A stretch of DNA of 64,000 nucleotides from Crocosphaera watsonii WH 8501 (GTDB taxonomy: Bacteria; Cyanobacteriota; Cyanobacteriia; Cyanobacteriales; Microcystaceae), in NCBI RefSeq assembly GCF_000167195.1, contig NZ_AADV02000006.1, forward strand, positions 1-64,000. Reading direction: 5' to 3'. The notes below the pieces were generated by a model. The model was not told where the DNA came from and made no database searches. It worked only from the letters and a program-made list of their open reading frames with translations. The translations under genes and the position numbers were made by a program. Each line of letters begins with the position of its first letter. The stretch's first letter is position 1. This document shows positions 1 through 64,000 of this stretch, piece after piece.

Positions 1-303
1 GGAATTACTATTGATTTGGGGAGAAAAGGAAAGGAGGGGATTTTGCAATCTATGGACAGCAGAGCAGATTTTTTATCAGATGAATCTCATCGAATTCGCT
101 TTGTTTATATTCCTAAACATACATCGTGGCTTAATCAAATTGAGTGTTGGTTTTCGATCTTAGTCAGGCGTTTACTCAAAAGAATTACTGTCCGTTCAAC
201 TGAAGAACTATCCCAAAAAATTCTCAATTTTATTGATTACTTTAATCAACATTTTGCTAAGCCGTTCGTTTGGAAATTTAAGGGCTTTAAAGATCATAAG
301 TGA
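1..303 (+). pseudogene. IS630 transposase orfB, 3' portion
   Basis: The C-terminal part of the DDE catalytic half of an IS630 transposase, cut by the window edge. The conserved block HTSWLNQIECWFSIL, which holds the catalytic Glu of the family, is intact, and the protein ends KFKGFKDHK as in the complete copy at 40520-41161. It is listed as partial only because the window starts inside it; nothing visible here is broken. Confidence 0.9.
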
Positions 304-331
304 CTGGTGGATTATTTTTGCTAAGCTGCAC
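1..331 (+). mobile_element. IS630-family element, copy 1, right part only
   Basis: The right-hand part of an IS630/Tc1-type element that begins outside the window. It ends with the same terminal repeat (CTGGTGGATT...AAGCTGCAC) as the three complete copies at 17147-18524, 26999-28376 and 39812-41189, followed by the expected TA target at 332-333. It has inserted into a tnpB gene, so the downstream flank is the 3' side of that minus-strand gene. Confidence 0.92.
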
Positions 332-333
332 TA

Positions 334-1379
334 GCATCACTAATTGACTTAGCTAACTTGTGGTTTTTAACCATATTTTTAATAGCTAAGCCTTCAATAG
401 CAATCAGGTCATTGTCTCGCACAAGTTTAGTGGTTAACTTGTGAAGAAAGTCGGTACGAGCATCTTTAATTTGAGCGTAAACTTGAGCTACTTCTAAGCA
501 AGCTTTATATCGATTATTTGAGCCTTTGGTTTTCCGACTCAAAGCCTTCTGCTTTCTTCTTAGCTTTTTGTATAAGCGGTTAAATTGTTTCGGATTAGCT
601 ACTTTTTCTTCGTTGCTAGTAGTAATTAAGCTGGTGATCCCGACATCAATTCCTAATTGTTTACCTGTTTTTGGTAATGGATTAATACTTGGGTCTTTAA
701 CTAAAATTGAGACAAACCAGCGTCCCGATGGGTCAAGTTTAACTGTTACTGTTGATGGGTAACAGTCTTGAGGCAAAAAGCGACTCCAGACTATATTTAG
801 AGGCTCTTTACACTTAGCTAAAAACAGCCTACCATCTCTCCATTTAAACGCTGACTTGGTAAATTCGGCACTTCCCCCATTTCTCTTTTTCTTAAAGTTA
901 GGATATTTAGAACGTTTAGCCCAAAAGTTGGTAAAAGCTGTTTGAAGATGCCTTAAACACTGTTGTAATGGCACACAACTAACTTCATTTAGAAACTCTA
1001 AATCTTCAAGCTTTTTCCACTCAGTTAATAGACTTGATGTTTGACTGTAGCCTATTCGTTCCTGTTTTTCATACCAACCTTCGGTGCGTACCGCTAATCC
1101 CGCATTTCTCACAAACTGATCAGTAATCAGCTAGAGGTTAGATGTGGCTTATTTTTCAAGCGATCGCTTAAAATGGCACACTGTTATTTTTTACTCGCCC
1201 CTCAAATCAAGGTTAAACTCAGACTACATAATGGTTTGAAGTTTAGCGATCGCAGAATTTGTGAGAAATGCGGGTAATGCTTTGTTATACACCAAGCGAA
1301 CACATCCCATTGTCCGTCGCAAGAGGTTTTCTTGCGACGGGCTTGGGTAAAACCTGAATCGATAGGCACGTTCTCTCAT
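334..1379 (-). pseudogene. tnpB: TnpB (IS200/IS605 family), split by a MITE and truncated by IS630
   Basis: RNA-guided nuclease of the TnpB family. Reading from an ATG at 1377-1379, the minus strand encodes an arginine-rich N-terminus ending GCVRLVYNKALAVRTEGW once the 176-bp insert at 1099-1274 and one copy of its TAAT duplication are removed. The frame then runs through RuvC-I (GIDVGITSLITTS, catalytic Asp) and RuvC-II (IAIEGLAIKNM, catalytic Glu). It stops at ...KSISDAS, where the IS630 right end has inserted at the TA at 332-333. The zinc finger, RuvC-III and 3' omega-RNA region are missing, so the protein is dead twice over. The in-frame ATG often called near 1112 is an artefact of the MITE end (GTGAGAAATGCGGG). 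Confidence 0.88.
1099..1274. mobile_element. MITE with IS1380-type ends
   Basis: A 176-bp non-coding insert bounded by perfect 17-bp inverted repeats, CCCGCATTTCTCACAAA at 1099-1115 and its complement at 1258-1274. The same 4-bp sequence, TAAT, flanks both sides (1095-1098 and 1275-1278). The ends match those of the IS1380-family elements elsewhere in the window, including the GCGATCGCAGA just inside one end. It was probably mobilised by that transposase. Removing it with one TAAT restores the tnpB reading frame exactly. Confidence 0.9.
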
Positions 1380-1480
1380 ACTTCACATTTTAACACATAT
1401 TGTGTGAGTAAGCTAAACTAAAAGAGTAAAGCCGTCCTGCGCTCCGCTAAAGGACGGGGTTTCAGACCCAATTTTTCGAT
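1380..1480 (-). repeat. Left end of the IS200/IS605 tnpB element
   Basis: Lies just upstream of the tnpB start. It contains a hairpin with arms CCGTCCT (1432-1438) and AGGACGG (1451-1457) followed by the motif GGGGTTTCAGACCCAATTTTT. Closely similar end sequences recur near 7350-7383, 12895-12922 and 49675-49700, so this is the left end of a repeated IS605-type element. The exact transposition boundary cannot be fixed by eye. Confidence 0.6.
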
Positions 1481-1547
1481 GATAATATTCCCAACATTAT
1501 ACCCATAGATAATATCAAAAATAAAAAAGACAATTAAAAACAATTTA

Positions 1548-2504
1548 TTAATGTTCAAACTTTTCATAAGCTGCTACAATCTTTTGCACTAAAGGATGAC
1601 GAACTACATCCTCTTGAGAAAAGTAACAAAAAGCAATACCTTCCACGGACTTTAAAATTTTAGTAGCAACCACTAAACCAGACTCTTGATGTCTGGGTAA
1701 GTCGGTTTGGGTAATGTCTCCTGTTACTACCATTTTTGAGCCAAACCCCAAGCGAGTCAAGACCATTTTTAATTGTGCAGGGGTGGTATTTTGTGCCTCA
1801 TCAACTATGACAAAAGCATTGCTTAAAGTCCGTCCTCTCATATAAGCTAAAGGTGCAACTTCTATCTGTCCTCTTTCCATTAAATCAGGAATTCTTTGTG
1901 GGTCAATAAACTCATATAACGCATCGTATAAAGGTCTTAAAAATGGGTTAACCTTTTGTTGTAAATCTCCAGGTAAAAATCCCAATTTTTCCCCTGCTTC
2001 CACTGCCGGGCGAGTTAAAATTAACCGTTCACACTCATCGTTTAATAAGGCCCTAACCGCTAAAACAGCAGCTAGAAAAGTCTTTCCCGTCCCTGCTGGA
2101 CCAATACAAAAAGTAACATCGTGTTTTTGGATAGCTTTAATATATTGTTTTTGTCGAAAGGTTTTCGCGCGAATGACTTCCCCTCGACGGGTTGTTGCTA
2201 AAATTGATTTCTGTAAGTCCTGATATTCCTCCATGCGTCCGGTATCTAGCGCTTGAAAGGCCGTCATGAGATCGGGGTGAGAAATAGTTTTTGCTTCTTC
2301 CCAGTAAGGTTTAAGCGATCGCAAGACTTTCATCACCCTATCCACTGGTTTTTCTTGTCCATAAACCCTTAATTCTTGACCCCGTAAGACCAAGTTAGCT
2401 CCCGTATGACGAGAGAGGAATTTTAAGTTTTCTTCGGCGACTCCAGCTAGGGCGATCGCACTTTCATGGGTTGGTAATTGCAGGGTTTGGGAAGTTTCGC
2501 TCAT
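1548..2504 (-). CDS. phoH: PhoH-family ATPase
   Basis: Cytoplasmic P-loop ATPase of the PhoH family, a PIN-less RNA-helicase-like NTPase of about 318 residues, the usual length. Walker A is GPAGTGKT at about residues 135-142 and Walker B is VIVDEAQN at about 232-239; the GDITQTDLP segment near 262 is also typical. A KH-like N-terminal region precedes the ATPase core. The family is linked to RNA metabolism and ribosome maturation; its phosphate-starvation link comes from E. coli. It stands alone, with about 230 bp separating it from the divergent hypD. Confidence 0.93.
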   Translation of the reverse strand: MSETSQTLQLPTHESAIALAGVAEENLKFLSRHTGANLVLRGQELRVYGQEKPVDRVMKVLRSLKPYWEEAKTISHPDLMTAFQALDTGRMEEYQDLQKSILATTRRGEVIRAKTFRQKQYIKAIQKHDVTFCIGPAGTGKTFLAAVLAVRALLNDECERLILTRPAVEAGEKLGFLPGDLQQKVNPFLRPLYDALYEFIDPQRIPDLMERGQIEVAPLAYMRGRTLSNAFVIVDEAQNTTPAQLKMVLTRLGFGSKMVVTGDITQTDLPRHQESGLVVATKILKSVEGIAFCYFSQEDVVRHPLVQKIVAAYEKFEH

Positions 2505-2738
2505 CTATGACGCTTAACGATGTTTGAAATAATAAGGCTTTGACTACTGTTATCAATGATAGTGAATAATTCAAGGTTTTGCCTACCTAGACAAACCATC
2601 AATTTTCAAATATTAATAGAAAAACAAAAAAAAAGTTAATTTTCCTCAAGAGAAGCAGAAGGGAGAATTATCATCGAGTCAAGAGAATAGTATTCAGTAA
2701 AAAAGTATTATCTATTGTCATTTTAAACTGAGAACACT

Positions 2739-3854
2739 ATGAAATTTGTTGATGAATATCGTAATGCTGATCTAGCTCAAAAGTATGTCCAAGAGATCAC
2801 ACAAACAATTACTAGACCTTGGACAATCATGGAAATTTGTGGAGGACAAACCCATTCTATTGTTAAATATGGGATAGATCGCCTATTACCTCCTGAGATT
2901 ACCCTGATTCACGGTCCTGGATGTCCTGTTTGTGTTACCCCCATTGAATTAATAGATTGTGCTTTAAAAATTGCTAGTTTACCTAATGTTATTTTTTGTT
3001 CTTTTGGGGATATGTTGCGAGTCCCTGGAAGCGAAAAAGATTTATTAACTATCAAAGCTTCTGGTGGGGATGTTCGTATTGTTTACTCACCTCTAGATAG
3101 TTTAAAAATTGCTCAAGAAAATCCTGATAAAGAGGTTGTTTTTTTTGCTGTTGGCTTTGAAACAACCACCCCAGCAACAGCTATGGCAGTTTATCAGGCT
3201 GATCAACAAGGAATTGAAAACCTCTCTTTATTAGTTTCTCATGTCTTAGTTCCCCCAGCTATGTCAGCCCTTTTATCATCGCCTAATTGTGTGGTGCAAG
3301 GATTTTTAGCAGCAGGTCATGTCTGTACCGTTATGGGCTACGAAGCTTATAAACCTATCGCTCAAAAATATAAAGTACATATCGTCATAACAGGGTTTGA
3401 ACCTATCGACGTTTTGCAAGGAATTTATCATTGTATTCAACAATTAGAAACCGGAAAATATGACTGTGAAAATCAATATATTCGCTCCGTAAAATCTCAG
3501 GGTAACTTTTTAGCACAACAACTCATTCAAGAAATCTTTGAAGTGGTTCCCCGTCGTTGGCGAGGTATTGGAGAAATACGGGAGAGTGGCTTAGGTTTAC
3601 GCCCAGAATACTCCCTCTATGATGCCTTAAAACGCTTTGAAAGCCCCTTATCCTCTTTAACCCCATCCACAGCCCCACAAGTCTGTATTAGCGGTGAAAT
3701 CATGCAAGGGTACAAAAAACCTAACGATTGTCCTGCTTTCGGAACCCAATGTACACCAGAAAACCCTCTAGGTGCGCCCATGGTATCTTCAGAAGGAGCT
3801 TGTGCTGCTTATTACCGCTATCGAAACCATCGGCAACTGGTGGGGCAATATTAA
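2739..3854 (+). CDS. hypD: Hydrogenase maturation protein HypD
   Basis: Scaffold protein that, with HypC, assembles the Fe(CN)2CO centre of NiFe hydrogenases. The key motifs are visible: CGGQTH near residue 33, [10 protein letters not shown] near 60, [10 protein letters not shown], and the C-terminal cysteine cluster ending [14 protein letters not shown], which ligates a [4Fe-4S] centre. The length of 371 residues is normal. No other hyp or hydrogenase gene is in the window. The stop is at 3852-3854 and the IsrB element begins immediately after, so the last few residues may have been altered by the insertion. Confidence 0.95.
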
Positions 3855-3856
3855 TT

Positions 3857-5143
3857 TCATCGTAAAATATGCGAGTGGAAACCCCGTCGTCTGAAAACGT
3901 CGGGGAGGAAACTAGCATCAACTAACAAACAGTTGCTCCAACGCTCTTCCGTTCCTTGTTTACAAATTAAACCCGTAGAGCGTTGGAGCAACACTACTTT
4001 CGAGGCAGTAAATTGTCCCAATCTTTTCCAATCGAAATCGGAAACTGAGACTTGTTTTGCTGTATCCCCAGAACACCAGCCATAGAAAACCTTGTTAGCC
4101 TTTTCCGCCTTGACAAAATCTCCTTTTCTGATGTTATGACGAGTAACTGTCCCTCCGTACTTTCGTCTTTTACCTCCTTTGCCTGGAAGCATTAAGTGAA
4201 GTTGACGACGACTAATGGGAGGGCGTTTGATTACCATGAATTGACAAAGGGTAATAGTTACATTTCCTTGCCAACTATGTCCATGATTATTACCCGAATA
4301 ATGGGCTTTATACCTAAGAAATTGATAACAAGCGAAACTAACACCATCAACAGCATGGGAACTAGGTGTTTGTTCTGCTTTGTTTCTAGATTTTTCCAAT
4401 TTCAGGTGTTTTCTTAAATTGGAAGTTTGCCAACCGTAAATGGTATGAACACTGCTCAACTTTTCTAATTGTTTAAGCATCCATTTCTGTCCTACCATAA
4501 CGGCTGAAAATCCCTTTTCTGACTTAGCTTTTTTTCGACCCGATGTTAAATCAACATCGGCTTTGACGTACTCAAAGTAAATATCAGTAATAGGAAATAC
4601 TTTACACAATTCTTGAATCACTCTTAATTCTAGTTGTCGATTAGCTTTAATAGATGGTGGTAATTTACCTTGTTTTCGATTATTAAACCGCTTTTGACGG
4701 TGCGCTCTTAAGGGAAAAGGTAGTTTACGATTAATTCGTCTTCCCCTTCTTGCTCGTCGCATCATCCGACGATTATCCATCCGTTCTCGAACTTTTTTAA
4801 AGGGTAGTTCAAGGTGAGCAGTAAACAAGGTAAATTTAGCTGATTGGACTCCAATCCCAGAAAAGAGTTTTCCTGGGTCTATTCCACAACTAATAGGTTG
4901 AGTTTTACTATCAGAAGGTTCGGCTACAAGCTGGACGAAAAATTGCCCTAGCTTATTGAACTTATGAATTGCTTTTCCTTCTTTTATCCACCGTCTAGCT
5001 CGACTTGGTTTTGTCGGCATTAACGGTTTTCCGTCTGGTGATAAAACTGGTACTCGATACATAAGATAATTCCTCAAATTAATGAGTTTTTTGTGTCTTC
5101 GCCCACCTAATCTAAGATGCCCTTTCTTAAAGCGTTTGCCCAA
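3857..5143 (-). CDS. isrB: IsrB-like RNA-guided RuvC nuclease (no HNH domain)
   Basis: Member of the IscB/IsrB group, ancestors of Cas9. Domains in order: PLMP motif (residues 40-43 in VLSPDGKPLMPTKPSRAR), RuvC-I (CGIDPG, Asp89), an arginine-rich bridge helix at about 120-155 (NRRMMRRARRGRRINRK), RuvC-II (IYFEYVKAD, Glu191), RuvC-III (SSHAVDG, His263 and Asp266), then a C-terminal domain with GDFVKAE and SGDTAKQVSVSD. RuvC-II and RuvC-III are separated by only about 70 residues with no C..C/H..N HNH signature, so this is IsrB rather than IscB and is expected to nick DNA. The real start is probably Met28 at 5062, which begins MYRVPVLSPDGK; that leaves 401 residues, somewhat longer than reported IsrBs. 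All catalytic residues are present. The C-terminal codons run into the right-end hairpin. Confidence 0.85.
   Translation of the reverse strand: MGKRFKKGHLRLGGRRHKKLINLRNYLMYRVPVLSPDGKPLMPTKPSRARRWIKEGKAIHKFNKLGQFFVQLVAEPSDSKTQPISCGIDPGKLFSGIGVQSAKFTLFTAHLELPFKKVRERMDNRRMMRRARRGRRINRKLPFPLRAHRQKRFNNRKQGKLPPSIKANRQLELRVIQELCKVFPITDIYFEYVKADVDLTSGRKKAKSEKGFSAVMVGQKWMLKQLEKLSSVHTIYGWQTSNLRKHLKLEKSRNKAEQTPSSHAVDGVSFACYQFLRYKAHYSGNNHGHSWQGNVTITLCQFMVIKRPPISRRQLHLMLPGKGGKRRKYGGTVTRHNIRKGDFVKAEKANKVFYGWCSGDTAKQVSVSDFDWKRLGQFTASKVVLLQRSTGLICKQGTEERWSNCLLVDASFLPDVFRRRGFHSHILR
3882..3905. repeat. Right-end hairpin of the IsrB element
   Basis: Arms CCCCGTCGT and ACGTCGGGG pair over nine positions with one internal mismatch. 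The hairpin lies at the 3' edge of isrB beside hypD, as expected for the subterminal hairpin recognised by an IS200/IS605 TnpA. Confidence 0.6.
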
Positions 5144-5144
5144 A

Positions 5145-5366
5145 CAAACTTACAGATAACTCAAACTAGACAAGTATTTGAGAGTGTGTTCCAAGATTAA
5201 GCTCTATGGGCTATTCAACTCTTGCGTCGCCACTTTTAGGAGTGGCAATCCCTAACTTCAACGTAGTAAGTTAGGGTTGTTGAATGTCTTTCCTTCCCAA
5301 ACTCCCCACTTTCTGAACGTTTCAAGCTTATCCGAGTGGTAGTGATCGGTGGGGTGTCTATCCCCG
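5145..5366 (-). ncRNA. Putative omega-RNA of the IsrB element
   Basis: The region directly upstream of isrB, where the guide-bearing omega-RNA of IscB/IsrB systems is encoded, folds into a nested structure that can be read by eye. An outer stem (ATTCAAC 5213-5219 with GTTGAAT 5279-5285) encloses two hairpins, GCCACT/AGTGGC (5229-5246) and CCCTAACTT/AAGTTAGGG (5250-5276). A further GGGG/CCCC hairpin lies at 5351-5365. By analogy the guide would be at the RNA 5' end, copied from DNA beyond the left end, toward apcA. Exact ends are unknown. Confidence 0.65.
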
Positions 5367-5547
5367 ATTTATTAAAAAAATGTTACAAAATATTAAGAAA
5401 CGATAGTGAATGTCAACACAATACCAGAAAATAGATGGGTCAGGTTGCTTGACAATGGATCAAGTTAAGCGATCCAATTGCAACCCGATTTCGTATAAGA
5501 TGTAACTATTAGCGCATCTAGTTTAAATTATTGGGAGGAATCCATCC
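5366..5547 (+). promoter_or_regulatory. apc operon upstream region
   Basis: AT-rich leader in front of apcA. A -10-like TATAAG is at 5494-5499 but no -35 box is correctly spaced; a TTGACA at 5449-5454 is too far upstream. A strong Shine-Dalgarno (GGGAGG, about 5534) precedes the ATG at 5548. The IsrB element now occupies the DNA just upstream, so any distal control sites may have been displaced. Confidence 0.35.
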
Positions 5548-6033
5548 ATGAGTATTGTCACGAAATCCATCGTGAATGCTGATGCAGAAGCTCGCTACCT
5601 TAGCCCTGGCGAACTCGATAGAATCAAAGCCTTTGTTACCAGCGGTGCTGCCCGTTTACGCATTGCAGAAACCTTGACCGGTTCACGGGAAACCATCATT
5701 AAGGATGCTGGAAATCGCTTATTCCAGAAGCGTCCTGACGTTGTTTCTCCTGGTGGAAACGCTTACGGCGAAGAAATGACCGCTACCTGTCTTCGTGACA
5801 TGGACTACTATCTCCGTCTAATCACCTATGGAATCGTTTCTGGTGATGTTACCCCCATCGAAGAAATCGGTTTAGTGGGTGTAAAGGAAATGTATAAGTC
5901 TTTGGGAACCTCAATTGACGCAGTAGCCCAAAGTGTACGAGAAATGAAAGAAGTAGCCACTGGCATGATGTCTGCTGATGATGCAGCAGAAGCTGCTTCT
6001 TATTTCGATTATGTTATTGGTGCGATGAGCTAA
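5548..6033 (+). CDS. apcA: Allophycocyanin alpha subunit
   Basis: Core phycobiliprotein of the phycobilisome, 161 residues, the standard length. Cys81 within [13 protein letters not shown] is the phycocyanobilin attachment site, and the surrounding [11 protein letters not shown] and [12 protein letters not shown] segments are typical of ApcA. It pairs with ApcB to form trimeric discs that pass excitation energy to the reaction centres. First gene of apcA-apcB-apcC, 88 bp before apcB. Codon use and conservation look fully functional despite the mobile DNA nearby. Confidence 0.98.
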
Positions 6034-6121
6034 GACGAGTAAAAAATACTCGCATTATCTCAGCCGTCCCCAATAATTGTTAAGACTGTTGAAGACTAGG
6101 CAAGATTAAGGAAGCAAAACT

Positions 6122-6607
6122 ATGCAAGATGCAATTACCTCCGTCATTAATTCCTTCGACGTTCAAGGAAAGTACCTTGATGGTGAAGCGATCGATAAAC
6201 TGAAAGGCTACTTCGCTACCGGAGAACTCCGTGTTCGCGCAGCTAGTGTCATCAGTGCCAACGCTGCGGCCATCGTTAAAGAAGCAGTAGCGAAGTCCTT
6301 ACTGTACTCCGATGTTACCCGTCCTGGCGGTAATATGTACACAACTCGTCGTTACGCTGCTTGTATTCGTGACCTCGACTACTATCTCCGTTACTCCACC
6401 TACGCTATGTTAGCGGGTGATCCTTCCATCCTCGATGAGCGTGTTCTTAATGGACTAAAAGAAACCTACAACTCTTTGGGTGTTCCCATCGGTAGCACTG
6501 TTCAAGCTATTCAAGCCATGAAAGAAGTAACTGCTGGTTTGGTTGGTGCAGATGCAGGACAAGAAATGGGTGTCTATTTTGACTACATTTGCTCTGGCTT
6601 AAGCTAG
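6122..6607 (+). CDS. apcB: Allophycocyanin beta subunit
   Basis: Beta subunit of allophycocyanin, 161 residues. Cys81 in [13 protein letters not shown] binds phycocyanobilin, and Asn71 in PGGNMY is at the position that is gamma-N-methylated in beta-type phycobiliproteins. It pairs one-to-one with ApcA in the phycobilisome core. A purine-rich ribosome-binding segment (AAGGAAG) lies just upstream of the start. Cotranscribed with apcA. Confidence 0.98.
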
Positions 6608-6650
6608 AACCACTGAGGGTAACAACTAACTAAAGGTTGTTGAAAAAGGG

Positions 6651-6749
6651 GTTCGGGAAGTCTAGAGTGAGTGCTAGCTGGTTAAAGGCTCAATCTTTGC
6701 TGCTAAAGATGGGTTTTGACCATCTAGTATTGACTCTTGACTCCCGAAC
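6651..6749 (+). terminator. Long hairpin between apcB and apcC (attenuator or processing site)
   Basis: Arms at 6651-6668 (GTTCGGGAAGTCTAGAGT) and 6732-6749 form an imperfect stem of about 17 pairs around a 60-nt loop, followed by TTTGTTGT and later TTTTTG. Such a structure between a very abundant apcAB message and a minor apcC product could act as a partial terminator or an RNA-processing and stability element. It is not a classical short GC hairpin with a clean U-tract. Confidence 0.5.
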
Positions 6750-6794
6750 TTTGTTGTATAAGAATTTTTGAGGAAATTTAGGAGAACTTAACCC

Positions 6795-6998
6795 ATGCGA
6801 ATGTTTAAAGTCACCGCTTGTGTTCCCAGTCAAACGAGAATTCGGACTCAGCGAGAATTACAAAATACCTTTTTTACAAAATTGGTTCCCTACGATAATT
6901 GGTTTAGGGAACAACAACGCATCATGAAAATGGGCGGTAAAATCGTCAAAGTTGAATTAGCCACAGGGAAACCTGGAACCAACACTGGATTACTCTAG
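6795..6998 (+). CDS. apcC: Phycobilisome core linker ApcC (about 7.8 kDa)
   Basis: Small core linker LC7.8, 67 residues, that stabilises allophycocyanin trimers in the phycobilisome core. It begins MRMFKVTACVPSQTRIRTQRELQ and carries the CpcD-like linker fold (FTKLVPYDNWFREQQRIMKMGGKIVKVELA). It has its own good ribosome-binding site (AGGAG, about 6780) and lies 187 bp after apcB, with a long hairpin between them, which fits lower expression than apcAB. Confidence 0.97.
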   Translation: MRMFKVTACVPSQTRIRTQRELQNTFFTKLVPYDNWFREQQRIMKMGGKIVKVELATGKPGTNTGLL

Positions 6999-7062
6999 AG
7001 ATTTCGTATATATCTCCAAGATTGTTGGTTTCCCTATTATCAATATTGTGGCTCAATCAAGA

Positions 7063-7100
7063 ACCCATAGGCAACTAGAGCCTATGGGTTCCTTATTTTT
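7063..7100 (+). terminator. Rho-independent terminator of the apc operon
   Basis: Perfect 11-bp stem AACCCATAGGC (7063-7073) and GCCTATGGGTT (7081-7091) with a 7-nt loop, followed by CCTTATTTTTAT. It lies 65 bp after apcC and ends the operon. Confidence 0.9.
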
Positions 7101-7515
7101 ATACTGCAATGCTAACTGGAGGGAAGAATTTGGGAATCCTGATAGAGAAGAGTAACACCATGAAGGGATTGTTTTCTGGTTGTAACAACCAACAAATCTG
7201 AGTTCGGTATTAGGATTTCGGAGTTCAGAGTGAGAAACTTTTCAAGGTAGTCACGGGGGATAAAGACTTCCAGTGCTACAACTTATGGAAATTTTGTCTT
7301 ACGTCGAACTTAAGTAACTAACCGACAGGATATGAGAAATGTTATCGAAAATAGTTGGGTCTAAAACCCCGCCTTTTAAGGCGCATAGTTTTTGAAGCGG
7401 AGCATAAATCTCTGTTTCAAAAACAACTTCTGACTTCTGACTTCTGACTTCTGACTTCGTTAACTGACCCGAATGCCATTATTAAATTCTAATTCAAGCC
7501 TATCATTAACCACCC
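7101..7515. other. Intergenic region with IS605-end-like hairpins
   Basis: No gene seen. On the plus strand it holds an IS605-left-end-like motif (GGGTCTAAAACCCC, about 7357-7370), the 14-bp palindrome CGCCTTTTAAGGCG at 7370-7383, a second hairpin with arms GTTTTTGAA and TTCAAAAAC at 7388-7424, and a heptamer repeat tract at 7426-7458. The first two resemble the tnpB element ends at 1430-1475, so a decayed transposon end is the best explanation. Confidence 0.55.
7426..7458 (+). repeat. Heptamer tandem repeat (ACTTCTG)n
   Basis: Four perfect tandem copies of ACTTCTG (7426-7453) plus a partial fifth. Short 7-bp tandem repeats of this type (STRR sequences) are common between genes in cyanobacteria. 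They are not CRISPR repeats. Confidence 0.9.
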
Positions 7516-9270
7516 ATGTCTAATCACCCTCAAGACTCCTTAAATTGTGAAGCCACGCTCATTGGTCAACCAGTACCAGATTGTGAGGCCACCATTGTTG
7601 GTGATAAATCTTCTCCACCAGAATTTACACCAGCAACCAATGCCATCTTACAGGAAACACCATCTAATAGGGTTGTTGCCCTGGTTAATAAATTTCTAGC
7701 CAAAGCAGTGGAAAAAAAAGCCACTTCTATTCAGATTGAACCGGAGGCCAATTTTCTCAGCATTCGCTATGGTAAAGCGGAAATTCTCAAACCCCTTGTT
7801 GATCCTTTACCCAAAAAATTTGCCTCACCTATCCTATCTCGGTTAAAATCTATGGCTGAGTTGGAGGTTAACCAATCTCAAACTCCACAAAGAGGTCGTA
7901 TTCGCAAACGAGGGGGAGGTCGCACCATCCATTTTTTCGTACAAACTGAGGCCAGTTTGTATGGGGAAAAAATGACCATTCGTGTGGTGGATAGTGCTGT
8001 TAAACCCCCCAATTTGGAAACCTTCATTTCTGATGAAGTGATCAGACAAAACCTGGAAGAAATGATGGAGGGTTCTTCGGGATTATTATTAGTTACCAGT
8101 ACAGATACAAAAGCCCCTACACCCCTTCTTTGTAGTTTGTTCTCTCAAAATATAGCTAATCCATCAGCCATGGCCACTGTGGAAGAATCTATCAGCTATC
8201 TTCTCTCTGGTATGAGTCAAACTGAGATCGATGTTGATCAAGAACAAGATTATCATACGGTATTGCAATCCCTTCTCCAGCAAGATAAAGCCCGTATTCT
8301 AGTTGATAATCTCTCCAACCCATCGGTGGCCCGAATGGTTGCAGAAATGGCAGATAATGACCGTTTTGTTCTCACCAGTCTCAACGCTGAAGATGGCATT
8401 AGTGCCATTGCTTTATTGAGGGAAATGGTCACTCCAACTTTATTGGCAGATACTTTAATAGGAGTGGTTCATCAACATAGTCTTCCTCGTTTATGCCCTG
8501 CTTGCCGTATGATTCATGAACCGACGGCAAGGGAATTGGCTGAATTGGGTATTTCTGAGACTGATAGTTCCCAAAATAGCTTTTATCAAGCCCGTTGCCT
8601 CAAGGAGACAGAAATCGAACAGATGAGACAAAAGGGGCGAGTTTGCCGTCAATGCAACGGTGAAGGATACGATGGTTATGTCCAATTATACGAATTCCAT
8701 GCCATCACTCCAGCTTTAAGAACAGCCATTGCTCAAGGTGCCGATCTAGAACAACTCAAACAAATCTCCCGAAGGGATCAACCATCTTCTTTGAGAACGG
8801 AAGCACTTTCATTGCTTGAAGATGGGGAAATTGGTTTAAAGGAATTTGCTCAGGTGTGTCCCTCTTACGTTGATCCCTCGACTCCCACTCCCACTGAAAT
8901 ACCAATTCCCTCACCAACAGACGTAACCCAGCGTCTGGAAACAATGGAAACATTGTTAATGACTTTGACTAAAGAATTACATGATCTCAAACAAGCATTA
9001 AAAGATACTGATACTTCTTCAACTCCCACAACATCCCCACCCCCACAAACATCATCCTTTGAGGAAGCAGCAAAAGCGACTCAGATTAATGAACATATAG
9101 CCCCAAATGTTGATCTCTGTAAAGAAACAATTACTGCTAGTTCCAAGTTATACGAAGAGTTAGAAGATCCTGGAGATTGGGAGGCTTTAAAACGAGAATT
9201 AGGGTTTGCTGAAAAAGTTTCTCCAAAATTTATGCCACTTTTGACCAAGAATTTTCTGACAAATCAATAA
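7516..9270 (+). CDS. Degenerate GspE/PilB-like secretion ATPase
   Basis: Homologous in outline to type II secretion/type IV pilus assembly ATPases: an N-terminal GspE-like domain (about 50-160), an ATPase core (about 180-320), a zinc-binding tetracysteine (C327, C330, C377, C380) and a Pro/Thr-rich tail with a coiled-coil-like segment (about 460-490). The P-loop is lost: where GPTGSGKTTT is expected it reads STDTKAPTPLL (about 195-205). The Walker B region reads ARILVDNL rather than LVGEIRD. It probably does not hydrolyse ATP and may be a structural or regulatory paralogue of PilB. An IS5-like element starts at 9201, so the last 20 or so residues (after KRELG) are IS-encoded and the native C-terminus is lost. 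Confidence 0.75.
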   Translation: MSNHPQDSLNCEATLIGQPVPDCEATIVGDKSSPPEFTPATNAILQETPSNRVVALVNKFLAKAVEKKATSIQIEPEANFLSIRYGKAEILKPLVDPLPKKFASPILSRLKSMAELEVNQSQTPQRGRIRKRGGGRTIHFFVQTEASLYGEKMTIRVVDSAVKPPNLETFISDEVIRQNLEEMMEGSSGLLLVTSTDTKAPTPLLCSLFSQNIANPSAMATVEESISYLLSGMSQTEIDVDQEQDYHTVLQSLLQQDKARILVDNLSNPSVARMVAEMADNDRFVLTSLNAEDGISAIALLREMVTPTLLADTLIGVVHQHSLPRLCPACRMIHEPTARELAELGISETDSSQNSFYQARCLKETEIEQMRQKGRVCRQCNGEGYDGYVQLYEFHAITPALRTAIAQGADLEQLKQISRRDQPSSLRTEALSLLEDGEIGLKEFAQVCPSYVDPSTPTPTEIPIPSPTDVTQRLETMETLLMTLTKELHDLKQALKDTDTSSTPTTSPPPQTSSFEEAAKATQINEHIAPNVDLCKETITASSKLYEELEDPGDWEALKRELGFAEKVSPKFMPLLTKNFLTNQ

Positions 9271-10914
9271 GTTTTAGTACATAAAAATTGTTTAAAGTAT
9301 AATCAAAATTAATAAAAGGCGGTTTGACGAGTTCCCCTGTTCTATTATTAGTAAATAAGGACAAAAAAAGCGACAAAAACTGCCTCAGAAGTTTAGAAAG
9401 ATTGACAACTAAAAATGTAATAGCAATAGATGTAATGGAGGTTTCAGGGAGTTTTGTCATCACGAGATTTAGGCTAAATCTCACGAGATTTAGGCTAAAT
9501 CTTCGTTTAGCTTGTCCAAACTTTCCCTCAATAGCATTACGGAAGCATTCATCGGAGTGGGCTTGTTTCTTTTCTTCTTCACTGACATTTTTCGGAGGTC
9601 TTCCTAACTTCGGACCACTGATTCTTATCCCTCTTTCCTTACACCAATTTCTGTTTTCCCTAGTTCGATAAATTTTATCTACATGGACGGATTCGGGATA
9701 ATAGCCAAACGTTTCTTTATACTTTTCTACTTGTTCTTTTAAATGACAAGATTCATTGAAGTTTTTCCAACTTATTTTGTCTAGAAACACATAGTTATCT
9801 ACACAGCTTACTGAGAGTTTAGCTCCAAACTCTATTGGTTTTCCTGCTTTTCCCCTCACTATTGGACGAATATGCGGTTGAGTTAAACTTACAATTCTTT
9901 GAGGAACACTCTGGGTCTTATTCTCCCACATTGACTGTTGTTGTTCATAAACTTTTTTGATAGTCTCTAGACAATTTTTCTGTCTTTTACTCAGATTTTC
10001 CAGGGAAGCCCCAGCTTGAATTAAGTCTTCTATATTTCCTAAATTTTTCTTAAGGTATTTTAACTGTTTCCCGATAGCTTTTCTTCTTTCTTGATAAGAT
10101 ACTTTTCGTTTTTTAGCTACTTTTAAGTATTCCTTTCTAGCAATTATTCTAGAAGTTCTCGGCTTTTTTCTCAATTTTACTCTTAATGGTTTATAAAGAT
10201 TATCTATTATTCTTTCTGTCTCAATTCTGGCTTGATTTAATATGCCTAAATCCGTTGGGTATTTGATGTCTGCTGGCGCACAAGTCGCATCTAAAATTAG
10301 TTTACCTTTATTTTTTATTTTTTCTCCTTTTTCTTGGAGACAATCCTTTTTTTTTACTTCTTTATCACTCTTGTCTATTTCTCTTTTTACTATTTTTTTA
10401 TTGATTTTGTTTATCAATTCTCCATCAATTCTTTTCCTAAAATGAACTAGCATTGAAGATTCCAGTGGTGGCTCTTGTTGATAACAATTTAAACCTATAA
10501 AGTATTGTAGATAGGGATTTTCTCTAATCTGTTCTATAGTTTCTCTATCACTTGTTCCTAATTTTTCCTTAATAATTAATGTCCCTAATGCCATTCTAAA
10601 TAGTTTGGCTGGCGCACCTTTTTCTGCTGAAAAAAGTTTAGCATATTCTTCCTCAAAATCATCCCAAGGTATCAACTCTGCCATGATTACCCAACGATTA
10701 TTGGGGGACAATTTGCCCTCGAAAGGTAATTCAAATTTTTCTGGGGGCGGTAAAGGTTGCTCCTCTTTTCGATACATTTGTTCTTGACCAACAACTGGGA
10801 GGTGTTTCTACCAATTATAGCGGTTTGTAGCCGACAAAGCTGATCTTTTTTGCGATCGCGAATATGGGTGTAACCTTTTAAAGAATAGGGTTTTGCTTTT
10901 ATTCAGCAAACCCT
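9201..10914 (-). mobile_element. IS5-like element, copy A (complete)
   Basis: Bounded by AGGGTTTGCTGAA-type inverted repeats (9201 onward and ending at 10914), with a second inverted AAAACCCT just inside the promoter end. It matches the copy at 19205-20817 over nearly its whole length but is about 100 bp longer. Its flanks, a GspE-like gene and an unrelated coding remnant, show no convincing target duplication. Confidence 0.85.
9230..10777 (-). CDS. IS5/IS1182-type transposase
   Basis: A 515-residue DDE transposase with an N-terminal DUF772-like domain (KLFRMALGTLIIKEKLGTSDRETIEQI, about 60-90), a Lys-rich variable centre, and a C-terminal DDE domain (LDATCAP; VHVDKIYRTREN; AIEGKFGQAKRRFSLNLV). 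The reading frame is uninterrupted. A 21-bp tandem duplication in the gene adds an extra RFSLNLV relative to copy B just after the catalytic Glu region, which could impair activity. The C-terminal 30 residues lie in a segment deleted from copy B. Confidence 0.85.
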   Translation of the reverse strand: MYRKEEQPLPPPEKFELPFEGKLSPNNRWVIMAELIPWDDFEEEYAKLFSAEKGAPAKLFRMALGTLIIKEKLGTSDRETIEQIRENPYLQYFIGLNCYQQEPPLESSMLVHFRKRIDGELINKINKKIVKREIDKSDKEVKKKDCLQEKGEKIKNKGKLILDATCAPADIKYPTDLGILNQARIETERIIDNLYKPLRVKLRKKPRTSRIIARKEYLKVAKKRKVSYQERRKAIGKQLKYLKKNLGNIEDLIQAGASLENLSKRQKNCLETIKKVYEQQQSMWENKTQSVPQRIVSLTQPHIRPIVRGKAGKPIEFGAKLSVSCVDNYVFLDKISWKNFNESCHLKEQVEKYKETFGYYPESVHVDKIYRTRENRNWCKERGIRISGPKLGRPPKNVSEEEKKQAHSDECFRNAIEGKFGQAKRRFSLNLVRFSLNLVMTKLPETSITSIAITFLVVNLSKLLRQFLSLFLSLFTNNRTGELVKPPFINFDYTLNNFYVLKLIDLSENSWSKVA

Positions 10915-11100
10915 AAATATACAGATGAAGAAGGTCGTAAAATGATCGCAAGTGTTGGTTATACTGCCGATTTAACTGACTATAATCTTAGTTTAGATGA
11001 TACACCTTTTGCCATTGAAGTTAACGGGGAACAAATGACTTCTGGTCAAGGAAAAACCGATGGAACCGATGAGGTTGATCTTGTTCCTGCTGGTAGTTAA
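10915..11100 (+). pseudogene. Orphan C-terminal coding remnant
   Basis: Directly after the IS5-like right end an open frame of about 60 codons reads ...KYTDEEGRKMIASVGYTADL and ends LVPAGS with a TAA at 11098-11100. An internal ATG at 10942 could serve as a start. Codon use looks protein-like. I do not recognise the family. It is not in frame with the GspE-like gene on the other side of the element and is probably the tail of another gene whose 5' part was lost. Confidence 0.45.
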
Positions 11101-11277
11101 TTAAACTTCTTCGTAACTCAAAAAATTGTTGAATAACAGAGGGGAATCTTATACCCTCTATTATTTAGTATTAACTATTAACTATTAATTATTAATTATT
11201 CGGTAAGGAATTTTGGTAAGATATGTTAAATTATCCCCCAATTATTGTTGTACAAGCCATGACATAACATAAAATAT

Positions 11278-12537
11278 CTACTTTGAACCTTTATCTATTT
11301 TTTCCGAAGATTTGAAAGAGTTATTATTGTCTTGATGATGGTATTTTTGAGAATCTATTTGATTTTTCTCCGACAAATTAATAGGTTCTTTAACCCAAGA
11401 AAAACGAGTGGGAATAGGAGTGCGAGGTACAGCTTGTAACCCTTGTAACATATCTGATAGGTGGAGTCCTTCTAGTTTGGCTTCTTTGAGTTTGTGCCAG
11501 ACAGAACGAGACATCAACAAAGTATTTTCAATGGGACTTGCCCCCAATTTTTCTAGATATTCTTCCCGTTCATGCTGATAGTCTGCTGAGATCAACTCTA
11601 AACCTTGACTAGGAAATTTTTGGACGATTTGTGCCATTTGTGCCAACAACTTTGGATAAAGCCAAGTATAGGCAGGATGGACAATCAACTGTGCCTGATG
11701 AGGTTGAGAACCATTTTTAGATAGGGTTAATTTGAAATAACCGATCGCTGCTTTTCTTTGGGGTTCAAAAACATAGCCCTGGGCGACTTCTGTTTGATTA
11801 AGCCACTGCTGCCATTTTGAACATAATCCCATCAAAAAATGAGTTTTAAAATCTTGTGAGTTGCGATCAAAAACCTGCCTTAATAACGGAGGCATAGAAA
11901 CACAGTCTAACTGATATAATAATTGCGCATCTGCATTACTCACTGGCAGTAAATTGGGCAATTCTGAATTCTGTTGGGCTAGGGTTTGTAATAATGTAGG
12001 TTCTAGTAACCAATAGGTTAATTGGGCTAAGGGTTGAAAGCCATTTTGCCGATATAAGGCTAAGGTATTCTTTTCATTGATATTAACCTCCAAAACCCAA
12101 GTTCTGGCTTCCCAGACGGCTTCTAAACAATAGCGTAATAACTGAGATCCTACACCCTTAGGGTTGGTTAATAGCTCAGGTTGTCCTTGATCACAAGCCA
12201 CCATAACCTTTTCTACACGCCAGGTACTCCGTCCCATGTTGAAAGGGGAAATATGGATAAATCCTTTTAACCGTTTTAGTCGTGGATCTGATTGTTGGGG
12301 TGACTCTGCTACATAGACACGAAAATGATCTCTAAGACTGTTGGGGAACCAGCTAAGAAACTTGAGAACCCCAAACCAACGTTTGGTTTGTTGTAATTGT
12401 TCTGCAAAAGAAACCGAATTTGGGGCAGTCTGGTTAGTCTCTGTGGTAATACCTTCTAACCAGTCAAGATCCCGATATTGGACGGGACGGATCAATACTT
12501 TGGGATAATTATCAGAAGATGCTGTCATGAATCGCAC
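11278..12537 (-). CDS. GNAT-family N-acetyltransferase
   Basis: A 419-residue protein with an N-terminal acetyltransferase domain. The region VEKVMVACDQGQPELLTNPKGVGSQLLRYCLEAV (about 105-140) carries the acetyl-CoA-binding loop, followed by the typical beta-strand/helix VLEVNINEKNTLALYRQNGFQPL. The second half may be a degenerate second GNAT fold (AIGYFKLTL... ISADYQHEREEYLEKLGA). The tail is polar and low-complexity. The likely start is Met4 (MTASS). The substrate is unknown. It is not in an operon. Confidence 0.75.
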   Translation of the reverse strand: MRFMTASSDNYPKVLIRPVQYRDLDWLEGITTETNQTAPNSVSFAEQLQQTKRWFGVLKFLSWFPNSLRDHFRVYVAESPQQSDPRLKRLKGFIHISPFNMGRSTWRVEKVMVACDQGQPELLTNPKGVGSQLLRYCLEAVWEARTWVLEVNINEKNTLALYRQNGFQPLAQLTYWLLEPTLLQTLAQQNSELPNLLPVSNADAQLLYQLDCVSMPPLLRQVFDRNSQDFKTHFLMGLCSKWQQWLNQTEVAQGYVFEPQRKAAIGYFKLTLSKNGSQPHQAQLIVHPAYTWLYPKLLAQMAQIVQKFPSQGLELISADYQHEREEYLEKLGASPIENTLLMSRSVWHKLKEAKLEGLHLSDMLQGLQAVPRTPIPTRFSWVKEPINLSEKNQIDSQKYHHQDNNNSFKSSEKIDKGSK

Positions 12538-12647
12538 TGGGAAGTGGGTCGCCTACTTTCTATCTTAACCATTTTTAGGGATTTCTTGTTTAATTTAGAC
12601 CCCGTAGTTCACGACAGGGTCCGATCTAGGGTAGGCTAAGGGAGTAA

Positions 12648-12922
12648 TTGACCCTCCACTGCCCTTATGGCGAGTGGATTCTTGGTTCAACAAGTCCACT
12701 TAGACCCGTGTACCTTGCGATTCTTAGTCCAGAGGTGGTTCTTTCCCCAAGCGTTACTTTTCGTGCGCCCCACGATAATGGATAAAACCCCATATCTTTG
12801 ATTGCCAAGGCACAGCGTCAGTAGATCACTTGCGTCAGTTTGAGACAAGCGATCGCCCCGTCTGAGGTTCCCTCAGACATAGGGACGGAGCAAGAAGGAC
12901 GGGGCTTTAAACCCAATTTTTT
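12648..12922 (-). mobile_element. Internally deleted IS200/IS605 element: left end, TnpB C-terminus and omega-RNA/right end
   Basis: Reading the minus strand, a left-end motif (GGGTTTAAAGCCCCGTCC, 12895-12914) is followed by a TnpB-like C-terminal frame containing RKVTLGERTTSGLR and GLSGLVEPRIHSP, stopping at 12665-12667. It then forms a stem (CCACTCGCC...GGGCAGTGG) and ends GGAGGGTCAA near 12648. A stop codon followed by this hairpin and terminal GTCAA is the usual layout of a TnpB omega-RNA and right end. The nuclease core is gone. It may still be transcribed as a solo guide RNA. Confidence 0.6.
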
Positions 12923-13079
12923 GGTAATTTCTTGACCTTTAGGATTAATTGGGTTTGAATGAAGGGTAATAGATATATTTTTACCCTGAACTAATATACT
13001 TTATTATTAATGGCTAGTCTCCCATAAAACACCTTGACTATAAATCTGTTTACTTTATCTTAATTCTAATGATCAGGAC

Positions 13080-13982
13080 ATGCGCATCCTTATTTACTCG
13101 TATAATTATCATCCCGAACCCATTGGTATTGCCCCTCTAATGACAGAGTTAGCCGAGGGTTTAGTTAAGAAAGGACATAATGTGCGAGTTGTTACCGCTA
13201 TGCCCTGGTATCCCAATAGTGAAATTGCTCCAGAGTATCAGGGTAAATTGTATCTTACTGAAAATTGTAATGGCGTGAAAATTCAACGGAGTTTTGTCTG
13301 GATATCTCGTGAAAGAAATTTTTAAAATCGGGCTTTGTTCGAGATTAGTTTTGTTTTTTTAAGTTTTTTCCAGGTTTTAAAAGGTTCTCGTCCTGATGTT
13401 ATTTTTTTGACAATTCCTGGTCTGCCAGTCTGTGTTCCAGCAGCTATTCTTAGTTGGTTATATCGAACACCCATTGTTCTCAATTTACAAGATATTCTAC
13501 CTGATGCAGCCGTTCATGTGGGCTTAATTCGTAATCCTAAAATGATTCGCTTGTTTACATGGTTGGAAAAGTTTGCTTATAAAACAGCGAGAAAAATTAG
13601 TGTAATTAGTGATGGGTTCACCGAAAACCTTTTAGAGAAGAAAGTTTCTAAAGAGAAAATTATAGAAATTCCTAATTGGGTAGATATTAACTTTATTAAA
13701 CCTCTTGAAAAAGAAGATAATTACTTCCGCAAAGAAAATAATTTAGATGATAAATTTGTCGTTCTCTATTCGGGGAATATTGCCCTAACTCAACCATTAG
13801 AAATTTTAATAGATGCAGCCGTTAAGTTAAATCATCTTGATAATTTGGCTGTTGTTATTGTGGGTAAACAAGAAGCACTGGAAAGGCTAGAAAAGTACTC
13901 TTGTGGAAAAAAAGCTACCAATGTCATTTTAAAACCGTTTCAACCTAGACATAAATTACCTGAAATGTTGGCAGCCGCTAAT
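13080..13982 (+). pseudogene. WcaI-type family 4 glycosyltransferase, nonsense codon and 3' truncation
   Basis: Starts MRILIYSYNYHPEPIGIAP and continues with the GT4 pattern for exopolysaccharide or LPS synthesis (ELAEGLVKKGHNVRVVT; VLNLQDILPDAAV; VVLYSGNIALTQPLE). An in-frame TAA at 13323-13325 interrupts ISRERNF*NRALFEISFVFL; the same frame continues, so a single AAA-to-TAA change explains it. The gene is then cut at ...KLPEMLAAAN by the left end of an IS1380 element at 13983, losing the C-terminal nucleotide-sugar-binding part. No coding sequence on the far side of that element resembles the missing part. Confidence 0.85.
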
Positions 13983-15978
13983 CCCGGATTTCTCACAAAT
14001 TAATTTGAAAGCCCAATCCAGAGATGAAAAATGATGATTTTTAGGACTAATAGAAATTTTGAATATAGATGAATAAAAAAATTGACTTTGATTATCCAAA
14101 AATTGAGTTTAAGAGGGAATAATTATATTAACTTTTGATTTTCTCCACTATAAATAAGACTAAATGAAAGTATCAGTCAGTCAACAACTTATGATAGATA
14201 TCTTTTTTAAAAAACAACTTATTCTACTTATCCAGTATTAGGAATAGTTTTAATTCTTTTGTTAGCAATAGACAAAATATCTTGATAAGGACAAGCACTA
14301 GCTATAGCGATAATAATTCTTCTACAACTAATCTTTATTCTGGCTCCCAACTTAAGAAGATTTAGACGTATTCTTCCCACAGTTGCTTTAGCCAATGAAG
14401 TTTTTTTTAAACAGTGTTGACGAAAAGCATTTATGAGAACATAAGCCCAGGAATCTATCCATAATCTTAGTTGATTACTTTGAAATGTTTGAGTTGAAGT
14501 TCTATCAGCTAACAAGTCTAATTGTTGTTCTTTAATCCGATTTTCCATCTCGCCTCTCGGACAGTATTTTTTTGTATAAAGTTTTGAGGGTGGAATTTTT
14601 GAAGCGGGCAAAGATGTCACCACATGGCGCATTTTTAAGCCATCACTTCCATAACAAATTTTTGTCACTACTCTTCTTTGACAACTCCATGACTTTTCTG
14701 TTTTATAACTAATAGAGCGATACCAAGTAGAAATTGGTACTAATTTTTTAACTTCTTCTAAATCTTCTTTTTTCTGAAATAAACTATCCATTAATTCAGT
14801 TATTGGAGCTAGTTTTTTTTCATATTCATGTTTGGCTTTTTCAATTACATCATCCGCTCGTAACTTAAGAACGCCATTTGTTCCCATAGCTATAACATAA
14901 TCAACTAAAGGCTAATTTTCACAAAAATAGAAGATTTCTTCACGGGCATAGGCACTATCACCCCTAACTAGGATATGAGTCTCTGACCATTTTTCTCTAA
15001 TTAGTCCGATAATTCTTTGTAATTCGTCTAAGGCTCCATCGGCTGGATCTACATTAGATGAACGAAGTTTAGCAACTAATAAATGATGCCCACAGAAAAT
15101 ATATAAAGGAGCATAACATACTCCGTGATAATAACTATTAAAAAATGCCCCTTCTTGATTACCATGTACTTGGTCATCCGTGACATCCATATCTAATATA
15201 ATACTTAAGGGAGGTTTTTTATAAGACTCTAAAAAAAATTCGACAAAAGATTTTTCAATGGCTTCAAAGTTGGGTTCTATTTTATGATAACGACTCGTTT
15301 TTTGGTCGAGAATAGTCTCAGGACAATATTCCAATCTATTAATTGTACTTTTTCCAGCTAACCATCCCTTTTTATCTTCAAGTTTATTAAGCTTTTCTAA
15401 AGCGATCTTAAGGGCAGGATCGTGACGTAATTTATCATGGTCATTGACATCTTCATAGCCTAAAATAATTCCATAAAGCCTTTGTGCTAATAACTCATGA
15501 ACGGAATGATCTACATAAGATTGATGACGATGATCTTGAAAACAGTTACCAAACTTCTCGGTAATTCCCAGTTTTTTATCCAACTCAGCTATCCAGACAA
15601 TCCCCGCATCTGAAGTGATTAGTCCCCCATCAAAATTAGCGATTATTTCTTTTCCTTTCTGTTTACTAAAGTTGATTACTTGACGAGGGGTTCGGGGATA
15701 ACCGGGACTCATTAAATCAGTTTAAGGTAAATTGCTTTAATAATTAAATTATAGCATATTTTATTCTAACAATCTAGTACTATTAGAGATTTTATTAATA
15801 ATTTTTTTGGAAAAATGAGTGATTGATTTATCTTTTCATCTTTGTCTAATTCGGGTTGATTTTAACTTAAAATCTGACAACAGACTGTTGGTTGGGGAAA
15901 TCTGCGACCGCTCTGTTCAAACCCACTTCCTGTAAGGCTTCTGTGTTTGGCGATCGCAGATTTTGTGAGAAATTCGGG
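13983..15978 (-). mobile_element. IS1380-family element, copy A
   Basis: A 1996-bp element with ends CCCGGATTTCTCACAAA (left) and TTTTGTGAGAAATTCGGG (right). The flanking tetramers differ (TAAT at 13979-13982, TTAA at 15979-15982), so the two flanks do not come from one simple insertion. The transposase has an amber codon. Confidence 0.88.
14228..15712 (-). pseudogene. IS1380 transposase, amber mutant
   Basis: DDE transposase of about 494 residues opening MSPGYPRTPRQVINFSKQKG. The three acidic positions are visible in FDGGLITSDAG, LDMDVTDDQVHG and VRGDSAYAREE, and the typical LGYEDVNDHDKLRHDP is present. At 14909-14911 a TAG replaces the CAG found in copies B and C (CEN*PLVDYVIAMG), splitting the frame; both halves remain in the same frame. 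Unless suppressed, no full transposase is made. Confidence 0.9.
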
Positions 15979-15997
15979 TTAAGAGGCGTGGTAAAAA

Positions 15998-17144
15998 ATG
16001 AATAGTATTCCTGATGCAACAAGATTAACTGCTTTTACAAAAAAATTTAAATCAAATCAATTATCTTTGTTAGTTATGGGTTGCAGTTTGGCCACCATAA
16101 CGACTATTAGTCTTTTTTATGGTTTAACTCGTCCTTGTGTTTTTGGTGAATGTCCACAAATTAATCAAGCAGAACAAATTTATGAACAGACTGAAATTTT
16201 ATCAAAAAATAATGTTAGTGATGCTGAAATAACTTTAGTAAAAACTAATTTAGAATTAGCCATTAATTTATTACACGACATTCCTTTTTGGTCTAACTAT
16301 CATCAAGAATCTTCTCAACTCAAGAATCAATATCAACAACAATTAGACGATATTTTATTACTCGAATCTGCTATAAATCAAAAAAGCAAAGCACTATTAT
16401 CATTATCCTTATCAGAATCATCTCCTTTATCACTTTCACAACTAGAAGCACTTAAACAAGAATTTCAGGCGGCGATCGCCCAGATAAAATTAATTCAGAA
16501 TAATGAATTTTTAGAGGAAGTAAAAAATCAGAAATATAAAGAATACTCAAATAATATCCAACTAATTAATCAAAGGATAGTAAAAGAAAAACGAGCGTTC
16601 AAAAGCCTAGAACAAGCAAAATCAGGGGCATTATTAGCTCAAAATAGAGAAAATACTGCCAACAATGTAAGCAGTTTAGAATTAGTATATAATAGTTGGA
16701 CAAAATCTATAAAAAGCTTACAAGACATACCAATAGAAACAACTGTTTATCAGGAATCTCGTACTCTTTTACAGAGCTATATATTCAGGAAAAATAGAAT
16801 TGAGAAACGGAAAAAACAAGAAAATTTAGCCTTAGAAATGTATGAGGAAGCTAATAAATATGCTAAACTAGCTGAGAAATCAGAAAAAAGTAACCAATTG
16901 TTACAAGCAGTTAACTATTGGAATATGGCTACACTCCATATCAATAAAGTCCCTCAAAATACCTTTAAGTGGAATGAAATTCAACCCTTAACATCGACTT
17001 ATAAAATATAATTAGCTCAAGCTCAAAATAAATTCAATAAAAGTAGAGAATTAAATAAAATATCATCAGAGTTAGATGCAATGTGTAAGACTAAAGAGCC
17101 AATATGTAACTATGATATCACCGAAAAAATAATCAGAATTAGAC
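15998..17144 (+). pseudogene. Membrane-anchored coiled-coil hypothetical protein, nonsense codon and IS630 insertion
   Basis: An N-terminal cytoplasmic tail, one membrane segment (about 25-48, LLVMGCSLATITTISLFYGL) and a long Gln/Glu/Lys-rich helical region with repeated 60-70-residue units (AEQIYEQTEILSK; LELAINLLHDIPF; ALEMYEEANKYAK). An in-frame TAA at 17009-17011 follows STYKI, and the same frame continues LAQAQNKFNKSRELNKISS up to the IS630 insertion at TA 17145-17146. Joining the flanks without the IS would add about 11 residues to a stop at 18557-18559. The family is unknown to me; a helical TPR-like periplasmic or cytoplasmic domain is a guess. Confidence 0.6.
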
Positions 17145-17174
17145 TAGTGCAGCTTAGCAAAAATAATCCACCAG

Positions 17175-17816
17175 TCAGTTATGATCTTTAAAGCCCTTAA
17201 ATTTCCAAACGAACGGCTTAGCAAAATGTTGATTAAAGTAATCAATAAAATTGAGAATTTTTTGGGATAGTTCTTCAGTTGAACGGACAGTAATTCTTTT
17301 GAGTAAACGCCGGACTAAGATCGAAAACCAACACTCAATTTGATTAAGCCACGATGTATGTTTGGGAATATAAACAAAGCGAATTCGATGAGATTCATCT
17401 GATAAAAAATCTGCTCTGCTGTCCATAGATTGCAAAATCCCCTCCTTTCCTTTTCTCCCCAAATCAATAGTAATTCCACAGCTTTCTGCTACTAATTTGA
17501 CTAAGCTTTCCGATTTATGAGTGTTGAGTTTATCTACAATAAAAATCCATTCTGCTTTTTCATCAATCTTAATCGTTCTCTGGATATGTTCAGAAAAATC
17601 TTGTTCTGTTCTTGTCGGTCCAATAAAGGGACTAACAACTTTTCCTCTTGCCACATCCCAGTTCGCAATCAAGCTTAAAGTTCCGTGTCTTTCATATTCA
17701 AATTCGATTTTTTCTACTTGTTTAGGCTTGATTCTTTTGTTCGGAAATAATCTCTCAAGAGCTTGAATCCCTGTCATTTCATCTGTACTAATTAAATGAA
17801 TTCCTTGTTCTAACAA
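17175..17816 (-). CDS. IS630 transposase orfB (DDE domain)
   Basis: Catalytic half of the transposase. It has the conserved acidic residues in STDEMTG, FIVDKLNTHKS and LNQIECWFS (the D-D-E triad of the family). It is read as the continuation of orfA after a shift at the T6A5 tract, where frame B reads KEATLQPHLVRYWLNAKIDDP before this ORF's first Met. Intact in this copy. Confidence 0.92.
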   Translation of the reverse strand: MLEQGIHLISTDEMTGIQALERLFPNKRIKPKQVEKIEFEYERHGTLSLIANWDVARGKVVSPFIGPTRTEQDFSEHIQRTIKIDEKAEWIFIVDKLNTHKSESLVKLVAESCGITIDLGRKGKEGILQSMDSRADFLSDESHRIRFVYIPKHTSWLNQIECWFSILVRRLLKRITVRSTEELSQKILNFIDYFNQHFAKPFVWKFKGFKDHN

Positions 17817-17880
17817 AGTTTTAGCTTCTTGATGAAGTTCACAGATATATTTGACTTGCTTTTTAAATTTTAAGGGATCA

Positions 17881-18462
17881 TCAATTTTGGCATTTAACCA
17901 GTAACGAACGAGATGTGGTTGTAATGTCGCTTCTTTTTAAAAAACGCCCCACACTACGGGGGGAAATCTTTTCGACAATTCCTCTTTTTATGGCTTCATC
18001 CGCCAACTCTGAAGGTGTCCAATGGCTCACTGGTCTGTCTGATTTTTCACATTCTTCACAAGCGATCGCTACAATCTGGACTACTTGTTCGACCGTAAAG
18101 GATTTTGTTGTTCCAGGTCTTGGGCGATCGCTTAAAATTCCTTTGATCAAGACCATTAATGCTTTCTCCGTTACCTGTTGTTCTTCGGCGGCACTCAGTT
18201 TTTCTCTCTCCTCAAACCATCGCGATCGCCACTGACGCACTTGTACTCGGTCTAATTCTAATCTTCGACTAATCGAACTATTGCTCTCTCCTGATGCTGC
18301 GGCTAAGATTAGCTTGGCTCGTCTAACAAGGCGATAGGGGTTTGTTGTCCCTCTCACTATTTGTTGGAGTACTGTTTTCTGTAGGTTGGAGAGGTTAATT
18401 GGCAATGCTTTTATCATGGACATCAACTTCGAGATTCTTCCGTTAGTTTCATTGAAACACAT
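17881..18462 (-). CDS. IS630 transposase orfA (helix-turn-helix domain)
   Basis: DNA-binding half of the transposase, 193 residues. The paired-type helix-turn-helix lies at about 20-70 (NPYRLVRRAKLILAAASGESNSSISRRLELDRVQVRQW) and a second at about 150-185. It ends in the wrong frame after a T6A5 run; a shift to the +1 frame there joins it to orfB. The ORF opposite it on the other strand (about 106 codons) is a shadow. Confidence 0.9.
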   Translation of the reverse strand: MCFNETNGRISKLMSMIKALPINLSNLQKTVLQQIVRGTTNPYRLVRRAKLILAAASGESNSSISRRLELDRVQVRQWRSRWFEEREKLSAAEEQQVTEKALMVLIKGILSDRPRPGTTKSFTVEQVVQIVAIACEECEKSDRPVSHWTPSELADEAIKRGIVEKISPRSVGRFLKRSDITTTSRSLLVKCQN

Positions 18463-18524
18463 TGTCGTGGCTAGTCACGAAAGTTTCTGTAAAAATCTGG
18501 TGGATTACTTTCGCCAAGCTGCAC

Positions 18525-18698
18525 TAGTCTGGCTGCTATTTCTTCAAAAAAACGACTAAATACATAGATTGAAAGACTTACTAAAGCGAGAGATACAGCT
18601 AGGGCTTTTCCATAACTCTCTCCTTCTGTAGCGGTGGCTAACAGCGATGGACTACACCACTGTAAAGCATTATTAATAAGCGATATGGGTTCTATCAT
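18525..18698 (-). CDS. Small membrane protein, about 59 residues, 3' end at the IS630 site
   Basis: Begins MIEPISLINNALQWCS, with one hydrophobic helix at about 31-50 (KALAVSLALVSLSIYVFSRF), and ends FFEEIAARLV. The IS630 copy has inserted within its last codons; rejoining the flanks through the TA gives a natural stop two codons later. It overlaps the end of the opposite-strand gene whose remnant is at 15998-17144, so at most one of the two ends is native. Family unknown. Confidence 0.4.
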
Positions 18699-18795
18699 GG
18701 GCTTTTATAAAAATGTTAAACAATTAATTTTGATAAGTTTTGCAGTCGGGAAAAACCCAATCTCTAAAGACTTCACTCTATCACATGATTGTTTA

Positions 18796-18898
18796 GCCCC
18801 CCAAACCCCGTGGAAAGTATCCCGGTTGGAAACAAGGGAAAAAAAGGAATAAAAAACATCCTTATCCTACAGTTAAAAAGACAGTAACTCGCCCATAA
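18796..18898 (+). pseudogene. C-terminal remnant of an NF041680-type transposase
   Basis: A short frame ending at the TAA at 18896-18898 encodes PPKPRGKYPGWKQGKKRNK then a basic tail. The PRGKxPGW...YPTVKK pattern is the characteristic C-terminal tail of the NF041680-type DDE transposases, one of which occupies 44251-45690. No other part of the gene is present. Confidence 0.5.
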
Positions 18899-19075
18899 AA
18901 AGCCAAGAAGAAAACTGCTTAAAGTTTTCTATAAATATATTAGTTTTTTTAGATTTAGATTTAGAAGCAATGGGCAAGCATAACTCGGATCTTGGTCGTC
19001 GAATTAAAAGAGGATTGTTTAAGACTGCCAATAATCAAGTCATTAACTCAGATATTAATGGCAGTCTAATGTCTA

Positions 19076-19204
19076 TCATAACTTTAACGATCTGGAGATT
19101 TTAGCTGGGGACTTTTGCTTAAAGAAAACTGCTAAGCCGTACAGACCAAAACCAAAAAGTCCTAAAATAGAACTGGACTCGGGAACAGAAATTTGACTAT
19201 AAAT
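19076..19204 (-). pseudogene. PEP-CTERM sorting tail of a truncated exported protein
   Basis: On the minus strand the last 42 codons of a gene read SQISVPESSSILGLFGFGLY, then a hydrophobic stretch and the basic end SPAKISRSLKL with a TGA at 19076-19078. VPE followed by a membrane helix and a basic tail is the PEP-CTERM signal used with exosortase for sorting of surface proteins. The rest of the gene has been removed at the IS5-like boundary at 19205. Confidence 0.75.
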
Positions 19205-20817
19205 AGGGTTTGCTGAATAAAAGCAAAACCCTATTCTTTAAAAGGTTACACCCATATTCGCGATCGCAAAAAAGATCAGCTTTGTCGGCTACAAACCGCT
19301 ATAATTGGTAGAAACACCTCCCAGTTGTTGGTCAAGAACAAATGTATCGAAAAGAGGAGCAACCTTTACCGCCCCCAGAAAAATTTGAATTACCTTTCGA
19401 GGGCAAATTGTCCCCCAATAATTGTTGGGTAATCATGGCAGAGTTGATACCTTGGGATGATTTTGAGGAAGAATATGCTAAACTTTTTTCAGCAGAAAAA
19501 GGTGCGCCAGCCAAACTATTTAGAATGGCATTAGGGACATTAATTATTAAGGAAAAATTAGGAACAAGTGATAGAGAAACTATAGAACAGATTAGAGAAA
19601 ATCCCTATCTACAATACTTTATAGGTTTAAATTGTTATCAACAAGAGCCACCACTGGAATCTTCAATGCTAGTTCATTTTAGGAAAAGAATTGATGGAGA
19701 ATTGATAAACAAAATCAATAAAAAAATAGTAAAAAGAGAAATAGACAAGAGTGATAAAGAAGTAAAAAAAAAGGATTGTCTCCAAGAAAAAGGAGAAAAA
19801 ATAAAAAATAAAGGTAAACTAATTTTAGATGCGACTTGTGCGCCAGCAGACATCAAATACCCAACGGATTTAGGCATATTAAATCAAGCCAGAATTGAGA
19901 CAAAAAGAATAATAGATAATCTTTATAAACCATTAAGAGTAAAATTGAGAAAAAAGCTGAGAACTTCTAGAAAAATTGCTAGAAAGGAATACTTAAAAGT
20001 AGCTAAAAAACGAAAAGTATCTTATCAAGAAAGAAGAAAAGCTATCGGGAAACAGTTAAAATACCTTAAGAAAAATTTAGGAAATATAGAAGACTTAATT
20101 CAAGCTGGGGCTTCCCTGGAAAATCTGAGTAAAAGACAGAAAAATTGTCTAGAGACTATCAAAAAAGTTTATGAACAACAACAGTCAATGTGGGAGAATA
20201 AGACCCAGAGTGTTCCTCAAAGAATTGTAAGTTTAACTCAACCGCATATTCGTCCAATAGTGAGGGGAAAAGCAGGAAAACCAATAGAGTTTGGAGCTAA
20301 ACTCTCAGTAAGCTGTGTAGATAACTATGTGTTTCTAGACAAAATAAGTTGGGAAAACTTCAATGAATCTTGTCATTTAAAAGAACAAGTAGAAAAGTAT
20401 AAAGAAACGTTTGGCTATTATCCCGAATCCGTCCATGTAGATAAAATTTATCGAACTAGGGAAAACAGAAATTAGTGTAAAGAAAGAGGGATAAGAATCA
20501 GTGGTCCGAAGTTAGGAAGACCTCCGAAAAATGTCAGTGAAGAAGAAAAGAAACAAGCCCACTCCGATGAATGCTTCCGTAATGCTATTGAGGGAAAGTT
20601 TGGACAAGCTAAACGAAGATTTAGCCTAAATCTCGTGATGACAAAACTCCCTGAAACCTCCATTACATCTATTGCTATTACATTTTTAGTTGTCAATCTT
20701 TCTAAACTTCTGAGGCAGTTTTTGTCGCTTTTTTTGTCCTTATTTACTAATAATAGAACAGGGGAACTCATCAAACCGCCTTTCATTAATTTTGGAGAAA
20801 CTTTTTCAGCAAACCCT
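19205..20817 (+). mobile_element. IS5-like element, copy B
   Basis: Same ends as copy A (AGGGTTTGCTGAA and TTCAGCAAACCCT) but 1613 bp. It lacks the 21-bp tandem duplication and about 80 bp at the 3' end of the transposase gene. The left flank is a PEP-CTERM gene and the right flank an Uma2 gene, so it does not sit in one interrupted gene. Confidence 0.85.
19342..20817 (+). pseudogene. IS5/IS1182-type transposase, nonsense mutant
   Basis: Nearly identical to copy A up to TRENRN, where TGG (Trp) has become TAG at 20473-20475 (the ORF stops at 20475). The frame continues CKERGIRISGPKLGRPPK... and, because about 80 bp are missing, runs out through the right inverted repeat without its own stop. 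The catalytic Glu lies after the nonsense codon, so the product is inactive. Confidence 0.88.
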
Positions 20818-21179
20818 AAATATTCTTGCATTTTTAATTGTAAATCAGAATATCTTTGATTTTTTAGGTCACTGGGACTAACTAATTCAATAACAAAATC
20901 GGGAGCAATGGGTGGAAAACCTTGCTTTTCTTGAAGGGTTAAACCATTCCAGCGTTCTAATTTAATCCAACTAACATCAGGACTTCTTCTGGCACCATTG
21001 GGTAAGATAAATAAAGTAGAAGAATCAAAAGCTTTTCCTAATTTAGTTTGACGATTCCAAATACCTAAATCTAAATAGAGATTAAAGTTTTTTCTCCCTG
21101 CTTCACCCCCTGTTGGACTCATAATAATTAATTCTCCTTCTTGCGTTAACTCCATTCGTATTTGTTGATCAATATTAGC
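20818..21179 (-). pseudogene. Uma2-family (DUF820) nuclease fragment
   Basis: Central part of a cyanobacterial Uma2-type PD-(D/E)XK protein: IRMELTQEGELIIMSPTGGE, FILPNGARRSPDVSWIK, APDFVIELVSPSDLKNQRYS and the LQLKMQEY helix, which hold the usual catalytic D...E.K region. The N-terminus is cut by IS1380 copy B (boundary 21180) and the C-terminus by the IS5-like copy B (boundary 20817). The apparent long ORF spanning 20472-21266 is a chimera of both elements with this fragment. Confidence 0.85.
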
Positions 21180-23176
21180 CCCGAATTTCTCACAAAATCT
21201 GCGATCGCCAAACACAGAAGCCTTACAGGAAGTGGGTTTGAACAGAGCGATTGCAGATTTCCCCAACCAACAGTCTGTTGTCAGATTTTAAGTTAAAATC
21301 AACCCGAATTAGACAAAGATGAAAAGATAAATCAATCACTCATTTTTCCAAAAAAATTATTAATAAAATCTCTAATAGTACTAGATTGTTAGAATAAAAT
21401 ATGCTATAATTTAATTATTAAAGCAATTTACCTTAAACTGATTTAATGAGTCCCAGTCATCCCCGAACCCCTCGTCAAGTAATCAACTTTAGTAAACAGA
21501 AAGGAAAAGAAATAATCGCTAATTTTGATGGGGGACTAATCAGTTCAGATGCGGGGATTGTCTGGATAGCTGAGTTGGATAAAAAACTGGGAATTACCGA
21601 GAAGTTTGGTAACTGTTTTCAAGATCATCGTCATCAATCTTATGTAGATCATTCCGTTCATGAGTTATTAGCACAAAGGCTTTATGGCATTATTTTAGGC
21701 TATGAAGATGTCAATGACCATGATAAATTACGTCACGATCCTGCCCTTAAGATCGCTTTAGAAAAGCTTAATGAACTTGAAGATAAAAAGGGATGGTTAG
21801 CTGGAAAAAGTACAATTAATAGATTGGAATATTGTCCTGAGACTATTCTCGACCAAAAAACGAGTCGTTATCATAAAATAGAAACCAACTTTGAAGCCAT
21901 TGAAAAATCTTTTGTCGAATTTTTTTTAGAGTCTTATAAAAAACCTCCCTTAAGTATTATATTAGATATGGATGTCACGGATGACCAAGTACATGGTAAT
22001 CAAGAAGGGGCATTTTTTAATAGTTATTATCACGGAGTATGTTATGCTCCTTTATATATTTTCTGTGGGCATCATTTATTAGTTGCTAAACTTCGTTCAT
22101 CTAATGTAGATCCAGCCGATGGAGCCTTAGACGAATTACAAAGAATTATCGGACTAATTAGAGAAAAATGGTCAGAGACTCATATCCTAGTTAGGGGTGA
22201 TAGTGCCTATGCCCGTGAAGAAATCTTCTATTTTTGTGAAAATCAGCCTTTAGTTGATTATGTTATAGCTATGGGAACAAATGGCGTTCTTAAGTTACGA
22301 GCGGATGATGTAATTGAAAAAGCCAAACATGAATATGAAAAAAAAACTAGCTCCAATAACTGAATTAATGGATAGTTTATTTCAGAAAAAAGAAGATTTA
22401 GAAGAAGTTAAAAAATTAGTACCAATTTCTACTTGGTATCGCTCTATTCGTTATAAAACAGAAAAGTCATGGAGTTGTCAAAGAAGAGTAGTGACAAAAG
22501 TTTGTTATGGAAGTGATGGCTTAAAAATGCGCCATGTGGTGACATCTTTGCCCGCTTCAAAAATTCCACCCTCAAAACTTTATACAAAAAAATACTGTCC
22601 GAGAGGCGAGATGGAAAATCGGATTAAAGAACAACAATTAGACTTGTTAGCTGATAGAACTTCAACTCAAACATTTCAAAGTAATCAACTAAGATTATGG
22701 ATACATTCCTGGGCTTATGTTCTCATAAATGCTTTTCGTCAACACTGTTTAAAAAAAACTTCATTGGCTAAAGCAACTGTGGGAAGAATACGTCTAAATC
22801 TTCTTAAGTTGGGAGCCAGAATAAAGATTAGTTGTAGAAGAATTATTATCGCTATAGCTAGTGCTTGTCCTTATCAAGATATTTTGTCTATTGCTAACAA
22901 AAGAATTAAAACTATTCCTAATACTGGATAAGTAGAATAAGTTGTTTTTTAAAAAAGATATCTATCATAAGTTGTTGACTGACTGATACTTTCATTTAGT
23001 CTTATTTATAGTGGAGAAAATCAAAAGTTAATATAATTATTCCCTCTTAAACTCAATTTTTGGATAATCAAAGTCAATTTTTTTATTCATCTATATTCAA
23101 AATTTCTATTAGTCCTAAAAATTATCATTTTTCATCTCTGGATTGGGCTTTCAAATTAATTTGTGAGAAATCCGGG
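21180..23176 (+). mobile_element. IS1380-family element, copy B
   Basis: A 1997-bp element with ends CCCGAATTTCTCACAAAATC and TTTGTGAGAAATCCGGG. The flanking tetramers (TAGC and TTTA) do not match. The left flank is the Uma2 fragment and the right flank a group II intron reverse transcriptase, again two unrelated genes. Confidence 0.88.
21446..22931 (+). pseudogene. IS1380 transposase, frameshifted
   Basis: Same protein as copy A with CAG intact at the position of that copy's amber codon. The poly-A run after HEYE has nine A residues (about 22338-22346) where copies A and C have eight, so the first frame stops soon after (KTSSNN) and the remaining 200 codons (LAPITELMDSLFQ...) are in another frame. 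Slippage on the A run could in principle restore it, but the even length in the other copies argues for a mutation. Confidence 0.85.
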
Positions 23177-24520
23177 TTTACCAGTGTATGTCTCTTTATT
23201 TCCGTTTCGGCATGATGGTAGAGGATTGCTCCTGTTGTTTGGAAGGTCCAAAATCCGTGTTTTCCGTGTGAGAAATATTTTCTGAGAGCTTTAATCAATG
23301 GTGTCTTTTTCTTTTTCCTGCTAACTGTCCATGCTCTAAGCATCTCCCATAGTAAATAGTCTTCGGATGCGAACGTTACTTTGCTTGTTACAGTTCGGTA
23401 GTAGTTACACCATCCTCTTATAATGGGTTTAATCTTGCGATTAGTGCTGATTGTGGGGCTTTCTTATGGGCTTTGATAACCTCTTTGATTGCCTCATGAT
23501 GAGCTAGTATTTTCTTTTTGCTAGGTTTGATTAACGTTTTGAATCCAATTGTTGTGGAATTATTTCCCCCTGTTCTACCAGAGTGGTGTTCTCCTACAGG
23601 GTATGACCTGACATTGAATCCAAGAAACTCAAAACCTGGTTTAATGGTTTTTCCGTCATGTTCGATACTTTTTAAAGTATGTCTGATGGAGGTCTTTTCT
23701 GGTTTTAATTGCAGTCCGACTTTTTCTAACCATTGTGCAATCAGTTTTTTACATTGTAGAATAACGTCGTAGTCCTTATGAAGAACTACGAAATCATCGG
23801 CATAGCGAATGATTCTAGGTTTATAGTCCCATACGACAGTTCCATTTCCTTGGCGTTTTGTGCGAGGGAAGTGGTTTTCTACGTCTTTTATCATTCCGTG
23901 TAGTGCAATGTTTGCCAGTAATGGGCTTATTACACCGCCTTGAGGTGTACCTGAGTCGGTTTCCTCAAAGATGCCTTTGTCCATAACACCACATTCTAAC
24001 CATTGTTTAATGATTCTTTTGATGTTATGTGGACAATCTACTTTAGACAGTAGGTAATCATGGTTAATCTTGTCGAAGCACTTGGCGATATCCGCATCAA
24101 GGACATATTTGGAGCCTTTATGAATATTGGAAAATATTCTTTCGATAGCGTCATGTGCGCTTCTGCCTGGACGAAAACCATAGGATGTTCCCTCAAATTG
24201 GGCTTCCCAATATGGCTCTAAGGCTGATTTAACCAAGGCTTGCATTGCTCTATCTTTCATGGTGGGTATTCCCAATCCACGTTTTTCATCTCTTCTGTGG
24301 TTGGGAATCCAAACCCGTCTGAGTGCCTTTGCTTTGTAACCTTTTATAGTCAGTTCTTTGACTAACTTTAATCTTTGGTTAGGTCGTAGTGACTTTTTAC
24401 TTCTCACATCCATGACCCTTGCGCTTAAGTTTGTTCCTACTTATCTACTCGACCAGTGATAAGAGCAGTCATGGACTTAATTCATTCCGTTGGCTTGGGT
24501 ATATCGGTTTTAGGTTTCAT
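23177..24520 (-). pseudogene. ltrA-like: Group II intron reverse transcriptase/maturase remnant
   Basis: The RT domain is clear: RRVWIPNHRRDEKRGLGIPT, YGFRPGRSAHDAI, DADIAKCFDKINH, SGTPQGGVISPLLANI and the catalytic IRYADDFVVLH. Three faults: the N-terminus (ATG at 24518-24520, MKPKTDIPKPTE) has a TGA and then a frame change before the main frame; near 23440 a one-base loss ends the frame at ARLNPL, while the next frame continues KIKPIIRGWCNYYRT (maturase/X domain); and IS1380 copy B truncates the C-terminus at HTLV, removing the expected HNH part. The 5' intron RNA presumably lies upstream at 24520-24790, but I could not place a GUGYG start. Confidence 0.85.
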
Positions 24521-24913
24521 CTCTCCCCCAGGTTACTTTTCAGGAATCGGTGTGGATGTCACTCAGAAAACTCCACTTTTCACCATGTTCTTTTTGAACG
24601 CAGCCTATCAAACAGTTTTGGCTACTTCCAGGTCTTGAGGGTTCAAGTCAATGATTCAACATAATGTTTAACCATGACCGATTGACTTGAGGATTTCTTG
24701 TGCTGTTTCATAGTGGTTATCCCCTTTTAAGGTGATTTCCGAGAAAGCTTTTCCCATAGGGGGTAATAGCTTGGACTAAAGGCTTTCAAGAAATAAAAGA
24801 AACAGAGAGTTAGCGGATCTTGGTACACAACTTTAAAATTTCATAATTGGCTTGTCTGAAAAAATAGAAGAAATAGATTAAAATGAAGAGGTAAAAAGAT
24901 TAGAGAGAGTAAA

Positions 24914-26124
24914 TTGAAGCTAAAACAGACAAATAATCCCTTAACCCCGTCGATGGTCGATGATTTACGTTTAGCAGCCTCAAAAATGACGGGAGCAGAG
25001 CGTCGTTCATTTCAAGCTGAAATGTGTCTCAAGTATTGTGGAGGAAGTGCCAGACAAACCGAAATCGTGTTTGGTTGGGGGAGAAAAAATGTTCAACTTG
25101 GATTACATGAAAAACGAACTGGGATAGTGTGTTTAGGATTACAATCAGTCAATAGTGGATGTAAAAAATGGGAGGAAAGATACCCAATAGTTGCCCAATC
25201 ATTGAAAGAAATAGCCGAAGCTCACGCACAACAAAACCCCACATTTAATAACCCCATTGCCTATACAAGATTAACGGCGGCTGAAGCCATTAAACAATTA
25301 AGAAATCTAGGATATAATGGAGAGGAGGTTCCTGCTGCTTCGACAATGGCAGATATTTTAAATCGTTTGGGCTATCGATTAAGAAAAGTGGTAAAAGCTA
25401 AACCTAAAAAAAAATCTCGGAGACGGACGCTATCTTCGAGAATATAGAGAAAAAAGATGGAAAAAAAGACCCTTCTGTGAAACGTTTAAGTATGGATTGT
25501 AAAGCAACTGTGGAAATAGGAGAATATTCACGTGGCGGACAAACCAGAGGTTATAATCAAGCTCAAGATCATGATATGGGAACTAAAGAAAAATACGTTC
25601 CTTGTGGGATTGTAGATGAAGATACAGGGCAACTTTATGTAACTTTTGGAAGTTCTTATAAAACGAGTGATTTCATGGTAGATAACTTGGAGCAATGGTG
25701 GACAAGTCTGAGTATAACTGAAAAGCAGCAACTAGAGAACATCCAAATTAAAGTTGATAATGGACCAGAAAATAGTGGAAGAAGAAGGCAATTTTTGAAG
25801 AGAATGGTAGAGTTTGCCGACCAAACTAAGAAATCTATTCAATTACTATATTTTCCTCCTTATCACAGTAAATATAATCCCATAGAAAGATGTTGGGGAA
25901 TTTTAGAGAGGCATTGGAACGGAACACTTCTGAGAAATGCTCAAACGATGTTAGCTTGGGTAAAAACTATGACATGGAAAGGCTTAAATCCGATAGTTAA
26001 GTTAAGTAAAAAAGTTTATCAAAAAGGCATTTCTTTAACGAAAAAAGAGATGAAGGAAATTGAGAAACGTTTAGAACGTAATCCTCACTTACCTAAATGG
26101 GATATTTTGATTAGACCCAGTTAG
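24914..26124 (+). pseudogene. ISAzo13-family transposase, two frames joined at an A9 run
   Basis: The first frame (from a TTG/Met at 24914) reads LTPSMVDDLRLAASKMTGAE, SARQTEIVFGWGRKNVQLGL, AYTRLTAAEAIKQLRNLG and LNRLGYRLRKVVKAKPKK, the ISAzo13 signature, and stops at 25447. The second (25477-26124) reads LSMDCKATVEIGEYSRGG, QIKVDNGPENSGRRRQF, and YHSKYNPIERCWGILE, holding the DDE residues. Shifting back one base at the A9 run (25406-25414) joins them as KPKKKISETDAIFENIEKK. It may be programmed -1 slippage on A-AAA-AAA or a simple deletion. Terminal repeats were not resolved. Confidence 0.8.
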
Positions 26125-26229
26125 TCTAAAAAGTTAATAAGAGTGTAAAATTAAGTGAATTTCCTTTTTAAAAATAGTCAAAGCTAATTTAAAAGTTAGC
26201 GTATTTCTTTCTTTTAGATAGGGAGGTTT

Positions 26230-26268
26230 TTGTTCGCGGAAAGTATCCGCGAACAACTTTTTATTTTT
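26230..26268. terminator. Rho-independent terminator
   Basis: Perfect 11-bp stem TTGTTCGCGGA (26230-26240) and TCCGCGAACAA (26246-26256), 5-nt loop, preceded by GGTTTT and followed by CTTTTTATTTTT. It lies between the ISAzo13 transposase and the truncated membrane gene at 26288. Confidence 0.85.
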
Positions 26269-26287
26269 CCCTTTTCGCTTATTTGAG

Positions 26288-26996
26288 ATGTTCTACAAAC
26301 AGATTCTGAGAATGGGTGGGAAACTTTTTCTTGGAAATCACCTTACCTTGGTACTGCTAGCTACTTGTGCCTTATTAACGTTATTTTTTGTGAATGGAGC
26401 TAAGCAATTTTTACCTACTTGTGATTCTATAAGTTACGACGATAGATATTTACGGGATGCTAATGGAGAATGGATTTTAAGTGCGGACGGAATAGTAATT
26501 AGAACGCCTTGTAAAAATTCAATTCCCTTTGCTCAAGGAATTTTGGGTCTAAAAGTCTTAGCTGGTTACATTCCTCTAATTTTTTGTGCTTATTACTTAA
26601 TCAACGATAAGAAACAGTTATTGTTTCTAGGTCGCTTATTAGTGGTAATAGCAATTATTTGTTGTGGCTTAGCACTGATACAATTTTGGATGTTCAAAAC
26701 TGGACGATGTCAAGGGACGGATCATTTAGCAGGAGAACTATTATTTAAACCAACTATAAAGGCAAGATGCTTGGTTGGAGGTTCTGCTTTATACTCTCCG
26801 AGTCAGGGACAGATTCGTATGCCTGGAACTTTTGTTTCTCCTTGGCACTGGGGGTGGTTTTTAGTGGCAAATGCTGCTATTTGTTTTTCTGTTGCCTTTA
26901 GTGATTCTGCATTCTTTTGGAGAAATTGCGGGTTATTTGGCATGGCAATGGTCTTTATTAATGCTGTTATCTGTGGTCAAAGACTTGCCCTAGCAC
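26288..26996 (+). pseudogene. Polytopic membrane protein (O-antigen ligase/polymerase-like), 3' truncated by IS630
   Basis: N-terminal part with at least five hydrophobic segments (for example LTLVLLATCALLTLFFVNGA, LKVLAGYIPLIFCAYYLI, LLVVIAIICCGLALIQF) and the conserved-looking MPGTFVSPWHWGWFLVANAA and NAVICGQRLALAL. This resembles polysaccharide polymerases or O-antigen ligases (Wzy/WaaL-like); the assignment is tentative. IS630 copy 3 has inserted at TA 26997-26998. Past the element the same frame would run only about 30 codons (ESLVDKISDYGS...) to 28470, too short for the family, so more than a simple insertion may have happened. Confidence 0.55.
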
Positions 26997-27026
26997 TAGT
27001 GCAGCTTAGCAAAAATAATCCACCAG

Positions 27027-27668
27027 TCACTTATGATCTTTAAAGCCCTTAAATTTCCAAACGAACGGCTTAGCAAAATGTTGATTAAAGTAATCAATAA
27101 AATTGAGAATTTTTTGGGATAGTTCTTCAGTTGAACGGACAGTAATTCTTTTGAGTAAACGCCTGACTAAGATCTAAAACCAACACTCAATTTGATTAAG
27201 CCACGATGTATGTTTGGGAATATAAACAAAGCGAATTCGATGAGATTCATCTGATAAAAAATCTGCTCTGCTGTCCATAGATTGCAAAATCCCCTCCTTT
27301 CCTTTTCTCCCCAAATCAATAGTAATTCCACAGCTTTCTGCTACTAATTTGACTAAGCTTTCCGATTTATGAGTGTTGAGTTTATCTACAATAAAAATCC
27401 ATTCTGCTTTTTCATCAATCTTAATCGTTCTCTGGATATGTTCAGAAAAATCTTGTTCTGTTCTTGTCGGTCCAATAGAGGGACTAACAACTTTTCCTCT
27501 TGCCACATCCCAGTTCGCAATCAAGCTTAAAGTTCCGTGTCTTTCATATTCAAATTCGATTTTTTCTACTTGTTTAGGCTTGATTCTTTTGTTCGGAAAT
27601 AATCTCTCAAGAGCTTGAATCCCTGTCATTTCATCTGTACTAATTAAATGAATTCCTTGTTCTAACAA
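27027..27668 (-). pseudogene. IS630 transposase orfB, nonsense mutant
   Basis: Identical in layout to orfB of copy 2, but a Ser codon after QIECWF is now TAG (plus-strand CTA at about 27174), so the protein ends just after the catalytic Glu and loses about 49 C-terminal residues. Confidence 0.88.
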
Positions 27669-27732
27669 AGTTTTAGCTTCTTGATGAAGTTCACAGATAT
27701 ATTTGACTTGCTTTTTAAATTTTAAGGGATCA

Positions 27733-28314
27733 TCAATTTTGGCATTTAACCAGTAACGAATGAGATGTGGTTGTAATGTCGCTTCTTTTTAAAAAACGCC
27801 CCACACTACGGGGGGAAATCTTTTCGACAATTCCTCTTTTTATGGCTTCATCCGCCAACTCTGAAGGTGTCCAATGGCTCACTGCTCTGTCTGATTTTTC
27901 ACATTCTTCACAAGCGATCTCTACAATCTGGACTACTTGTTCGACCGTAAAGGATTTTGTTGTTCCAGGTCTTGGGCGATCGCTTAAAATTCCTTTGATC
28001 AAGACCATTAATGCTTTCTCCGTTACCTGTTGTTCTTCGGCGGCACTCAGTTTTTCTCTCTCCTCAAACCATCGCGATCGCCACTGACGCACTTGTACTC
28101 GGTCTAATTCTAATCTTCGACTAATCGAACTATTGCTCTCTCCTGATGCTGCGGCTAAGATTAGCTTGGCTCGTCTAACAAGGCGATAGGGGTTTGTTGT
28201 CCCTCTCACTATTTGTTGGAGTACTGTTTTCTGTAGGTTGGAGAGGTTAATTGGCAATGCTTTTATCATGGACATCAACTTCGAGATTCTTCCGTTAGTT
28301 TCATTGAAACACAT
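27733..28314 (-). CDS. IS630 transposase orfA
   Basis: The 193-residue helix-turn-helix half, differing from copies 2 and 4 by only a few residues (for example VEIACEECEKSDRAVSHW and a Ser-to-His change near the end). It ends at the same T6A5 run. With orfB broken this copy can at most make a DNA-binding fragment, which could compete with active transposase. Confidence 0.88.
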   Translation of the reverse strand: MCFNETNGRISKLMSMIKALPINLSNLQKTVLQQIVRGTTNPYRLVRRAKLILAAASGESNSSISRRLELDRVQVRQWRSRWFEEREKLSAAEEQQVTEKALMVLIKGILSDRPRPGTTKSFTVEQVVQIVEIACEECEKSDRAVSHWTPSELADEAIKRGIVEKISPRSVGRFLKRSDITTTSHSLLVKCQN

Positions 28315-28456
28315 TGTCGTGGCTAGTCACGGAAGTTTCTGTAAAAATCTGGTGGATTACTTTCGCCAAGCTGCACTAGAGAGTTTGGTGGACAAGATAA
28401 GCGATTATGGTTCCATTAATTTTTTGTCTCTTACTTTGCCCATCAAACAACTTCAA

Positions 28457-29113
28457 TTAACGGTAACTTAATTGTTGGGATGATTGTAACTTTAAAAGAT
28501 GAACAGTTCCTGCGCCAATTTCTACAACTCTAACATTATCAGGACTACTTAAACCTTTTAAAATACCAAAAGCAACACCGCCAAAACTGCCTCTTTGCAT
28601 ATCAGGAATATCAGCATCAAATACACCACCAAGAGCATTGGCTAAGTTACCATAGACTTTACTTCCTTGTCTGGCCATTTCTTCTGCGGTTCTAACGGTA
28701 ATCGTTCTTCCAGGTAACACAGAACTGATAGCATTAATAGGAATCATTTGACTATTCAAAATGATAGATTCTGCCACCAATAAAGCACCATCTCCATAAG
28801 GTTGTACTTTCAAACTAATAGGAGTGTTAGCAGGAATCAATATATCTCCCGAAGGAGACTTAATATCCTGCATTAATGGCAAAATAATCGGTGCAGAATC
28901 TCCCTGTCCCACATCAACAACAGTATTTTGGGGAAAGGTCACTAACAAGGGGGTAGATTGAGGTAAAATAACCCCTTGATTAGCAACGGATTCCTGCGAA
29001 ACTGAACCGTTAACAATAATGTCGGGATAGTCTGTTGCCTTGGCTGGAACCCCTAAAGCAACAAATGACAATAAGCTAAGTGTCAGACAAGTAAAATCGT
29101 TTGATAATGACAT
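28457..29113 (-). CDS. Exported hypothetical protein
   Basis: 218 residues with an N-terminal signal peptide (FTCLTLSLLSFVALGVPAKA, about 6-25). The mature part is beta-rich, with TPLLVTFPQNTVVDVGQGDS, PANTPISLKVQPYGDGALLV and a Gly-rich stretch (GNLANALGGVFDADIP). It has no cysteine pattern or catalytic motif that I recognise. Probably periplasmic. It is followed closely downstream by the IS630-disrupted gene and preceded by terC on the same strand (76 bp). Confidence 0.6.
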   Translation of the reverse strand: MSLSNDFTCLTLSLLSFVALGVPAKATDYPDIIVNGSVSQESVANQGVILPQSTPLLVTFPQNTVVDVGQGDSAPIILPLMQDIKSPSGDILIPANTPISLKVQPYGDGALLVAESIILNSQMIPINAISSVLPGRTITVRTAEEMARQGSKVYGNLANALGGVFDADIPDMQRGSFGGVAFGILKGLSSPDNVRVVEIGAGTVHLLKLQSSQQLSYR

Positions 29114-29188
29114 TTTGCAACTCCTTAAGTTTTGTGTTCATTCTCTACACTCATTAAGTAGTCTTCATCACCGTTAGCTTATGCACTT

Positions 29189-29941
29189 TTAGGACGAGAT
29201 TTTTTCGGGTTCTTTACTAACTTGATCTTCCATCGGTTCAATGGGAATTTTTACCTCATCTTTGCTGTCTGGGTTGCGTTTAGAAAAACCCCAAGCAAAG
29301 ACTAAAGCGATCGCACTAATCATTAACCATTGGGGGGGAACCAACTCAGGATTAATCACCCGGAATAATAACCTTAATCCCACAAAACCAACGGTGATAA
29401 AACCAGCATCCTCAAGATAAGTATACTCGTTTAACCAACGGATAAATAATTCTGCCAAAAACCGTAGGGTAATCACCCCAATGGTTCCTCCTAACAAAAT
29501 TAACCAAATTTCGTCAGCTAAAGCAATGGCAGTGGTAACACTATCCAAAGAAAAGGCTAAGTCTGTAACGGCAATTAAAGGAATCGCTTGCCAAAGGGAG
29601 GCAAACTCTGGACCATGATGATTATCTTCTTCATTATCTTGGGAAGTAAAATAATTGAACACTAACCACAGTAAATAAATAGCTCCTAACAGTTCAAATT
29701 GCCAAAATTTAACCACCCAGGTAGCTGTGAGAATTAAGGACATTCGTAGCACGTAAGCCACCACTAAGCCAAGATTAAGGGCTGAACGTTGTAATTCTGG
29801 CTTTTTTAACCCTTGGGCGATGGCCGCTAAAGCAATGGCATTATCAGCTGATAGCACCGCCTCTAGAGTGATTAAAATTAATAGTAAGATCGGGGTTTTT
29901 AGACTAAAGGCCATAGAAGAGTCAAGAATCTGGTCTAACAT
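29189..29941 (-). CDS. TerC-family integral membrane protein
   Basis: Multi-pass membrane protein of the TerC/Alx family, 250 residues. Typical intramembrane acidic motifs are present: LEAVLSADNAIALAAIA (about 27-43) and TDLAFSLDSVTTAIAL (about 123-138). Family members are implicated in manganese or tellurium handling and in metallation of exported proteins. The tail is acidic and polar. Confidence 0.88.
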   Translation of the reverse strand: MLDQILDSSMAFSLKTPILLLILITLEAVLSADNAIALAAIAQGLKKPELQRSALNLGLVVAYVLRMSLILTATWVVKFWQFELLGAIYLLWLVFNYFTSQDNEEDNHHGPEFASLWQAIPLIAVTDLAFSLDSVTTAIALADEIWLILLGGTIGVITLRFLAELFIRWLNEYTYLEDAGFITVGFVGLRLLFRVINPELVPPQWLMISAIALVFAWGFSKRNPDSKDEVKIPIEPMEDQVSKEPEKISS

Positions 29942-30129
29942 TCAAAAAATTTAGATATAATAAGTGCCATCAACAAGGAGGGACGAGTGAACACGACTTA
30001 AATTGTCTTATGATCTAAACGATTCCTTAAATTAATGATAATGTATTTAACAAACTCTCGTCAGATTTCTCATCTTTTTCTTCTGATTCTGATCTCAAAG
30101 GCGATCTCAGTCTCAAATACCTGTCCCCT

Positions 30130-31005
30130 TTAGATTTCATGGGTTATCAGAATGTTGATCATTTTTTCCCCTAATAATTCTGGTTGTTCTACCATAGAGA
30201 AATGACCACAATTGGCAAGTTCAATGACATTTTGTCCTTGATACTTGAAAAGTTCGTGAAAACTGGCTAGATAACTAACATATTGCGGTTCCATCACTGT
30301 ATCCTTGTCCCCCGCAAAAAAATAAACAGGTTGTCCCAGACGAGAGACAATTTGAGGTAATAGATGTACTTCTGTCTCCGTGGTAGAGTCTAGGAGTGAG
30401 CCTAAAGCGGCTTCTGAGTCTGCCCTTACCAAGTCTAGGACTCGTTGCTTACCCCATTGTCGGGCAATAGGATTAGCCACCATCATCCTAGAAAACAAAA
30501 TATCAACCAAAGGAACATTGGATAACCAAGGGGGACGATACTTAATTAGTTGCTGGCCTGCTGAGCGAAATCTCTCAAATTCCTCTTTTAAATAAATGCC
30601 TCCTCCCGCATTTAAACAAATAGCCCCTCGTATTTTTTCGGGGCAAAGATCAGCACCCCATAAGGCAATACTACCTCCCAAAGAATGACCAATCAACCAA
30701 GCTCTTTTAATGTTTAATTTTTCCAGTAAGATAATTAAATCTTGAGCGTAAGCTTCTAAAGTGTAAGGAGAAGAGCTAGAGTAAGTTTCTGATACGGAGT
30801 CGCTCAAGGGTTTAGAATCGCCGAAGCCTCTAAGATCATAGGTAAGACAAGGGTACTCCACCGACAACTGCTCTATCAAAGGATGCCAGTATCGACGGCT
30901 CAAGAGCCAGCCATGAATAAAAATTAAAACAGGGTTTGAGTTTTTAGAGGATGGAGACGTTAACTCATAAGCATGAGGAACCCCCAAGATATCAATGGTT
31001 GGCAT
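30130..31005 (-). CDS. Alpha/beta-fold hydrolase
   Basis: 291 residues with the complete fold signature: oxyanion region FIHGWLLSRRYW (about 29-40), RGFGDS, nucleophile elbow GHSLGGS (about 105-111), acid in FAGDKDTVM (about 243-251) and catalytic His in NCGHFSMVEQPE (about 274-285). The substrate is unknown. It stands alone and divergent from yidD. Confidence 0.85.
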   Translation of the reverse strand: MPTIDILGVPHAYELTSPSSKNSNPVLIFIHGWLLSRRYWHPLIEQLSVEYPCLTYDLRGFGDSKPLSDSVSETYSSSSPYTLEAYAQDLIILLEKLNIKRAWLIGHSLGGSIALWGADLCPEKIRGAICLNAGGGIYLKEEFERFRSAGQQLIKYRPPWLSNVPLVDILFSRMMVANPIARQWGKQRVLDLVRADSEAALGSLLDSTTETEVHLLPQIVSRLGQPVYFFAGDKDTVMEPQYVSYLASFHELFKYQGQNVIELANCGHFSMVEQPELLGEKMINILITHEI

Positions 31006-31089
31006 AAATCGTCTTACCCTTTGATGATCTCCATAGCTTAATTCCCTTATTATAGTTTAAAAAGGGACTCTTCTGATCGTTTTCTTCCC

Positions 31090-31326
31090 ATGCGAGGATT
31101 CATGAAAAAAATTCTAATCTTACTGATTAAAGGCTATCGTAATTTTATTTCTCCTTTGTTTCCCCCTAGTTGTCGTTTTCGTCCAACTTGTTCTCAATAT
31201 ACCTTGGAAGCTATTGAGAGATTTGGTCCGGTACAAGGTAGTTGGTTGGGTTTAAAACGAATTTTACGCTGCCATCCGTTTCATCCTGGTGGTTACGATC
31301 CCGTTCCTCCTGTGAGCAAAAAATAA
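31090..31326 (+). CDS. yidD: Membrane protein insertion efficiency factor YidD
   Basis: Small YidD protein, 78 residues from the first Met, probably starting at Met5 ([13 protein letters not shown]). The signature [23 protein letters not shown] and [19 protein letters not shown] is complete, including the conserved cysteines. It assists YidC in inserting membrane proteins. Separated from its usual rnpA/yidC neighbours. Confidence 0.95.
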
Positions 31327-31375
31327 ACCCATTGGCAAAGTATTAAACTAATAATACTTTGTCAACTAAGATTTT

Positions 31376-32269
31376 CTAAAGAGTTGGGTTCTTAGAAATT
31401 TTCAGATTGATAAAGGAAAGAATTAAAATGATTAAAAATAGAATCAGTCCTATGGTACAAGCATAATTAATATCCAAATCTTCAAATGCCCTTTCATAAA
31501 CATAATAAACAATGGTTTTAGAGCGATTTAAGGGACCACCTTGAGTCATAATATAAACCTCTTCAAATACCTTGGTTGCAGCAATAGAAGAGATGACCGC
31601 AACTAATAATAAATAAGGACGCATTAAGGGGATAGTAATGTCCCAATGTTTAAGCCAACCATCGGAACCATCAATAGCAGCAGCTTCGTACAATTCTTCG
31701 GGAATAGCTTGTAATCCTGCTAAATAAATAACCATATAATAGCCCAATCCTTTCCAAATCGTCACTAACATCACACTCCAGATCGCCAAATCTGGACTGG
31801 TTAACCAAGGAATACCTTCACTTAAGCCTATTTTTTCTAATATTTGGTTAAACAAGCCATTAGAACTATACAAAGCTTTCCAAGCAATTCCAGCCACAAC
31901 CATAGAAATAACAACAGGAACATAAAAAGCTAAGCGAAACCAACTGATTCCTTTGAGTTTATTGTTGACTAAAATAGCTAAGAGCAACGGCAAAATAACC
32001 AAGAGAGGAACAACACCAACCAAATATAAAATGGTATTAGTTAATGTCAACCAAAATACCGGATCTTTAAGTAATCTTTGAAAATTATCCAAACCCACCC
32101 ACTGGGGGGCTTGAGTAATATCATAATCGTATTGAGTAAAACTCAAAGAAAAAGCTTGAATTGCAGGAATAAAAACAGTGAAGAGTAGCAAGAGTAAAGC
32201 CGGGAGTAAAAATAAATAGGGAGTAAAATTCAATATTTTACTTGAGCTATTTGTTAAAGAAATTTTCAT
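31376..32269 (-). CDS. ABC-type sugar transporter permease (MalF/UgpA-like)
   Basis: 297 residues, six membrane helices, with the EAA loop EAAAIDGSDGWLKHWDITIP (about 195-214) that contacts the ATPase. Start: MKISLTNSSSKILNFTPYLF. The partner permease, binding protein and ATPase are not in the window; in cyanobacteria they are often scattered. The substrate is probably a sugar or glycerol phosphate. Confidence 0.88.
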   Translation of the reverse strand: MKISLTNSSSKILNFTPYLFLLPALLLLLFTVFIPAIQAFSLSFTQYDYDITQAPQWVGLDNFQRLLKDPVFWLTLTNTILYLVGVVPLLVILPLLLAILVNNKLKGISWFRLAFYVPVVISMVVAGIAWKALYSSNGLFNQILEKIGLSEGIPWLTSPDLAIWSVMLVTIWKGLGYYMVIYLAGLQAIPEELYEAAAIDGSDGWLKHWDITIPLMRPYLLLVAVISSIAATKVFEEVYIMTQGGPLNRSKTIVYYVYERAFEDLDINYACTIGLILFLIILILSFINLKISKNPTL

Positions 32270-32677
32270 AAAAATATTTCTAACTTATTAAAAACCGTAC
32301 AAACATATATAGCATTTCTCATACTTGTGAGGCTTCGCCGTGAGCGCGGCTCCGAACGGTACAGAGTTTTCTAGTGTTAGGAGTTAGGAGTTCGGAGTTC
32401 GGAGGCGCGATATTAGGTGTACATATTGAGTCCGAGAAACGCTATAAACATCAAGCATTTTGACATTCAACATAGATATAGTCAATTGAAGAACTGTGGG
32501 AAGACGAGAAAAAATATTAATGTTTTGCTCCCCCAGTCTCCCCAGTCTCCCCCAGTGTTAAATCTGTGATACAATTTTGTATGGCCGAATTTGATAGATA
32601 TGTTATGGCGAAAATGAGTCAAATTCTCAAACAATCGTTCATAATTTAAGGATGGTGATAAGGAGCGCAATCTAACC
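32270..32677. other. Intergenic region with short tandem repeats
   Basis: No gene seen. It holds heptamer repeats at 32381-32403 (GAGTTAG x1, GAGTTCG x2 and part of a fourth) and a C-rich repeat near 32529-32556 built from TCCCCAGTC units. An AAGGATG-like segment precedes the next gene. Confidence 0.5.
32381..32403 (+). repeat. Heptamer tandem repeat GAGTT(A/C)G
   Basis: Three 7-bp units and a partial unit in direct tandem, of the same cyanobacterial STRR type as the ACTTCTG tract at 7426. Confidence 0.8.
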
Positions 32678-34276
32678 ATGAGTTCATGGACTTGTGATGG
32701 AGTACCTAAAGACGGGAAACAATATCCTGGGGTATCTCCCCACGCCCCCCAAAATAATACCGGACCAGACTGTATTATCTGTGGCTTGCCAAGAGAAGCC
32801 ATGGAACCTAGTGGGAGCAGTAAACCAGGAAAAACAGTTATGACAGGGAGTAATGGTGGTTCGGCTAATGGAAGCCAGCAATGGCTAATTCCTGCCATTA
32901 TTGCCCTTATTATCCTTCTTTTAGGGGGTGGTGTAGGTGCGTTTTTCTTGTTTAGATCCGATGATCAAGCCATTGCTCCCTCTCCTTCTTTATCCCCAAG
33001 CCCAACCACTCCCTCTCCCACAACTCCTAGCAACGGCCAGTCTATAAGTCGGGGAGAAAAACTCTTTTTGAGATCAACCCCCAAGAAACAAGAAGGGGCC
33101 GATGCCTTTAGCCAAGAAAACTGGCCTAATGCGATCGCAGCTTATAAAAGGGCAGCGGAAAGAGATCCCAACGATCCTGAAAGTCGTATCTATTGGCATA
33201 ACGCCCAAGCTAAACAAGCAGGAAACCCCATAACTATTGCTGTAGCTGTTCCCACCTCCGCAATTCCCGACTCAGCAGCAGAAATTTTGCGCGGGGTAGC
33301 TAGATATCAAACAGAGTATAATCAGTCTTCCACATCAGGGCGACTGTTAGAAGTGGCCATCATCGATAGCAGTGACCCCTCCACCGCCCCAAATGTTGCC
33401 CAAGAAGTCATCAATACCCCCGAAATTTTGGGCATTGTAGGCTATGGTATCGATTCAGGGAGTCAAGCAGCCTTAAAACAATATGAAAGGGCCGGGGTTA
33501 CGGTTTTATCCCCCCTGACTACTAGCTTTCAAGGATCGACCCTGAAAACTATTCCCATAGATAAAAAAGAAGACGAATTATTAGTCAGTTATTTGCAAGC
33601 AGTGGGGAAAACTTTAACCGAATATGCGGCACAAAAGCAACCCTCCCCAAACATCGCTATTTTTTATAATTCTGATAGTCGTTACTCTCAACAACTACGG
33701 CAAGAAATTATCAATAGTTTGCCAGAAGTTAAGGGAAATTTAATCAAAGAAATCGATATTAGTTACTCCGGTTTTGATGCTAATAGTGCCGTTACAGATG
33801 TGCAGAATAGCGGTGGAAGAATTGCTATTTTAGCTATGAGCAAAAGTAAAGTTTCCCAAGCAGTAGCTATAGCTAAAGCTAATCAAAATAATGGTTTTCC
33901 TTTACTATTAATGGGAGGAGACGAACTTTATAACGCTGATATTTTAAGGGACGGAGGTGATGCGATCGCAGATATAGTTTTAGCAGTTCCTTGAAGTTTT
34001 AGCCCCACAGATGACTTTGCTAAAGATGCCTTACAAAGCTGGAAAGGACGAGTCAGTTGGCGCACAGCTACGGCTTATGATGCTACCAAAGCTTTAGCAG
34101 AAACGGTTAGTAAAAACCCGGATCGCACTCTGGTTTTCCAAGAATTAACTAACGGGATCAACCTTTCTGATAGTACCACCAATTTTAACTTATTCGACCA
34201 AGTTCCCTTAGTTCAAGCCGTAAAAGGCAATCAAGGTCCCAAGGGATCGGATTATCAATTTGATCCTTTAAAATAG
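32678..34276 (+). pseudogene. Zinc-ribbon, membrane-anchored periplasmic-binding-like protein, one TGA
   Basis: Domains in order: N-terminal cysteine-containing segment (Cys6 and DCIICG near 33-38), a membrane helix (about 70-92, LIPAIIALIILLLGGGVGAF), a Pro/Ser/Thr linker, a TPR-like helix pair (FSQENWPNAIAAYKRAAERD) and a type I periplasmic-binding fold like branched-chain amino-acid receptors (ITIAVAVPTSAIPDSAAEIL; GIVGYGIDSGSQ; VLSPLTTSFQGS; IAIFYNSDSRYSQQL). At 33992-33994 a TGA replaces an expected Trp (LAVP*SFSPTDDFAKDALQSW). The same frame continues to TAG at 34274-34276, giving about 530 residues. The VWA gene follows after 23 bp. Possibly a receptor that couples an outside ligand to a cytoplasmic partner. 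Confidence 0.7.
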
Positions 34277-34299
34277 GACTAACAAAATAAAGGGTTATT

Positions 34300-35196
34300 A
34301 TGAGAACTTACAGCAAAAAATTTTGGCAAGAATCATGGTTTTTATTACCTTTAGTCTGTTTACTCATTGCTTTGATCGGGTTGACTAGCTTTTGGGGTTT
34401 TGGCATAGGAAAGCCCCCTGTTGCCGTGGCGATCGCCCTTGATCTCAGCAGCAGCACTTATGCCCAAGGAGGATGGTTAGGCAATGAGTCAACTATGACA
34501 AAAGAGGTGCAAGCGGTGCAAGCTTACCTCCAAGAAAACTCGAAAACAGGCTTTTTAGAAAAGCCCAACGATGTCCTAATTTTTGGTTTTGCCAACAGTG
34601 TTGAACCCCTCACCACTGGATTTCAATCCGATAGTCAACAAGTACAAACAGAATTAATTCAAAGTGTACAAAATACTAGCTTACCCATTAGAATTGGTGG
34701 AGGAACAAACCTAGATAATGCCCTTCAATTTGGGATTAATAGCTTAGAAAATGCCCCTAATAATTACTGTCGAGAACTGTTATTAGTTTCCGATGGGGAT
34801 GCACCAGTAGATATTAATATTAGTAACAATGCAATTAGTCGTGATATCACAATTAATGGTATTATACTAGGAGAATCGGCTCCCGATTTACAAAGAACTG
34901 TAAACGCTACTGGGGGACTTTTACTAAATGGTAGTGTTGATTATTTAGACTTATTATTCGTCGATGAATTCTTTACCTATTTTAATAGTAATTTAAAATG
35001 GATTGTCTTTTGGTCTGGGTTAGCTTGGATTTTTCTCTGGTGGACTCTTGTGCTTCCCCTAGATAGAACTTTGCAACATTTTAAGGTTAACATGAATGTT
35101 TCAGGGAGATTTTCCTTATTTTTAGCCCTATTTTGGACAGCTTTTACCCTATCAATTTTGCTTTATATCGGATTACCTTTTATTTCTAAATGCTAA
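34300..35196 (+). CDS. VWA-domain membrane protein
   Basis: 298 residues: an N-terminal membrane helix (about 14-35), a von Willebrand factor A domain with metal-site residues DLSSST (about 48-53), GGTNL near 133 and SDGDAPV near 163, then two C-terminal membrane helices (about 228-248 and 266-290). It reads intact. It follows the periplasmic-binding-like gene and precedes the MNT/HEPN pair and the tubulin-like gene, and probably works with the latter. Confidence 0.8.
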   Translation: MRTYSKKFWQESWFLLPLVCLLIALIGLTSFWGFGIGKPPVAVAIALDLSSSTYAQGGWLGNESTMTKEVQAVQAYLQENSKTGFLEKPNDVLIFGFANSVEPLTTGFQSDSQQVQTELIQSVQNTSLPIRIGGGTNLDNALQFGINSLENAPNNYCRELLLVSDGDAPVDINISNNAISRDITINGIILGESAPDLQRTVNATGGLLLNGSVDYLDLLFVDEFFTYFNSNLKWIVFWSGLAWIFLWWTLVLPLDRTLQHFKVNMNVSGRFSLFLALFWTAFTLSILLYIGLPFISKC

Positions 35197-35201
35197 CCTC
35201 T

Positions 35202-35495
35202 ATGTTACTAGAACAATTATTAACAGAAAAGAGAGAAGCTATCTTATCTATAGCTGCAAAACATGGTGCCTTCAACGTTAAGATTTTTGGTTCGGTAGCC
35301 AGAGGTGAAGAGACAGAAAATAGCGATATTGATTTCTTGGTTGATTATGATTTGTCTGAAATTTCTCCTTGGTTTCCAGTTAGACTAATTCGTGATTTGG
35401 AAGCAATTTTAGGACGAAAAGTTGACGTGGTTACTCAAAATGGTCTACAAGAAAGAATTAAAGAAAAGGTACTAAAAGATTGTGTTAAACTATGA
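35202..35495 (+). CDS. mntA: MNT-type nucleotidyltransferase antitoxin MntA
   Basis: Minimal nucleotidyltransferase of about 97 residues (Met5 at 35202 preferred; a further-upstream Met at 35190 would overlap the VWA gene). The motif GSVARGEETENSDIDFLVDY holds the GSxARG and SDxD residues needed for nucleotide transfer. MntA-type antitoxins neutralise HepT by AMPylating it. The stop overlaps the hepT start (ATGA), which indicates translational coupling. Confidence 0.9.
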   Translation: MLLEQLLTEKREAILSIAAKHGAFNVKIFGSVARGEETENSDIDFLVDYDLSEISPWFPVRLIRDLEAILGRKVDVVTQNGLQERIKEKVLKDCVKL

Positions 35496-35830
35496 GAAGT
35501 GATAAGCAAAGATTAATTGATATTCAAGAAGCAATCATAAAAATTGAAAAGTATACCCTTAAAGGAAAAGATATGTTTATGAAAGATGAATTAATACAGA
35601 CATGGATGTTATATAATCTACAAATTATCGGCGAAGCTGTTAGAAGTATATCTCAAAACTTTAAAAATTGTCATGAAAATATTCAATGGAATGATATATC
35701 GGATTTTCGGAATCTTTTAGTTCATGAGTATTTTAGAATTGATTTAGAAATTGTTTGGCAAATTATTGAACAAGAAATACCTGAATTAAAAATTAAAATT
35801 AAGTTACTATTAAAGGAAATACAAACATAA
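35492..35830 (+). CDS. hepT: HEPN-domain toxin HepT
   Basis: 112 residues with the HEPN RNase motif R-x4-H-x-Y visible as RNLLVHEYF (about 71-79). HepT cleaves RNA (tRNA in studied cases) and forms a type VII toxin-antitoxin pair with MntA. The overlap with mntA by 4 bp supports one transcript. The pair sits inside a longer module between the VWA and tubulin-like genes. Confidence 0.9.
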   Translation: MRSDKQRLIDIQEAIIKIEKYTLKGKDMFMKDELIQTWMLYNLQIIGEAVRSISQNFKNCHENIQWNDISDFRNLLVHEYFRIDLEIVWQIIEQEIPELKIKIKLLLKEIQT

Positions 35831-35903
35831 AGATTTATGTTTTTACCCCCAACATCTTACCTATCATTAACCTAAAATAGAAAATAACAATCAGGAGGCA
35901 AAA

Positions 35904-38900
35904 ATGGCAGCAGTTGAAGAAAAAAGTATGGTTCCCACCGTCTTAGTGGGTGTGGGGGGGACTGGGGCAGAAATATTATCAAGAATACGCAGATTAGTGG
36001 AAGAAACTTACGGCAGTTTAAATGGGTTTCCTATCCTCAGTTTCTTAGTAGTTGATACCGATAAAGATTATAAAATTAGTAACCCAGAAGCAGGAGGAAG
36101 TAAATTTAAAGATCACGAAAAACATTGGGCTAGTGTTAGCGGAAAACAAGTCAGCGATATGGTTTCTGATATGGAACAATATCCTTGGATTGATCGCTGA
36201 TTTCCGAGGGAGTTAGAAAGAAATATTACCTCTTTAGAAGCAGGTGCCGGACAAATTAGAGCCTGTGGAAGATTTGCTTTATTTTGTAATTATCATGATA
36301 TTAGAGATAAATTTTTGGATGCCGTCAATCGGGTTAAAGGCCGCGAAAATTTTATGTTAGATCGCTATGGGATAAAAGTCAGTACCAACGCCATTAATGT
36401 GTTTGTAACAGGTTCACTTTCTGGGGGAACAGGCAGTGGAATGTTGATTGATATGGGCTACTGTATTCGTAAATGGTTAGAAGGAGAAGGAAGCCCTTTA
36501 GTAACCGCTATTGTTCCCATGCCTCAAGCCTTTGCTGGGATAAAAGTAGGCGATCGTGTGTTAGCAAATGGCTACGCCGCTATGATGGAATTGAGTTATT
36601 TTTCTGACTACCGAACCGAATATAATTCTCAATTAAGTAAAAACTTAGCCGATGAAGTTCGCAGTAACCGCCCCCTTTCGATTTTACCTATTTAGTGGGA
36701 ACAAAAAACGGGGAAAGTGACTTTAAACTTGAGGAAATGCGAGAAATGATTGCACAAAATATTTTCTTAGATTTGACCTCAGATTTTTCTCCTCATAAGC
36801 GATCTATTAGAGACAATATTAAGTCTGCTTGGGCCCAAGCAGATCCCAGGGGGAGAGGATACCCCAAAAACTTTATGAGTTTTGGCTTATCTACTATTGA
36901 AATTCCTATTTTTCAGATTCGTAACTCTTTATGTTACCGCTTAGCTAAAGATATCGTTAATTGGTGGTTAAATGAACAAGTCCAACTGCCGGCAGATTCT
37001 ATGGAGTTGCTAAAAACTGATATCCTCAAAAGGATGCGTTTAACCGATGTAGAATTATTGGCAGATATGGGCGCTGCACAGGATAAATCTTATATCGAAG
37101 AAGTATCCCAATGGGTTAATCAACTTCGGAAAACAATTAACCAAGAAAATTACTTACAGTGTACAGCAACAGGAATTAATATTTTTGGGAAAGAACAGGG
37201 TAAAATAAAAGACTTGGAGCAATTTATTAGAGAAGAAGTTAATAGTTATCAACAAGATCATTTTCGAGAACTAAGTCCCGAAGAAAGACGACATGGAGAC
37301 TATTTTCAGCGAATTTACGATAACCGCGATCGCACAATTAATCAAGGAAGAAAAGCCCTAGAAGAGGAACTTTATCGCATTATAGAAGATCGTAATTATG
37401 GTCCCAAATTTGCCCAAACATTTATCACAATGGTAAGACAAATTTTTGATGATACTAGACAAAGATTTAGTCAACAAAAAGAACAACTTTGGGAAGTAAA
37501 AGAAATAGAAAGGCAGGAAAAATACGAAAAAGCCTTAGAAGAATTTAGTCAGATTAAAGAACAATATGGTATTACTAAGAAAGATAGAATGGAAGTCTGC
37601 TATGATTCTATACTAGAGAATCTTCAAGGGAGTTTAGTGGCAACTATACAGCGAAAAACTCGGGAAGTTTCCTTAGTGGTAATCGACCGCTTAAAAGAAG
37701 AACTAGAAAATTTAGAAAGACGTTTAAATCGTTTTCAACAATGTTTAGTTCAAACAAGAGATGAATTTTCTAAACAAGCAGATTATCAAGCAGAAAGTGC
37801 CGATGTTTTAAGCATAAATGGCATTAAATTATACGATCGAGATAAGATGAACGAACTTTATCAAGACTTAATTGAAAAATTAGGATCTGGTGTTCAAGGA
37901 AGTAAAAGTCTCTTTGAAACCGGACTAGATCAAATTTGTAGTACCTTATCAGAAGATATTTTAAAAGAAGCAAGTTCGTTATGGAAAAAAAATCGCCTTG
38001 CTGATGAATATATGCGCTTATTTGATATTCAACAGATTCCCGATGTGCAACAAGGGGATCTCGAAGAAATTATCTATAACCACAGTAAAGAAACAGTGGT
38101 AGATAAAACCCCAAAAAATTCCTATCTTTACACCGAAATGGCAGCTTGCGATCGCCTCTTCAAACTTTATAACGATGAAACAGAGATAACTAATAATATC
38201 CGTATTGCTTATAATAAATCTCGTCCCTTAATAATGATGGATCGTGCTGTTTTGTCAGGAAAAGATGCAGGTTTTACTCCCTCAACTAATGTCAATGTTG
38301 GTATTTTAGGGGGTAGAAATACCCCCGATCCCGCTTCCCAAAAACTTCTTCCTCTGCTGCAACAATTCCAAGACATTAAAGAAAGTGCTATTAAACCTTT
38401 AGGAGATACTGAACGCCATCGCATTGTATTTGTACAGGAAACTGGAGGATTTTCCTTACGTTGTATTGAGGGAATGAAAGAATTAAGACAATCCTATCAA
38501 GACTGGAAAGGAGATAGCATTGAAGCAAAACGCGCCCAGTTAAGAGGAGAACCCAGGGACTTACCTATTCCCGTTCATATCCAAAAAGAACCTCCTTTTT
38601 GGGATGTTTTTCCCGAAGATCAAAAAATATTTCAATTAGTCATTCAAGCAAGAGCATTAAATGTTTTATACCTATCAGAGAATCAATCTACAAAAGAAAA
38701 GACAATTCGTTACACTCGTAAGACTAACATAGGTCTAGAAAATGTTGACCTTGCTTCAAGTTGGGAAGAAGCATCACAAATATTAGAAGTTCGTGCTTGT
38801 CGTCCTGATCGAGAAGAAATACAAAGGCAAATCAACGAACAGTTAACCCAAGCAGAAACTCCTCAACAAAAAAGACAACTTTATCAAACATTCACCAACT

Positions 38901-39223
38901 ATTTAGAACACCGAGCCTTAGAACTAGAAAAACAAGGAGGAAAAGATAGTCCTGAATATAAAAGAGAAGCTGAAGTTATCAAAAGATTGATTGATGATTA
39001 TCAACTTTACACAACTGATACTGTTACTAATACCCCAGCAAAAACACCACAAACCCCTGCACCTAGAAAATGGTATTTGTACAAAAATAATCAACAAACT
39101 GGCCCCTTTTCTATGGATGAACTCACAACCCAAGGAGTAACCCCTCAAACCTATGTGTGGTGTGCTGGAATGGAAGGGTGGAAAATAGCATCAGAAATCA
39201 CAGAATTAAGTCATATTTTTTAA
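35904..39223 (+). pseudogene. Tubulin-like GTPase with GYF_2 tail, TGA and frameshift
   Basis: About 1100 codons in three pieces. Piece 1 (35904-36200) opens with a nucleotide-binding loop VGVGGTGAEIL; a TGA at 36198-36200 replaces an expected Trp (PWIDR*FPRELERNI) and the frame continues. Piece 2 carries the tubulin/FtsZ G-box as FVTGSLSGGTGSGM. Near 36671-36675 a C5 run is one C short, ending the frame at RPLSILPI, while the next frame goes on FDFTYLVGTKNGESDFKLEE. Piece 3 (36695-39223) is a long, largely helical region ending with a GYF_2-type domain (WYLYKNNQQTGPFSMDEL...VWCAGMEGWK). It belongs to the tubulin_2-like family of unknown role; two lesions make it probably non-functional here. 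Confidence 0.75.
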
Positions 39224-39451
39224 CCTGATTTCCCAGTTTAGCTTGAAATTTTCGGTTAGTTTTTATACGTAAATGTTGTGTTATTAGCATTCGCAATGAG
39301 AAACTAAACCTAAACAATAATATGTAAACTTTTCTAACAGCATTGAAACTTTTTGAATTTAATTTCATTAATGGTATTAGAATAAGAGGTAGAAAAAGAA
39401 TTAAGCTAGATTTAAGCTAGATTACTTATTGGAGAATAGGTTATTATTGCT

Positions 39452-39809
39452 ATGAAGGTATTTTTGAAGAAATTTCTAGTTGTTAGTGGGATGTCTAGCT
39501 TAATGGGTTTCTTTATTGGTTTAGAAACCACTGTAGCAAGTCCTTTATGTTACATGGTTAATGAATCGGGACAAACTATTGATCTTTCCCATTTATGTAG
39601 TCAGAAGGTAATTAAAGATAATGTAGGAGAAAATAGACAACAAAGAGAGGAAAATGGGGGAGAGACAGGAGTTTTAAACCGTAGAATCGCTATAGATGAG
39701 GAAAGACCATCTCGAACTCTTGAAAATTCTAGGTCTGAAGGGGCTAATATTCGTGATTTCCCCGGTGCTACTGCAAGAGATTATTATGGGACGAGAAGAA
39801 CAGTAAGTC
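39452..39809 (+). pseudogene. Small exported cyanobacterial protein, 3' truncated by IS630
   Basis: Signal peptide at about 5-30 (FLVVSGMSSLMGFFIGLETTVAS), then the cysteine motif LCYMVNESGQTIDLSHLC common to small secreted cyanobacterial proteins, then a charged Arg/Glu-rich region. The frame runs into IS630 copy 4 (TA at 39810-39811). Function unknown. Confidence 0.6.
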
Positions 39810-39873
39810 TAGTGCAGCTTGGCGAAAGTAATCCACCAGATTTTTACAGAAACTTTCGTGACTAGCCACGACA

Positions 39874-40455
39874 ATGTGTTTCAATGAAACTAACGGAAGA
39901 ATCTCGAAGTTGATGTCCATGATAAAAGCATTGCCAATTAACCTCTCCAACCTACAGAAAACAGTACTCCAACAAATAGTGAGAGGGACAACAAACCCCT
40001 ATCGCCTTGTTAGACGAGCCAAGCTAATCTTAGCCGCAGCATCAGGAGAGAGCAATAGTTCGATTAGTCGAAGATTAGAATTAGACCGAGTACAAGTGCG
40101 TCAGTGGCGATCGCGATGGTTTGAGGAGAGAGAAAAACTGAGTGCCGCCGAAGAACAACAGGTAACGGAGAAAGCATTAATGGTCTTGATCAAAGGAATT
40201 TTAAGCGATCGCCCAAGACCTGGAACAACAAAATCCTTTACGGTCGAACAAGTAGTCCAGATTGTAGCGATCGCTTGTGAAGAATGTGAAAAATCAGACA
40301 GACCAGTGAGCCATTGGACACCTTCAGAGTTGGCGGATGAAGCCATAAAAAGAGGAATTGTCGAAAAGATTTCCCCCCGTAGTGTGGGGCGTTTTTTAAA
40401 AAGAAGCGACATTACAACCACATCTCGTTCGTTACTGGTTAAATGCCAAAATTGA
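39874..40455 (+). CDS. IS630 transposase orfA
   Basis: 193-residue DNA-binding half, start ATG at 39874 (MCFNETNGRISKLMSMIKAL). The frame ends at 40455, 54 bases past the slip site. The protein is identical to copy 2 as far as compared. Confidence 0.92.
   Translation: MCFNETNGRISKLMSMIKALPINLSNLQKTVLQQIVRGTTNPYRLVRRAKLILAAASGESNSSISRRLELDRVQVRQWRSRWFEEREKLSAAEEQQVTEKALMVLIKGILSDRPRPGTTKSFTVEQVVQIVAIACEECEKSDRPVSHWTPSELADEAIKRGIVEKISPRSVGRFLKRSDITTTSRSLLVKCQN
40392..40402 (+). other. Candidate frameshift site TTTTTTAAAAA in IS630
   Basis: Six T then five A near the end of orfA, inside codons for GRFLK. A +1 shift (or -2) here yields RFLKEATLQPHLVRYWLNAK and joins orfA to orfB (40520-41161). 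The run is present in the three copies where this region is visible (2, 3 and 4), which argues for programmed frameshifting or transcriptional slippage rather than mutation. Confidence 0.7.
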
Positions 40456-40519
40456 TGATCCCTTAAAATTTAAAAAGCAAGTCAAATATATCTGTGAACT
40501 TCATCAAGAAGCTAAAACT

Positions 40520-41161
40520 TTGTTAGAACAAGGAATTCATTTAATTAGTACAGATGAAATGACAGGGATTCAAGCTCTTGAGAGATTATTTCCGAACAAA
40601 AGAATCAAGCCTAAACAAGTAGAAAAAATCGAATTTGAATATGAAAGACACGGAACTTTAAGCTTGATTGCGAACTGGGATGTGGCAAGAGGAAAAGTTG
40701 TTAGTCCCTCTATTGGACCGACAAGAACAGAACAAGATTTTTCTGAACATATCCAGAGAACGATTAAGATTGATGAAAAAGCAGAATGGATTTTTATTGT
40801 AGATAAACTCAACACTCATAAATCGGAAAGCTTAGTCAAATTAGTAGCAGAAAGCTGTGGAATTACTATTGATTTGGGGAGAAAAGAAAAGGAGGGGATT
40901 TTGCAATCTATGGACAGCAGAGCAGATTTTTTATCAGATGAATCTCATCGAATTCGCTTTGTTTATATTCCCAAACATACATCGTGGCTTAATCAAATTG
41001 AGTGTTGGTTTTCGATCTTAGTCCGGCGTTTACTCAAAAGAATTACTGTCCGTTCAACTGAAGAACTATCCCAAAAAATTCTCAATTTTATTGATTACTT
41101 TAATCAACATTTTGCTAAGCCGTTCGTTTGGAAATTTAAGGGCTTTAAAGATCATAAGTGA
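40520..41161 (+). CDS. IS630 transposase orfB (DDE domain)
   Basis: 213 residues from the first Met, though translation is expected to enter from orfA upstream. The triad STDEMTG, FIVDKLNTHKS, LNQIECWFS is complete. One substitution relative to copy 2 (GRKEKEG for GRKGKEG). Confidence 0.92.
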   Translation: MLEQGIHLISTDEMTGIQALERLFPNKRIKPKQVEKIEFEYERHGTLSLIANWDVARGKVVSPSIGPTRTEQDFSEHIQRTIKIDEKAEWIFIVDKLNTHKSESLVKLVAESCGITIDLGRKEKEGILQSMDSRADFLSDESHRIRFVYIPKHTSWLNQIECWFSILVRRLLKRITVRSTEELSQKILNFIDYFNQHFAKPFVWKFKGFKDHK

Positions 41162-41191
41162 CTGGTGGATTATTTTTGCTAAGCTGCACTA

Positions 41192-41683
41192 GGTTCTAAG
41201 CACTCCTCAAGGAACCCATCAAATGGACTACTACTATCAGCTATTTTGCGTGTTTCGTGTGCAAACTCAAGTTTTAGCTTAGAGATGGTAGATAAGCAGT
41301 CCTCAAAGTAAGGAAACTTTTTATAAAGGTAATAGACAAACCTTGTGGCCTCCTCTTCACTATACAACCGAGTTGTGCGGACTAAATCACTATTGAACTT
41401 GTCAATTTCTACTTTAGGGATGGTTTGTGTCTTGATGGTGATAATGCGTTCCTCAAGTGCTTTCCCCACGTCATAGAATAGTTCCTCATTGTTGGTAGCT
41501 TGATTAACCACCCAATGGCCTTTGAGAATAAACTTGTCCTTATAAAGCTTTTTGACTTCTAGGGGTTGATGACCCCCTACCATCCGCTTGAGAATGCTAA
41601 CCCAGTTAGCTCTAGCAGACGTGACGCTCTCCCGTTCATCACAATAGACCGAATTGGTTTCCTCTAACCTTGATAGGGTGTTA
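41192..41683 (-). pseudogene. P4-type primase/helicase-like fragment (plasmid or phage replication)
   Basis: About 160 codons flanked by IS1380 copy C (N-terminal side) and IS630 copy 4 (C-terminal side). TLSRLEETNSVYCDERESV followed by ILKRMVGGHQPLEVKKLYKD and the ILKGHWVVNQATNN strand resembles the superfamily 3 helicase core of phage/plasmid primases (Walker B, arginine-finger and sensor region). No N-terminal primase part remains. The assignment is tentative. Confidence 0.45.
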
Positions 41684-43679
41684 CCCGGATTTCTCACAAA
41701 TTAATTTGAAAGCCCAATCCAGAGATGAAAAATGATAATTTTTAGGACTAATAGAAATTTTGAATATAGATGAATAAAAAAATTGACTTTGATTATCCAA
41801 AAATTGAGTTTAAGAGGGAATAATTATATTAACTTTTGATTTTTTCCACGATAAATAAGACTAAATGAAAGTATCAGTCAGTCAACAACTTATGATAGAT
41901 ATCTTTTTTTAAAAACAACTTATTCTACTTATCCAGTATTAGGAATAGTTTTAATTCTTTTGTTAGCAATAGACAAAATATCTTGATAAGGACAAGCACT
42001 AGCTATAGCGATAATAATTCTTCTACAACTAATCTTTATTCTGGCTCCCAACTTAAGAAGATTTAGACGTATTCTTCCCACAGTTGCTTTAGCCAATGAA
42101 GTTTTTTTTTAAACAGTGTTGACGAAAAGCATTTATGAGAACATAAGCCCAGGAATGTATCCATAATCTTAGTTGATTACTTTGAAATGTTTGAGTTGAA
42201 GTTCTATCAGCTAACAAGTCTAATTGTTGTTCTTTAATCCGATTTTCCATCTCGCCTCTCGGACAGTATTTTTTTGTATAAAGTTTTGAGGGTGGAATTT
42301 TGAAACGGGCAAAGATGTCACCATATGGCGCATTTTTAAGCCATCACTTCCATAACAAACTTTTGTCACTACTCTTCTTTGACAACTCCATGACTTTTCT
42401 GTTTTATAACGAATAGAGCGATACCAAGTAGAAATTGGTACTAATTTTTTAACTTCTTCTAAATCTTCTTTTTTCTGAAATAAACTATCCATTAATTCAG
42501 TTATTGGAGCTAGTTTTTTTTCATATTCATGTTTGGCTTTTTCAATTACATCATCCGCTCGTAACTTAAGAACGCCATTTGTTCCCATAGCTATAACATA
42601 ATCAACTAAAGACTGATTTTCACAAAAATAGAAGATTTCTTCACGGGCATAGGCACTATCACCCCTAACTAGGATATGAGTCTCTGACCATTTTTCTCTA
42701 ATTAGTCCGATAATTCTTTGTAATTCGTCTAAGGCTCCATCGGCTGGATCTACATTAGATGAACGAAGTTTAGCAACTAATAAATGATGCCCACAGAAAA
42801 TATATAAAGGAGCATAACATACTCCGTGATAATAACTATTAAAAAATGCCCCTTCTTGATTACCATGTACTTGGTCATCCGTGACATCCATATCTAATAT
42901 AATACTTAAGGGAGGTTTTTTATAAGACTCTAAACAAAATTCGACAAAAGATTTTTCAATGGCTTCAAAGTTGGGTTCTATTTTATGATAACGACTCGTT
43001 TTTTGGTCGAGAATAGTCTCAGGACAATATTACAATCTATTAATTGTACTTTTTCCAGCTAACCATCCCTTTTTATCTTCAAGTTCATTAAGCTTTTCTA
43101 AAGCGATCTTAAGGGCAGGATCGTGACGTAATTTATCATGGTCATTGACATCTTCATAGCCTAAAATAATTCCATAAAGCCTTTGTGCTAATAACTCATG
43201 AACGGAATGATCTACATAAGATTGATGACGATGATCTTGAAAACAGTTATCAAACTTCTCGGTAATTCCCAGTTTTTTATCCAACTCAGCTATCCAGACA
43301 ATCCCCGCATCTGAAGTGATTAGTCCCCCATCAAAATTAGCGATTATTTCTTTTCCTTTCTGTTTACTAAAGTTGATTACTTGACGAGGGTTTCGGGGAT
43401 GACTGGGACTTATTAAATCAGTTTAAGGTAAATTGCTTTAATAATTAAATTATAGCATATTTTATTCTAACAATCTAGTACTATTAGAGATTTTATTAAT
43501 AATTTTTTTGGAAAAATGAGTGATTGATTTATCTTTTCATCTTTGTCTAATTCGGGTTAATTTTAACTTAAAATCTGACAACAGACTGTTGGTTGGGGAA
43601 ATCTGCGATCGCTCTGTTCAAACCCACTTCCTGTAAGGCTTCTGTGTTTGGCGATCGCAGATTTTGTGAGAAATTCGGG
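41684..43679 (-). mobile_element. IS1380-family element, copy C (decayed)
   Basis: Ends CCCGGATTTCTCACAAA and TTTTGTGAGAAATTCGGG, 1996 bp. The flanking tetramers are GTTA and TAAC, complementary rather than identical. The transposase gene carries several lesions. Confidence 0.88.
41929..43413 (-). pseudogene. IS1380 transposase, multiply mutated
   Basis: Compared with copy B: the ATG start is ATA (plus-strand TAT at 43411-43413); a TAA replaces GAA after STINRL (about 43030); and one A is missing in the run before the segment FHPQNFIQKN (about 42299), shifting the frame. Only scattered internal ORFs remain. It could serve only as a substrate for another copy. Confidence 0.88.
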
Positions 43680-43714
43680 TAACGCCTTTTGTTGAAATAT
43701 CTGCGTAACATATT

Positions 43715-44121
43715 TCAGCCGCTTTTGTAACATGGAGGGGAAACAGTACGATAACCATTGAGAGAACCAGCCAGTAACAAGTTGTGCAACCAATTGATGT
43801 TAAAGGAAAAACCATTAAGAGCCTCAAACGGGGAACGAAAATCGCTGCCCCCATCAAGTTTTCGACGACCGTAAGGATGGAAGTTCCACAGTAGGGCATG
43901 GGCGCGCATTTGGAGACGAGCCGCTTCAATTGTGCCGTGGAAATACTGCATATCATCAAGAATTCGGTCTTGATAGTTCATTAATCGGTCTATTTGATTG
44001 CTAGTGCGATAACAACCAGGCATTTCGTATGCCATCTTCAGTTGAGAGCTTTTATCTTTTAGCGATCGCAATTTATCTTTAACCGAATCCAATTCAATCG
44101 ATTTTTCACCCCATTCCAGTA
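43715..44121 (-). pseudogene. Truncated conserved hypothetical (transposon-associated)
   Basis: About 135 residues: SNQIDRLMNYQDRILDDMQY, ARLQMRAHALLWNFHPYG and SPFEALNGFSFNINWLHNLL. This pattern recurs in a family of uncharacterised, probably transposon-linked bacterial proteins with a catalytic-Glu-like helix. The 5' end is lost at the NF041680 element (boundary 44121-44122); the apparent TTG start lies inside that element. The function is not known. Confidence 0.5.
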
Positions 44122-44147
44122 ATTGGACTTTGGACAAAAAAAGTTTG

Positions 44148-44168
44148 TTAGCGTATATTTTACGCTAA
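44148..44168. promoter_or_regulatory. Palindrome TTAGCGTA-N5-TACGCTAA, left end
   Basis: Perfect 8-bp arms separated by TATTT, just inside the left inverted repeat of the element. Confidence 0.8.
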
Positions 44169-44250
44169 ACTAAAATCCCAAAATATCGGCTCTGTATCAG
44201 TCAATAAAATTGGCTGACAAATAGGGCTAATCTATAGATTCTGAGGAAAA

Positions 44251-45690
44251 CTAAGGAGCTTTTAAGTTTTCAGTTGATTTTTTGCTCCCTTTCTTGATAA
44301 CATCATGACGAGTTCGTGGGGCTTTTTTGTAACCTTTAATACGTCCGGAAGAAAAACCTCGACGTTTGGGAAATTTGGCGAAAGTCCCCAAGGTCGTAAT
44401 TATTCTTGAAAAGTCTCTTTGAACTAGACTAGGGGTGATTTTGATGGATTTATTAGTCTTCAAATACTGTTCCCAATCACGGGGTAAAACCACAGCTAAT
44501 TTTCTGGCAGCCCACAAATTTACAGAAGAAAGAAGTGTTAGTTTAAACCAATTTTCTTCATGATGTACATCGGGAGTTAAATAAGATGTCATCAATAATC
44601 TTTGTTTACCAAATCGAAAAAGATGTTCCATGTCATAACGTTGTCGATAACACTGATAACAATCAACTAAACTTAACTCATCGCGCCGAGAACCAATAAC
44701 AATAAGCCACATAGGTTTCCAAATACTATTTCTTTCTTGAGCTCTGACAACAATCTGGAGTAAAGTAAAGGGGTGATTGTTCATTTTATAGTTTTTAGTT
44801 CCTCTCATTAACATCTGTTTCCATCCCGAAATAGTCACTGTTAATTGACGACCTTTTTTCGTTGTAAAGGGAACATGATGAACTTCATCAGGTTCAGTCC
44901 AAGTTTGGTCATCTTTAAGGTCAAATTTATCCCCATACCAACGGGGATGTCCCGAAGTTTTGGCTTGATTTGGGTCCCGAATAAATTGACGATAAAAAAC
45001 TCGGTCACTTCTAACTCTTGTAATAGTAACTACGTCTTCATGCTTAACTTGTTCCCCAATAAAATCCTTTTGGCTGTAGTCACTATCAGCCACTAAGACA
45101 GATAATTTATCAGAAAATAAAGAACTTTGCCAGATTTTTTTTAGTTGTTGATTGCCTTGATTTACTCCTTTATGTTTAGAGGGGACTAGCTCTCCTGATA
45201 AGGGGACAGCCCAAGGGACTTTTTCTGTGTCTATTTGGTCAGGTAAAGCGCAGACAACGGAATAACAATGTCCAATATTAATGGGTTTATTTCCCTTAAC
45301 TGGATTGGGGTAATGAATAAAGGTTTTATCCGCTAACGTTTCGGCAAACCGTCGTGGACAGGGAGTTCTGTCAATACCAAATAAGTTATAATGTTTTGAA
45401 GTGGGAGGAATTGTTCTCGATACCGCTGAAAATAAAGTCTCAATTCTCTGTTCATAATTAGGGTCAGTTTGAGTGGGTAAAAACTATTGAATTCCTCTAT
45501 ATAAACTGTTATAATCTCTTCTAAATAAAGGATTGAGAGACAATTCAACGACTGAGTGAGCTTGTTGTTTACTGGAGAGGGCATCGAGTAATTCTATAAT
45601 AGTTTCTTTTCTAGCTTTTAGTCCTTGGAAGAGGTTAGACCTCCACACCAGGAATTCCTCGACAGACGTAGCCGTTTCATTTTTGGTCAT
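44251..45690 (-). pseudogene. NF041680-type DDE transposase with one amber codon
   Basis: About 480 codons from MTKNETATSVEEFLVWRSNL to the basic tail GYKKAPRTRHDVIKKGSKKS. Visible family motifs: FGIDRTPCPRRFAETLADK (first Asp), VLVADSDYSQKDF (second Asp) and QRYDMEHLFRFGKQRLL (Glu). A single in-frame TAG (plus-strand CTA at 45484-45486) after SLYRGIQ splits it; everything on both sides is in one frame (FLPTQTDPNYEQRIETLF follows). The GIQ*F position suggests a CAG-to-TAG change. A leaky amber cannot be ruled out. Confidence 0.82.
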
Positions 45691-45714
45691 TTTTAAAATT
45701 TATTACCTTATAAA

Positions 45715-45735
45715 TTAGCGGAATATATACGCTAA
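45715..45735. promoter_or_regulatory. Palindrome TTAGCGGA-N5-TACGCTAA between divergent genes
   Basis: Third copy of the end palindrome with one arm mismatch, in the 79-bp gap between the transposase start (45690) and the passenger start (45770). Its position suits an operator controlling both genes. Confidence 0.75.
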
Positions 45736-45769
45736 CATCAAAAGAGGTTGTTTGTTACAGTTAAGGCTA

Positions 45770-46165
45770 ATGTCATCACATTCCGAACTTAAGACCAGTC
45801 AAGATGTCCACCTGAGAGCCAAACAAATTAAGAGTCTAATTCGCTCTCTTAAACAGAAAATAAAGAAAATTGAACGGGAAGGGGAAGTAGCACCAGCTAA
45901 TTGTCATATTATTCGTTATCAGGTTAATCGAAAGGGAACAATCTACTGGTATTATAAACTACAGGCTGCTGAATCAATTTTTCCTATGGCCACTAATAAT
46001 GAGAAAAAAACCAAATATAAATATTTAGGACGAGCCGGAAGTTCTGCTCATATTGATGCTGTAGAAAAACTCACTAGAAGAAATCTCATTGATGAATTAG
46101 AACGAGTCATTCAATCTCTAACTGAAAGCTACTTAGATATCTATATTGGAACCGAAACTGAATGA
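45770..46165 (+). CDS. Passenger protein of the NF041680-type element
   Basis: 131 residues from Met at 45770 (an upstream TTG at 45752 is less likely). A basic coiled-coil N-terminus (LRAKQIKSLIRSLKQKIKKI, about 20-40) precedes the pattern HIIRYQVNRKGTIYWYYKLQ and KYKYLGRAGSSAHIDAVEKL, then a helical tail. I know of similar uncharacterised cyanobacterial proteins but no function. Its size, basic charge and location beside a palindrome suggest DNA binding, for example as regulator or accessory factor; this is inference. Confidence 0.65.
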   Translation: MSSHSELKTSQDVHLRAKQIKSLIRSLKQKIKKIEREGEVAPANCHIIRYQVNRKGTIYWYYKLQAAESIFPMATNNEKKTKYKYLGRAGSSAHIDAVEKLTRRNLIDELERVIQSLTESYLDIYIGTETE

Positions 46166-46253
46166 AGCTATTTAATATTTAAAATCCCCTAAAAAGATGG
46201 AAAGAGAGTTTTTAAAATCACCTTAATTCTCTATTTTAGCTCTGGAGATATGT

Positions 46254-46274
46254 TTAGCGTAAAATTTACGCTAA
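46254..46274. promoter_or_regulatory. Palindrome TTAGCGTA-N5-TACGCTAA, right end
   Basis: Perfect arms separated by AAATT, just inside the right inverted repeat, mirroring the copy at 44148-44168. Confidence 0.8.
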
Positions 46275-46300
46275 CAATTGTTTTTTATCCAAAGTCCAAT

Positions 46301-46511
46301 CAGACATCGCCTTTTAGAATGGCTCACAGATGTTATCCATGCTCAAGAAATGGTAGAGATAGAAACCCATATTTTTGAGAATTTGATCCAGGGTTTAGAA
46401 GAAATATTAACTATGGAGCAAATGGTTATTCTAACCCCATTTCTGAAACAGGCAAAAATTACGCTACTAGAAACAAAGCCCGAATCTGAAACCTTAAAAG
46501 TAGGAGCATAA
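46301..46511 (+). pseudogene. 3' part of the first gene of an slr0144-slr0152-like cluster
   Basis: An open frame leaving the element reads HRLLEWLTDVIHAQEMVEIE and ends TKPESETLKVGA four bases before the next gene, so it is cotranscribed with the cluster. Its 5' end is missing at the element boundary; the apparent TTG start near 46278 lies inside the inverted repeat. Helical, family unknown. Confidence 0.55.
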
Positions 46512-46515
46512 ATTA

Positions 46516-47175
46516 ATGATTGATGTTGCCAATTTAGTCGAAAAGTCTTCCTTTAAGGGTAATTACTTTTCCCCAGACATTTATCTACAAGGAGACTTTG
46601 AATTTGGATTATTAGAGAACCGTAGTGGTTCCCGTTTATTAGCTCTGCCCCAACCTTTATTAGAGGCACTTTACAATACCCTAGAAGATGAACTAGGGGA
46701 GGGAAGTAGTGTTGCTTTATTCAGTATTGGTCGTTGGTGGGGAAAAAATTTCTATCAGAGATTTGCCGATGAATTAGGGGAATACTACGGAAAACCTCTA
46801 GCACAAATGAACATGATTCAATTTGTTCAATGCTTAAAAGAATGCTGGAAAGCTCATGGTTGGGGAGTTCTTGATATTGACCTCAAATACTATCAAAATG
46901 GTTTTATAGTACCCCAAATTTCTAATTCTCCTTTTGCTCGATTTGCTCCTCAAAATAAGCGTCCTATGTGTTTCCTAGAAGCAGGAATTATGAGTGCTTT
47001 TTTCAGTAAAATAACAGGAGAAAAATTACACTGTATTCAAACCACTTGTGAATCTATGGGAGCTAATTCTAATTACTTTGTAATTGGTTTAGCTGAAAGA
47101 CTTGAATCCGTAGAAGCATGGCGAGAAGAAGGTCATGATCATAATAAAATTATGGAATTATTATGTCGTGATTAA
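46516..47175 (+). CDS. V4R-domain protein (Slr0144/Slr0147-like)
   Basis: 219 residues with a 4-vinyl-reductase (V4R) small-molecule-binding domain in the C-terminal half (FLEAGIMSAFFSKITGEKLH, then CIQTTCESMGANSNYFVIGL with paired cysteines). In Synechocystis two V4R proteins belong to the slr0144-slr0152 cluster linked to photosystem II assembly and repair. The V4R fold may bind a tetrapyrrole or similar ligand. It is followed by a ferredoxin gene after 36 bp. Confidence 0.8.
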   Translation: MIDVANLVEKSSFKGNYFSPDIYLQGDFEFGLLENRSGSRLLALPQPLLEALYNTLEDELGEGSSVALFSIGRWWGKNFYQRFADELGEYYGKPLAQMNMIQFVQCLKECWKAHGWGVLDIDLKYYQNGFIVPQISNSPFARFAPQNKRPMCFLEAGIMSAFFSKITGEKLHCIQTTCESMGANSNYFVIGLAERLESVEAWREEGHDHNKIMELLCRD

Positions 47176-47211
47176 TTGAACCAAAACTAATCAATTTAGG
47201 ATACTTTAGAA

Positions 47212-47694
47212 ATGCCAAAAACAGTCAAACTTGACCCGATTAACGAAAAGGTTGATATACTAACTAACGATAATCTTTTGAGTGGTTTATTAGCCAAAGA
47301 TTTGAATGTTTGGAAAGAGTGCGGTGGCCGGGGAATGTGTTCCACTTGCCATGTTTTTATCACAGATGGAATGGAGAGTTTATCCCCTGTTAACCGCCGA
47401 GAAATTCGCACTATGGAAGTGATTACCACTGCTGGTAAATGCTCTCGTTTAGCTTGTCAAGCAAGGGTTATCGGGGACGGGGTTGTAGTAGAAGTTCCTT
47501 CGGGGATGTATGTCAATGAAATCGATAATATTGAAGATTTAATTGGCAGTCGTGCCAAAGATAATATCCTTCATCCCATCACTGGTGCGCTCTTAGTTGA
47601 AAAGGATAAATTGGTTACTCGAACCATGATTACTCAACTAAAAGATACGCAAGTTGAAGTTGCTGAATACATGGCAAAAGTTCAAGATGCTTAA
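47212..47694 (+). CDS. 2Fe-2S ferredoxin-like protein (Slr0148-like)
   Basis: 160 residues. The N-terminal half has the ferredoxin iron ligands CGGRGMCSTC (about 37-46) and a later Cys in CSRLACQARV (about 77-86). The C-terminal extension of about 60 residues (LIGSRAKDNILHPITGALLV) is not part of a simple ferredoxin. It probably transfers electrons within the V4R/phycobiliprotein-like cluster. Confidence 0.82.
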   Translation: MPKTVKLDPINEKVDILTNDNLLSGLLAKDLNVWKECGGRGMCSTCHVFITDGMESLSPVNRREIRTMEVITTAGKCSRLACQARVIGDGVVVEVPSGMYVNEIDNIEDLIGSRAKDNILHPITGALLVEKDKLVTRTMITQLKDTQVEVAEYMAKVQDA

Positions 47695-47731
47695 TTTATT
47701 TAAACCCTAATTTTATTATCGAGGAATAATA

Positions 47732-48205
47732 ATGTTAACCCAGTTTTCAAACCTTAGTGTAAACACCGATGGCCGTTACGCGACTGATTCTGAATTAGAA
47801 TTTATTAACGATTATTTAGAATCAATGGCTATGCGAGTTCAAACCTACGAAAAAATTCAAGCAAATGAAGAAGCAATTGTTCAAGAAGTTGATGAAAAAA
47901 TGCAGGAATTAAATAAAAATGATTCCTTGTTCAAAATGGATGAAAATACAAAAATAGTTTGTCTAAGAGATCGAAAAAATGCCATTAAATATACCAGTGC
48001 GGCAATGTTAATCAATGATTTAGATCGTTTGCGTGATGGTCTTTTGATTTGGTTAAAAACCATTGTTAAAGCTGTTGGATATGATCGTTTTGTCCGAACT
48101 CACTACCCCATTATTCAGGAGGTAATTCAAGAGTATTTAACCCCCGAAGAGGCTAAGTATATATTACCAGCTTTTCAACTCGATTGCACTATTTTAGGTG
48201 CTTAA
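47732..48205 (+). CDS. Phycobiliprotein-like (globin-fold) protein of the photosystem II cluster
   Basis: 157 residues, all-helical, resembling phycobiliprotein subunits in layout: an N-terminal helical pair (TQFSNLSVNTDGRYATDSEL) and a central VCLRDRKNAIKYTSAAMLIN that aligns with the ApcA/ApcB bilin region. Cys77 falls at the bilin-attachment position (ApcA Cys81), although the DYYLR that follows in real phycobiliproteins is absent. It corresponds to an allophycocyanin-like member of the slr0144-slr0152 cluster. Confidence 0.7.
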   Translation: MLTQFSNLSVNTDGRYATDSELEFINDYLESMAMRVQTYEKIQANEEAIVQEVDEKMQELNKNDSLFKMDENTKIVCLRDRKNAIKYTSAAMLINDLDRLRDGLLIWLKTIVKAVGYDRFVRTHYPIIQEVIQEYLTPEEAKYILPAFQLDCTILGA

Positions 48206-48250
48206 AATTTCTTTTCAATCATTTAATTATTAACTATTAAGGAGCTACAA

Positions 48251-48571
48251 ATGAGTCAAACTAACGGTTCTTTCCAAGTCACATTAATTAACCCCAAACG
48301 CAGCTTAAATCAAACTATCAGGGTTTCCTCAGAAGACTATATTCTTGATATTGCAGAAATCAAAGGCGTTAAACATCCGGCTTCTTGTCGTGCTGCCTCT
48401 TGTTTTGATTGTTTGGGTAAACTTATTTCTGGAAAATTTGAACAAACAGAAAAGGCTGAATCCTTTCTGAGACCAGACGAATTAGATCAAGGATATGTAT
48501 TACTTTGTGCTTGTTCTCCTACATCTGACTGCACCATTTTAACCCATCAAGAAGAAGAATATTTAGTTTAA
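48251..48571 (+). CDS. petF-like: Plant-type [2Fe-2S] ferredoxin (Slr0150-like)
   Basis: 106 residues. Iron ligands are in SCRAASCFDC (C-x4-C-x2-C) and LLCACSP. It is shorter of charge and more divergent than photosynthetic PetF1, matching the slr0150-type ferredoxins. Follows the phycobiliprotein-like gene by 45 bp with a good ribosome-binding site (AAGGAG). Confidence 0.88.
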   Translation: MSQTNGSFQVTLINPKRSLNQTIRVSSEDYILDIAEIKGVKHPASCRAASCFDCLGKLISGKFEQTEKAESFLRPDELDQGYVLLCACSPTSDCTILTHQEEEYLV

Positions 48572-48602
48572 ATATTCACCGTTTATTAATCTTTAAAAAG
48601 TA

Positions 48603-49559
48603 TTGAATATCATGGAAAATCAAGTAGAACAACAAGAACTAGAAAATCAAAATAATAACAGTAATTTATCTGACATTTTTGATATTTTATCAGGAGTTGG
48701 ATTAGTTGGGGGTGCGGTTGGCTCTTTTTTAGGTAATGCTGCTTTTGCTGCCATTCCTCTTTCTTTCTCAGTTGCTTTACAAATTGCTAACCGTCGTTAA
48801 TTAAAAGTAGAATTAGCTCAAATGCAAGAAAGTTCTACAATGGAGATGACCCAACTTATGAATAGCAATCATTCTACCCTTGTAGAACAATTGCAACAAT
48901 TAAAACAACAGGGAGAAAATAGCTTAAAACAGCAAGATCAAAAATTTAAAACCCTTATCAATGAGTTATCAGATAGAGTTCAAAACAATAAAGAATCTTT
49001 TACTCTTTTAAATGGAAAAGAAAATGAACTAGATCAATTTTATCATCAGTTAGAGTCCCAACTCAATAAAGTTGAAGGTGTTGTTGAAACCCTGCAAAAC
49101 ATCGAAAACTTCTCTCAAATGATTCGTACTAACCCGGAGAGTGCAGAAGCTTATTATCAACGGGGATTGAATCATCAAAAATTAGGGGATAAAACAGGGG
49201 CAATGGAAGACTATACAGAAGCCTTGCATTTAGACTCTACTTATGCTAGAGCCTATCATACCCGAGGGGTTATCTTAGCAGAAATTGGCAACAGAAAACA
49301 GGCTGTTGAAGACTTACGTTTAGCAGCTAAATATTACTTTGAGCAAGGTGATATCGAAAGCTATGAACAAGCGAGAAACCTCAGTAAAGAATTTTATGAG
49401 GTTCGCCATTCTCCAGTTAATACCGAAACAGCAGAAGTAATAGATTCTCAGGATGAAATGAGTCAAGAAATGAACTCCGCACCAATGGATTTAGTGACAG
49501 TCGGTGGTTTATTTGATGATGAAACTGATAGTGAAGAAAACATCTCTATATTGGGTTAA
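48603..49559 (+). pseudogene. TPR membrane protein (Slr0151-like), nonsense codon
   Basis: A 318-codon frame: an acidic N-terminus, a membrane segment (about 33-58, GVGLVGGAVGSFLGNAAFAA), a coiled-coil (about 80-170), then TPR repeats (NPESAEAYYQRGLNHQKLGD; DSTYARAYHTRGVILAEIGN). A TAA at 48798-48800 interrupts IANRR*LKVELAQMQ; CAA (Gln) to TAA explains it, and the rest is in frame. Synechocystis Slr0151 is a TPR protein implicated in photosystem II repair. Translation from an internal ATG at 48822 would give a soluble TPR form lacking the anchor. Confidence 0.8.
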
Positions 49560-49604
49560 AACCTTTTTAAATATTTCATCGTTTGTATGTTAATTCTCCT
49601 TGTC

Positions 49605-49640
49605 AGCAGTGATCTTTTCCATAAGATCACTGCTTTTTCT
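49605..49640 (+). terminator. Rho-independent terminator of the cluster
   Basis: Perfect 12-bp stem AGCAGTGATCTT (49605-49616) and AAGATCACTGCT (49623-49634), 6-nt loop, then TTTTTCTTT. It closes the operon 46 bp after the TPR gene. No kinase gene (slr0152 counterpart) follows. Confidence 0.92.
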
Positions 49641-49671
49641 TTAATAAATGGCTTTTTTGGATTTATCGAAA

Positions 49672-49810
49672 AATCAAGGGTCTAAAACCCCTTCCTAAAG
49701 GACGTAATATGCTAGTGTAGAAGGATACGGGAGGGCATCCCGAAATTCACGCCTTGGGAGACATGAATAGGTAAGACCAGTGATGGCACGTTCAGCCCAG
49801 GAAGCTTCTT
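49672..49810 (+). mobile_element. Second internally deleted IS605 element
   Basis: The left-end motif GGGTCTAAAACCCCTTCC and a hairpin (CCTTCCTAAAGGACG) are followed within 30 bases by a TnpB-like C-terminal frame, KDTGGHPEIHALGDMNR, and then stem-forming sequence (GAAGCTTC region). This is the same layout as 12648-12922: ends plus the last codons of tnpB and nothing between. The right boundary is uncertain. Confidence 0.45.
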
Positions 49811-49862
49811 GCCTAACAGCAGAAGTATGTCACAGTGATAAGGAAATTTTAGCCGAGGGTAG

Positions 49863-49929
49863 GGTGGGTTAGGTGCGGATTTGATTTTGATAAAAACATC
49901 ATAAATTGTTATCTGCACCGTAACCCACC
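49863..49929. repeat. 67-bp inverted-repeat element
   Basis: Arms GGTGGGTTAGGTGC (49863-49876) and GCACCGTAACCCACC (49915-49929) pair with one bulged base around an AT-rich loop. GGTGGGTTA/TAACCCACC-type palindromes are widespread in cyanobacterial intergenic regions and are probably tiny MITEs. Confidence 0.7.
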
Positions 49930-49963
49930 ATTTTAAATATGTAGTCTGTTATGCTTTTTACAC

Positions 49964-51970
49964 CCCAGATTCCGCACTTCAAAAAGTAGCATTAAATACT
50001 ACAAGCCTGGGGTTAATAATTAAGTATAATTGCTTAAGCTCTTGAAGACAAAAAAGTGGGATAATTGCTTAAGTTGTTTCCTCTGTAAAAAAAGAGCGAA
50101 AAATGTCTTATTTAGAAGAAATACAAGTTAAAAATTTAGACCATTTAGGGATAGTAGCTGGTTTAATTGATGAAATAGGAATAGTCAAAATAATTAATAA
50201 TAAATTAGGAATAGATGTTAGAGAAAAAATCTCAGCAGGTACAGTAGTTAAGTCTATTTTAATCAATGGACTAGGATTTGTTTCAAGACCTCTATATTTA
50301 TTCAGTCAGTTTTTTCAAGATAAAGCCATTGAGAAATTGTTAGGAGAAAGAATTAAACCTGATTACCTTAATGATGATAAAATTGGGAGAGTAATGGATG
50401 AATTATATAAATATGGACTAAATGATATTTTTATTGAAGTAGTTTTAGAAGTAATTAAAAAAATTAAAATAGACCTTAAATACTCCCATTTAGATTCCAC
50501 GTCATTTCATTTAGATGGAGAATATAAAAGGGAAGAAGATAAAGAGAAACAGGAAGAAGAAAAAATTATTAAAGAAAGACCAATTTTTATTAAGAAAGGA
50601 TATTCTCGGGATCATAGACCAGACTTAAAACAATGTGTCTTGGATTTAATAACAAGCCAAGATGGAGATATTCCATTATTTGTGAGAGTAGGAGATGGAA
50701 ATGAATCTGATAAAGCTGTATTTGGAAAAGTTTTAGTAGAATTCAAAAAGCAAATAAAGTTTGATAGTATCATGGTTTGTGATAGTGCTTTATATGGTCA
50801 AGAAAATCTCCAACTAATCCAACATTTAAAATGGATAACGAGAGTTCCAATGACCATAAAAAAAGCAAAAGAATTAGTGCAAAATATAGAGGTGGAAGAA
50901 GTAAAAGATGAAGATAAAGAAAAAAGAAGTGACCTAAATTTAGAAAGTTATACCTGGAAAGAAGAAATTGTTACTTATGGTGGAATCAAGCAAACTTGGT
51001 TAATAGTCTTGAGTGAAAAAAGACAGAAAAGTGATTTGGAAAAACTAGAAAAACAACTTTCCCAAGAAGAGAAGAAATCCCAAAAATTTCTTAAAGAAAT
51101 ACAATCTGAAGAATTTGAACATCCTCAAGCTGCTCGATATAAATTAAAAGCTATTAATAAAAAATTGAGATTGTTGGAAATAAAAGAAGTTGAACTGATT
51201 GAAACTTACTCAAAAAAAAAGGAAAAGATTTATAAAATGATTAGTCTGATCATCAAAAAAGATGAAGAGATAAGTAGAAAGACTAAAGAAGCAGGAAAAT
51301 TTATTTTAGCAACTAACTTAGTAGAGGAAAATAAATTAGAAGCTAGTGAAATTCTGATAACTTATAAAAACCAGCAATCTACGGAAAGAGGATTTCGATT
51401 TTTGAAAGATCCCTTATTTTTTACTGATAGTTTCTTCGTTGAAAAACCAGAAAGAATAGAAACAATGTTATTTTTAATGTCTTTGTGTTTGTTGATTTAT
51501 AACTTGGGGCAAAGAGAATTAAGAAATTGTTTAAAAAGAGTCAAAAAAGGAATAAATAATCAAGTAGGGAAAGTAACATTGCGTCCGACTTTGAGGTGGA
51601 TATTTCAATGTTTTCAAGGTATTCATTATGTGATTTTAAACGGAGTTAAACAAATTGTCAATTTAACAGAAGAAAGGCGTTTTATATTGAGTTTATTACC
51701 TGCATCTTGTCAAAGATATTATCTATAAATTGAATTGGATAAAGCAAAAATAATAAAAGAATAAGAGTCTAATGATATCAAATGAGAAGAGGAAACTCTC
51801 CTTCGTTTGTGCTGAGTCTTGCTAAGTTTTCAATGAGTATAAATCTTCTTAATTTGATTATTTTTCCTAAAAATTTAATGAAAAGAGAAATATTCTTGCC
51901 CAGGTATGATTTTCGGACTTTTTAAAACTATGTATTTTTTTATACTACATTTTGAAGTGCGGAATCTGGG
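49964..51970 (+). mobile_element. IS1634-family element
   Basis: Bounded by CCCAGATTCCGCACTTC (49964 on) and GAAGTGCGGAATCTGGG (ending 51970), extended by GTAG/CTAC further in; 2007 bp. Single intact transposase. No clear target duplication. It ends one base before the stop codon of the next gene. Confidence 0.88.
50103..51728 (+). CDS. IS1634-family transposase
   Basis: 541 residues with an N-terminal DUF4277-like domain (NLDHLGIVAGLIDEIGIVKI) and a DDE domain: YSHLDSTSFHLDGEY (first Asp), IMVCDSALYGQENL (second Asp) and NQQSTERGFRFLKDP (Glu). A long Lys/Glu-rich coiled segment at about 315-400 is usual for the family. The start ATG at 50103 is preceded by AAAAAAGAGCG. Intact. Confidence 0.9.
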   Translation: MSYLEEIQVKNLDHLGIVAGLIDEIGIVKIINNKLGIDVREKISAGTVVKSILINGLGFVSRPLYLFSQFFQDKAIEKLLGERIKPDYLNDDKIGRVMDELYKYGLNDIFIEVVLEVIKKIKIDLKYSHLDSTSFHLDGEYKREEDKEKQEEEKIIKERPIFIKKGYSRDHRPDLKQCVLDLITSQDGDIPLFVRVGDGNESDKAVFGKVLVEFKKQIKFDSIMVCDSALYGQENLQLIQHLKWITRVPMTIKKAKELVQNIEVEEVKDEDKEKRSDLNLESYTWKEEIVTYGGIKQTWLIVLSEKRQKSDLEKLEKQLSQEEKKSQKFLKEIQSEEFEHPQAARYKLKAINKKLRLLEIKEVELIETYSKKKEKIYKMISLIIKKDEEISRKTKEAGKFILATNLVEENKLEASEILITYKNQQSTERGFRFLKDPLFFTDSFFVEKPERIETMLFLMSLCLLIYNLGQRELRNCLKRVKKGINNQVGKVTLRPTLRWIFQCFQGIHYVILNGVKQIVNLTEERRFILSLLPASCQRYYL

Positions 51971-51971
51971 T

Positions 51972-53294
51972 TTAAGCAAATTGAGAAAAGTATTGGTGAT
52001 AGTTATCCAGATTAATTCCCATTGTCTGTTTAAGCATTTCCCGAACCTCCACAAGTAACATAGAAGACTCAACTTGTTGAAAATATAATATTCTTTCCCT
52101 TAACTCTTCAAGCGTCGAAAAATTATCATTCTCTAATCCATAAACATTGATAATCTTATCTCGGTTATATCTAAAACATGGCAACCCATAACATAGTGAT
52201 TCATAATAAACTGTTGTTGTCAAATTATAGGAAACTGTAAAATCGAAATCATCTTTGCTCAATAAAGTCGATAAATTTTCGTTTGTAGGAACTATCTCCA
52301 TTTTACAACCTTGCGCCATTTCTTTGTAGTAAGTATCATCAAGGTTTTGAGGATGCAATTTTATAAAAAACTCAACATCTGTCATCGTTTTCGATAGTTT
52401 TTGAATGATTTCAATCACTTCTTCGTTAACTAATTCACCTCCTTTTCTACCTAAAAAAACTAAACATTTCTTGAAAGACTGTTTTACTTTATCAATTTCC
52501 CACTGAGTATATTTTGGATTTCCAACTAATAATAACTCTGTGGATGTCATGGCGGAGTCTATGATTTGACTAATGGTATTTTTACTCCAACATAATAGGT
52601 AATCAGTTTGAATATTTTCTATATTGATTAAATCATAAGGAGGAGAATCTTGATTGAGAAAATAACTATCCATAATAGCGTGTTGTAATGAGTAAGTAGG
52701 AATGTCTCTCTTTTGGAAAAATTTTACCAACATATTTTCATAATTCAAGGCACCATTAAAGGTAATATACTTTTTGATTTTTAGCTTATTTTCTTCAGTC
52801 CTCTCAAGAGCATCAATAAAATTTCTATAAAATTGTAATCTACAACTAAACCAAAAAATTTCTTTTATAGTTAAAAGATTAAATAGTTTCGTACAATTAC
52901 TGATAAAAGTTACTAAGAACAATAGAAAAGTTTTACTGAATAAGGGGACTGATTTACTGTCAGTCTTTATGTCTAAAATGAAACTGACAGATTGGCTTAT
53001 TTTCTGACTTGTTAACTCAATAAGTTCACAATAATCATTACAGCGACTTTGATTTTTAGGAATGGTAAAAACAATACCAGGATACTCACAAATGTCTTGT
53101 AAATTATCAATGTATGGATGTTGTTTTATTTGTGATAATATTATTCGATATGCTTGACCTTCAAGCTCATTCTTTCTCTCAAAGTAAATATGATAGATTA
53201 TATAAAAAGCGATAATTTCACCTAAGTTATATCCTTGATATTGATAGGATAGTTTATTTTTTATTTTTTGGTATTTCTCAAAATAATTATTCAT
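51972..53294 (-). CDS. GT-B-type capsule/polysaccharide biosynthesis protein
   Basis: 440 residues. The C-terminal half has the nucleotide-sugar-binding pattern of CDP-glycerol-phosphotransferase- and capsule-type enzymes: CLVFLGRKGGELVNEEVIEI, FFIKLHPQNLDD (the HP motif) and TTVYYESLCYGLPCFRYN (acceptor/donor loop). The N-terminal half is helical with ITFNGALNYENMLVKFFQKR and YSLQHAIMD. Membrane association is likely but there is no clear transmembrane helix beyond about 121-140. The stop at 51972-51974 abuts the IS1634 end, so the C-terminus may be altered. Confidence 0.65.
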   Translation of the reverse strand: MNNYFEKYQKIKNKLSYQYQGYNLGEIIAFYIIYHIYFERKNELEGQAYRIILSQIKQHPYIDNLQDICEYPGIVFTIPKNQSRCNDYCELIELTSQKISQSVSFILDIKTDSKSVPLFSKTFLLFLVTFISNCTKLFNLLTIKEIFWFSCRLQFYRNFIDALERTEENKLKIKKYITFNGALNYENMLVKFFQKRDIPTYSLQHAIMDSYFLNQDSPPYDLINIENIQTDYLLCWSKNTISQIIDSAMTSTELLLVGNPKYTQWEIDKVKQSFKKCLVFLGRKGGELVNEEVIEIIQKLSKTMTDVEFFIKLHPQNLDDTYYKEMAQGCKMEIVPTNENLSTLLSKDDFDFTVSYNLTTTVYYESLCYGLPCFRYNRDKIINVYGLENDNFSTLEELRERILYFQQVESSMLLVEVREMLKQTMGINLDNYHQYFSQFA

Positions 53295-53430
53295 AAGATA
53301 TTTTTTCCAATATCAAATATGTAGCCTCACTAAGTATAAACTAGATTAGTTTTTACTTTCAACAAAACTAAAGTTAACTGTGAGAAGGAAACTCAGGCGT
53401 TAGAGAATTCATCGGGTTTACATTGTATAA

Positions 53431-54183
53431 CTAAATTAGCCCTTCTAGTTCAAGATCCTCGATCATCTGCATTCCCCTGGTATCCCCAAGCCGCAATAAA
53501 GCACTTTTGGCATCTTCTTTAACGCTATAGTCTTCATCTTCTACCAATGCCTCGATTAGAGCATCGATCGCCGTAGCATAAACCACGTTTGATGGGAGTT
53601 CTCGACAGAGTTGCCCGATGGCCCAAGCACAGTTTCCTCGTATGGCCGCCACGGAATCTCTCCTTAATCCTTCAATCAAAGGCGGCATGGCGGCGATCGC
53701 GTCTTCGTATTCTTGTTTAGCGATTTGAGCTAGGCTACTGGCTGCCCAAAGACGTACGGCAGAAATATCGGTTCTCAAAGCATGGATCAAGGGCGCAATA
53801 CTGCTGCGATCGCTGCCGTTGCCCAAAGCCCAAACAATCCCTTTACGGACGTATCCATTCCAATCTCTTCCCAATAACTCTATTAGGGCGGATACTGCTT
53901 CAGGACTGGTATTTCTTCCCAAGGCATAAGCTGCACTAACCCGTACTAAGGGGCAAATATCATCTAGCAGTTGCACCAGTGGGGCGATCGCTCTAGAGTC
54001 TTCTAGTTCACAAAAGACCCTCGCCGCCAGCATTCTCTGTGATGGGTCTTCATCACTCAATTTTGGCAACATTTCCTCTGGATCTGGACTGGGAACCTGT
54101 ACATCTACTGCTTCCAGGCGATCCAAGGGGTCATCAAATTGATCTACACTGTCAATTACGCTGAGGTCGTCGTCGGTTTGCAT
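53431..54183 (-). CDS. HEAT-repeat protein (PBS-lyase-like)
   Basis: 250 residues: an acidic N-terminus, then five or six HEAT/PBS-lyase repeats (SQRMLAARVFCELEDSRAIA; LVRVSAAYALGRNTSPEAVS; YVRKGIVWALGNGSDRSSIA; VRLWAASSLAQIAKQEYEDA; IRGNCAWAIGQLC). Such proteins include phycobilin lyase subunits (CpcE/CpcF) and IaiH, a partner of IscA in Synechocystis. IaiH-like is the closer match in length, though this is inference. It stands alone. Confidence 0.75.
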   Translation of the reverse strand: MQTDDDLSVIDSVDQFDDPLDRLEAVDVQVPSPDPEEMLPKLSDEDPSQRMLAARVFCELEDSRAIAPLVQLLDDICPLVRVSAAYALGRNTSPEAVSALIELLGRDWNGYVRKGIVWALGNGSDRSSIAPLIHALRTDISAVRLWAASSLAQIAKQEYEDAIAAMPPLIEGLRRDSVAAIRGNCAWAIGQLCRELPSNVVYATAIDALIEALVEDEDYSVKEDAKSALLRLGDTRGMQMIEDLELEGLI

Positions 54184-54570
54184 ACTCGTTAGAATGGCCT
54201 ATTGTTAACTATTTAAGCAGGTTTCCTGTCCCTTGTCTTAATTCTCTTTCTGAGGCAACAAAATAATCTCTGTTCTTTATAACTTAAATTTATAGAGTTT
54301 GAAAAATTGATTTTATTTACTCAACAATACTTGCTTTTTTTGAATGGTTAAGAAACAACTCATTTTTGCTGATTATGGCAAAATTTTGCCATATTTGCAT
54401 TTTGTCCATTTTCATGATACTTTATTTTTCAGGTAGGTTGTGGGCTTAGTTTACCTACCTATAACAGTTTAATGGTCTGTATTAGGCATTCTTTCGTCAC
54501 AAGAGCGATTTTCGTTAATTTTTTTGAATTTATCTTGCATTTTTTTAGATAATGTGTATAAAAGTCTAGA
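54184..54570. other. Intergenic region, divergent promoters
   Basis: 387 bp between the divergent HEAT-repeat and pabC-like genes. AT-rich, with several T runs; no hairpin, repeat or small ORF stood out. Confidence 0.4.
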
Positions 54571-55365
54571 GTGAAATATTGGTATGATGGTCAGCTATTT
54601 ACGGAAGACAAAATTTCTCTATCTATTGATGATCCAGGTTTAAAATATGGGGCAACTGTTTTTACTACACTTCGGGTTTATCAGCAGTCTTTAGACCACC
54701 CTTTAACCCAATGGAAAGCCCATTGTCATCGTCTTCAAACCAGTTTACAACAGTTTGCTTGGTGTTTACCGAATTGGCAAAAAATAGCTGAAGGGGCAAA
54801 CTATTTGATAGGGACTTACCCTGTGTTAAGAATAACTATTTTTCCTGATGGTAAAGAATGGATTACAGGACGTTTTTTACCCGAAAATTTAGTTAAATTA
54901 CAGCAGCAAGGGGTCAAAGGATGGTTAGCTAAGGATTCCCTGTTTCAACGCAGTTTACAAGGTCACAAAACTGGCAATTATTTAGGAGCTTACTTAGCTT
55001 TACAAAAAGCTAAAAAACTAGGTTTTCAAGAAGCAATTTTAGTTAATTCACAAGATAATTGGTTGGAAACAACAACGGGAAATCTTTGGGGATGGAAAGA
55101 GGGAACATGGTACACCCCAGGGTTAGAGGTTGGTATCTTACCCGGTATTGGACGATGGCAATTAATTAACTGGTTACGTCAAAAAAATATCAATGTTATA
55201 GAAAACCAATGGAGTCCTTCCTGGGTTAAATCTCTGGAATTAGTTGTCTATACAAACAGTGTTGTGGAAGTCATTCCTTTTTCTTCTATTGATTGTCAGG
55301 GAGAATACCTTAACTTTGATATCTCTGGCGAACTATTACAGATATTATATCAATATTATCAGTGA
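54571..55365 (+). CDS. pabC-like: Class IV aminotransferase (4-amino-4-deoxychorismate lyase-like)
   Basis: 264 residues, PLP-dependent fold type IV. Lys133 in GHKTGNYLGA is the probable Schiff-base lysine and Glu166 in WLETTTGNLW the cofactor-contacting residue; the late motif GILPGIGRWQLINWL is typical. ADC lyase acts in folate synthesis; a D-amino-acid or branched-chain aminotransferase is possible. The start is GTG at 54571. Confidence 0.85.
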   Translation: MKYWYDGQLFTEDKISLSIDDPGLKYGATVFTTLRVYQQSLDHPLTQWKAHCHRLQTSLQQFAWCLPNWQKIAEGANYLIGTYPVLRITIFPDGKEWITGRFLPENLVKLQQQGVKGWLAKDSLFQRSLQGHKTGNYLGAYLALQKAKKLGFQEAILVNSQDNWLETTTGNLWGWKEGTWYTPGLEVGILPGIGRWQLINWLRQKNINVIENQWSPSWVKSLELVVYTNSVVEVIPFSSIDCQGEYLNFDISGELLQILYQYYQ

Positions 55366-55670
55366 TCAGTTTTTTGGCAAGCAGAGGAGCGAAAAATCCA
55401 CCAACCGGCTAAACAAAGGGTACAGTTGCCGATAACAGTTAAAGACGCTTGTAAGGTCACTAACCAATCTAAAGAAGCTGGATTATCAAAGAAATGCCAG
55501 GTACAAGCACACATGGCACTAACTAAACCTGGTAACATTCCCCAAGACAGCGATCGCCAATATAATTTAGCACTGACTTGGGCATAAGTCCAAACGAATA
55601 AGATAGCCACTGTCCACTCAACGACACTGGAAACATGAACCATCCAAGTTGGAATAGAAAGTACATTCAT
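55359..55670 (-). CDS. DUF2499 (Ycf49-like) membrane protein
   Basis: 103 residues, three membrane segments (VVEWTVAILFVWTYAQVS; LPGLVSAMCACTWHFFD; LTVIGNCTLCLAGWWIF). It matches the cyanobacterial/plastid DUF2499 family, known as Ycf49 in algae, with unknown function. Converges with the pabC-like gene, overlapping its 3' end by a few bases. Confidence 0.85.
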   Translation of the reverse strand: MNVLSIPTWMVHVSSVVEWTVAILFVWTYAQVSAKLYWRSLSWGMLPGLVSAMCACTWHFFDNPASLDWLVTLQASLTVIGNCTLCLAGWWIFRSSACQKTDH

Positions 55671-55686
55671 AAATCACTCATCAACT

Positions 55687-57369
55687 TTATTTCTCTAATA
55701 ATTTATCAACTTTTTCTTGCAAAAGTAAAGAGATTAAAGACTTTAAAAAAAATAAACTAAAAAGTCCGGCAAAACCAAAACAGATTAAAGCAAACTTAGT
55801 ATAAACCGTTGTCATTAGTATAGAAGCTGATAATAAAACAAACCCGGTTAAACAAGCATATATTAAGCTTCTTATCCCTAAATTAATACGTTTTAAAACT
55901 CTTTCATTTTCTAAAGAGCGAACTCTAAACTGTAACTCTCCTCTATCTATTCTTTCTTCGAAACCTCTGAAAAACCTCTCGGAGAGATCAGATTGATTTA
56001 AGCTACTTTTAATCATCTCTTTGGCCTGTCTCACCATGACTGTCACCACACTTCCCCCACTACCACTTAAAGCCAAGTTTTTGACAAAAGGTTGACTAGC
56101 TGCTAATAAATTATACTGAGGATCTAATGCTCTGGCAATACCATCTAATGTTGCCAAAGATTTCAGGATGAATGTCATTTGTGGGGGTAAACGAAAGGGT
56201 TGGCTTTTGAACATCGAATACACCTCATCACTGACTTGTTCAAAAGCACGAACATCCACTGGTTTCTCCCGAAAATTCTCTAATAAAAAGGCAACAATTC
56301 TTTTTACAGGAGTCATATCGTTTAAAGGTTCAATTAAACCCATATAAACCAAGTTATCTACCACTGTATCCGTATCTTTTTTTAAGACAGCAAAAAATAC
56401 TTGGATCATCTGATCCTTGGCAAAGGTTTTAACTTCAGCCATAGTACCAAAATCATAAAAAATCAGTTCTCCCCGTTGACTAACTGCCATGTTCCCAGGG
56501 TGAGGATCTGACTGAAAAAATCCATCGATCAATAATTGCTTTAAATATGAACAAATTCCCAGTTTAATAATGTTATCTAAATTAATATTATTCGCTTCTA
56601 ATGCTGCTCTATCATCTACTTTTATTCCAGGTAAATACTCCAAAGTTAATATTTTCTTGGTGCTATATTTCCAGTGAATTTTAGGTACTTTTATTTGTGA
56701 ATATCCCCGAAAATTAGTGCGAAATCTCTCAGCATTTTTACCTTCGTGAACATAGTCAATTTCTCTAAATAAAATTTCAAAAAATTCTTCATGAACTGCC
56801 TCTAAATTATACTTTTTAAAAGACTTAAAAAATCGAGTTAAAATACGAATTAAACGGTGAACAACTTCAAAATCTAAATTAAAAATTTTTTCTAACCCTG
56901 GTCGTTGCACTTTGACAACAACTTCTTTGCCTGTATATAATTTTGCCCGATGGACTTGTCCTAAACTTGCTGATGCTAAGGGTTCGATTTCAAAGTCGTC
57001 AAATAAATCGTAAACAGGTTTACCCAACTCTCCTTCAATGACAGCGATCGCTTCGTCGGTACTAAAAGGAGGAACGTTATCTTGCAGTTGACTTAATTCT
57101 TGAATATATTCTAAGGGAATTAAATCAGCACGAGTGGATAAAGACTGACCAATTTTAATAAATGTTGGCCCTAGTTGGAGCAAATTTTTGACTAACCATT
57201 TTGCTCGTTTTTGTCTTTGTTTGGAACTATTTTTTCTTAAAAATTTATCCCATAGTATAAATAGTAAAAATTGGAATGTAAATAAGGAGACTTCCCATTG
57301 ACGACCAAGAGGAGAATATCGAGAATGTTGCCATCGTAGTGACTTAGAGGAACCGCGTTTTGTGAGCAT
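55687..57369 (-). CDS. AarF/ABC1/UbiB family protein kinase-like protein
   Basis: 560 residues. It has the KxGQ motif (FIKIGQSLSTRADL), the Ala-rich nucleotide loop (ASASLGQVHRAKL), the Lys in VVVKVQRPGLEKIF and the SDPHPGNMAV and FYDFGTM catalytic segments. Two membrane helices lie at the C-terminus (about 495-545). Cyanobacterial ABC1 proteins act in quinone or membrane lipid homeostasis. Follows the degenerate sensor kinase by 12 bp on the same strand, so probably cotranscribed. Confidence 0.92.
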   Translation of the reverse strand: MLTKRGSSKSLRWQHSRYSPLGRQWEVSLFTFQFLLFILWDKFLRKNSSKQRQKRAKWLVKNLLQLGPTFIKIGQSLSTRADLIPLEYIQELSQLQDNVPPFSTDEAIAVIEGELGKPVYDLFDDFEIEPLASASLGQVHRAKLYTGKEVVVKVQRPGLEKIFNLDFEVVHRLIRILTRFFKSFKKYNLEAVHEEFFEILFREIDYVHEGKNAERFRTNFRGYSQIKVPKIHWKYSTKKILTLEYLPGIKVDDRAALEANNINLDNIIKLGICSYLKQLLIDGFFQSDPHPGNMAVSQRGELIFYDFGTMAEVKTFAKDQMIQVFFAVLKKDTDTVVDNLVYMGLIEPLNDMTPVKRIVAFLLENFREKPVDVRAFEQVSDEVYSMFKSQPFRLPPQMTFILKSLATLDGIARALDPQYNLLAASQPFVKNLALSGSGGSVVTVMVRQAKEMIKSSLNQSDLSERFFRGFEERIDRGELQFRVRSLENERVLKRINLGIRSLIYACLTGFVLLSASILMTTVYTKFALICFGFAGLFSLFFLKSLISLLLQEKVDKLLEK

Positions 57370-57381
57370 ACAACCTTTAAA

Positions 57382-58767
57382 TTACGATGAGGATAATGAT
57401 TGAGGAAGAACCAATCTACATACAATTTTACAATGTTTAGGGTTCTCTGTGGGGAGAGATTCAAGACTAATTTTACCCTGGATGAGTTTAACTAAATCTT
57501 TAACAATATTTAGTCCCACTCCAATACCAGGAATACCACTATCTATAACAATTTGTTCTCGGTAAAAAGGTTCAAAAAACTCGCTAATGTTATTTCGACA
57601 ACCGTGCTCACTTATATTACATAAGGTGATAATAATTAATGAGTCATTATTGTCATTTTCTTTGTTAACTTCTAGGGTAACAGTAGAGTTGGGAATCGAA
57701 AATTTACTGGCATTTGTTAATAATTCTTCAAGAATATTGGTCAAGTGCTGAACATCTGTACTCAGTGGTTCCTCAGGTTCAATATTAAAGTTTGTCTTTA
57801 ATGTTAGATTATTTTTACAATTTTCTTGCCATTTCTCTCGGTAAGAGTCAGTAATATCTATCAGCAGTTTAGTTAAATTAAGAGGAACTAAGTTATAGCA
57901 AAGGTCTTGAGATTTTAAATATTTCAGTTGTAATATTTTTTCATTAATATTGTTAAGCTTATGCCAAGCATCTTCTAACATGGCTATTCTTTTAGCCAAC
58001 TCTTCTGGAGATAATTCTCTAGTTAGTAAAACAGTGATTCCCATCTTAAGTATAGCCAAGGGATTACGAGTTTGATCGCTCATAATCGTAATCATATTGT
58101 AAATAACTTTTCTATTCCATTCTAACTGTTTTTCTAATTGCTTTCTTGTACTTGTCCACCACAGTTTGAGGATTGGATTTTCTTCTAAAAGTTGAGGAAT
58201 ATCACTAAGAGAAAAAGAAGAATCTTTATTAACACTTTTTTCATCAAAAATTTCATCTACTTGACTTAGATGACAAGCCATACCAACAATATTTACAACT
58301 TCTTTTAACTTTGTTTTATCTTGGCTACTCCACTGATAAGAATTTGATTTGCCTAAGAGAATAATCCCATTTGTCTCTCCTTTAAAATCAGTTCTTGCTC
58401 CCAACAGGGACTGAACTTTAATATCCTCAAAGAAAAGTGATAACTTTTGGTATTTTTTGTTGCTTAAATCACTAATTGATTTTAACTTTGAATTATTTTT
58501 TATCTCTTGTACCCAAGGAGTTTGTATTATTTTTGATAGTTTACTTTCATGAATAGTTGCATATTTTCCCTTGGAATTTATCAAGGTATAAAAGTATTTT
58601 GAATGATTAGAAATAATAATAATAGCACAAAAATCAACTAATAATTCTTTACTAAGTATCTGGGTTATCTTGTCTAAAGTTCTACCATAATCCGAGGGAG
58701 CAACAATTGCCTTAATCAAAGATTTTTCTGTGTTATTATCTGTAGAAGAATTTGACATCGTACTCAT
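57382..58767 (-). CDS. GAF-domain histidine kinase-like protein lacking the phosphoacceptor His
   Basis: 461 residues: a GAF-like domain (about 20-170), a linker, a dimerisation-helix region (about 210-275) and a HATPase domain with the N-box LEELLTNASKF (about 345-355) and G-box GIPGIGVGLNIVKD. In the H-box, where SHELRNPL is expected, it reads SDQTRNPLAIL, so Asp231 stands at the phospho-His position. It is likely a non-phosphorylating pseudokinase or a signalling platform. The ATP-binding residues look intact. Confidence 0.82.
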   Translation of the reverse strand: MSTMSNSSTDNNTEKSLIKAIVAPSDYGRTLDKITQILSKELLVDFCAIIIISNHSKYFYTLINSKGKYATIHESKLSKIIQTPWVQEIKNNSKLKSISDLSNKKYQKLSLFFEDIKVQSLLGARTDFKGETNGIILLGKSNSYQWSSQDKTKLKEVVNIVGMACHLSQVDEIFDEKSVNKDSSFSLSDIPQLLEENPILKLWWTSTRKQLEKQLEWNRKVIYNMITIMSDQTRNPLAILKMGITVLLTRELSPEELAKRIAMLEDAWHKLNNINEKILQLKYLKSQDLCYNLVPLNLTKLLIDITDSYREKWQENCKNNLTLKTNFNIEPEEPLSTDVQHLTNILEELLTNASKFSIPNSTVTLEVNKENDNNDSLIIITLCNISEHGCRNNISEFFEPFYREQIVIDSGIPGIGVGLNIVKDLVKLIQGKISLESLPTENPKHCKIVCRLVLPQSLSSS

Positions 58768-59011
58768 AGCATCCGATATATAGATGATTTAATCGTTTCA
58801 TGTAAATTTACAATCCCTTTATCTAACTTCCAAGAAAAAACAGTATTTTCCTCCTTGGGTTCAATCTACATTTTAACTTAGAAAAAGCGCAATCTAATTC
58901 TAAGATGATAAGTTACCGACATATACTTATCATCAGTAATAACGCCGTATTCTTCAACGGTGGATATACGGAAACAAGTGCAAAGAAATATAAACAATTA
59001 AGTGTTAAGAC

Positions 59012-60532
59012 TTATATTCCTAGATCAACGGCGATGCGATGGCTACAAGCAAACCCAGAAAAGGCCACAGCATTGAGTCCTTGACCTGGAAAGGTACTAT
59101 CTCCTACACAGTATAATCCAGGAATAACGGTGCGGTTAAAAGGCATTCCTAGCAACCCTGGTAACTTACGACTGGGAATAGGCCCATAAGTACCATCATT
59201 TCGCCCTAAAAAGCGTCGATGAGTGCGTGGTGTTCCCACTTCTTGATAGTCTAAACCATCAACTAATCCAGGAAATATCTTTTCTAAGCGTTTAATTAAA
59301 TGACTAGCTGCTGCTTCTTTTTTCTGAGAATATTCTTGTTTAGATAGTCCTTCCCATTCGTTAATATAACTGGGAGTAAATGTATGGATAATGTGATGAC
59401 CAGGAGGGGCTAAACTAGGATCGAGTAGGGTGGGAATTGAGACAAAAATGGTTCCTTGTTCATCTTCCATAGTCTCCCATTCTTCCAAAAGAACATGATG
59501 GCATTCTGTTCCTATGGGTAAAACTTCAGATTTAACCCCTAAATGTAAGCTTAAGAAACTAGGGGATTTTTCATAACGTTGTTGCCATTTTTCTTCCTTT
59601 TTAGGGAGTGGATTGTTGGTCAATAATTTTTCAAATGTATCCCAACGAGTGGCATTAGAAACAATACGTTTTGCCCTATATTCTTTGCCATCGGCTAATC
59701 TAACTCCCACTGCTTTACCCTGTTCCATTAAAATATTAGTAACACGGGCTTTATATTGAATTTCACCACCAAATTTTTCTAAACCTTCGACTAATTTTTC
59801 GGAAATAGTTCCCACACCCCCTTTCGGATAATTTATACCCCCATAATGTCGATCTGAAAACACCATTCCTGCATTGATCATAGGTGTTTTTCCTGCCGGA
59901 ACCACTGACCAACAATAACACTCCATATCAATGAACTTTAGTAGTTCGGGATCACTGATATAACGACGAGCAATATCTCCTGCATTTTGGGGTAAGTATT
60001 TCACCAACCCTAAACAAGCAAAAGGGTGCTGAAAAAATACTCTCATCAGGTATCTAGGTTCTTCTAAGGAAAGTAATTCCATGGCATTTAGGCAGTTAAA
60101 AACTTGCCAGCATTCGTCATAAAAGCGACGAATACCTATCTTTTCATGAGGAAACTTAGCCGTTAATTCTTCGATAAATTTACCATAATTTTTGTGTACT
60201 TTTAGCTCTAAATTGTTAGGTAAATGGTAATGTATTTGTACAGGGTCGGGGATGGTTTCCATACTCATATTAACCCCCTCTAAAGCACGGGTTAAAAGGT
60301 TAGTGGTTCCTTCTGTGCCAAAACCAAAAATCATCGATGCACCTACATCAAAGCGATAACCTTCCCGTTCAAAATAAGCGGCACTTCCCCCAGGAATTAA
60401 ATACTTTTCTAAGACCAATACTTTCGCTCCTTTGGCTGCGAGTTGGGTAGCTGTCACTAACCCCCCCATTCCCGAACCGATAACGATAACATCGTAGTCT
60501 TGTTTTGCGATCGCCGTTCCTGTCCTAGTCAT
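59012..60532 (-). CDS. crtH: Prolycopene/carotenoid isomerase CrtISO (CrtH)
   Basis: 506-residue FAD-dependent phytoene-desaturase-like enzyme. The dinucleotide motif [20 protein letters not shown] begins at residue 15 and [16 protein letters not shown] follows; the C-terminal FAD contact is [20 protein letters not shown]. It converts poly-cis-lycopene to the all-trans form in carotenoid synthesis. Standard length, intact. Confidence 0.93.
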
Positions 60533-60572
60533 GTTTGATTACAATTTCTTAACATTTCTAGTTTATCAGTTA

Positions 60573-61100
60573 TCAGTTACTACTAAAATTAGGCAGTAGG
60601 TAGATCACTCCAGAAAGTATAGTTAAGAAGACTGATAGCCAAAAAACTGTTATAGAGATAGTTTCCCAAGGTTGAGGCAAAGGGGCGATCAGTAGTGCGA
60701 TCGCCGTGATTTGGCTGACTGTTTTTAATTTTCCCCAAATATTTGCTCCTTGAATGGTGGTGTTTCCGGTTAAGTTTGGGTTAATACGCCATCCGGCGAT
60801 CGCTATTTCTCGGCCTAATATTAAGAACACTCCCCAGGCCGGAACTTGTTGCAGAGAAATCAAACTTAAGAGGGGTGCAAGTACCAATAATTTATCAACT
60901 AAAGGGTCGAGAAATTTGCCTAATTCAGTCACTTGATTTAACTTTCTAGCTAAATAACCATCTACCCAGTCTGTTGAGGCAGCAAGGAGGAAAATAACGA
61001 GGCTGAGCCAACGATGAGAAGGGGTAGGAGTAGTGAGGAAATAGAAAAGAAAAGGAAGTCCTATTAAACGGGAAATTGTGATCGAATTAGGTAAATTCAT
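60573..61100 (-). CDS. pgsA: Phosphatidylglycerophosphate synthase
   Basis: CDP-alcohol phosphatidyltransferase. The signature D-x2-DG-x2-AR-x8-G-x3-D-x3-D is complete in DWVDGYLARKLNQVTELGKF followed by LDPLVDK. Four to five membrane helices. The start is taken as Met10 of the longest frame (MNLPNSITISRLIGLPF, 61100), which fits the family; the upstream codons (from 61127) lack homology. It makes phosphatidylglycerol phosphate, a lipid needed by photosystem II. Confidence 0.92.
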   Translation of the reverse strand: MNLPNSITISRLIGLPFLFYFLTTPTPSHRWLSLVIFLLAASTDWVDGYLARKLNQVTELGKFLDPLVDKLLVLAPLLSLISLQQVPAWGVFLILGREIAIAGWRINPNLTGNTTIQGANIWGKLKTVSQITAIALLIAPLPQPWETISITVFWLSVFLTILSGVIYLLPNFSSN

Positions 61101-61157
61101 GGATAATTGATAATGGCTAATTGTCATAGCGAGATTAGCAGGAATCTCTTGAACTTC

Positions 61158-61778
61158 TTAATCATAAAGGGTAGTGCCATATTCAGGAATGTTTAATGCT
61201 TTTTCAATTTGCTGATGTAAAGCTTCTATTGTAGAAGAATTATCTAGAACAAGGTCGGCTTTTTGTATTTTCTCTTCAAGGGGTAGTTGACTTTTTATAC
61301 GGGCGATCGCTTCTTGTTTGGTTAGATTATTTCTACTCATTAGTCGTTCTAGTTGTTGTTCATAAGAACAATAAACTACCCAAATTTCTGTGACTAAATG
61401 GGTTAATTTTGATTCAAAAAGTAAGGGAATATCTAATACTATAATTGTCTCTTCATATTTGAATATATCTTCTTTAAATCTCTGTCTTACGTAGGGATGA
61501 ATTTGGCTTTCTAACCATGTTTTTTCTCTCGAATTATTAAAAATAATATTACCTAATTTTTTCCGATCTAATTCCCCATTGTTTAAGCAAATTTCTGTTC
61601 CATATCGTTGTTTAATCGTTTGTAAAATAGGTGAGTTTCCCTCAACTGCTTCCCTAGCATAAATATCAGCATCCAACACTCGAATATGACAAACAGTTGT
61701 TAAATAACGGGAAACTGTTGTTTTTCCGGTGCTGATACCTCCTGTCAAACCAATAATTCTTCTTGAGTGTTCATTCAT
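61158..61778 (-). CDS. coaE: Dephospho-CoA kinase
   Basis: 206 residues. P-loop GLTGGISTGKTTV (about 10-22), the LDADIYAREAV motif and the lid/binding region RLMSRNNLTKQEAIARIKSQ. It catalyses the last step of coenzyme A synthesis. Located 31 bp past the longest pgsA frame on the same strand, an apparent operon. Confidence 0.95.
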   Translation of the reverse strand: MNEHSRRIIGLTGGISTGKTTVSRYLTTVCHIRVLDADIYAREAVEGNSPILQTIKQRYGTEICLNNGELDRKKLGNIIFNNSREKTWLESQIHPYVRQRFKEDIFKYEETIIVLDIPLLFESKLTHLVTEIWVVYCSYEQQLERLMSRNNLTKQEAIARIKSQLPLEEKIQKADLVLDNSSTIEALHQQIEKALNIPEYGTTLYD

Positions 61779-61935
61779 GTTAACAACTAAAATAAGGCTA
61801 GGGTTTTCAGAAAATATTATCTACAAGGTTATTCTGTTGAAGAGATTATAAGTGAATTACCAACACTGAGCTTAGAGAAAATTTATTTGTGAAAGTTAGT
61901 TTTTTACTAGATGCTCAATAATGAGTTTAGTAACT

Positions 61936-63639
61936 TTAAAAACCTAGTTCTGCCCTAGCATTTTCTGCTGCTGCAAATAACTCTTCATCAGATAACTGTG
62001 ACCAGTCTGTTTCCCCGATTTCTGCATAGAATTCTTGATCATAAGCACGAGTTCTGATAACAACTGGCATCGGCACAGCGTGACCTAAGATTAAAGCTTG
62101 TTGTTTAGAATCTAACTTTGCTAACACCGACCTTAAATTTTGTCCCCCAGAAACTCCAGTAAAAATAGCCTCAATATCCTTTTCATCGTTTAGTAAACAA
62201 GTAATTCTTGTACCAACTTGTGACATCACTTCATTATCAATTCCCGATGGTCTTTGGTCCACTACTAAGAGTGTAACAAAATATTTTCTCATCTCCCTAG
62301 CAATGGTTCCAAAGATGGTTTGATGGACAATTTTCGAGTCTAAAAAACGGTGTGCTTCTTCGATGGTAATCACTAATTGTCGGGGGCGATCGCTCGGACT
62401 TTTGGTTTGGAGAAATCGCTCAGCTTTCTTGACATAACTACCGTGAATCCGTCGAGTAATCATATTAGTTGCTAACATATAAGAAAGCATATTAGACTGA
62501 GAACCAAATTCAATAACAACGTGCTTTCCAGCGTCCAAAGATTCTAATACCTGATTAATATAATTATGGGGACAAGCGGGGCGTAAATATTTTAAATTAT
62601 CTAATCTCATTAACTTACGTTGTAGGGACATAATTGACCCTGCATGACCTTGTTTTTCCTGACAAAACATTTTTATATCTTCATTAGTCATGTTTATTAA
62701 CTGCATGATCCATGTCTTACCATATTCTGCTTCTAAAATGTTGGCATTATCCAAACTAGCTTCCGAAATACCTAATTCATGTCCCACTAAACGGATATCT
62801 TCGATATCAATTTGATCGTAACTTAAATACAATTCTTGAGCATCATTAACCCCTCTTCTTTTAGTAGACTCAGGATCTAAAGTATAAATTTCTACTTGTC
62901 CAGGAAACAGTTGACGTAACCCTTTCACAGTGGAAACTTCTTTCCCTTCTTTCATCGCTTCCCAACCGTATTCTGAGTGCATATCAAACATTAAATTAAC
63001 CGCAGCTTGTTTACGAATAATCCCAGAAATTAATAGGCGAGTTAAAAAAGATTTCCCTGTTCCAGACTTACCAAAAACCCCATTACTACGCTCAACAAAA
63101 CGATCTAAATCAATACAGATTGGCACCTCCATATCTAAGGGTTTCCCTATGGCAAAATTTCGCCGTGTGTGGTCATCTTCCCAACCAAAAACAGCCCTAA
63201 AATCTTGCTCAGAAGCTTCATAAACTTGACTAAAATGGGTGGGAATAGTTTTCACCGGAAGCAATTCTAAATCAGCATTGGTTTGCGCTTGAAACGATCC
63301 TAAAGAAGTATCTTCCGTTTGAGAATTATTATTTTTCTCCCCTTCTGTGGGGGTAAACATTAACATGGGTGCTAATTCTACATTGCCATAAGTAGCACTA
63401 CCGGCTAAGACATCCCTCATAAACGTATCTTGAAAATTGGGAGGGTTGGCTAAAATACGGGGGTTAGCGGTTCCTAGAGAAACATCGGTCAACAAACAGA
63501 AAAACCGCGATCGCACCCCCTGCACCACCAAAAATTTTCCCACTCGCATTTGTTCGACGGAAACATCAGAATGTAAACGAACTTCTAACCCTTGTGAAAG
63601 GGAACCTTGAACAACTGCACCGAGGGGATGATCTGTCAT
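61936..63639 (-). CDS. HerA-type DUF87 ATPase
   Basis: 567 residues with an N-terminal HAS-barrel-like region (about 1-90), Walker A FGKSGTGKSFLTRLL (about 189-203), Walker B LVITIEEAHRFL (about 403-414), and the arginine-finger-type segments IAREMRKYFVTLLVVDQRPS and VGTRITCLLND. HerA/FtsK-superfamily hexameric translocase. No nurA-type nuclease gene is nearby. The C-terminal region is acidic. Confidence 0.88.
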   Translation of the reverse strand: MTDHPLGAVVQGSLSQGLEVRLHSDVSVEQMRVGKFLVVQGVRSRFFCLLTDVSLGTANPRILANPPNFQDTFMRDVLAGSATYGNVELAPMLMFTPTEGEKNNNSQTEDTSLGSFQAQTNADLELLPVKTIPTHFSQVYEASEQDFRAVFGWEDDHTRRNFAIGKPLDMEVPICIDLDRFVERSNGVFGKSGTGKSFLTRLLISGIIRKQAAVNLMFDMHSEYGWEAMKEGKEVSTVKGLRQLFPGQVEIYTLDPESTKRRGVNDAQELYLSYDQIDIEDIRLVGHELGISEASLDNANILEAEYGKTWIMQLINMTNEDIKMFCQEKQGHAGSIMSLQRKLMRLDNLKYLRPACPHNYINQVLESLDAGKHVVIEFGSQSNMLSYMLATNMITRRIHGSYVKKAERFLQTKSPSDRPRQLVITIEEAHRFLDSKIVHQTIFGTIAREMRKYFVTLLVVDQRPSGIDNEVMSQVGTRITCLLNDEKDIEAIFTGVSGGQNLRSVLAKLDSKQQALILGHAVPMPVVIRTRAYDQEFYAEIGETDWSQLSDEELFAAAENARAELGF

Positions 63640-64000
63640 TTTACAGGGATTGATACACTACATATAGGGTTATGATCTACAACGCAACCCTATGGGTATT
63701 GTATCGCAGGGAACAATATTATTACTTAGACTTGATCCGTGGTTAGAAGAAATAAGGCCAAGGAAAACACTCATTTTCGGATTTTTTGTCTTTTAGAAAA
63801 AGCTCAAGGAATGGGTAATTTTTCTATTTCTTCCTCTTTGTTGATTGATTTGGTCTTCAAGGCAAATTTTTATTTTGACTATTTAAAGATCCTAAAACTA
63901 CGGTTCCTAGCAGAAATGTTACCATGAGGTTGAAAAACATTGTATTAGCAGCAATTCCTAGAAAAATCAAGCTAAAGTTGAGAAAAACTTTCTGAAACGG
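63640..64000. other. Window end without a supported gene
   Basis: A 62-codon frame starting GTG at 63739 has no recognisable domain and ends in hydrophobic/aromatic codons typical of AT-rich non-coding DNA. Another short frame begins ATG at 63924 and stops before the window end. Neither is supported. Confidence 0.3.

What the first reader, a model, noticed from the sequence alone, without database searches (positions are those of the whole stretch)
3856..5366. IsrB/omega-RNA element wedged between hypD and the allophycocyanin operon
The minus strand encodes an IscB-superfamily protein with all RuvC residues but no HNH domain (IsrB type), and the DNA directly upstream folds into a nested three-hairpin RNA with compensating arms. 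Both the protein core and the RNA scaffold look intact, so this could be an active RNA-guided nickase. The guide end of the RNA would point into the apc upstream region, so its guide could match sequence close to apcA.
Basis: partly seen in the sequence, partly recalled or inferred. Interest (0 to 1): 0.72.

Follow-up and report, generated by a model that had tools for sequence, protein, structure and literature searches.

The report
IsrB RNA-guided nickase transposon, ordinary member
A cyanobacterial genome carries a small jumping gene that encodes an RNA-guided DNA-nicking enzyme and its guide RNA; it is a well-preserved member of a family already studied in the laboratory, and its guide comes from an older transposon scrap rather than from the neighbouring light-harvesting genes.

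Summary
Empty sites of a sister copy, carried over to this copy, put the element at window 3861-5284 (minus strand): omega-RNA scaffold 5284-5063, IsrB from ATG 5062, ATGA just beyond the right end. The 82 nt 5285-5366 lie outside: mostly half of an older MITE into which IsrB inserted. The presumptive guide (5304-5285) is therefore MITE sequence about 245 bp upstream of apcA, and the genome search found no good TAM-flanked second match. The scaffold covaries strongly, both IsrB pseudoknots included (97.1% of cells paired; at most 48.6% in slid controls). RuvC residues are invariant among 16 aligned proteins, dN/dS is 0.11-0.15, no HNH was found. Two sister copies (85%) and at least two protein-less 295-bp omega-RNA elements lie in the same genome. 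IsrB of Crocosphaera watsonii was shown to nick DNA with an NTG TAM (PMC9581776), so this is a new member of a known kind. Less expected: the protein-less omega-RNA elements, and a terminus shared with the window's own TnpB relic.

The parts
3861..5284 (-). whole IsrB transposon (1424 bp), no target duplication
   Evidence: borders carried over from the empty site of sister copy C312; similarity to both sister copies stops at the same places
3857..5062 (-). IsrB coding sequence from ATG, 401 aa; the last codons read through the right end and stop in the TGA of the flanking ATGA
   Evidence: the tail after STGLICKQG is out of the sister copies' frame
5063..5284 (-). omega-RNA scaffold, first stem TTCAAC/GTTGAA closing two hairpins, then a long stem with further hairpins, two pseudoknots
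   Evidence: HEARO match, folding, covariation, covariance model 195 bits (this sequence is in the model)
5285..5304 (-). presumptive 20-nt guide (MITE sequence)
   Evidence: inference: flank next to the left end; guide length as used in PMC9581776
3857..3860 (-). ATGA beside the right end (TCAT on + strand): presumptive TAM side of the empty site
   Evidence: 10 of 10 distinct Crocosphaera-genus copies aligned have ATGA here; ATGA or TTGA is present at the empty site in relatives
3882..3905 (.). subterminal imperfect palindrome at the right end
   Evidence: sequence; kept in the sister copies
3932..3992 (.). 16-bp perfect inverted repeat (3932-3947 / 3977-3992) over the end of the IsrB frame; 12 bp in the sister copies
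   Evidence: sequence
5285..5344 (+). right part of an older MITE interrupted by the IsrB element
   Evidence: multi-copy repeat in genus relatives, two further copies in this genome
3846..3860 (+). probable left remnant of the same MITE; contains the present hypD stop codon
   Evidence: inference from position and CAATA- start; the joined MITE was not found elsewhere
3836..3845 (+). left copy of the MITE target duplication (ACTGGTGGGG)
   Evidence: 8 of 10 bases equal 5345-5354 (sequence)
5345..5354 (+). right copy of the MITE target duplication (ATCGGTGGGG)
   Evidence: sequence; conserved apc leader follows

Best explanation
A non-autonomous IS200/IS605-like transposon whose cargo is an RNA-guided nickase, IsrB, and its omega-RNA. 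Shown by sequence: borders, protein family, catalytic residues, RNA structure with two pseudoknots, purifying selection on the protein, insertion between hypD and apcA into a MITE. Inferred: a transcript of the minus strand that starts outside the left end carries about 20 nt of flank (MITE sequence) as guide; IsrB with this RNA looks for guide matches followed by NTG(A). At the occupied site the TAM sits at the far end of the element, so the donor is spared; at an empty site (guide followed by ATGA), left after excision or present on another chromosome copy, the complex nicks the non-target strand and favours restoring the element by copying. Movement would need a Y1 transposase in trans that recognises TCAT and the hairpin ends.
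For: Protein. Borders and absence of duplication. RNA: 39 of 48 predicted pairs with double changes; with pseudoknots added, 97.1% of 2313 cells paired, 45 of 57 pairs with double changes, 489 compensatory cells against 143 in shuffles and at most 85 in slid controls. Residues aligned with the TAM-reading R323 and Q326 of DtIsrB (my count on the alignment; roles from PMC9581776) are R374 and Q377, both invariant. dN 0.057-0.082, dS 0.432-0.688 in 8 of 8 comparisons. Donor lacks NTG beside the guide, empty site has NTGA. IsrB of C. watsonii nicks in vitro with an NTG TAM (PMC9581776).
Against: No transcript, nicking or mobility was measured. No transposase in cis, and none of the Y1_Tnp places in this genome has related ends in the flanks held. 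The C-terminal tail is frame-shifted against the sister copies. The benefit of a nick, as opposed to a double-strand break, for transposon retention is not established by anything read here. The empty site of copy C220 was not found in 8 relatives, so borders rest on one sister copy plus end alignment.
Confidence: 0.8

Rival explanations
1. Relic: the element arrived intact but is silent and immobile now, so the RNA and protein do nothing at this locus.
For: No transposase with matching ends found; shifted C-terminal frame; no other exact guide match in the genome.
Against: Open frame over the conserved core, dN/dS 0.11-0.15 (this measures the family's history, not this copy alone), intact RNA pairs including both pseudoknots.
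Confidence: 0.3
2. Domesticated regulator: IsrB with its RNA acts on the hypD-apcA region or on apc expression.
For: Only the location.
Against: Guide is MITE sequence, not apc sequence; locus is free of the element in 7 of 8 genus relatives, the eighth uninformative; the sister copies sit elsewhere.
Confidence: 0.02
3. Trans network: the resident IsrB also uses the omega-RNAs of protein-less mini-elements elsewhere in the genome.
For: At least five omega-RNAs with different flanks in one genome, two without an IsrB gene, these two 295 bp long with 4 differences and both ends kept. Standalone omega-RNAs that work with IscB are mentioned in PMC9581776 (section 6).
Against: The two are closest to omega-RNAs of another IsrB lineage (L116, 83-84%), so the resident IsrB may not bind them; plain mobile deletion derivatives would look the same.
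Confidence: 0.15

Closest known systems
IsrB of Crocosphaera watsonii (CwIsrB) and omega-RNA subgroup B2, Hirano et al. 2022, PMC9581776 (sections 6 and 8 and passages read)
   Same: Same genus (judged from named relatives), IsrB without HNH, RNA with the two B2-type pseudoknots, TAM compatible with NTG
   Different: I had no CwIsrB sequence, so cannot say whether it is one of the three copies here; activity of this copy untested
DtIsrB, PDB 8dmb
   Same: Alignment over nearly the whole protein, E 1.1e-52; RuvC and TAM-reading residues kept
   Different: Different organism; DtIsrB prefers TTGA at 60 C; RNA subgroup B1 there
IscB / HEARO (Rfam RF02033, NCBIfam NF040563)
   Same: RRXRR/RuvC half and RNA upstream; weak HEARO match
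   Different: No HNH; NCBIfam IscB 121 bits, below its cut-off of 175; HEARO below gathering score
TnpB elements of IS200/IS605
   Same: Works alike: guide taken from the flank (abstract of PMC11870625); last 27 bases of the window TnpB relic's terminus equal the right end of two Microcystis IsrB elements
   Different: Different nuclease family; gene in opposite orientation relative to that terminus

Membership tests
IsrB | IscB-superfamily protein (PLMP, RuvC, TAM-interacting parts) of about 350-400 aa | tested here: met
   Pfam RRXRR; alignment to DtIsrB residues 28-396 of the frame; 401 aa from ATG
IsrB | no HNH domain between RuvC II and III | tested here: met
   No HNH match; the RuvC II-III stretch aligns with DtIsrB without a domain-size insert. 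The structure prediction failed (mean pLDDT 48.9) and adds nothing
IsrB | RuvC catalytic residues kept | tested here: met
   D89, E191, H263, D266 invariant in 16 proteins
IsrB | upstream omega-RNA with core stems and two pseudoknots | tested here: met
   on 41 of 69 distinct RNAs
IsrB | TAM of NTG(A) type 3' of the target | tested here: inconclusive
   ATGA beside the right end in 10 of 10 genus copies; empty sites read ATGA or, in G002, TTGA. Position fits; recognition not tested
IsrB | guided nicking of the non-target strand | not testable with these tools
   needs protein and RNA
IscB (HNH-bearing) | HNH domain | tested here: not met
IS200/IS605 element | hairpin ends, fixed short target beside one end, no target duplication | tested here: met
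IS200/IS605 element | Y1 transposase in cis | tested here: not met
   None between the borders; 1 of 118 IsrB loci (some held twice, some truncated) has a homologue in its flank, 1.66 kb away. Hence filed as non-autonomous, IS200/IS605-like

The most novel reading that the evidence does not exclude
In this genome IsrB serves in trans a dispersed set of omega-RNAs, three in cis and at least two on 295-bp protein-less mini-transposons, each recording its own insertion site, so that one nickase maintains several non-autonomous elements; and one transposase with target TCAT moves both TnpB and IsrB elements, which carry their nuclease genes in opposite orientation relative to a shared terminus, so that the IsrB TAM is the complement of the transposase target.
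Probability: 0.15. Interest if true: 0.55.

Novelty: new member of a known kind. Interest (0 to 1): 0.27.

Why it matters
It is a bounded IsrB element with sister copies, empty sites and a strongly supported RNA model, in the genus from which an active IsrB has been published. That makes it a usable test bed for what a nickase, rather than a double-strand cutter, does for a transposon, and for whether protein-less omega-RNA elements borrow the resident IsrB. The hypD-apcA location itself does not appear to matter.

Tried and rejected
Rejected: left end at 5366; apc-directed guide; hidden HNH domain.

Guide matches elsewhere: the 16-mer GGGAAGGAAAGACATT with up to 3 mismatches gives 92 places in the own genome against 50 for the reversed pattern; only the donor is exact, 5 have 2 mismatches, and many of the rest are one repeated sequence. 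This 16-mer was set two bases too far into the element, before the border was known. The corrected seed plus NTG gives 75 places against 39; the donor has 1 mismatch (in the TAM), the best place with the TAM intact has 2. The excess over the control is carried largely by that repeat; I read the rest as chance level.

Led nowhere: structure prediction, mean pLDDT 48.9, not used and not searched. Empty site of copy C220: no match in 8 of 8 genus relatives. The joined short MITE: no full-length copy in 9 genomes. Rfam at gathering threshold misses this RNA subtype: 0 in the window, 0 HEARO in 8 other loci. Strain identity: 6 papers listed, none with '323 contigs' (listing only). Two papers looked up by DOI are not held.

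Rows left out: 118 loci examined (several are one place fetched from two collections); 39 had no left end by my pattern, 10 were duplicates, 69 stayed. The pattern was chosen by me, so the 69 illustrate the end and do not test it. 41 of these 69 went into alignment A2; 28 were left out (other left-end type, tandem left ends, odd lengths). Of the 69, 2 lacked downstream DNA and 51 of 67 matched my right-end pattern, which itself contains ATGA. The own-genome RNA search scored 150 of 1132 first-look candidates, so five omega-RNAs is a lower bound.

Full report
WHAT IS THERE. The minus strand of window 3857-5143 is one open frame of 428 codons from a TTG. The ATG at codon 28 (5062) has GAGG nine bases upstream (row 1) and lines up with the start of homologues, so the protein is most likely 401 aa. 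It scores 2.4e-53 to Pfam RRXRR and to no other Pfam family at E<=1, 121 bits to the NCBIfam IscB model, below its cut-off of 175, and 1.1e-52 to DtIsrB in PDB 8dmb over residues 28-396. RuvC residues and the two residues that align with the TAM readers of DtIsrB (R323, Q326; roles from passages of PMC9581776; the correspondence is my count on the alignment) are invariant in 16 aligned proteins. No HNH was found.

BORDERS. Three IsrB copies lie in the genome: the window, C220 and C312, the other two 85% identical in protein. DNA similarity to both stops at window 5285 and 3856/3857. For C312 I joined the two flanks and searched the genus (own genome and 8 relatives). Six of 8 relatives are contiguous across the join: four read AATAATRA|ATGAC (G007, G004, G006, G008), G002 reads AATAATAA|TTGA and G001 AATAATGG|ATGA. 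G005 has a TnpB element a few bases further on, and G003 gave no match. Nothing is duplicated. Carried over to the window, the element is 3861-5284, followed on the minus strand by ATGA. The Rfam HEARO match begins at 5284. For C220 no empty site was found. All 10 distinct copies from the genus have ATGA beside the right end.

THE RNA. On 41 aligned relatives RNAalifold predicts 48 pairs, 39 with double changes. I replaced one of these pairs and added by hand the two pseudoknots described for IsrB RNA group B in PMC9581776 (sections 6 and 8 read, legend in passages). Of 2313 cells over 57 pairs 97.1% are standard pairs; 45 pairs have double changes and 489 cells are compensatory, against 75.5%, 32.9 and 143.1 in shuffles and at most 48.6%, 24 and 85 when partners are slid. 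The structure was derived from these sequences, which favours the unslid version, but the gap is large.

SURROUNDINGS. hypD (2739-3854) and apcA (5548-6033) are neighbours without the element in 7 of 8 genus relatives; in the eighth, G001, hypD was not in the stretch held. Window 5292-5348 matches a repeat found many times in genus relatives and twice more in this genome. Several copies show inverted ends CAATACT.../...AGTATTG and, by eye, target duplications of about 9-11 bp (L083, L084, L090), so I call it a MITE. In the window ACTGGTGGGG (3836-3845) and ATCGGTGGGG (5345-5354), 8 of 10 alike, would be its duplication. The apc leader shared with the seven closest relatives starts at 5354-5367. 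The history is then: a MITE inserted at the 3' end of hypD, then IsrB inserted into the MITE. The left MITE part is only 15 bp and its assignment is an inference; the joined MITE was not found elsewhere.

GUIDE AND TAM. The presumptive guide is 5304-5285. At the donor it is followed by TTC, not NTG. In the own genome no other exact match to the 16-mer exists, and the best place with the TAM intact has two mismatches in 14.

IS IT ALIVE? dN is 0.057-0.082 and dS 0.432-0.688 in 8 of 8 comparisons over 366-367 codons, without stops. The tail after STGLICKQG is out of the sisters' frame and ends in the TGA of the flanking ATGA. A search for Y1 transposases gave 11 rows in the genome, two of them overlapping; the ends of the element match their flanks by no more than 11 bases. 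One of 118 IsrB loci has a Y1 homologue in its flank, 1.66 kb away. PMC9755519 (passages) likewise reports that few HEARO nucleases are next to TnpA.

TWO EXTRA OBSERVATIONS. A covariance model from the alignment finds five omega-RNAs in the genome (150 of 1132 candidates scored): the three above plus C232:5006-5218 and C301:13365-13577. These two lie in 295-bp elements that differ at 4 positions, have both ends and ATGA, unlike flanks, and no IsrB gene. Among the RNAs compared they are closest to L116 (83-84%). Second, GGACGGGGTTTCAGACCCAATTTTTCGATGA lies at window 1452-1482, upstream of a broken TnpB gene and on the other strand; its last 27 bases equal the right end of the Microcystis IsrB elements L097 and L131. 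This suggests one transposase with target TCAT for both kinds of cargo, which would make the IsrB TAM the complement of that target. This is inference.

VERDICT. A good, ordinary IsrB element. IsrB of Crocosphaera watsonii has been tested in vitro (PMC9581776), and this genome appears to belong to that genus, judged from the closest named relatives. The claim about apcA falls.

Noticed in passing
L234 (C232:5006-5218) and L235 (C301:13365-13577), own genome: Two 295-bp elements with a full omega-RNA, both ends and ATGA but no IsrB gene; 4 differences between them, different flanks.
   Followed up: partly
window 321-1482: Broken TnpB gene on the minus strand; the terminus at 1452-1482 upstream of it ends in 27 bases identical to the right end of two Microcystis IsrB elements, in opposite orientation to the gene.
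   Followed up: partly
window 16-303: C-terminal fragment resembling an IS630-family transposase at the window edge (below the curated cut-off; Pfam DDE_3 above its cut-off).
   Followed up: no
L203, around 1540-2935: In relative G005 a TnpB element of about 1.4 kb sits a few bases from the murJ-upstream site where C312 carries IsrB.
   Followed up: no
L172, L177, L182 (viral contigs): The left-end hairpin appears repeated in tandem in front of IsrB.
   Followed up: no
window 3932-3992: Perfect 16-bp inverted repeat over the end of the IsrB frame; 12 bp in the sister copies. Possible terminator or end structure.
   Followed up: no
window 3846-3854: The present hypD stop codon lies in the probable MITE remnant, so the last residues of hypD differ from relatives.
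   Followed up: partly
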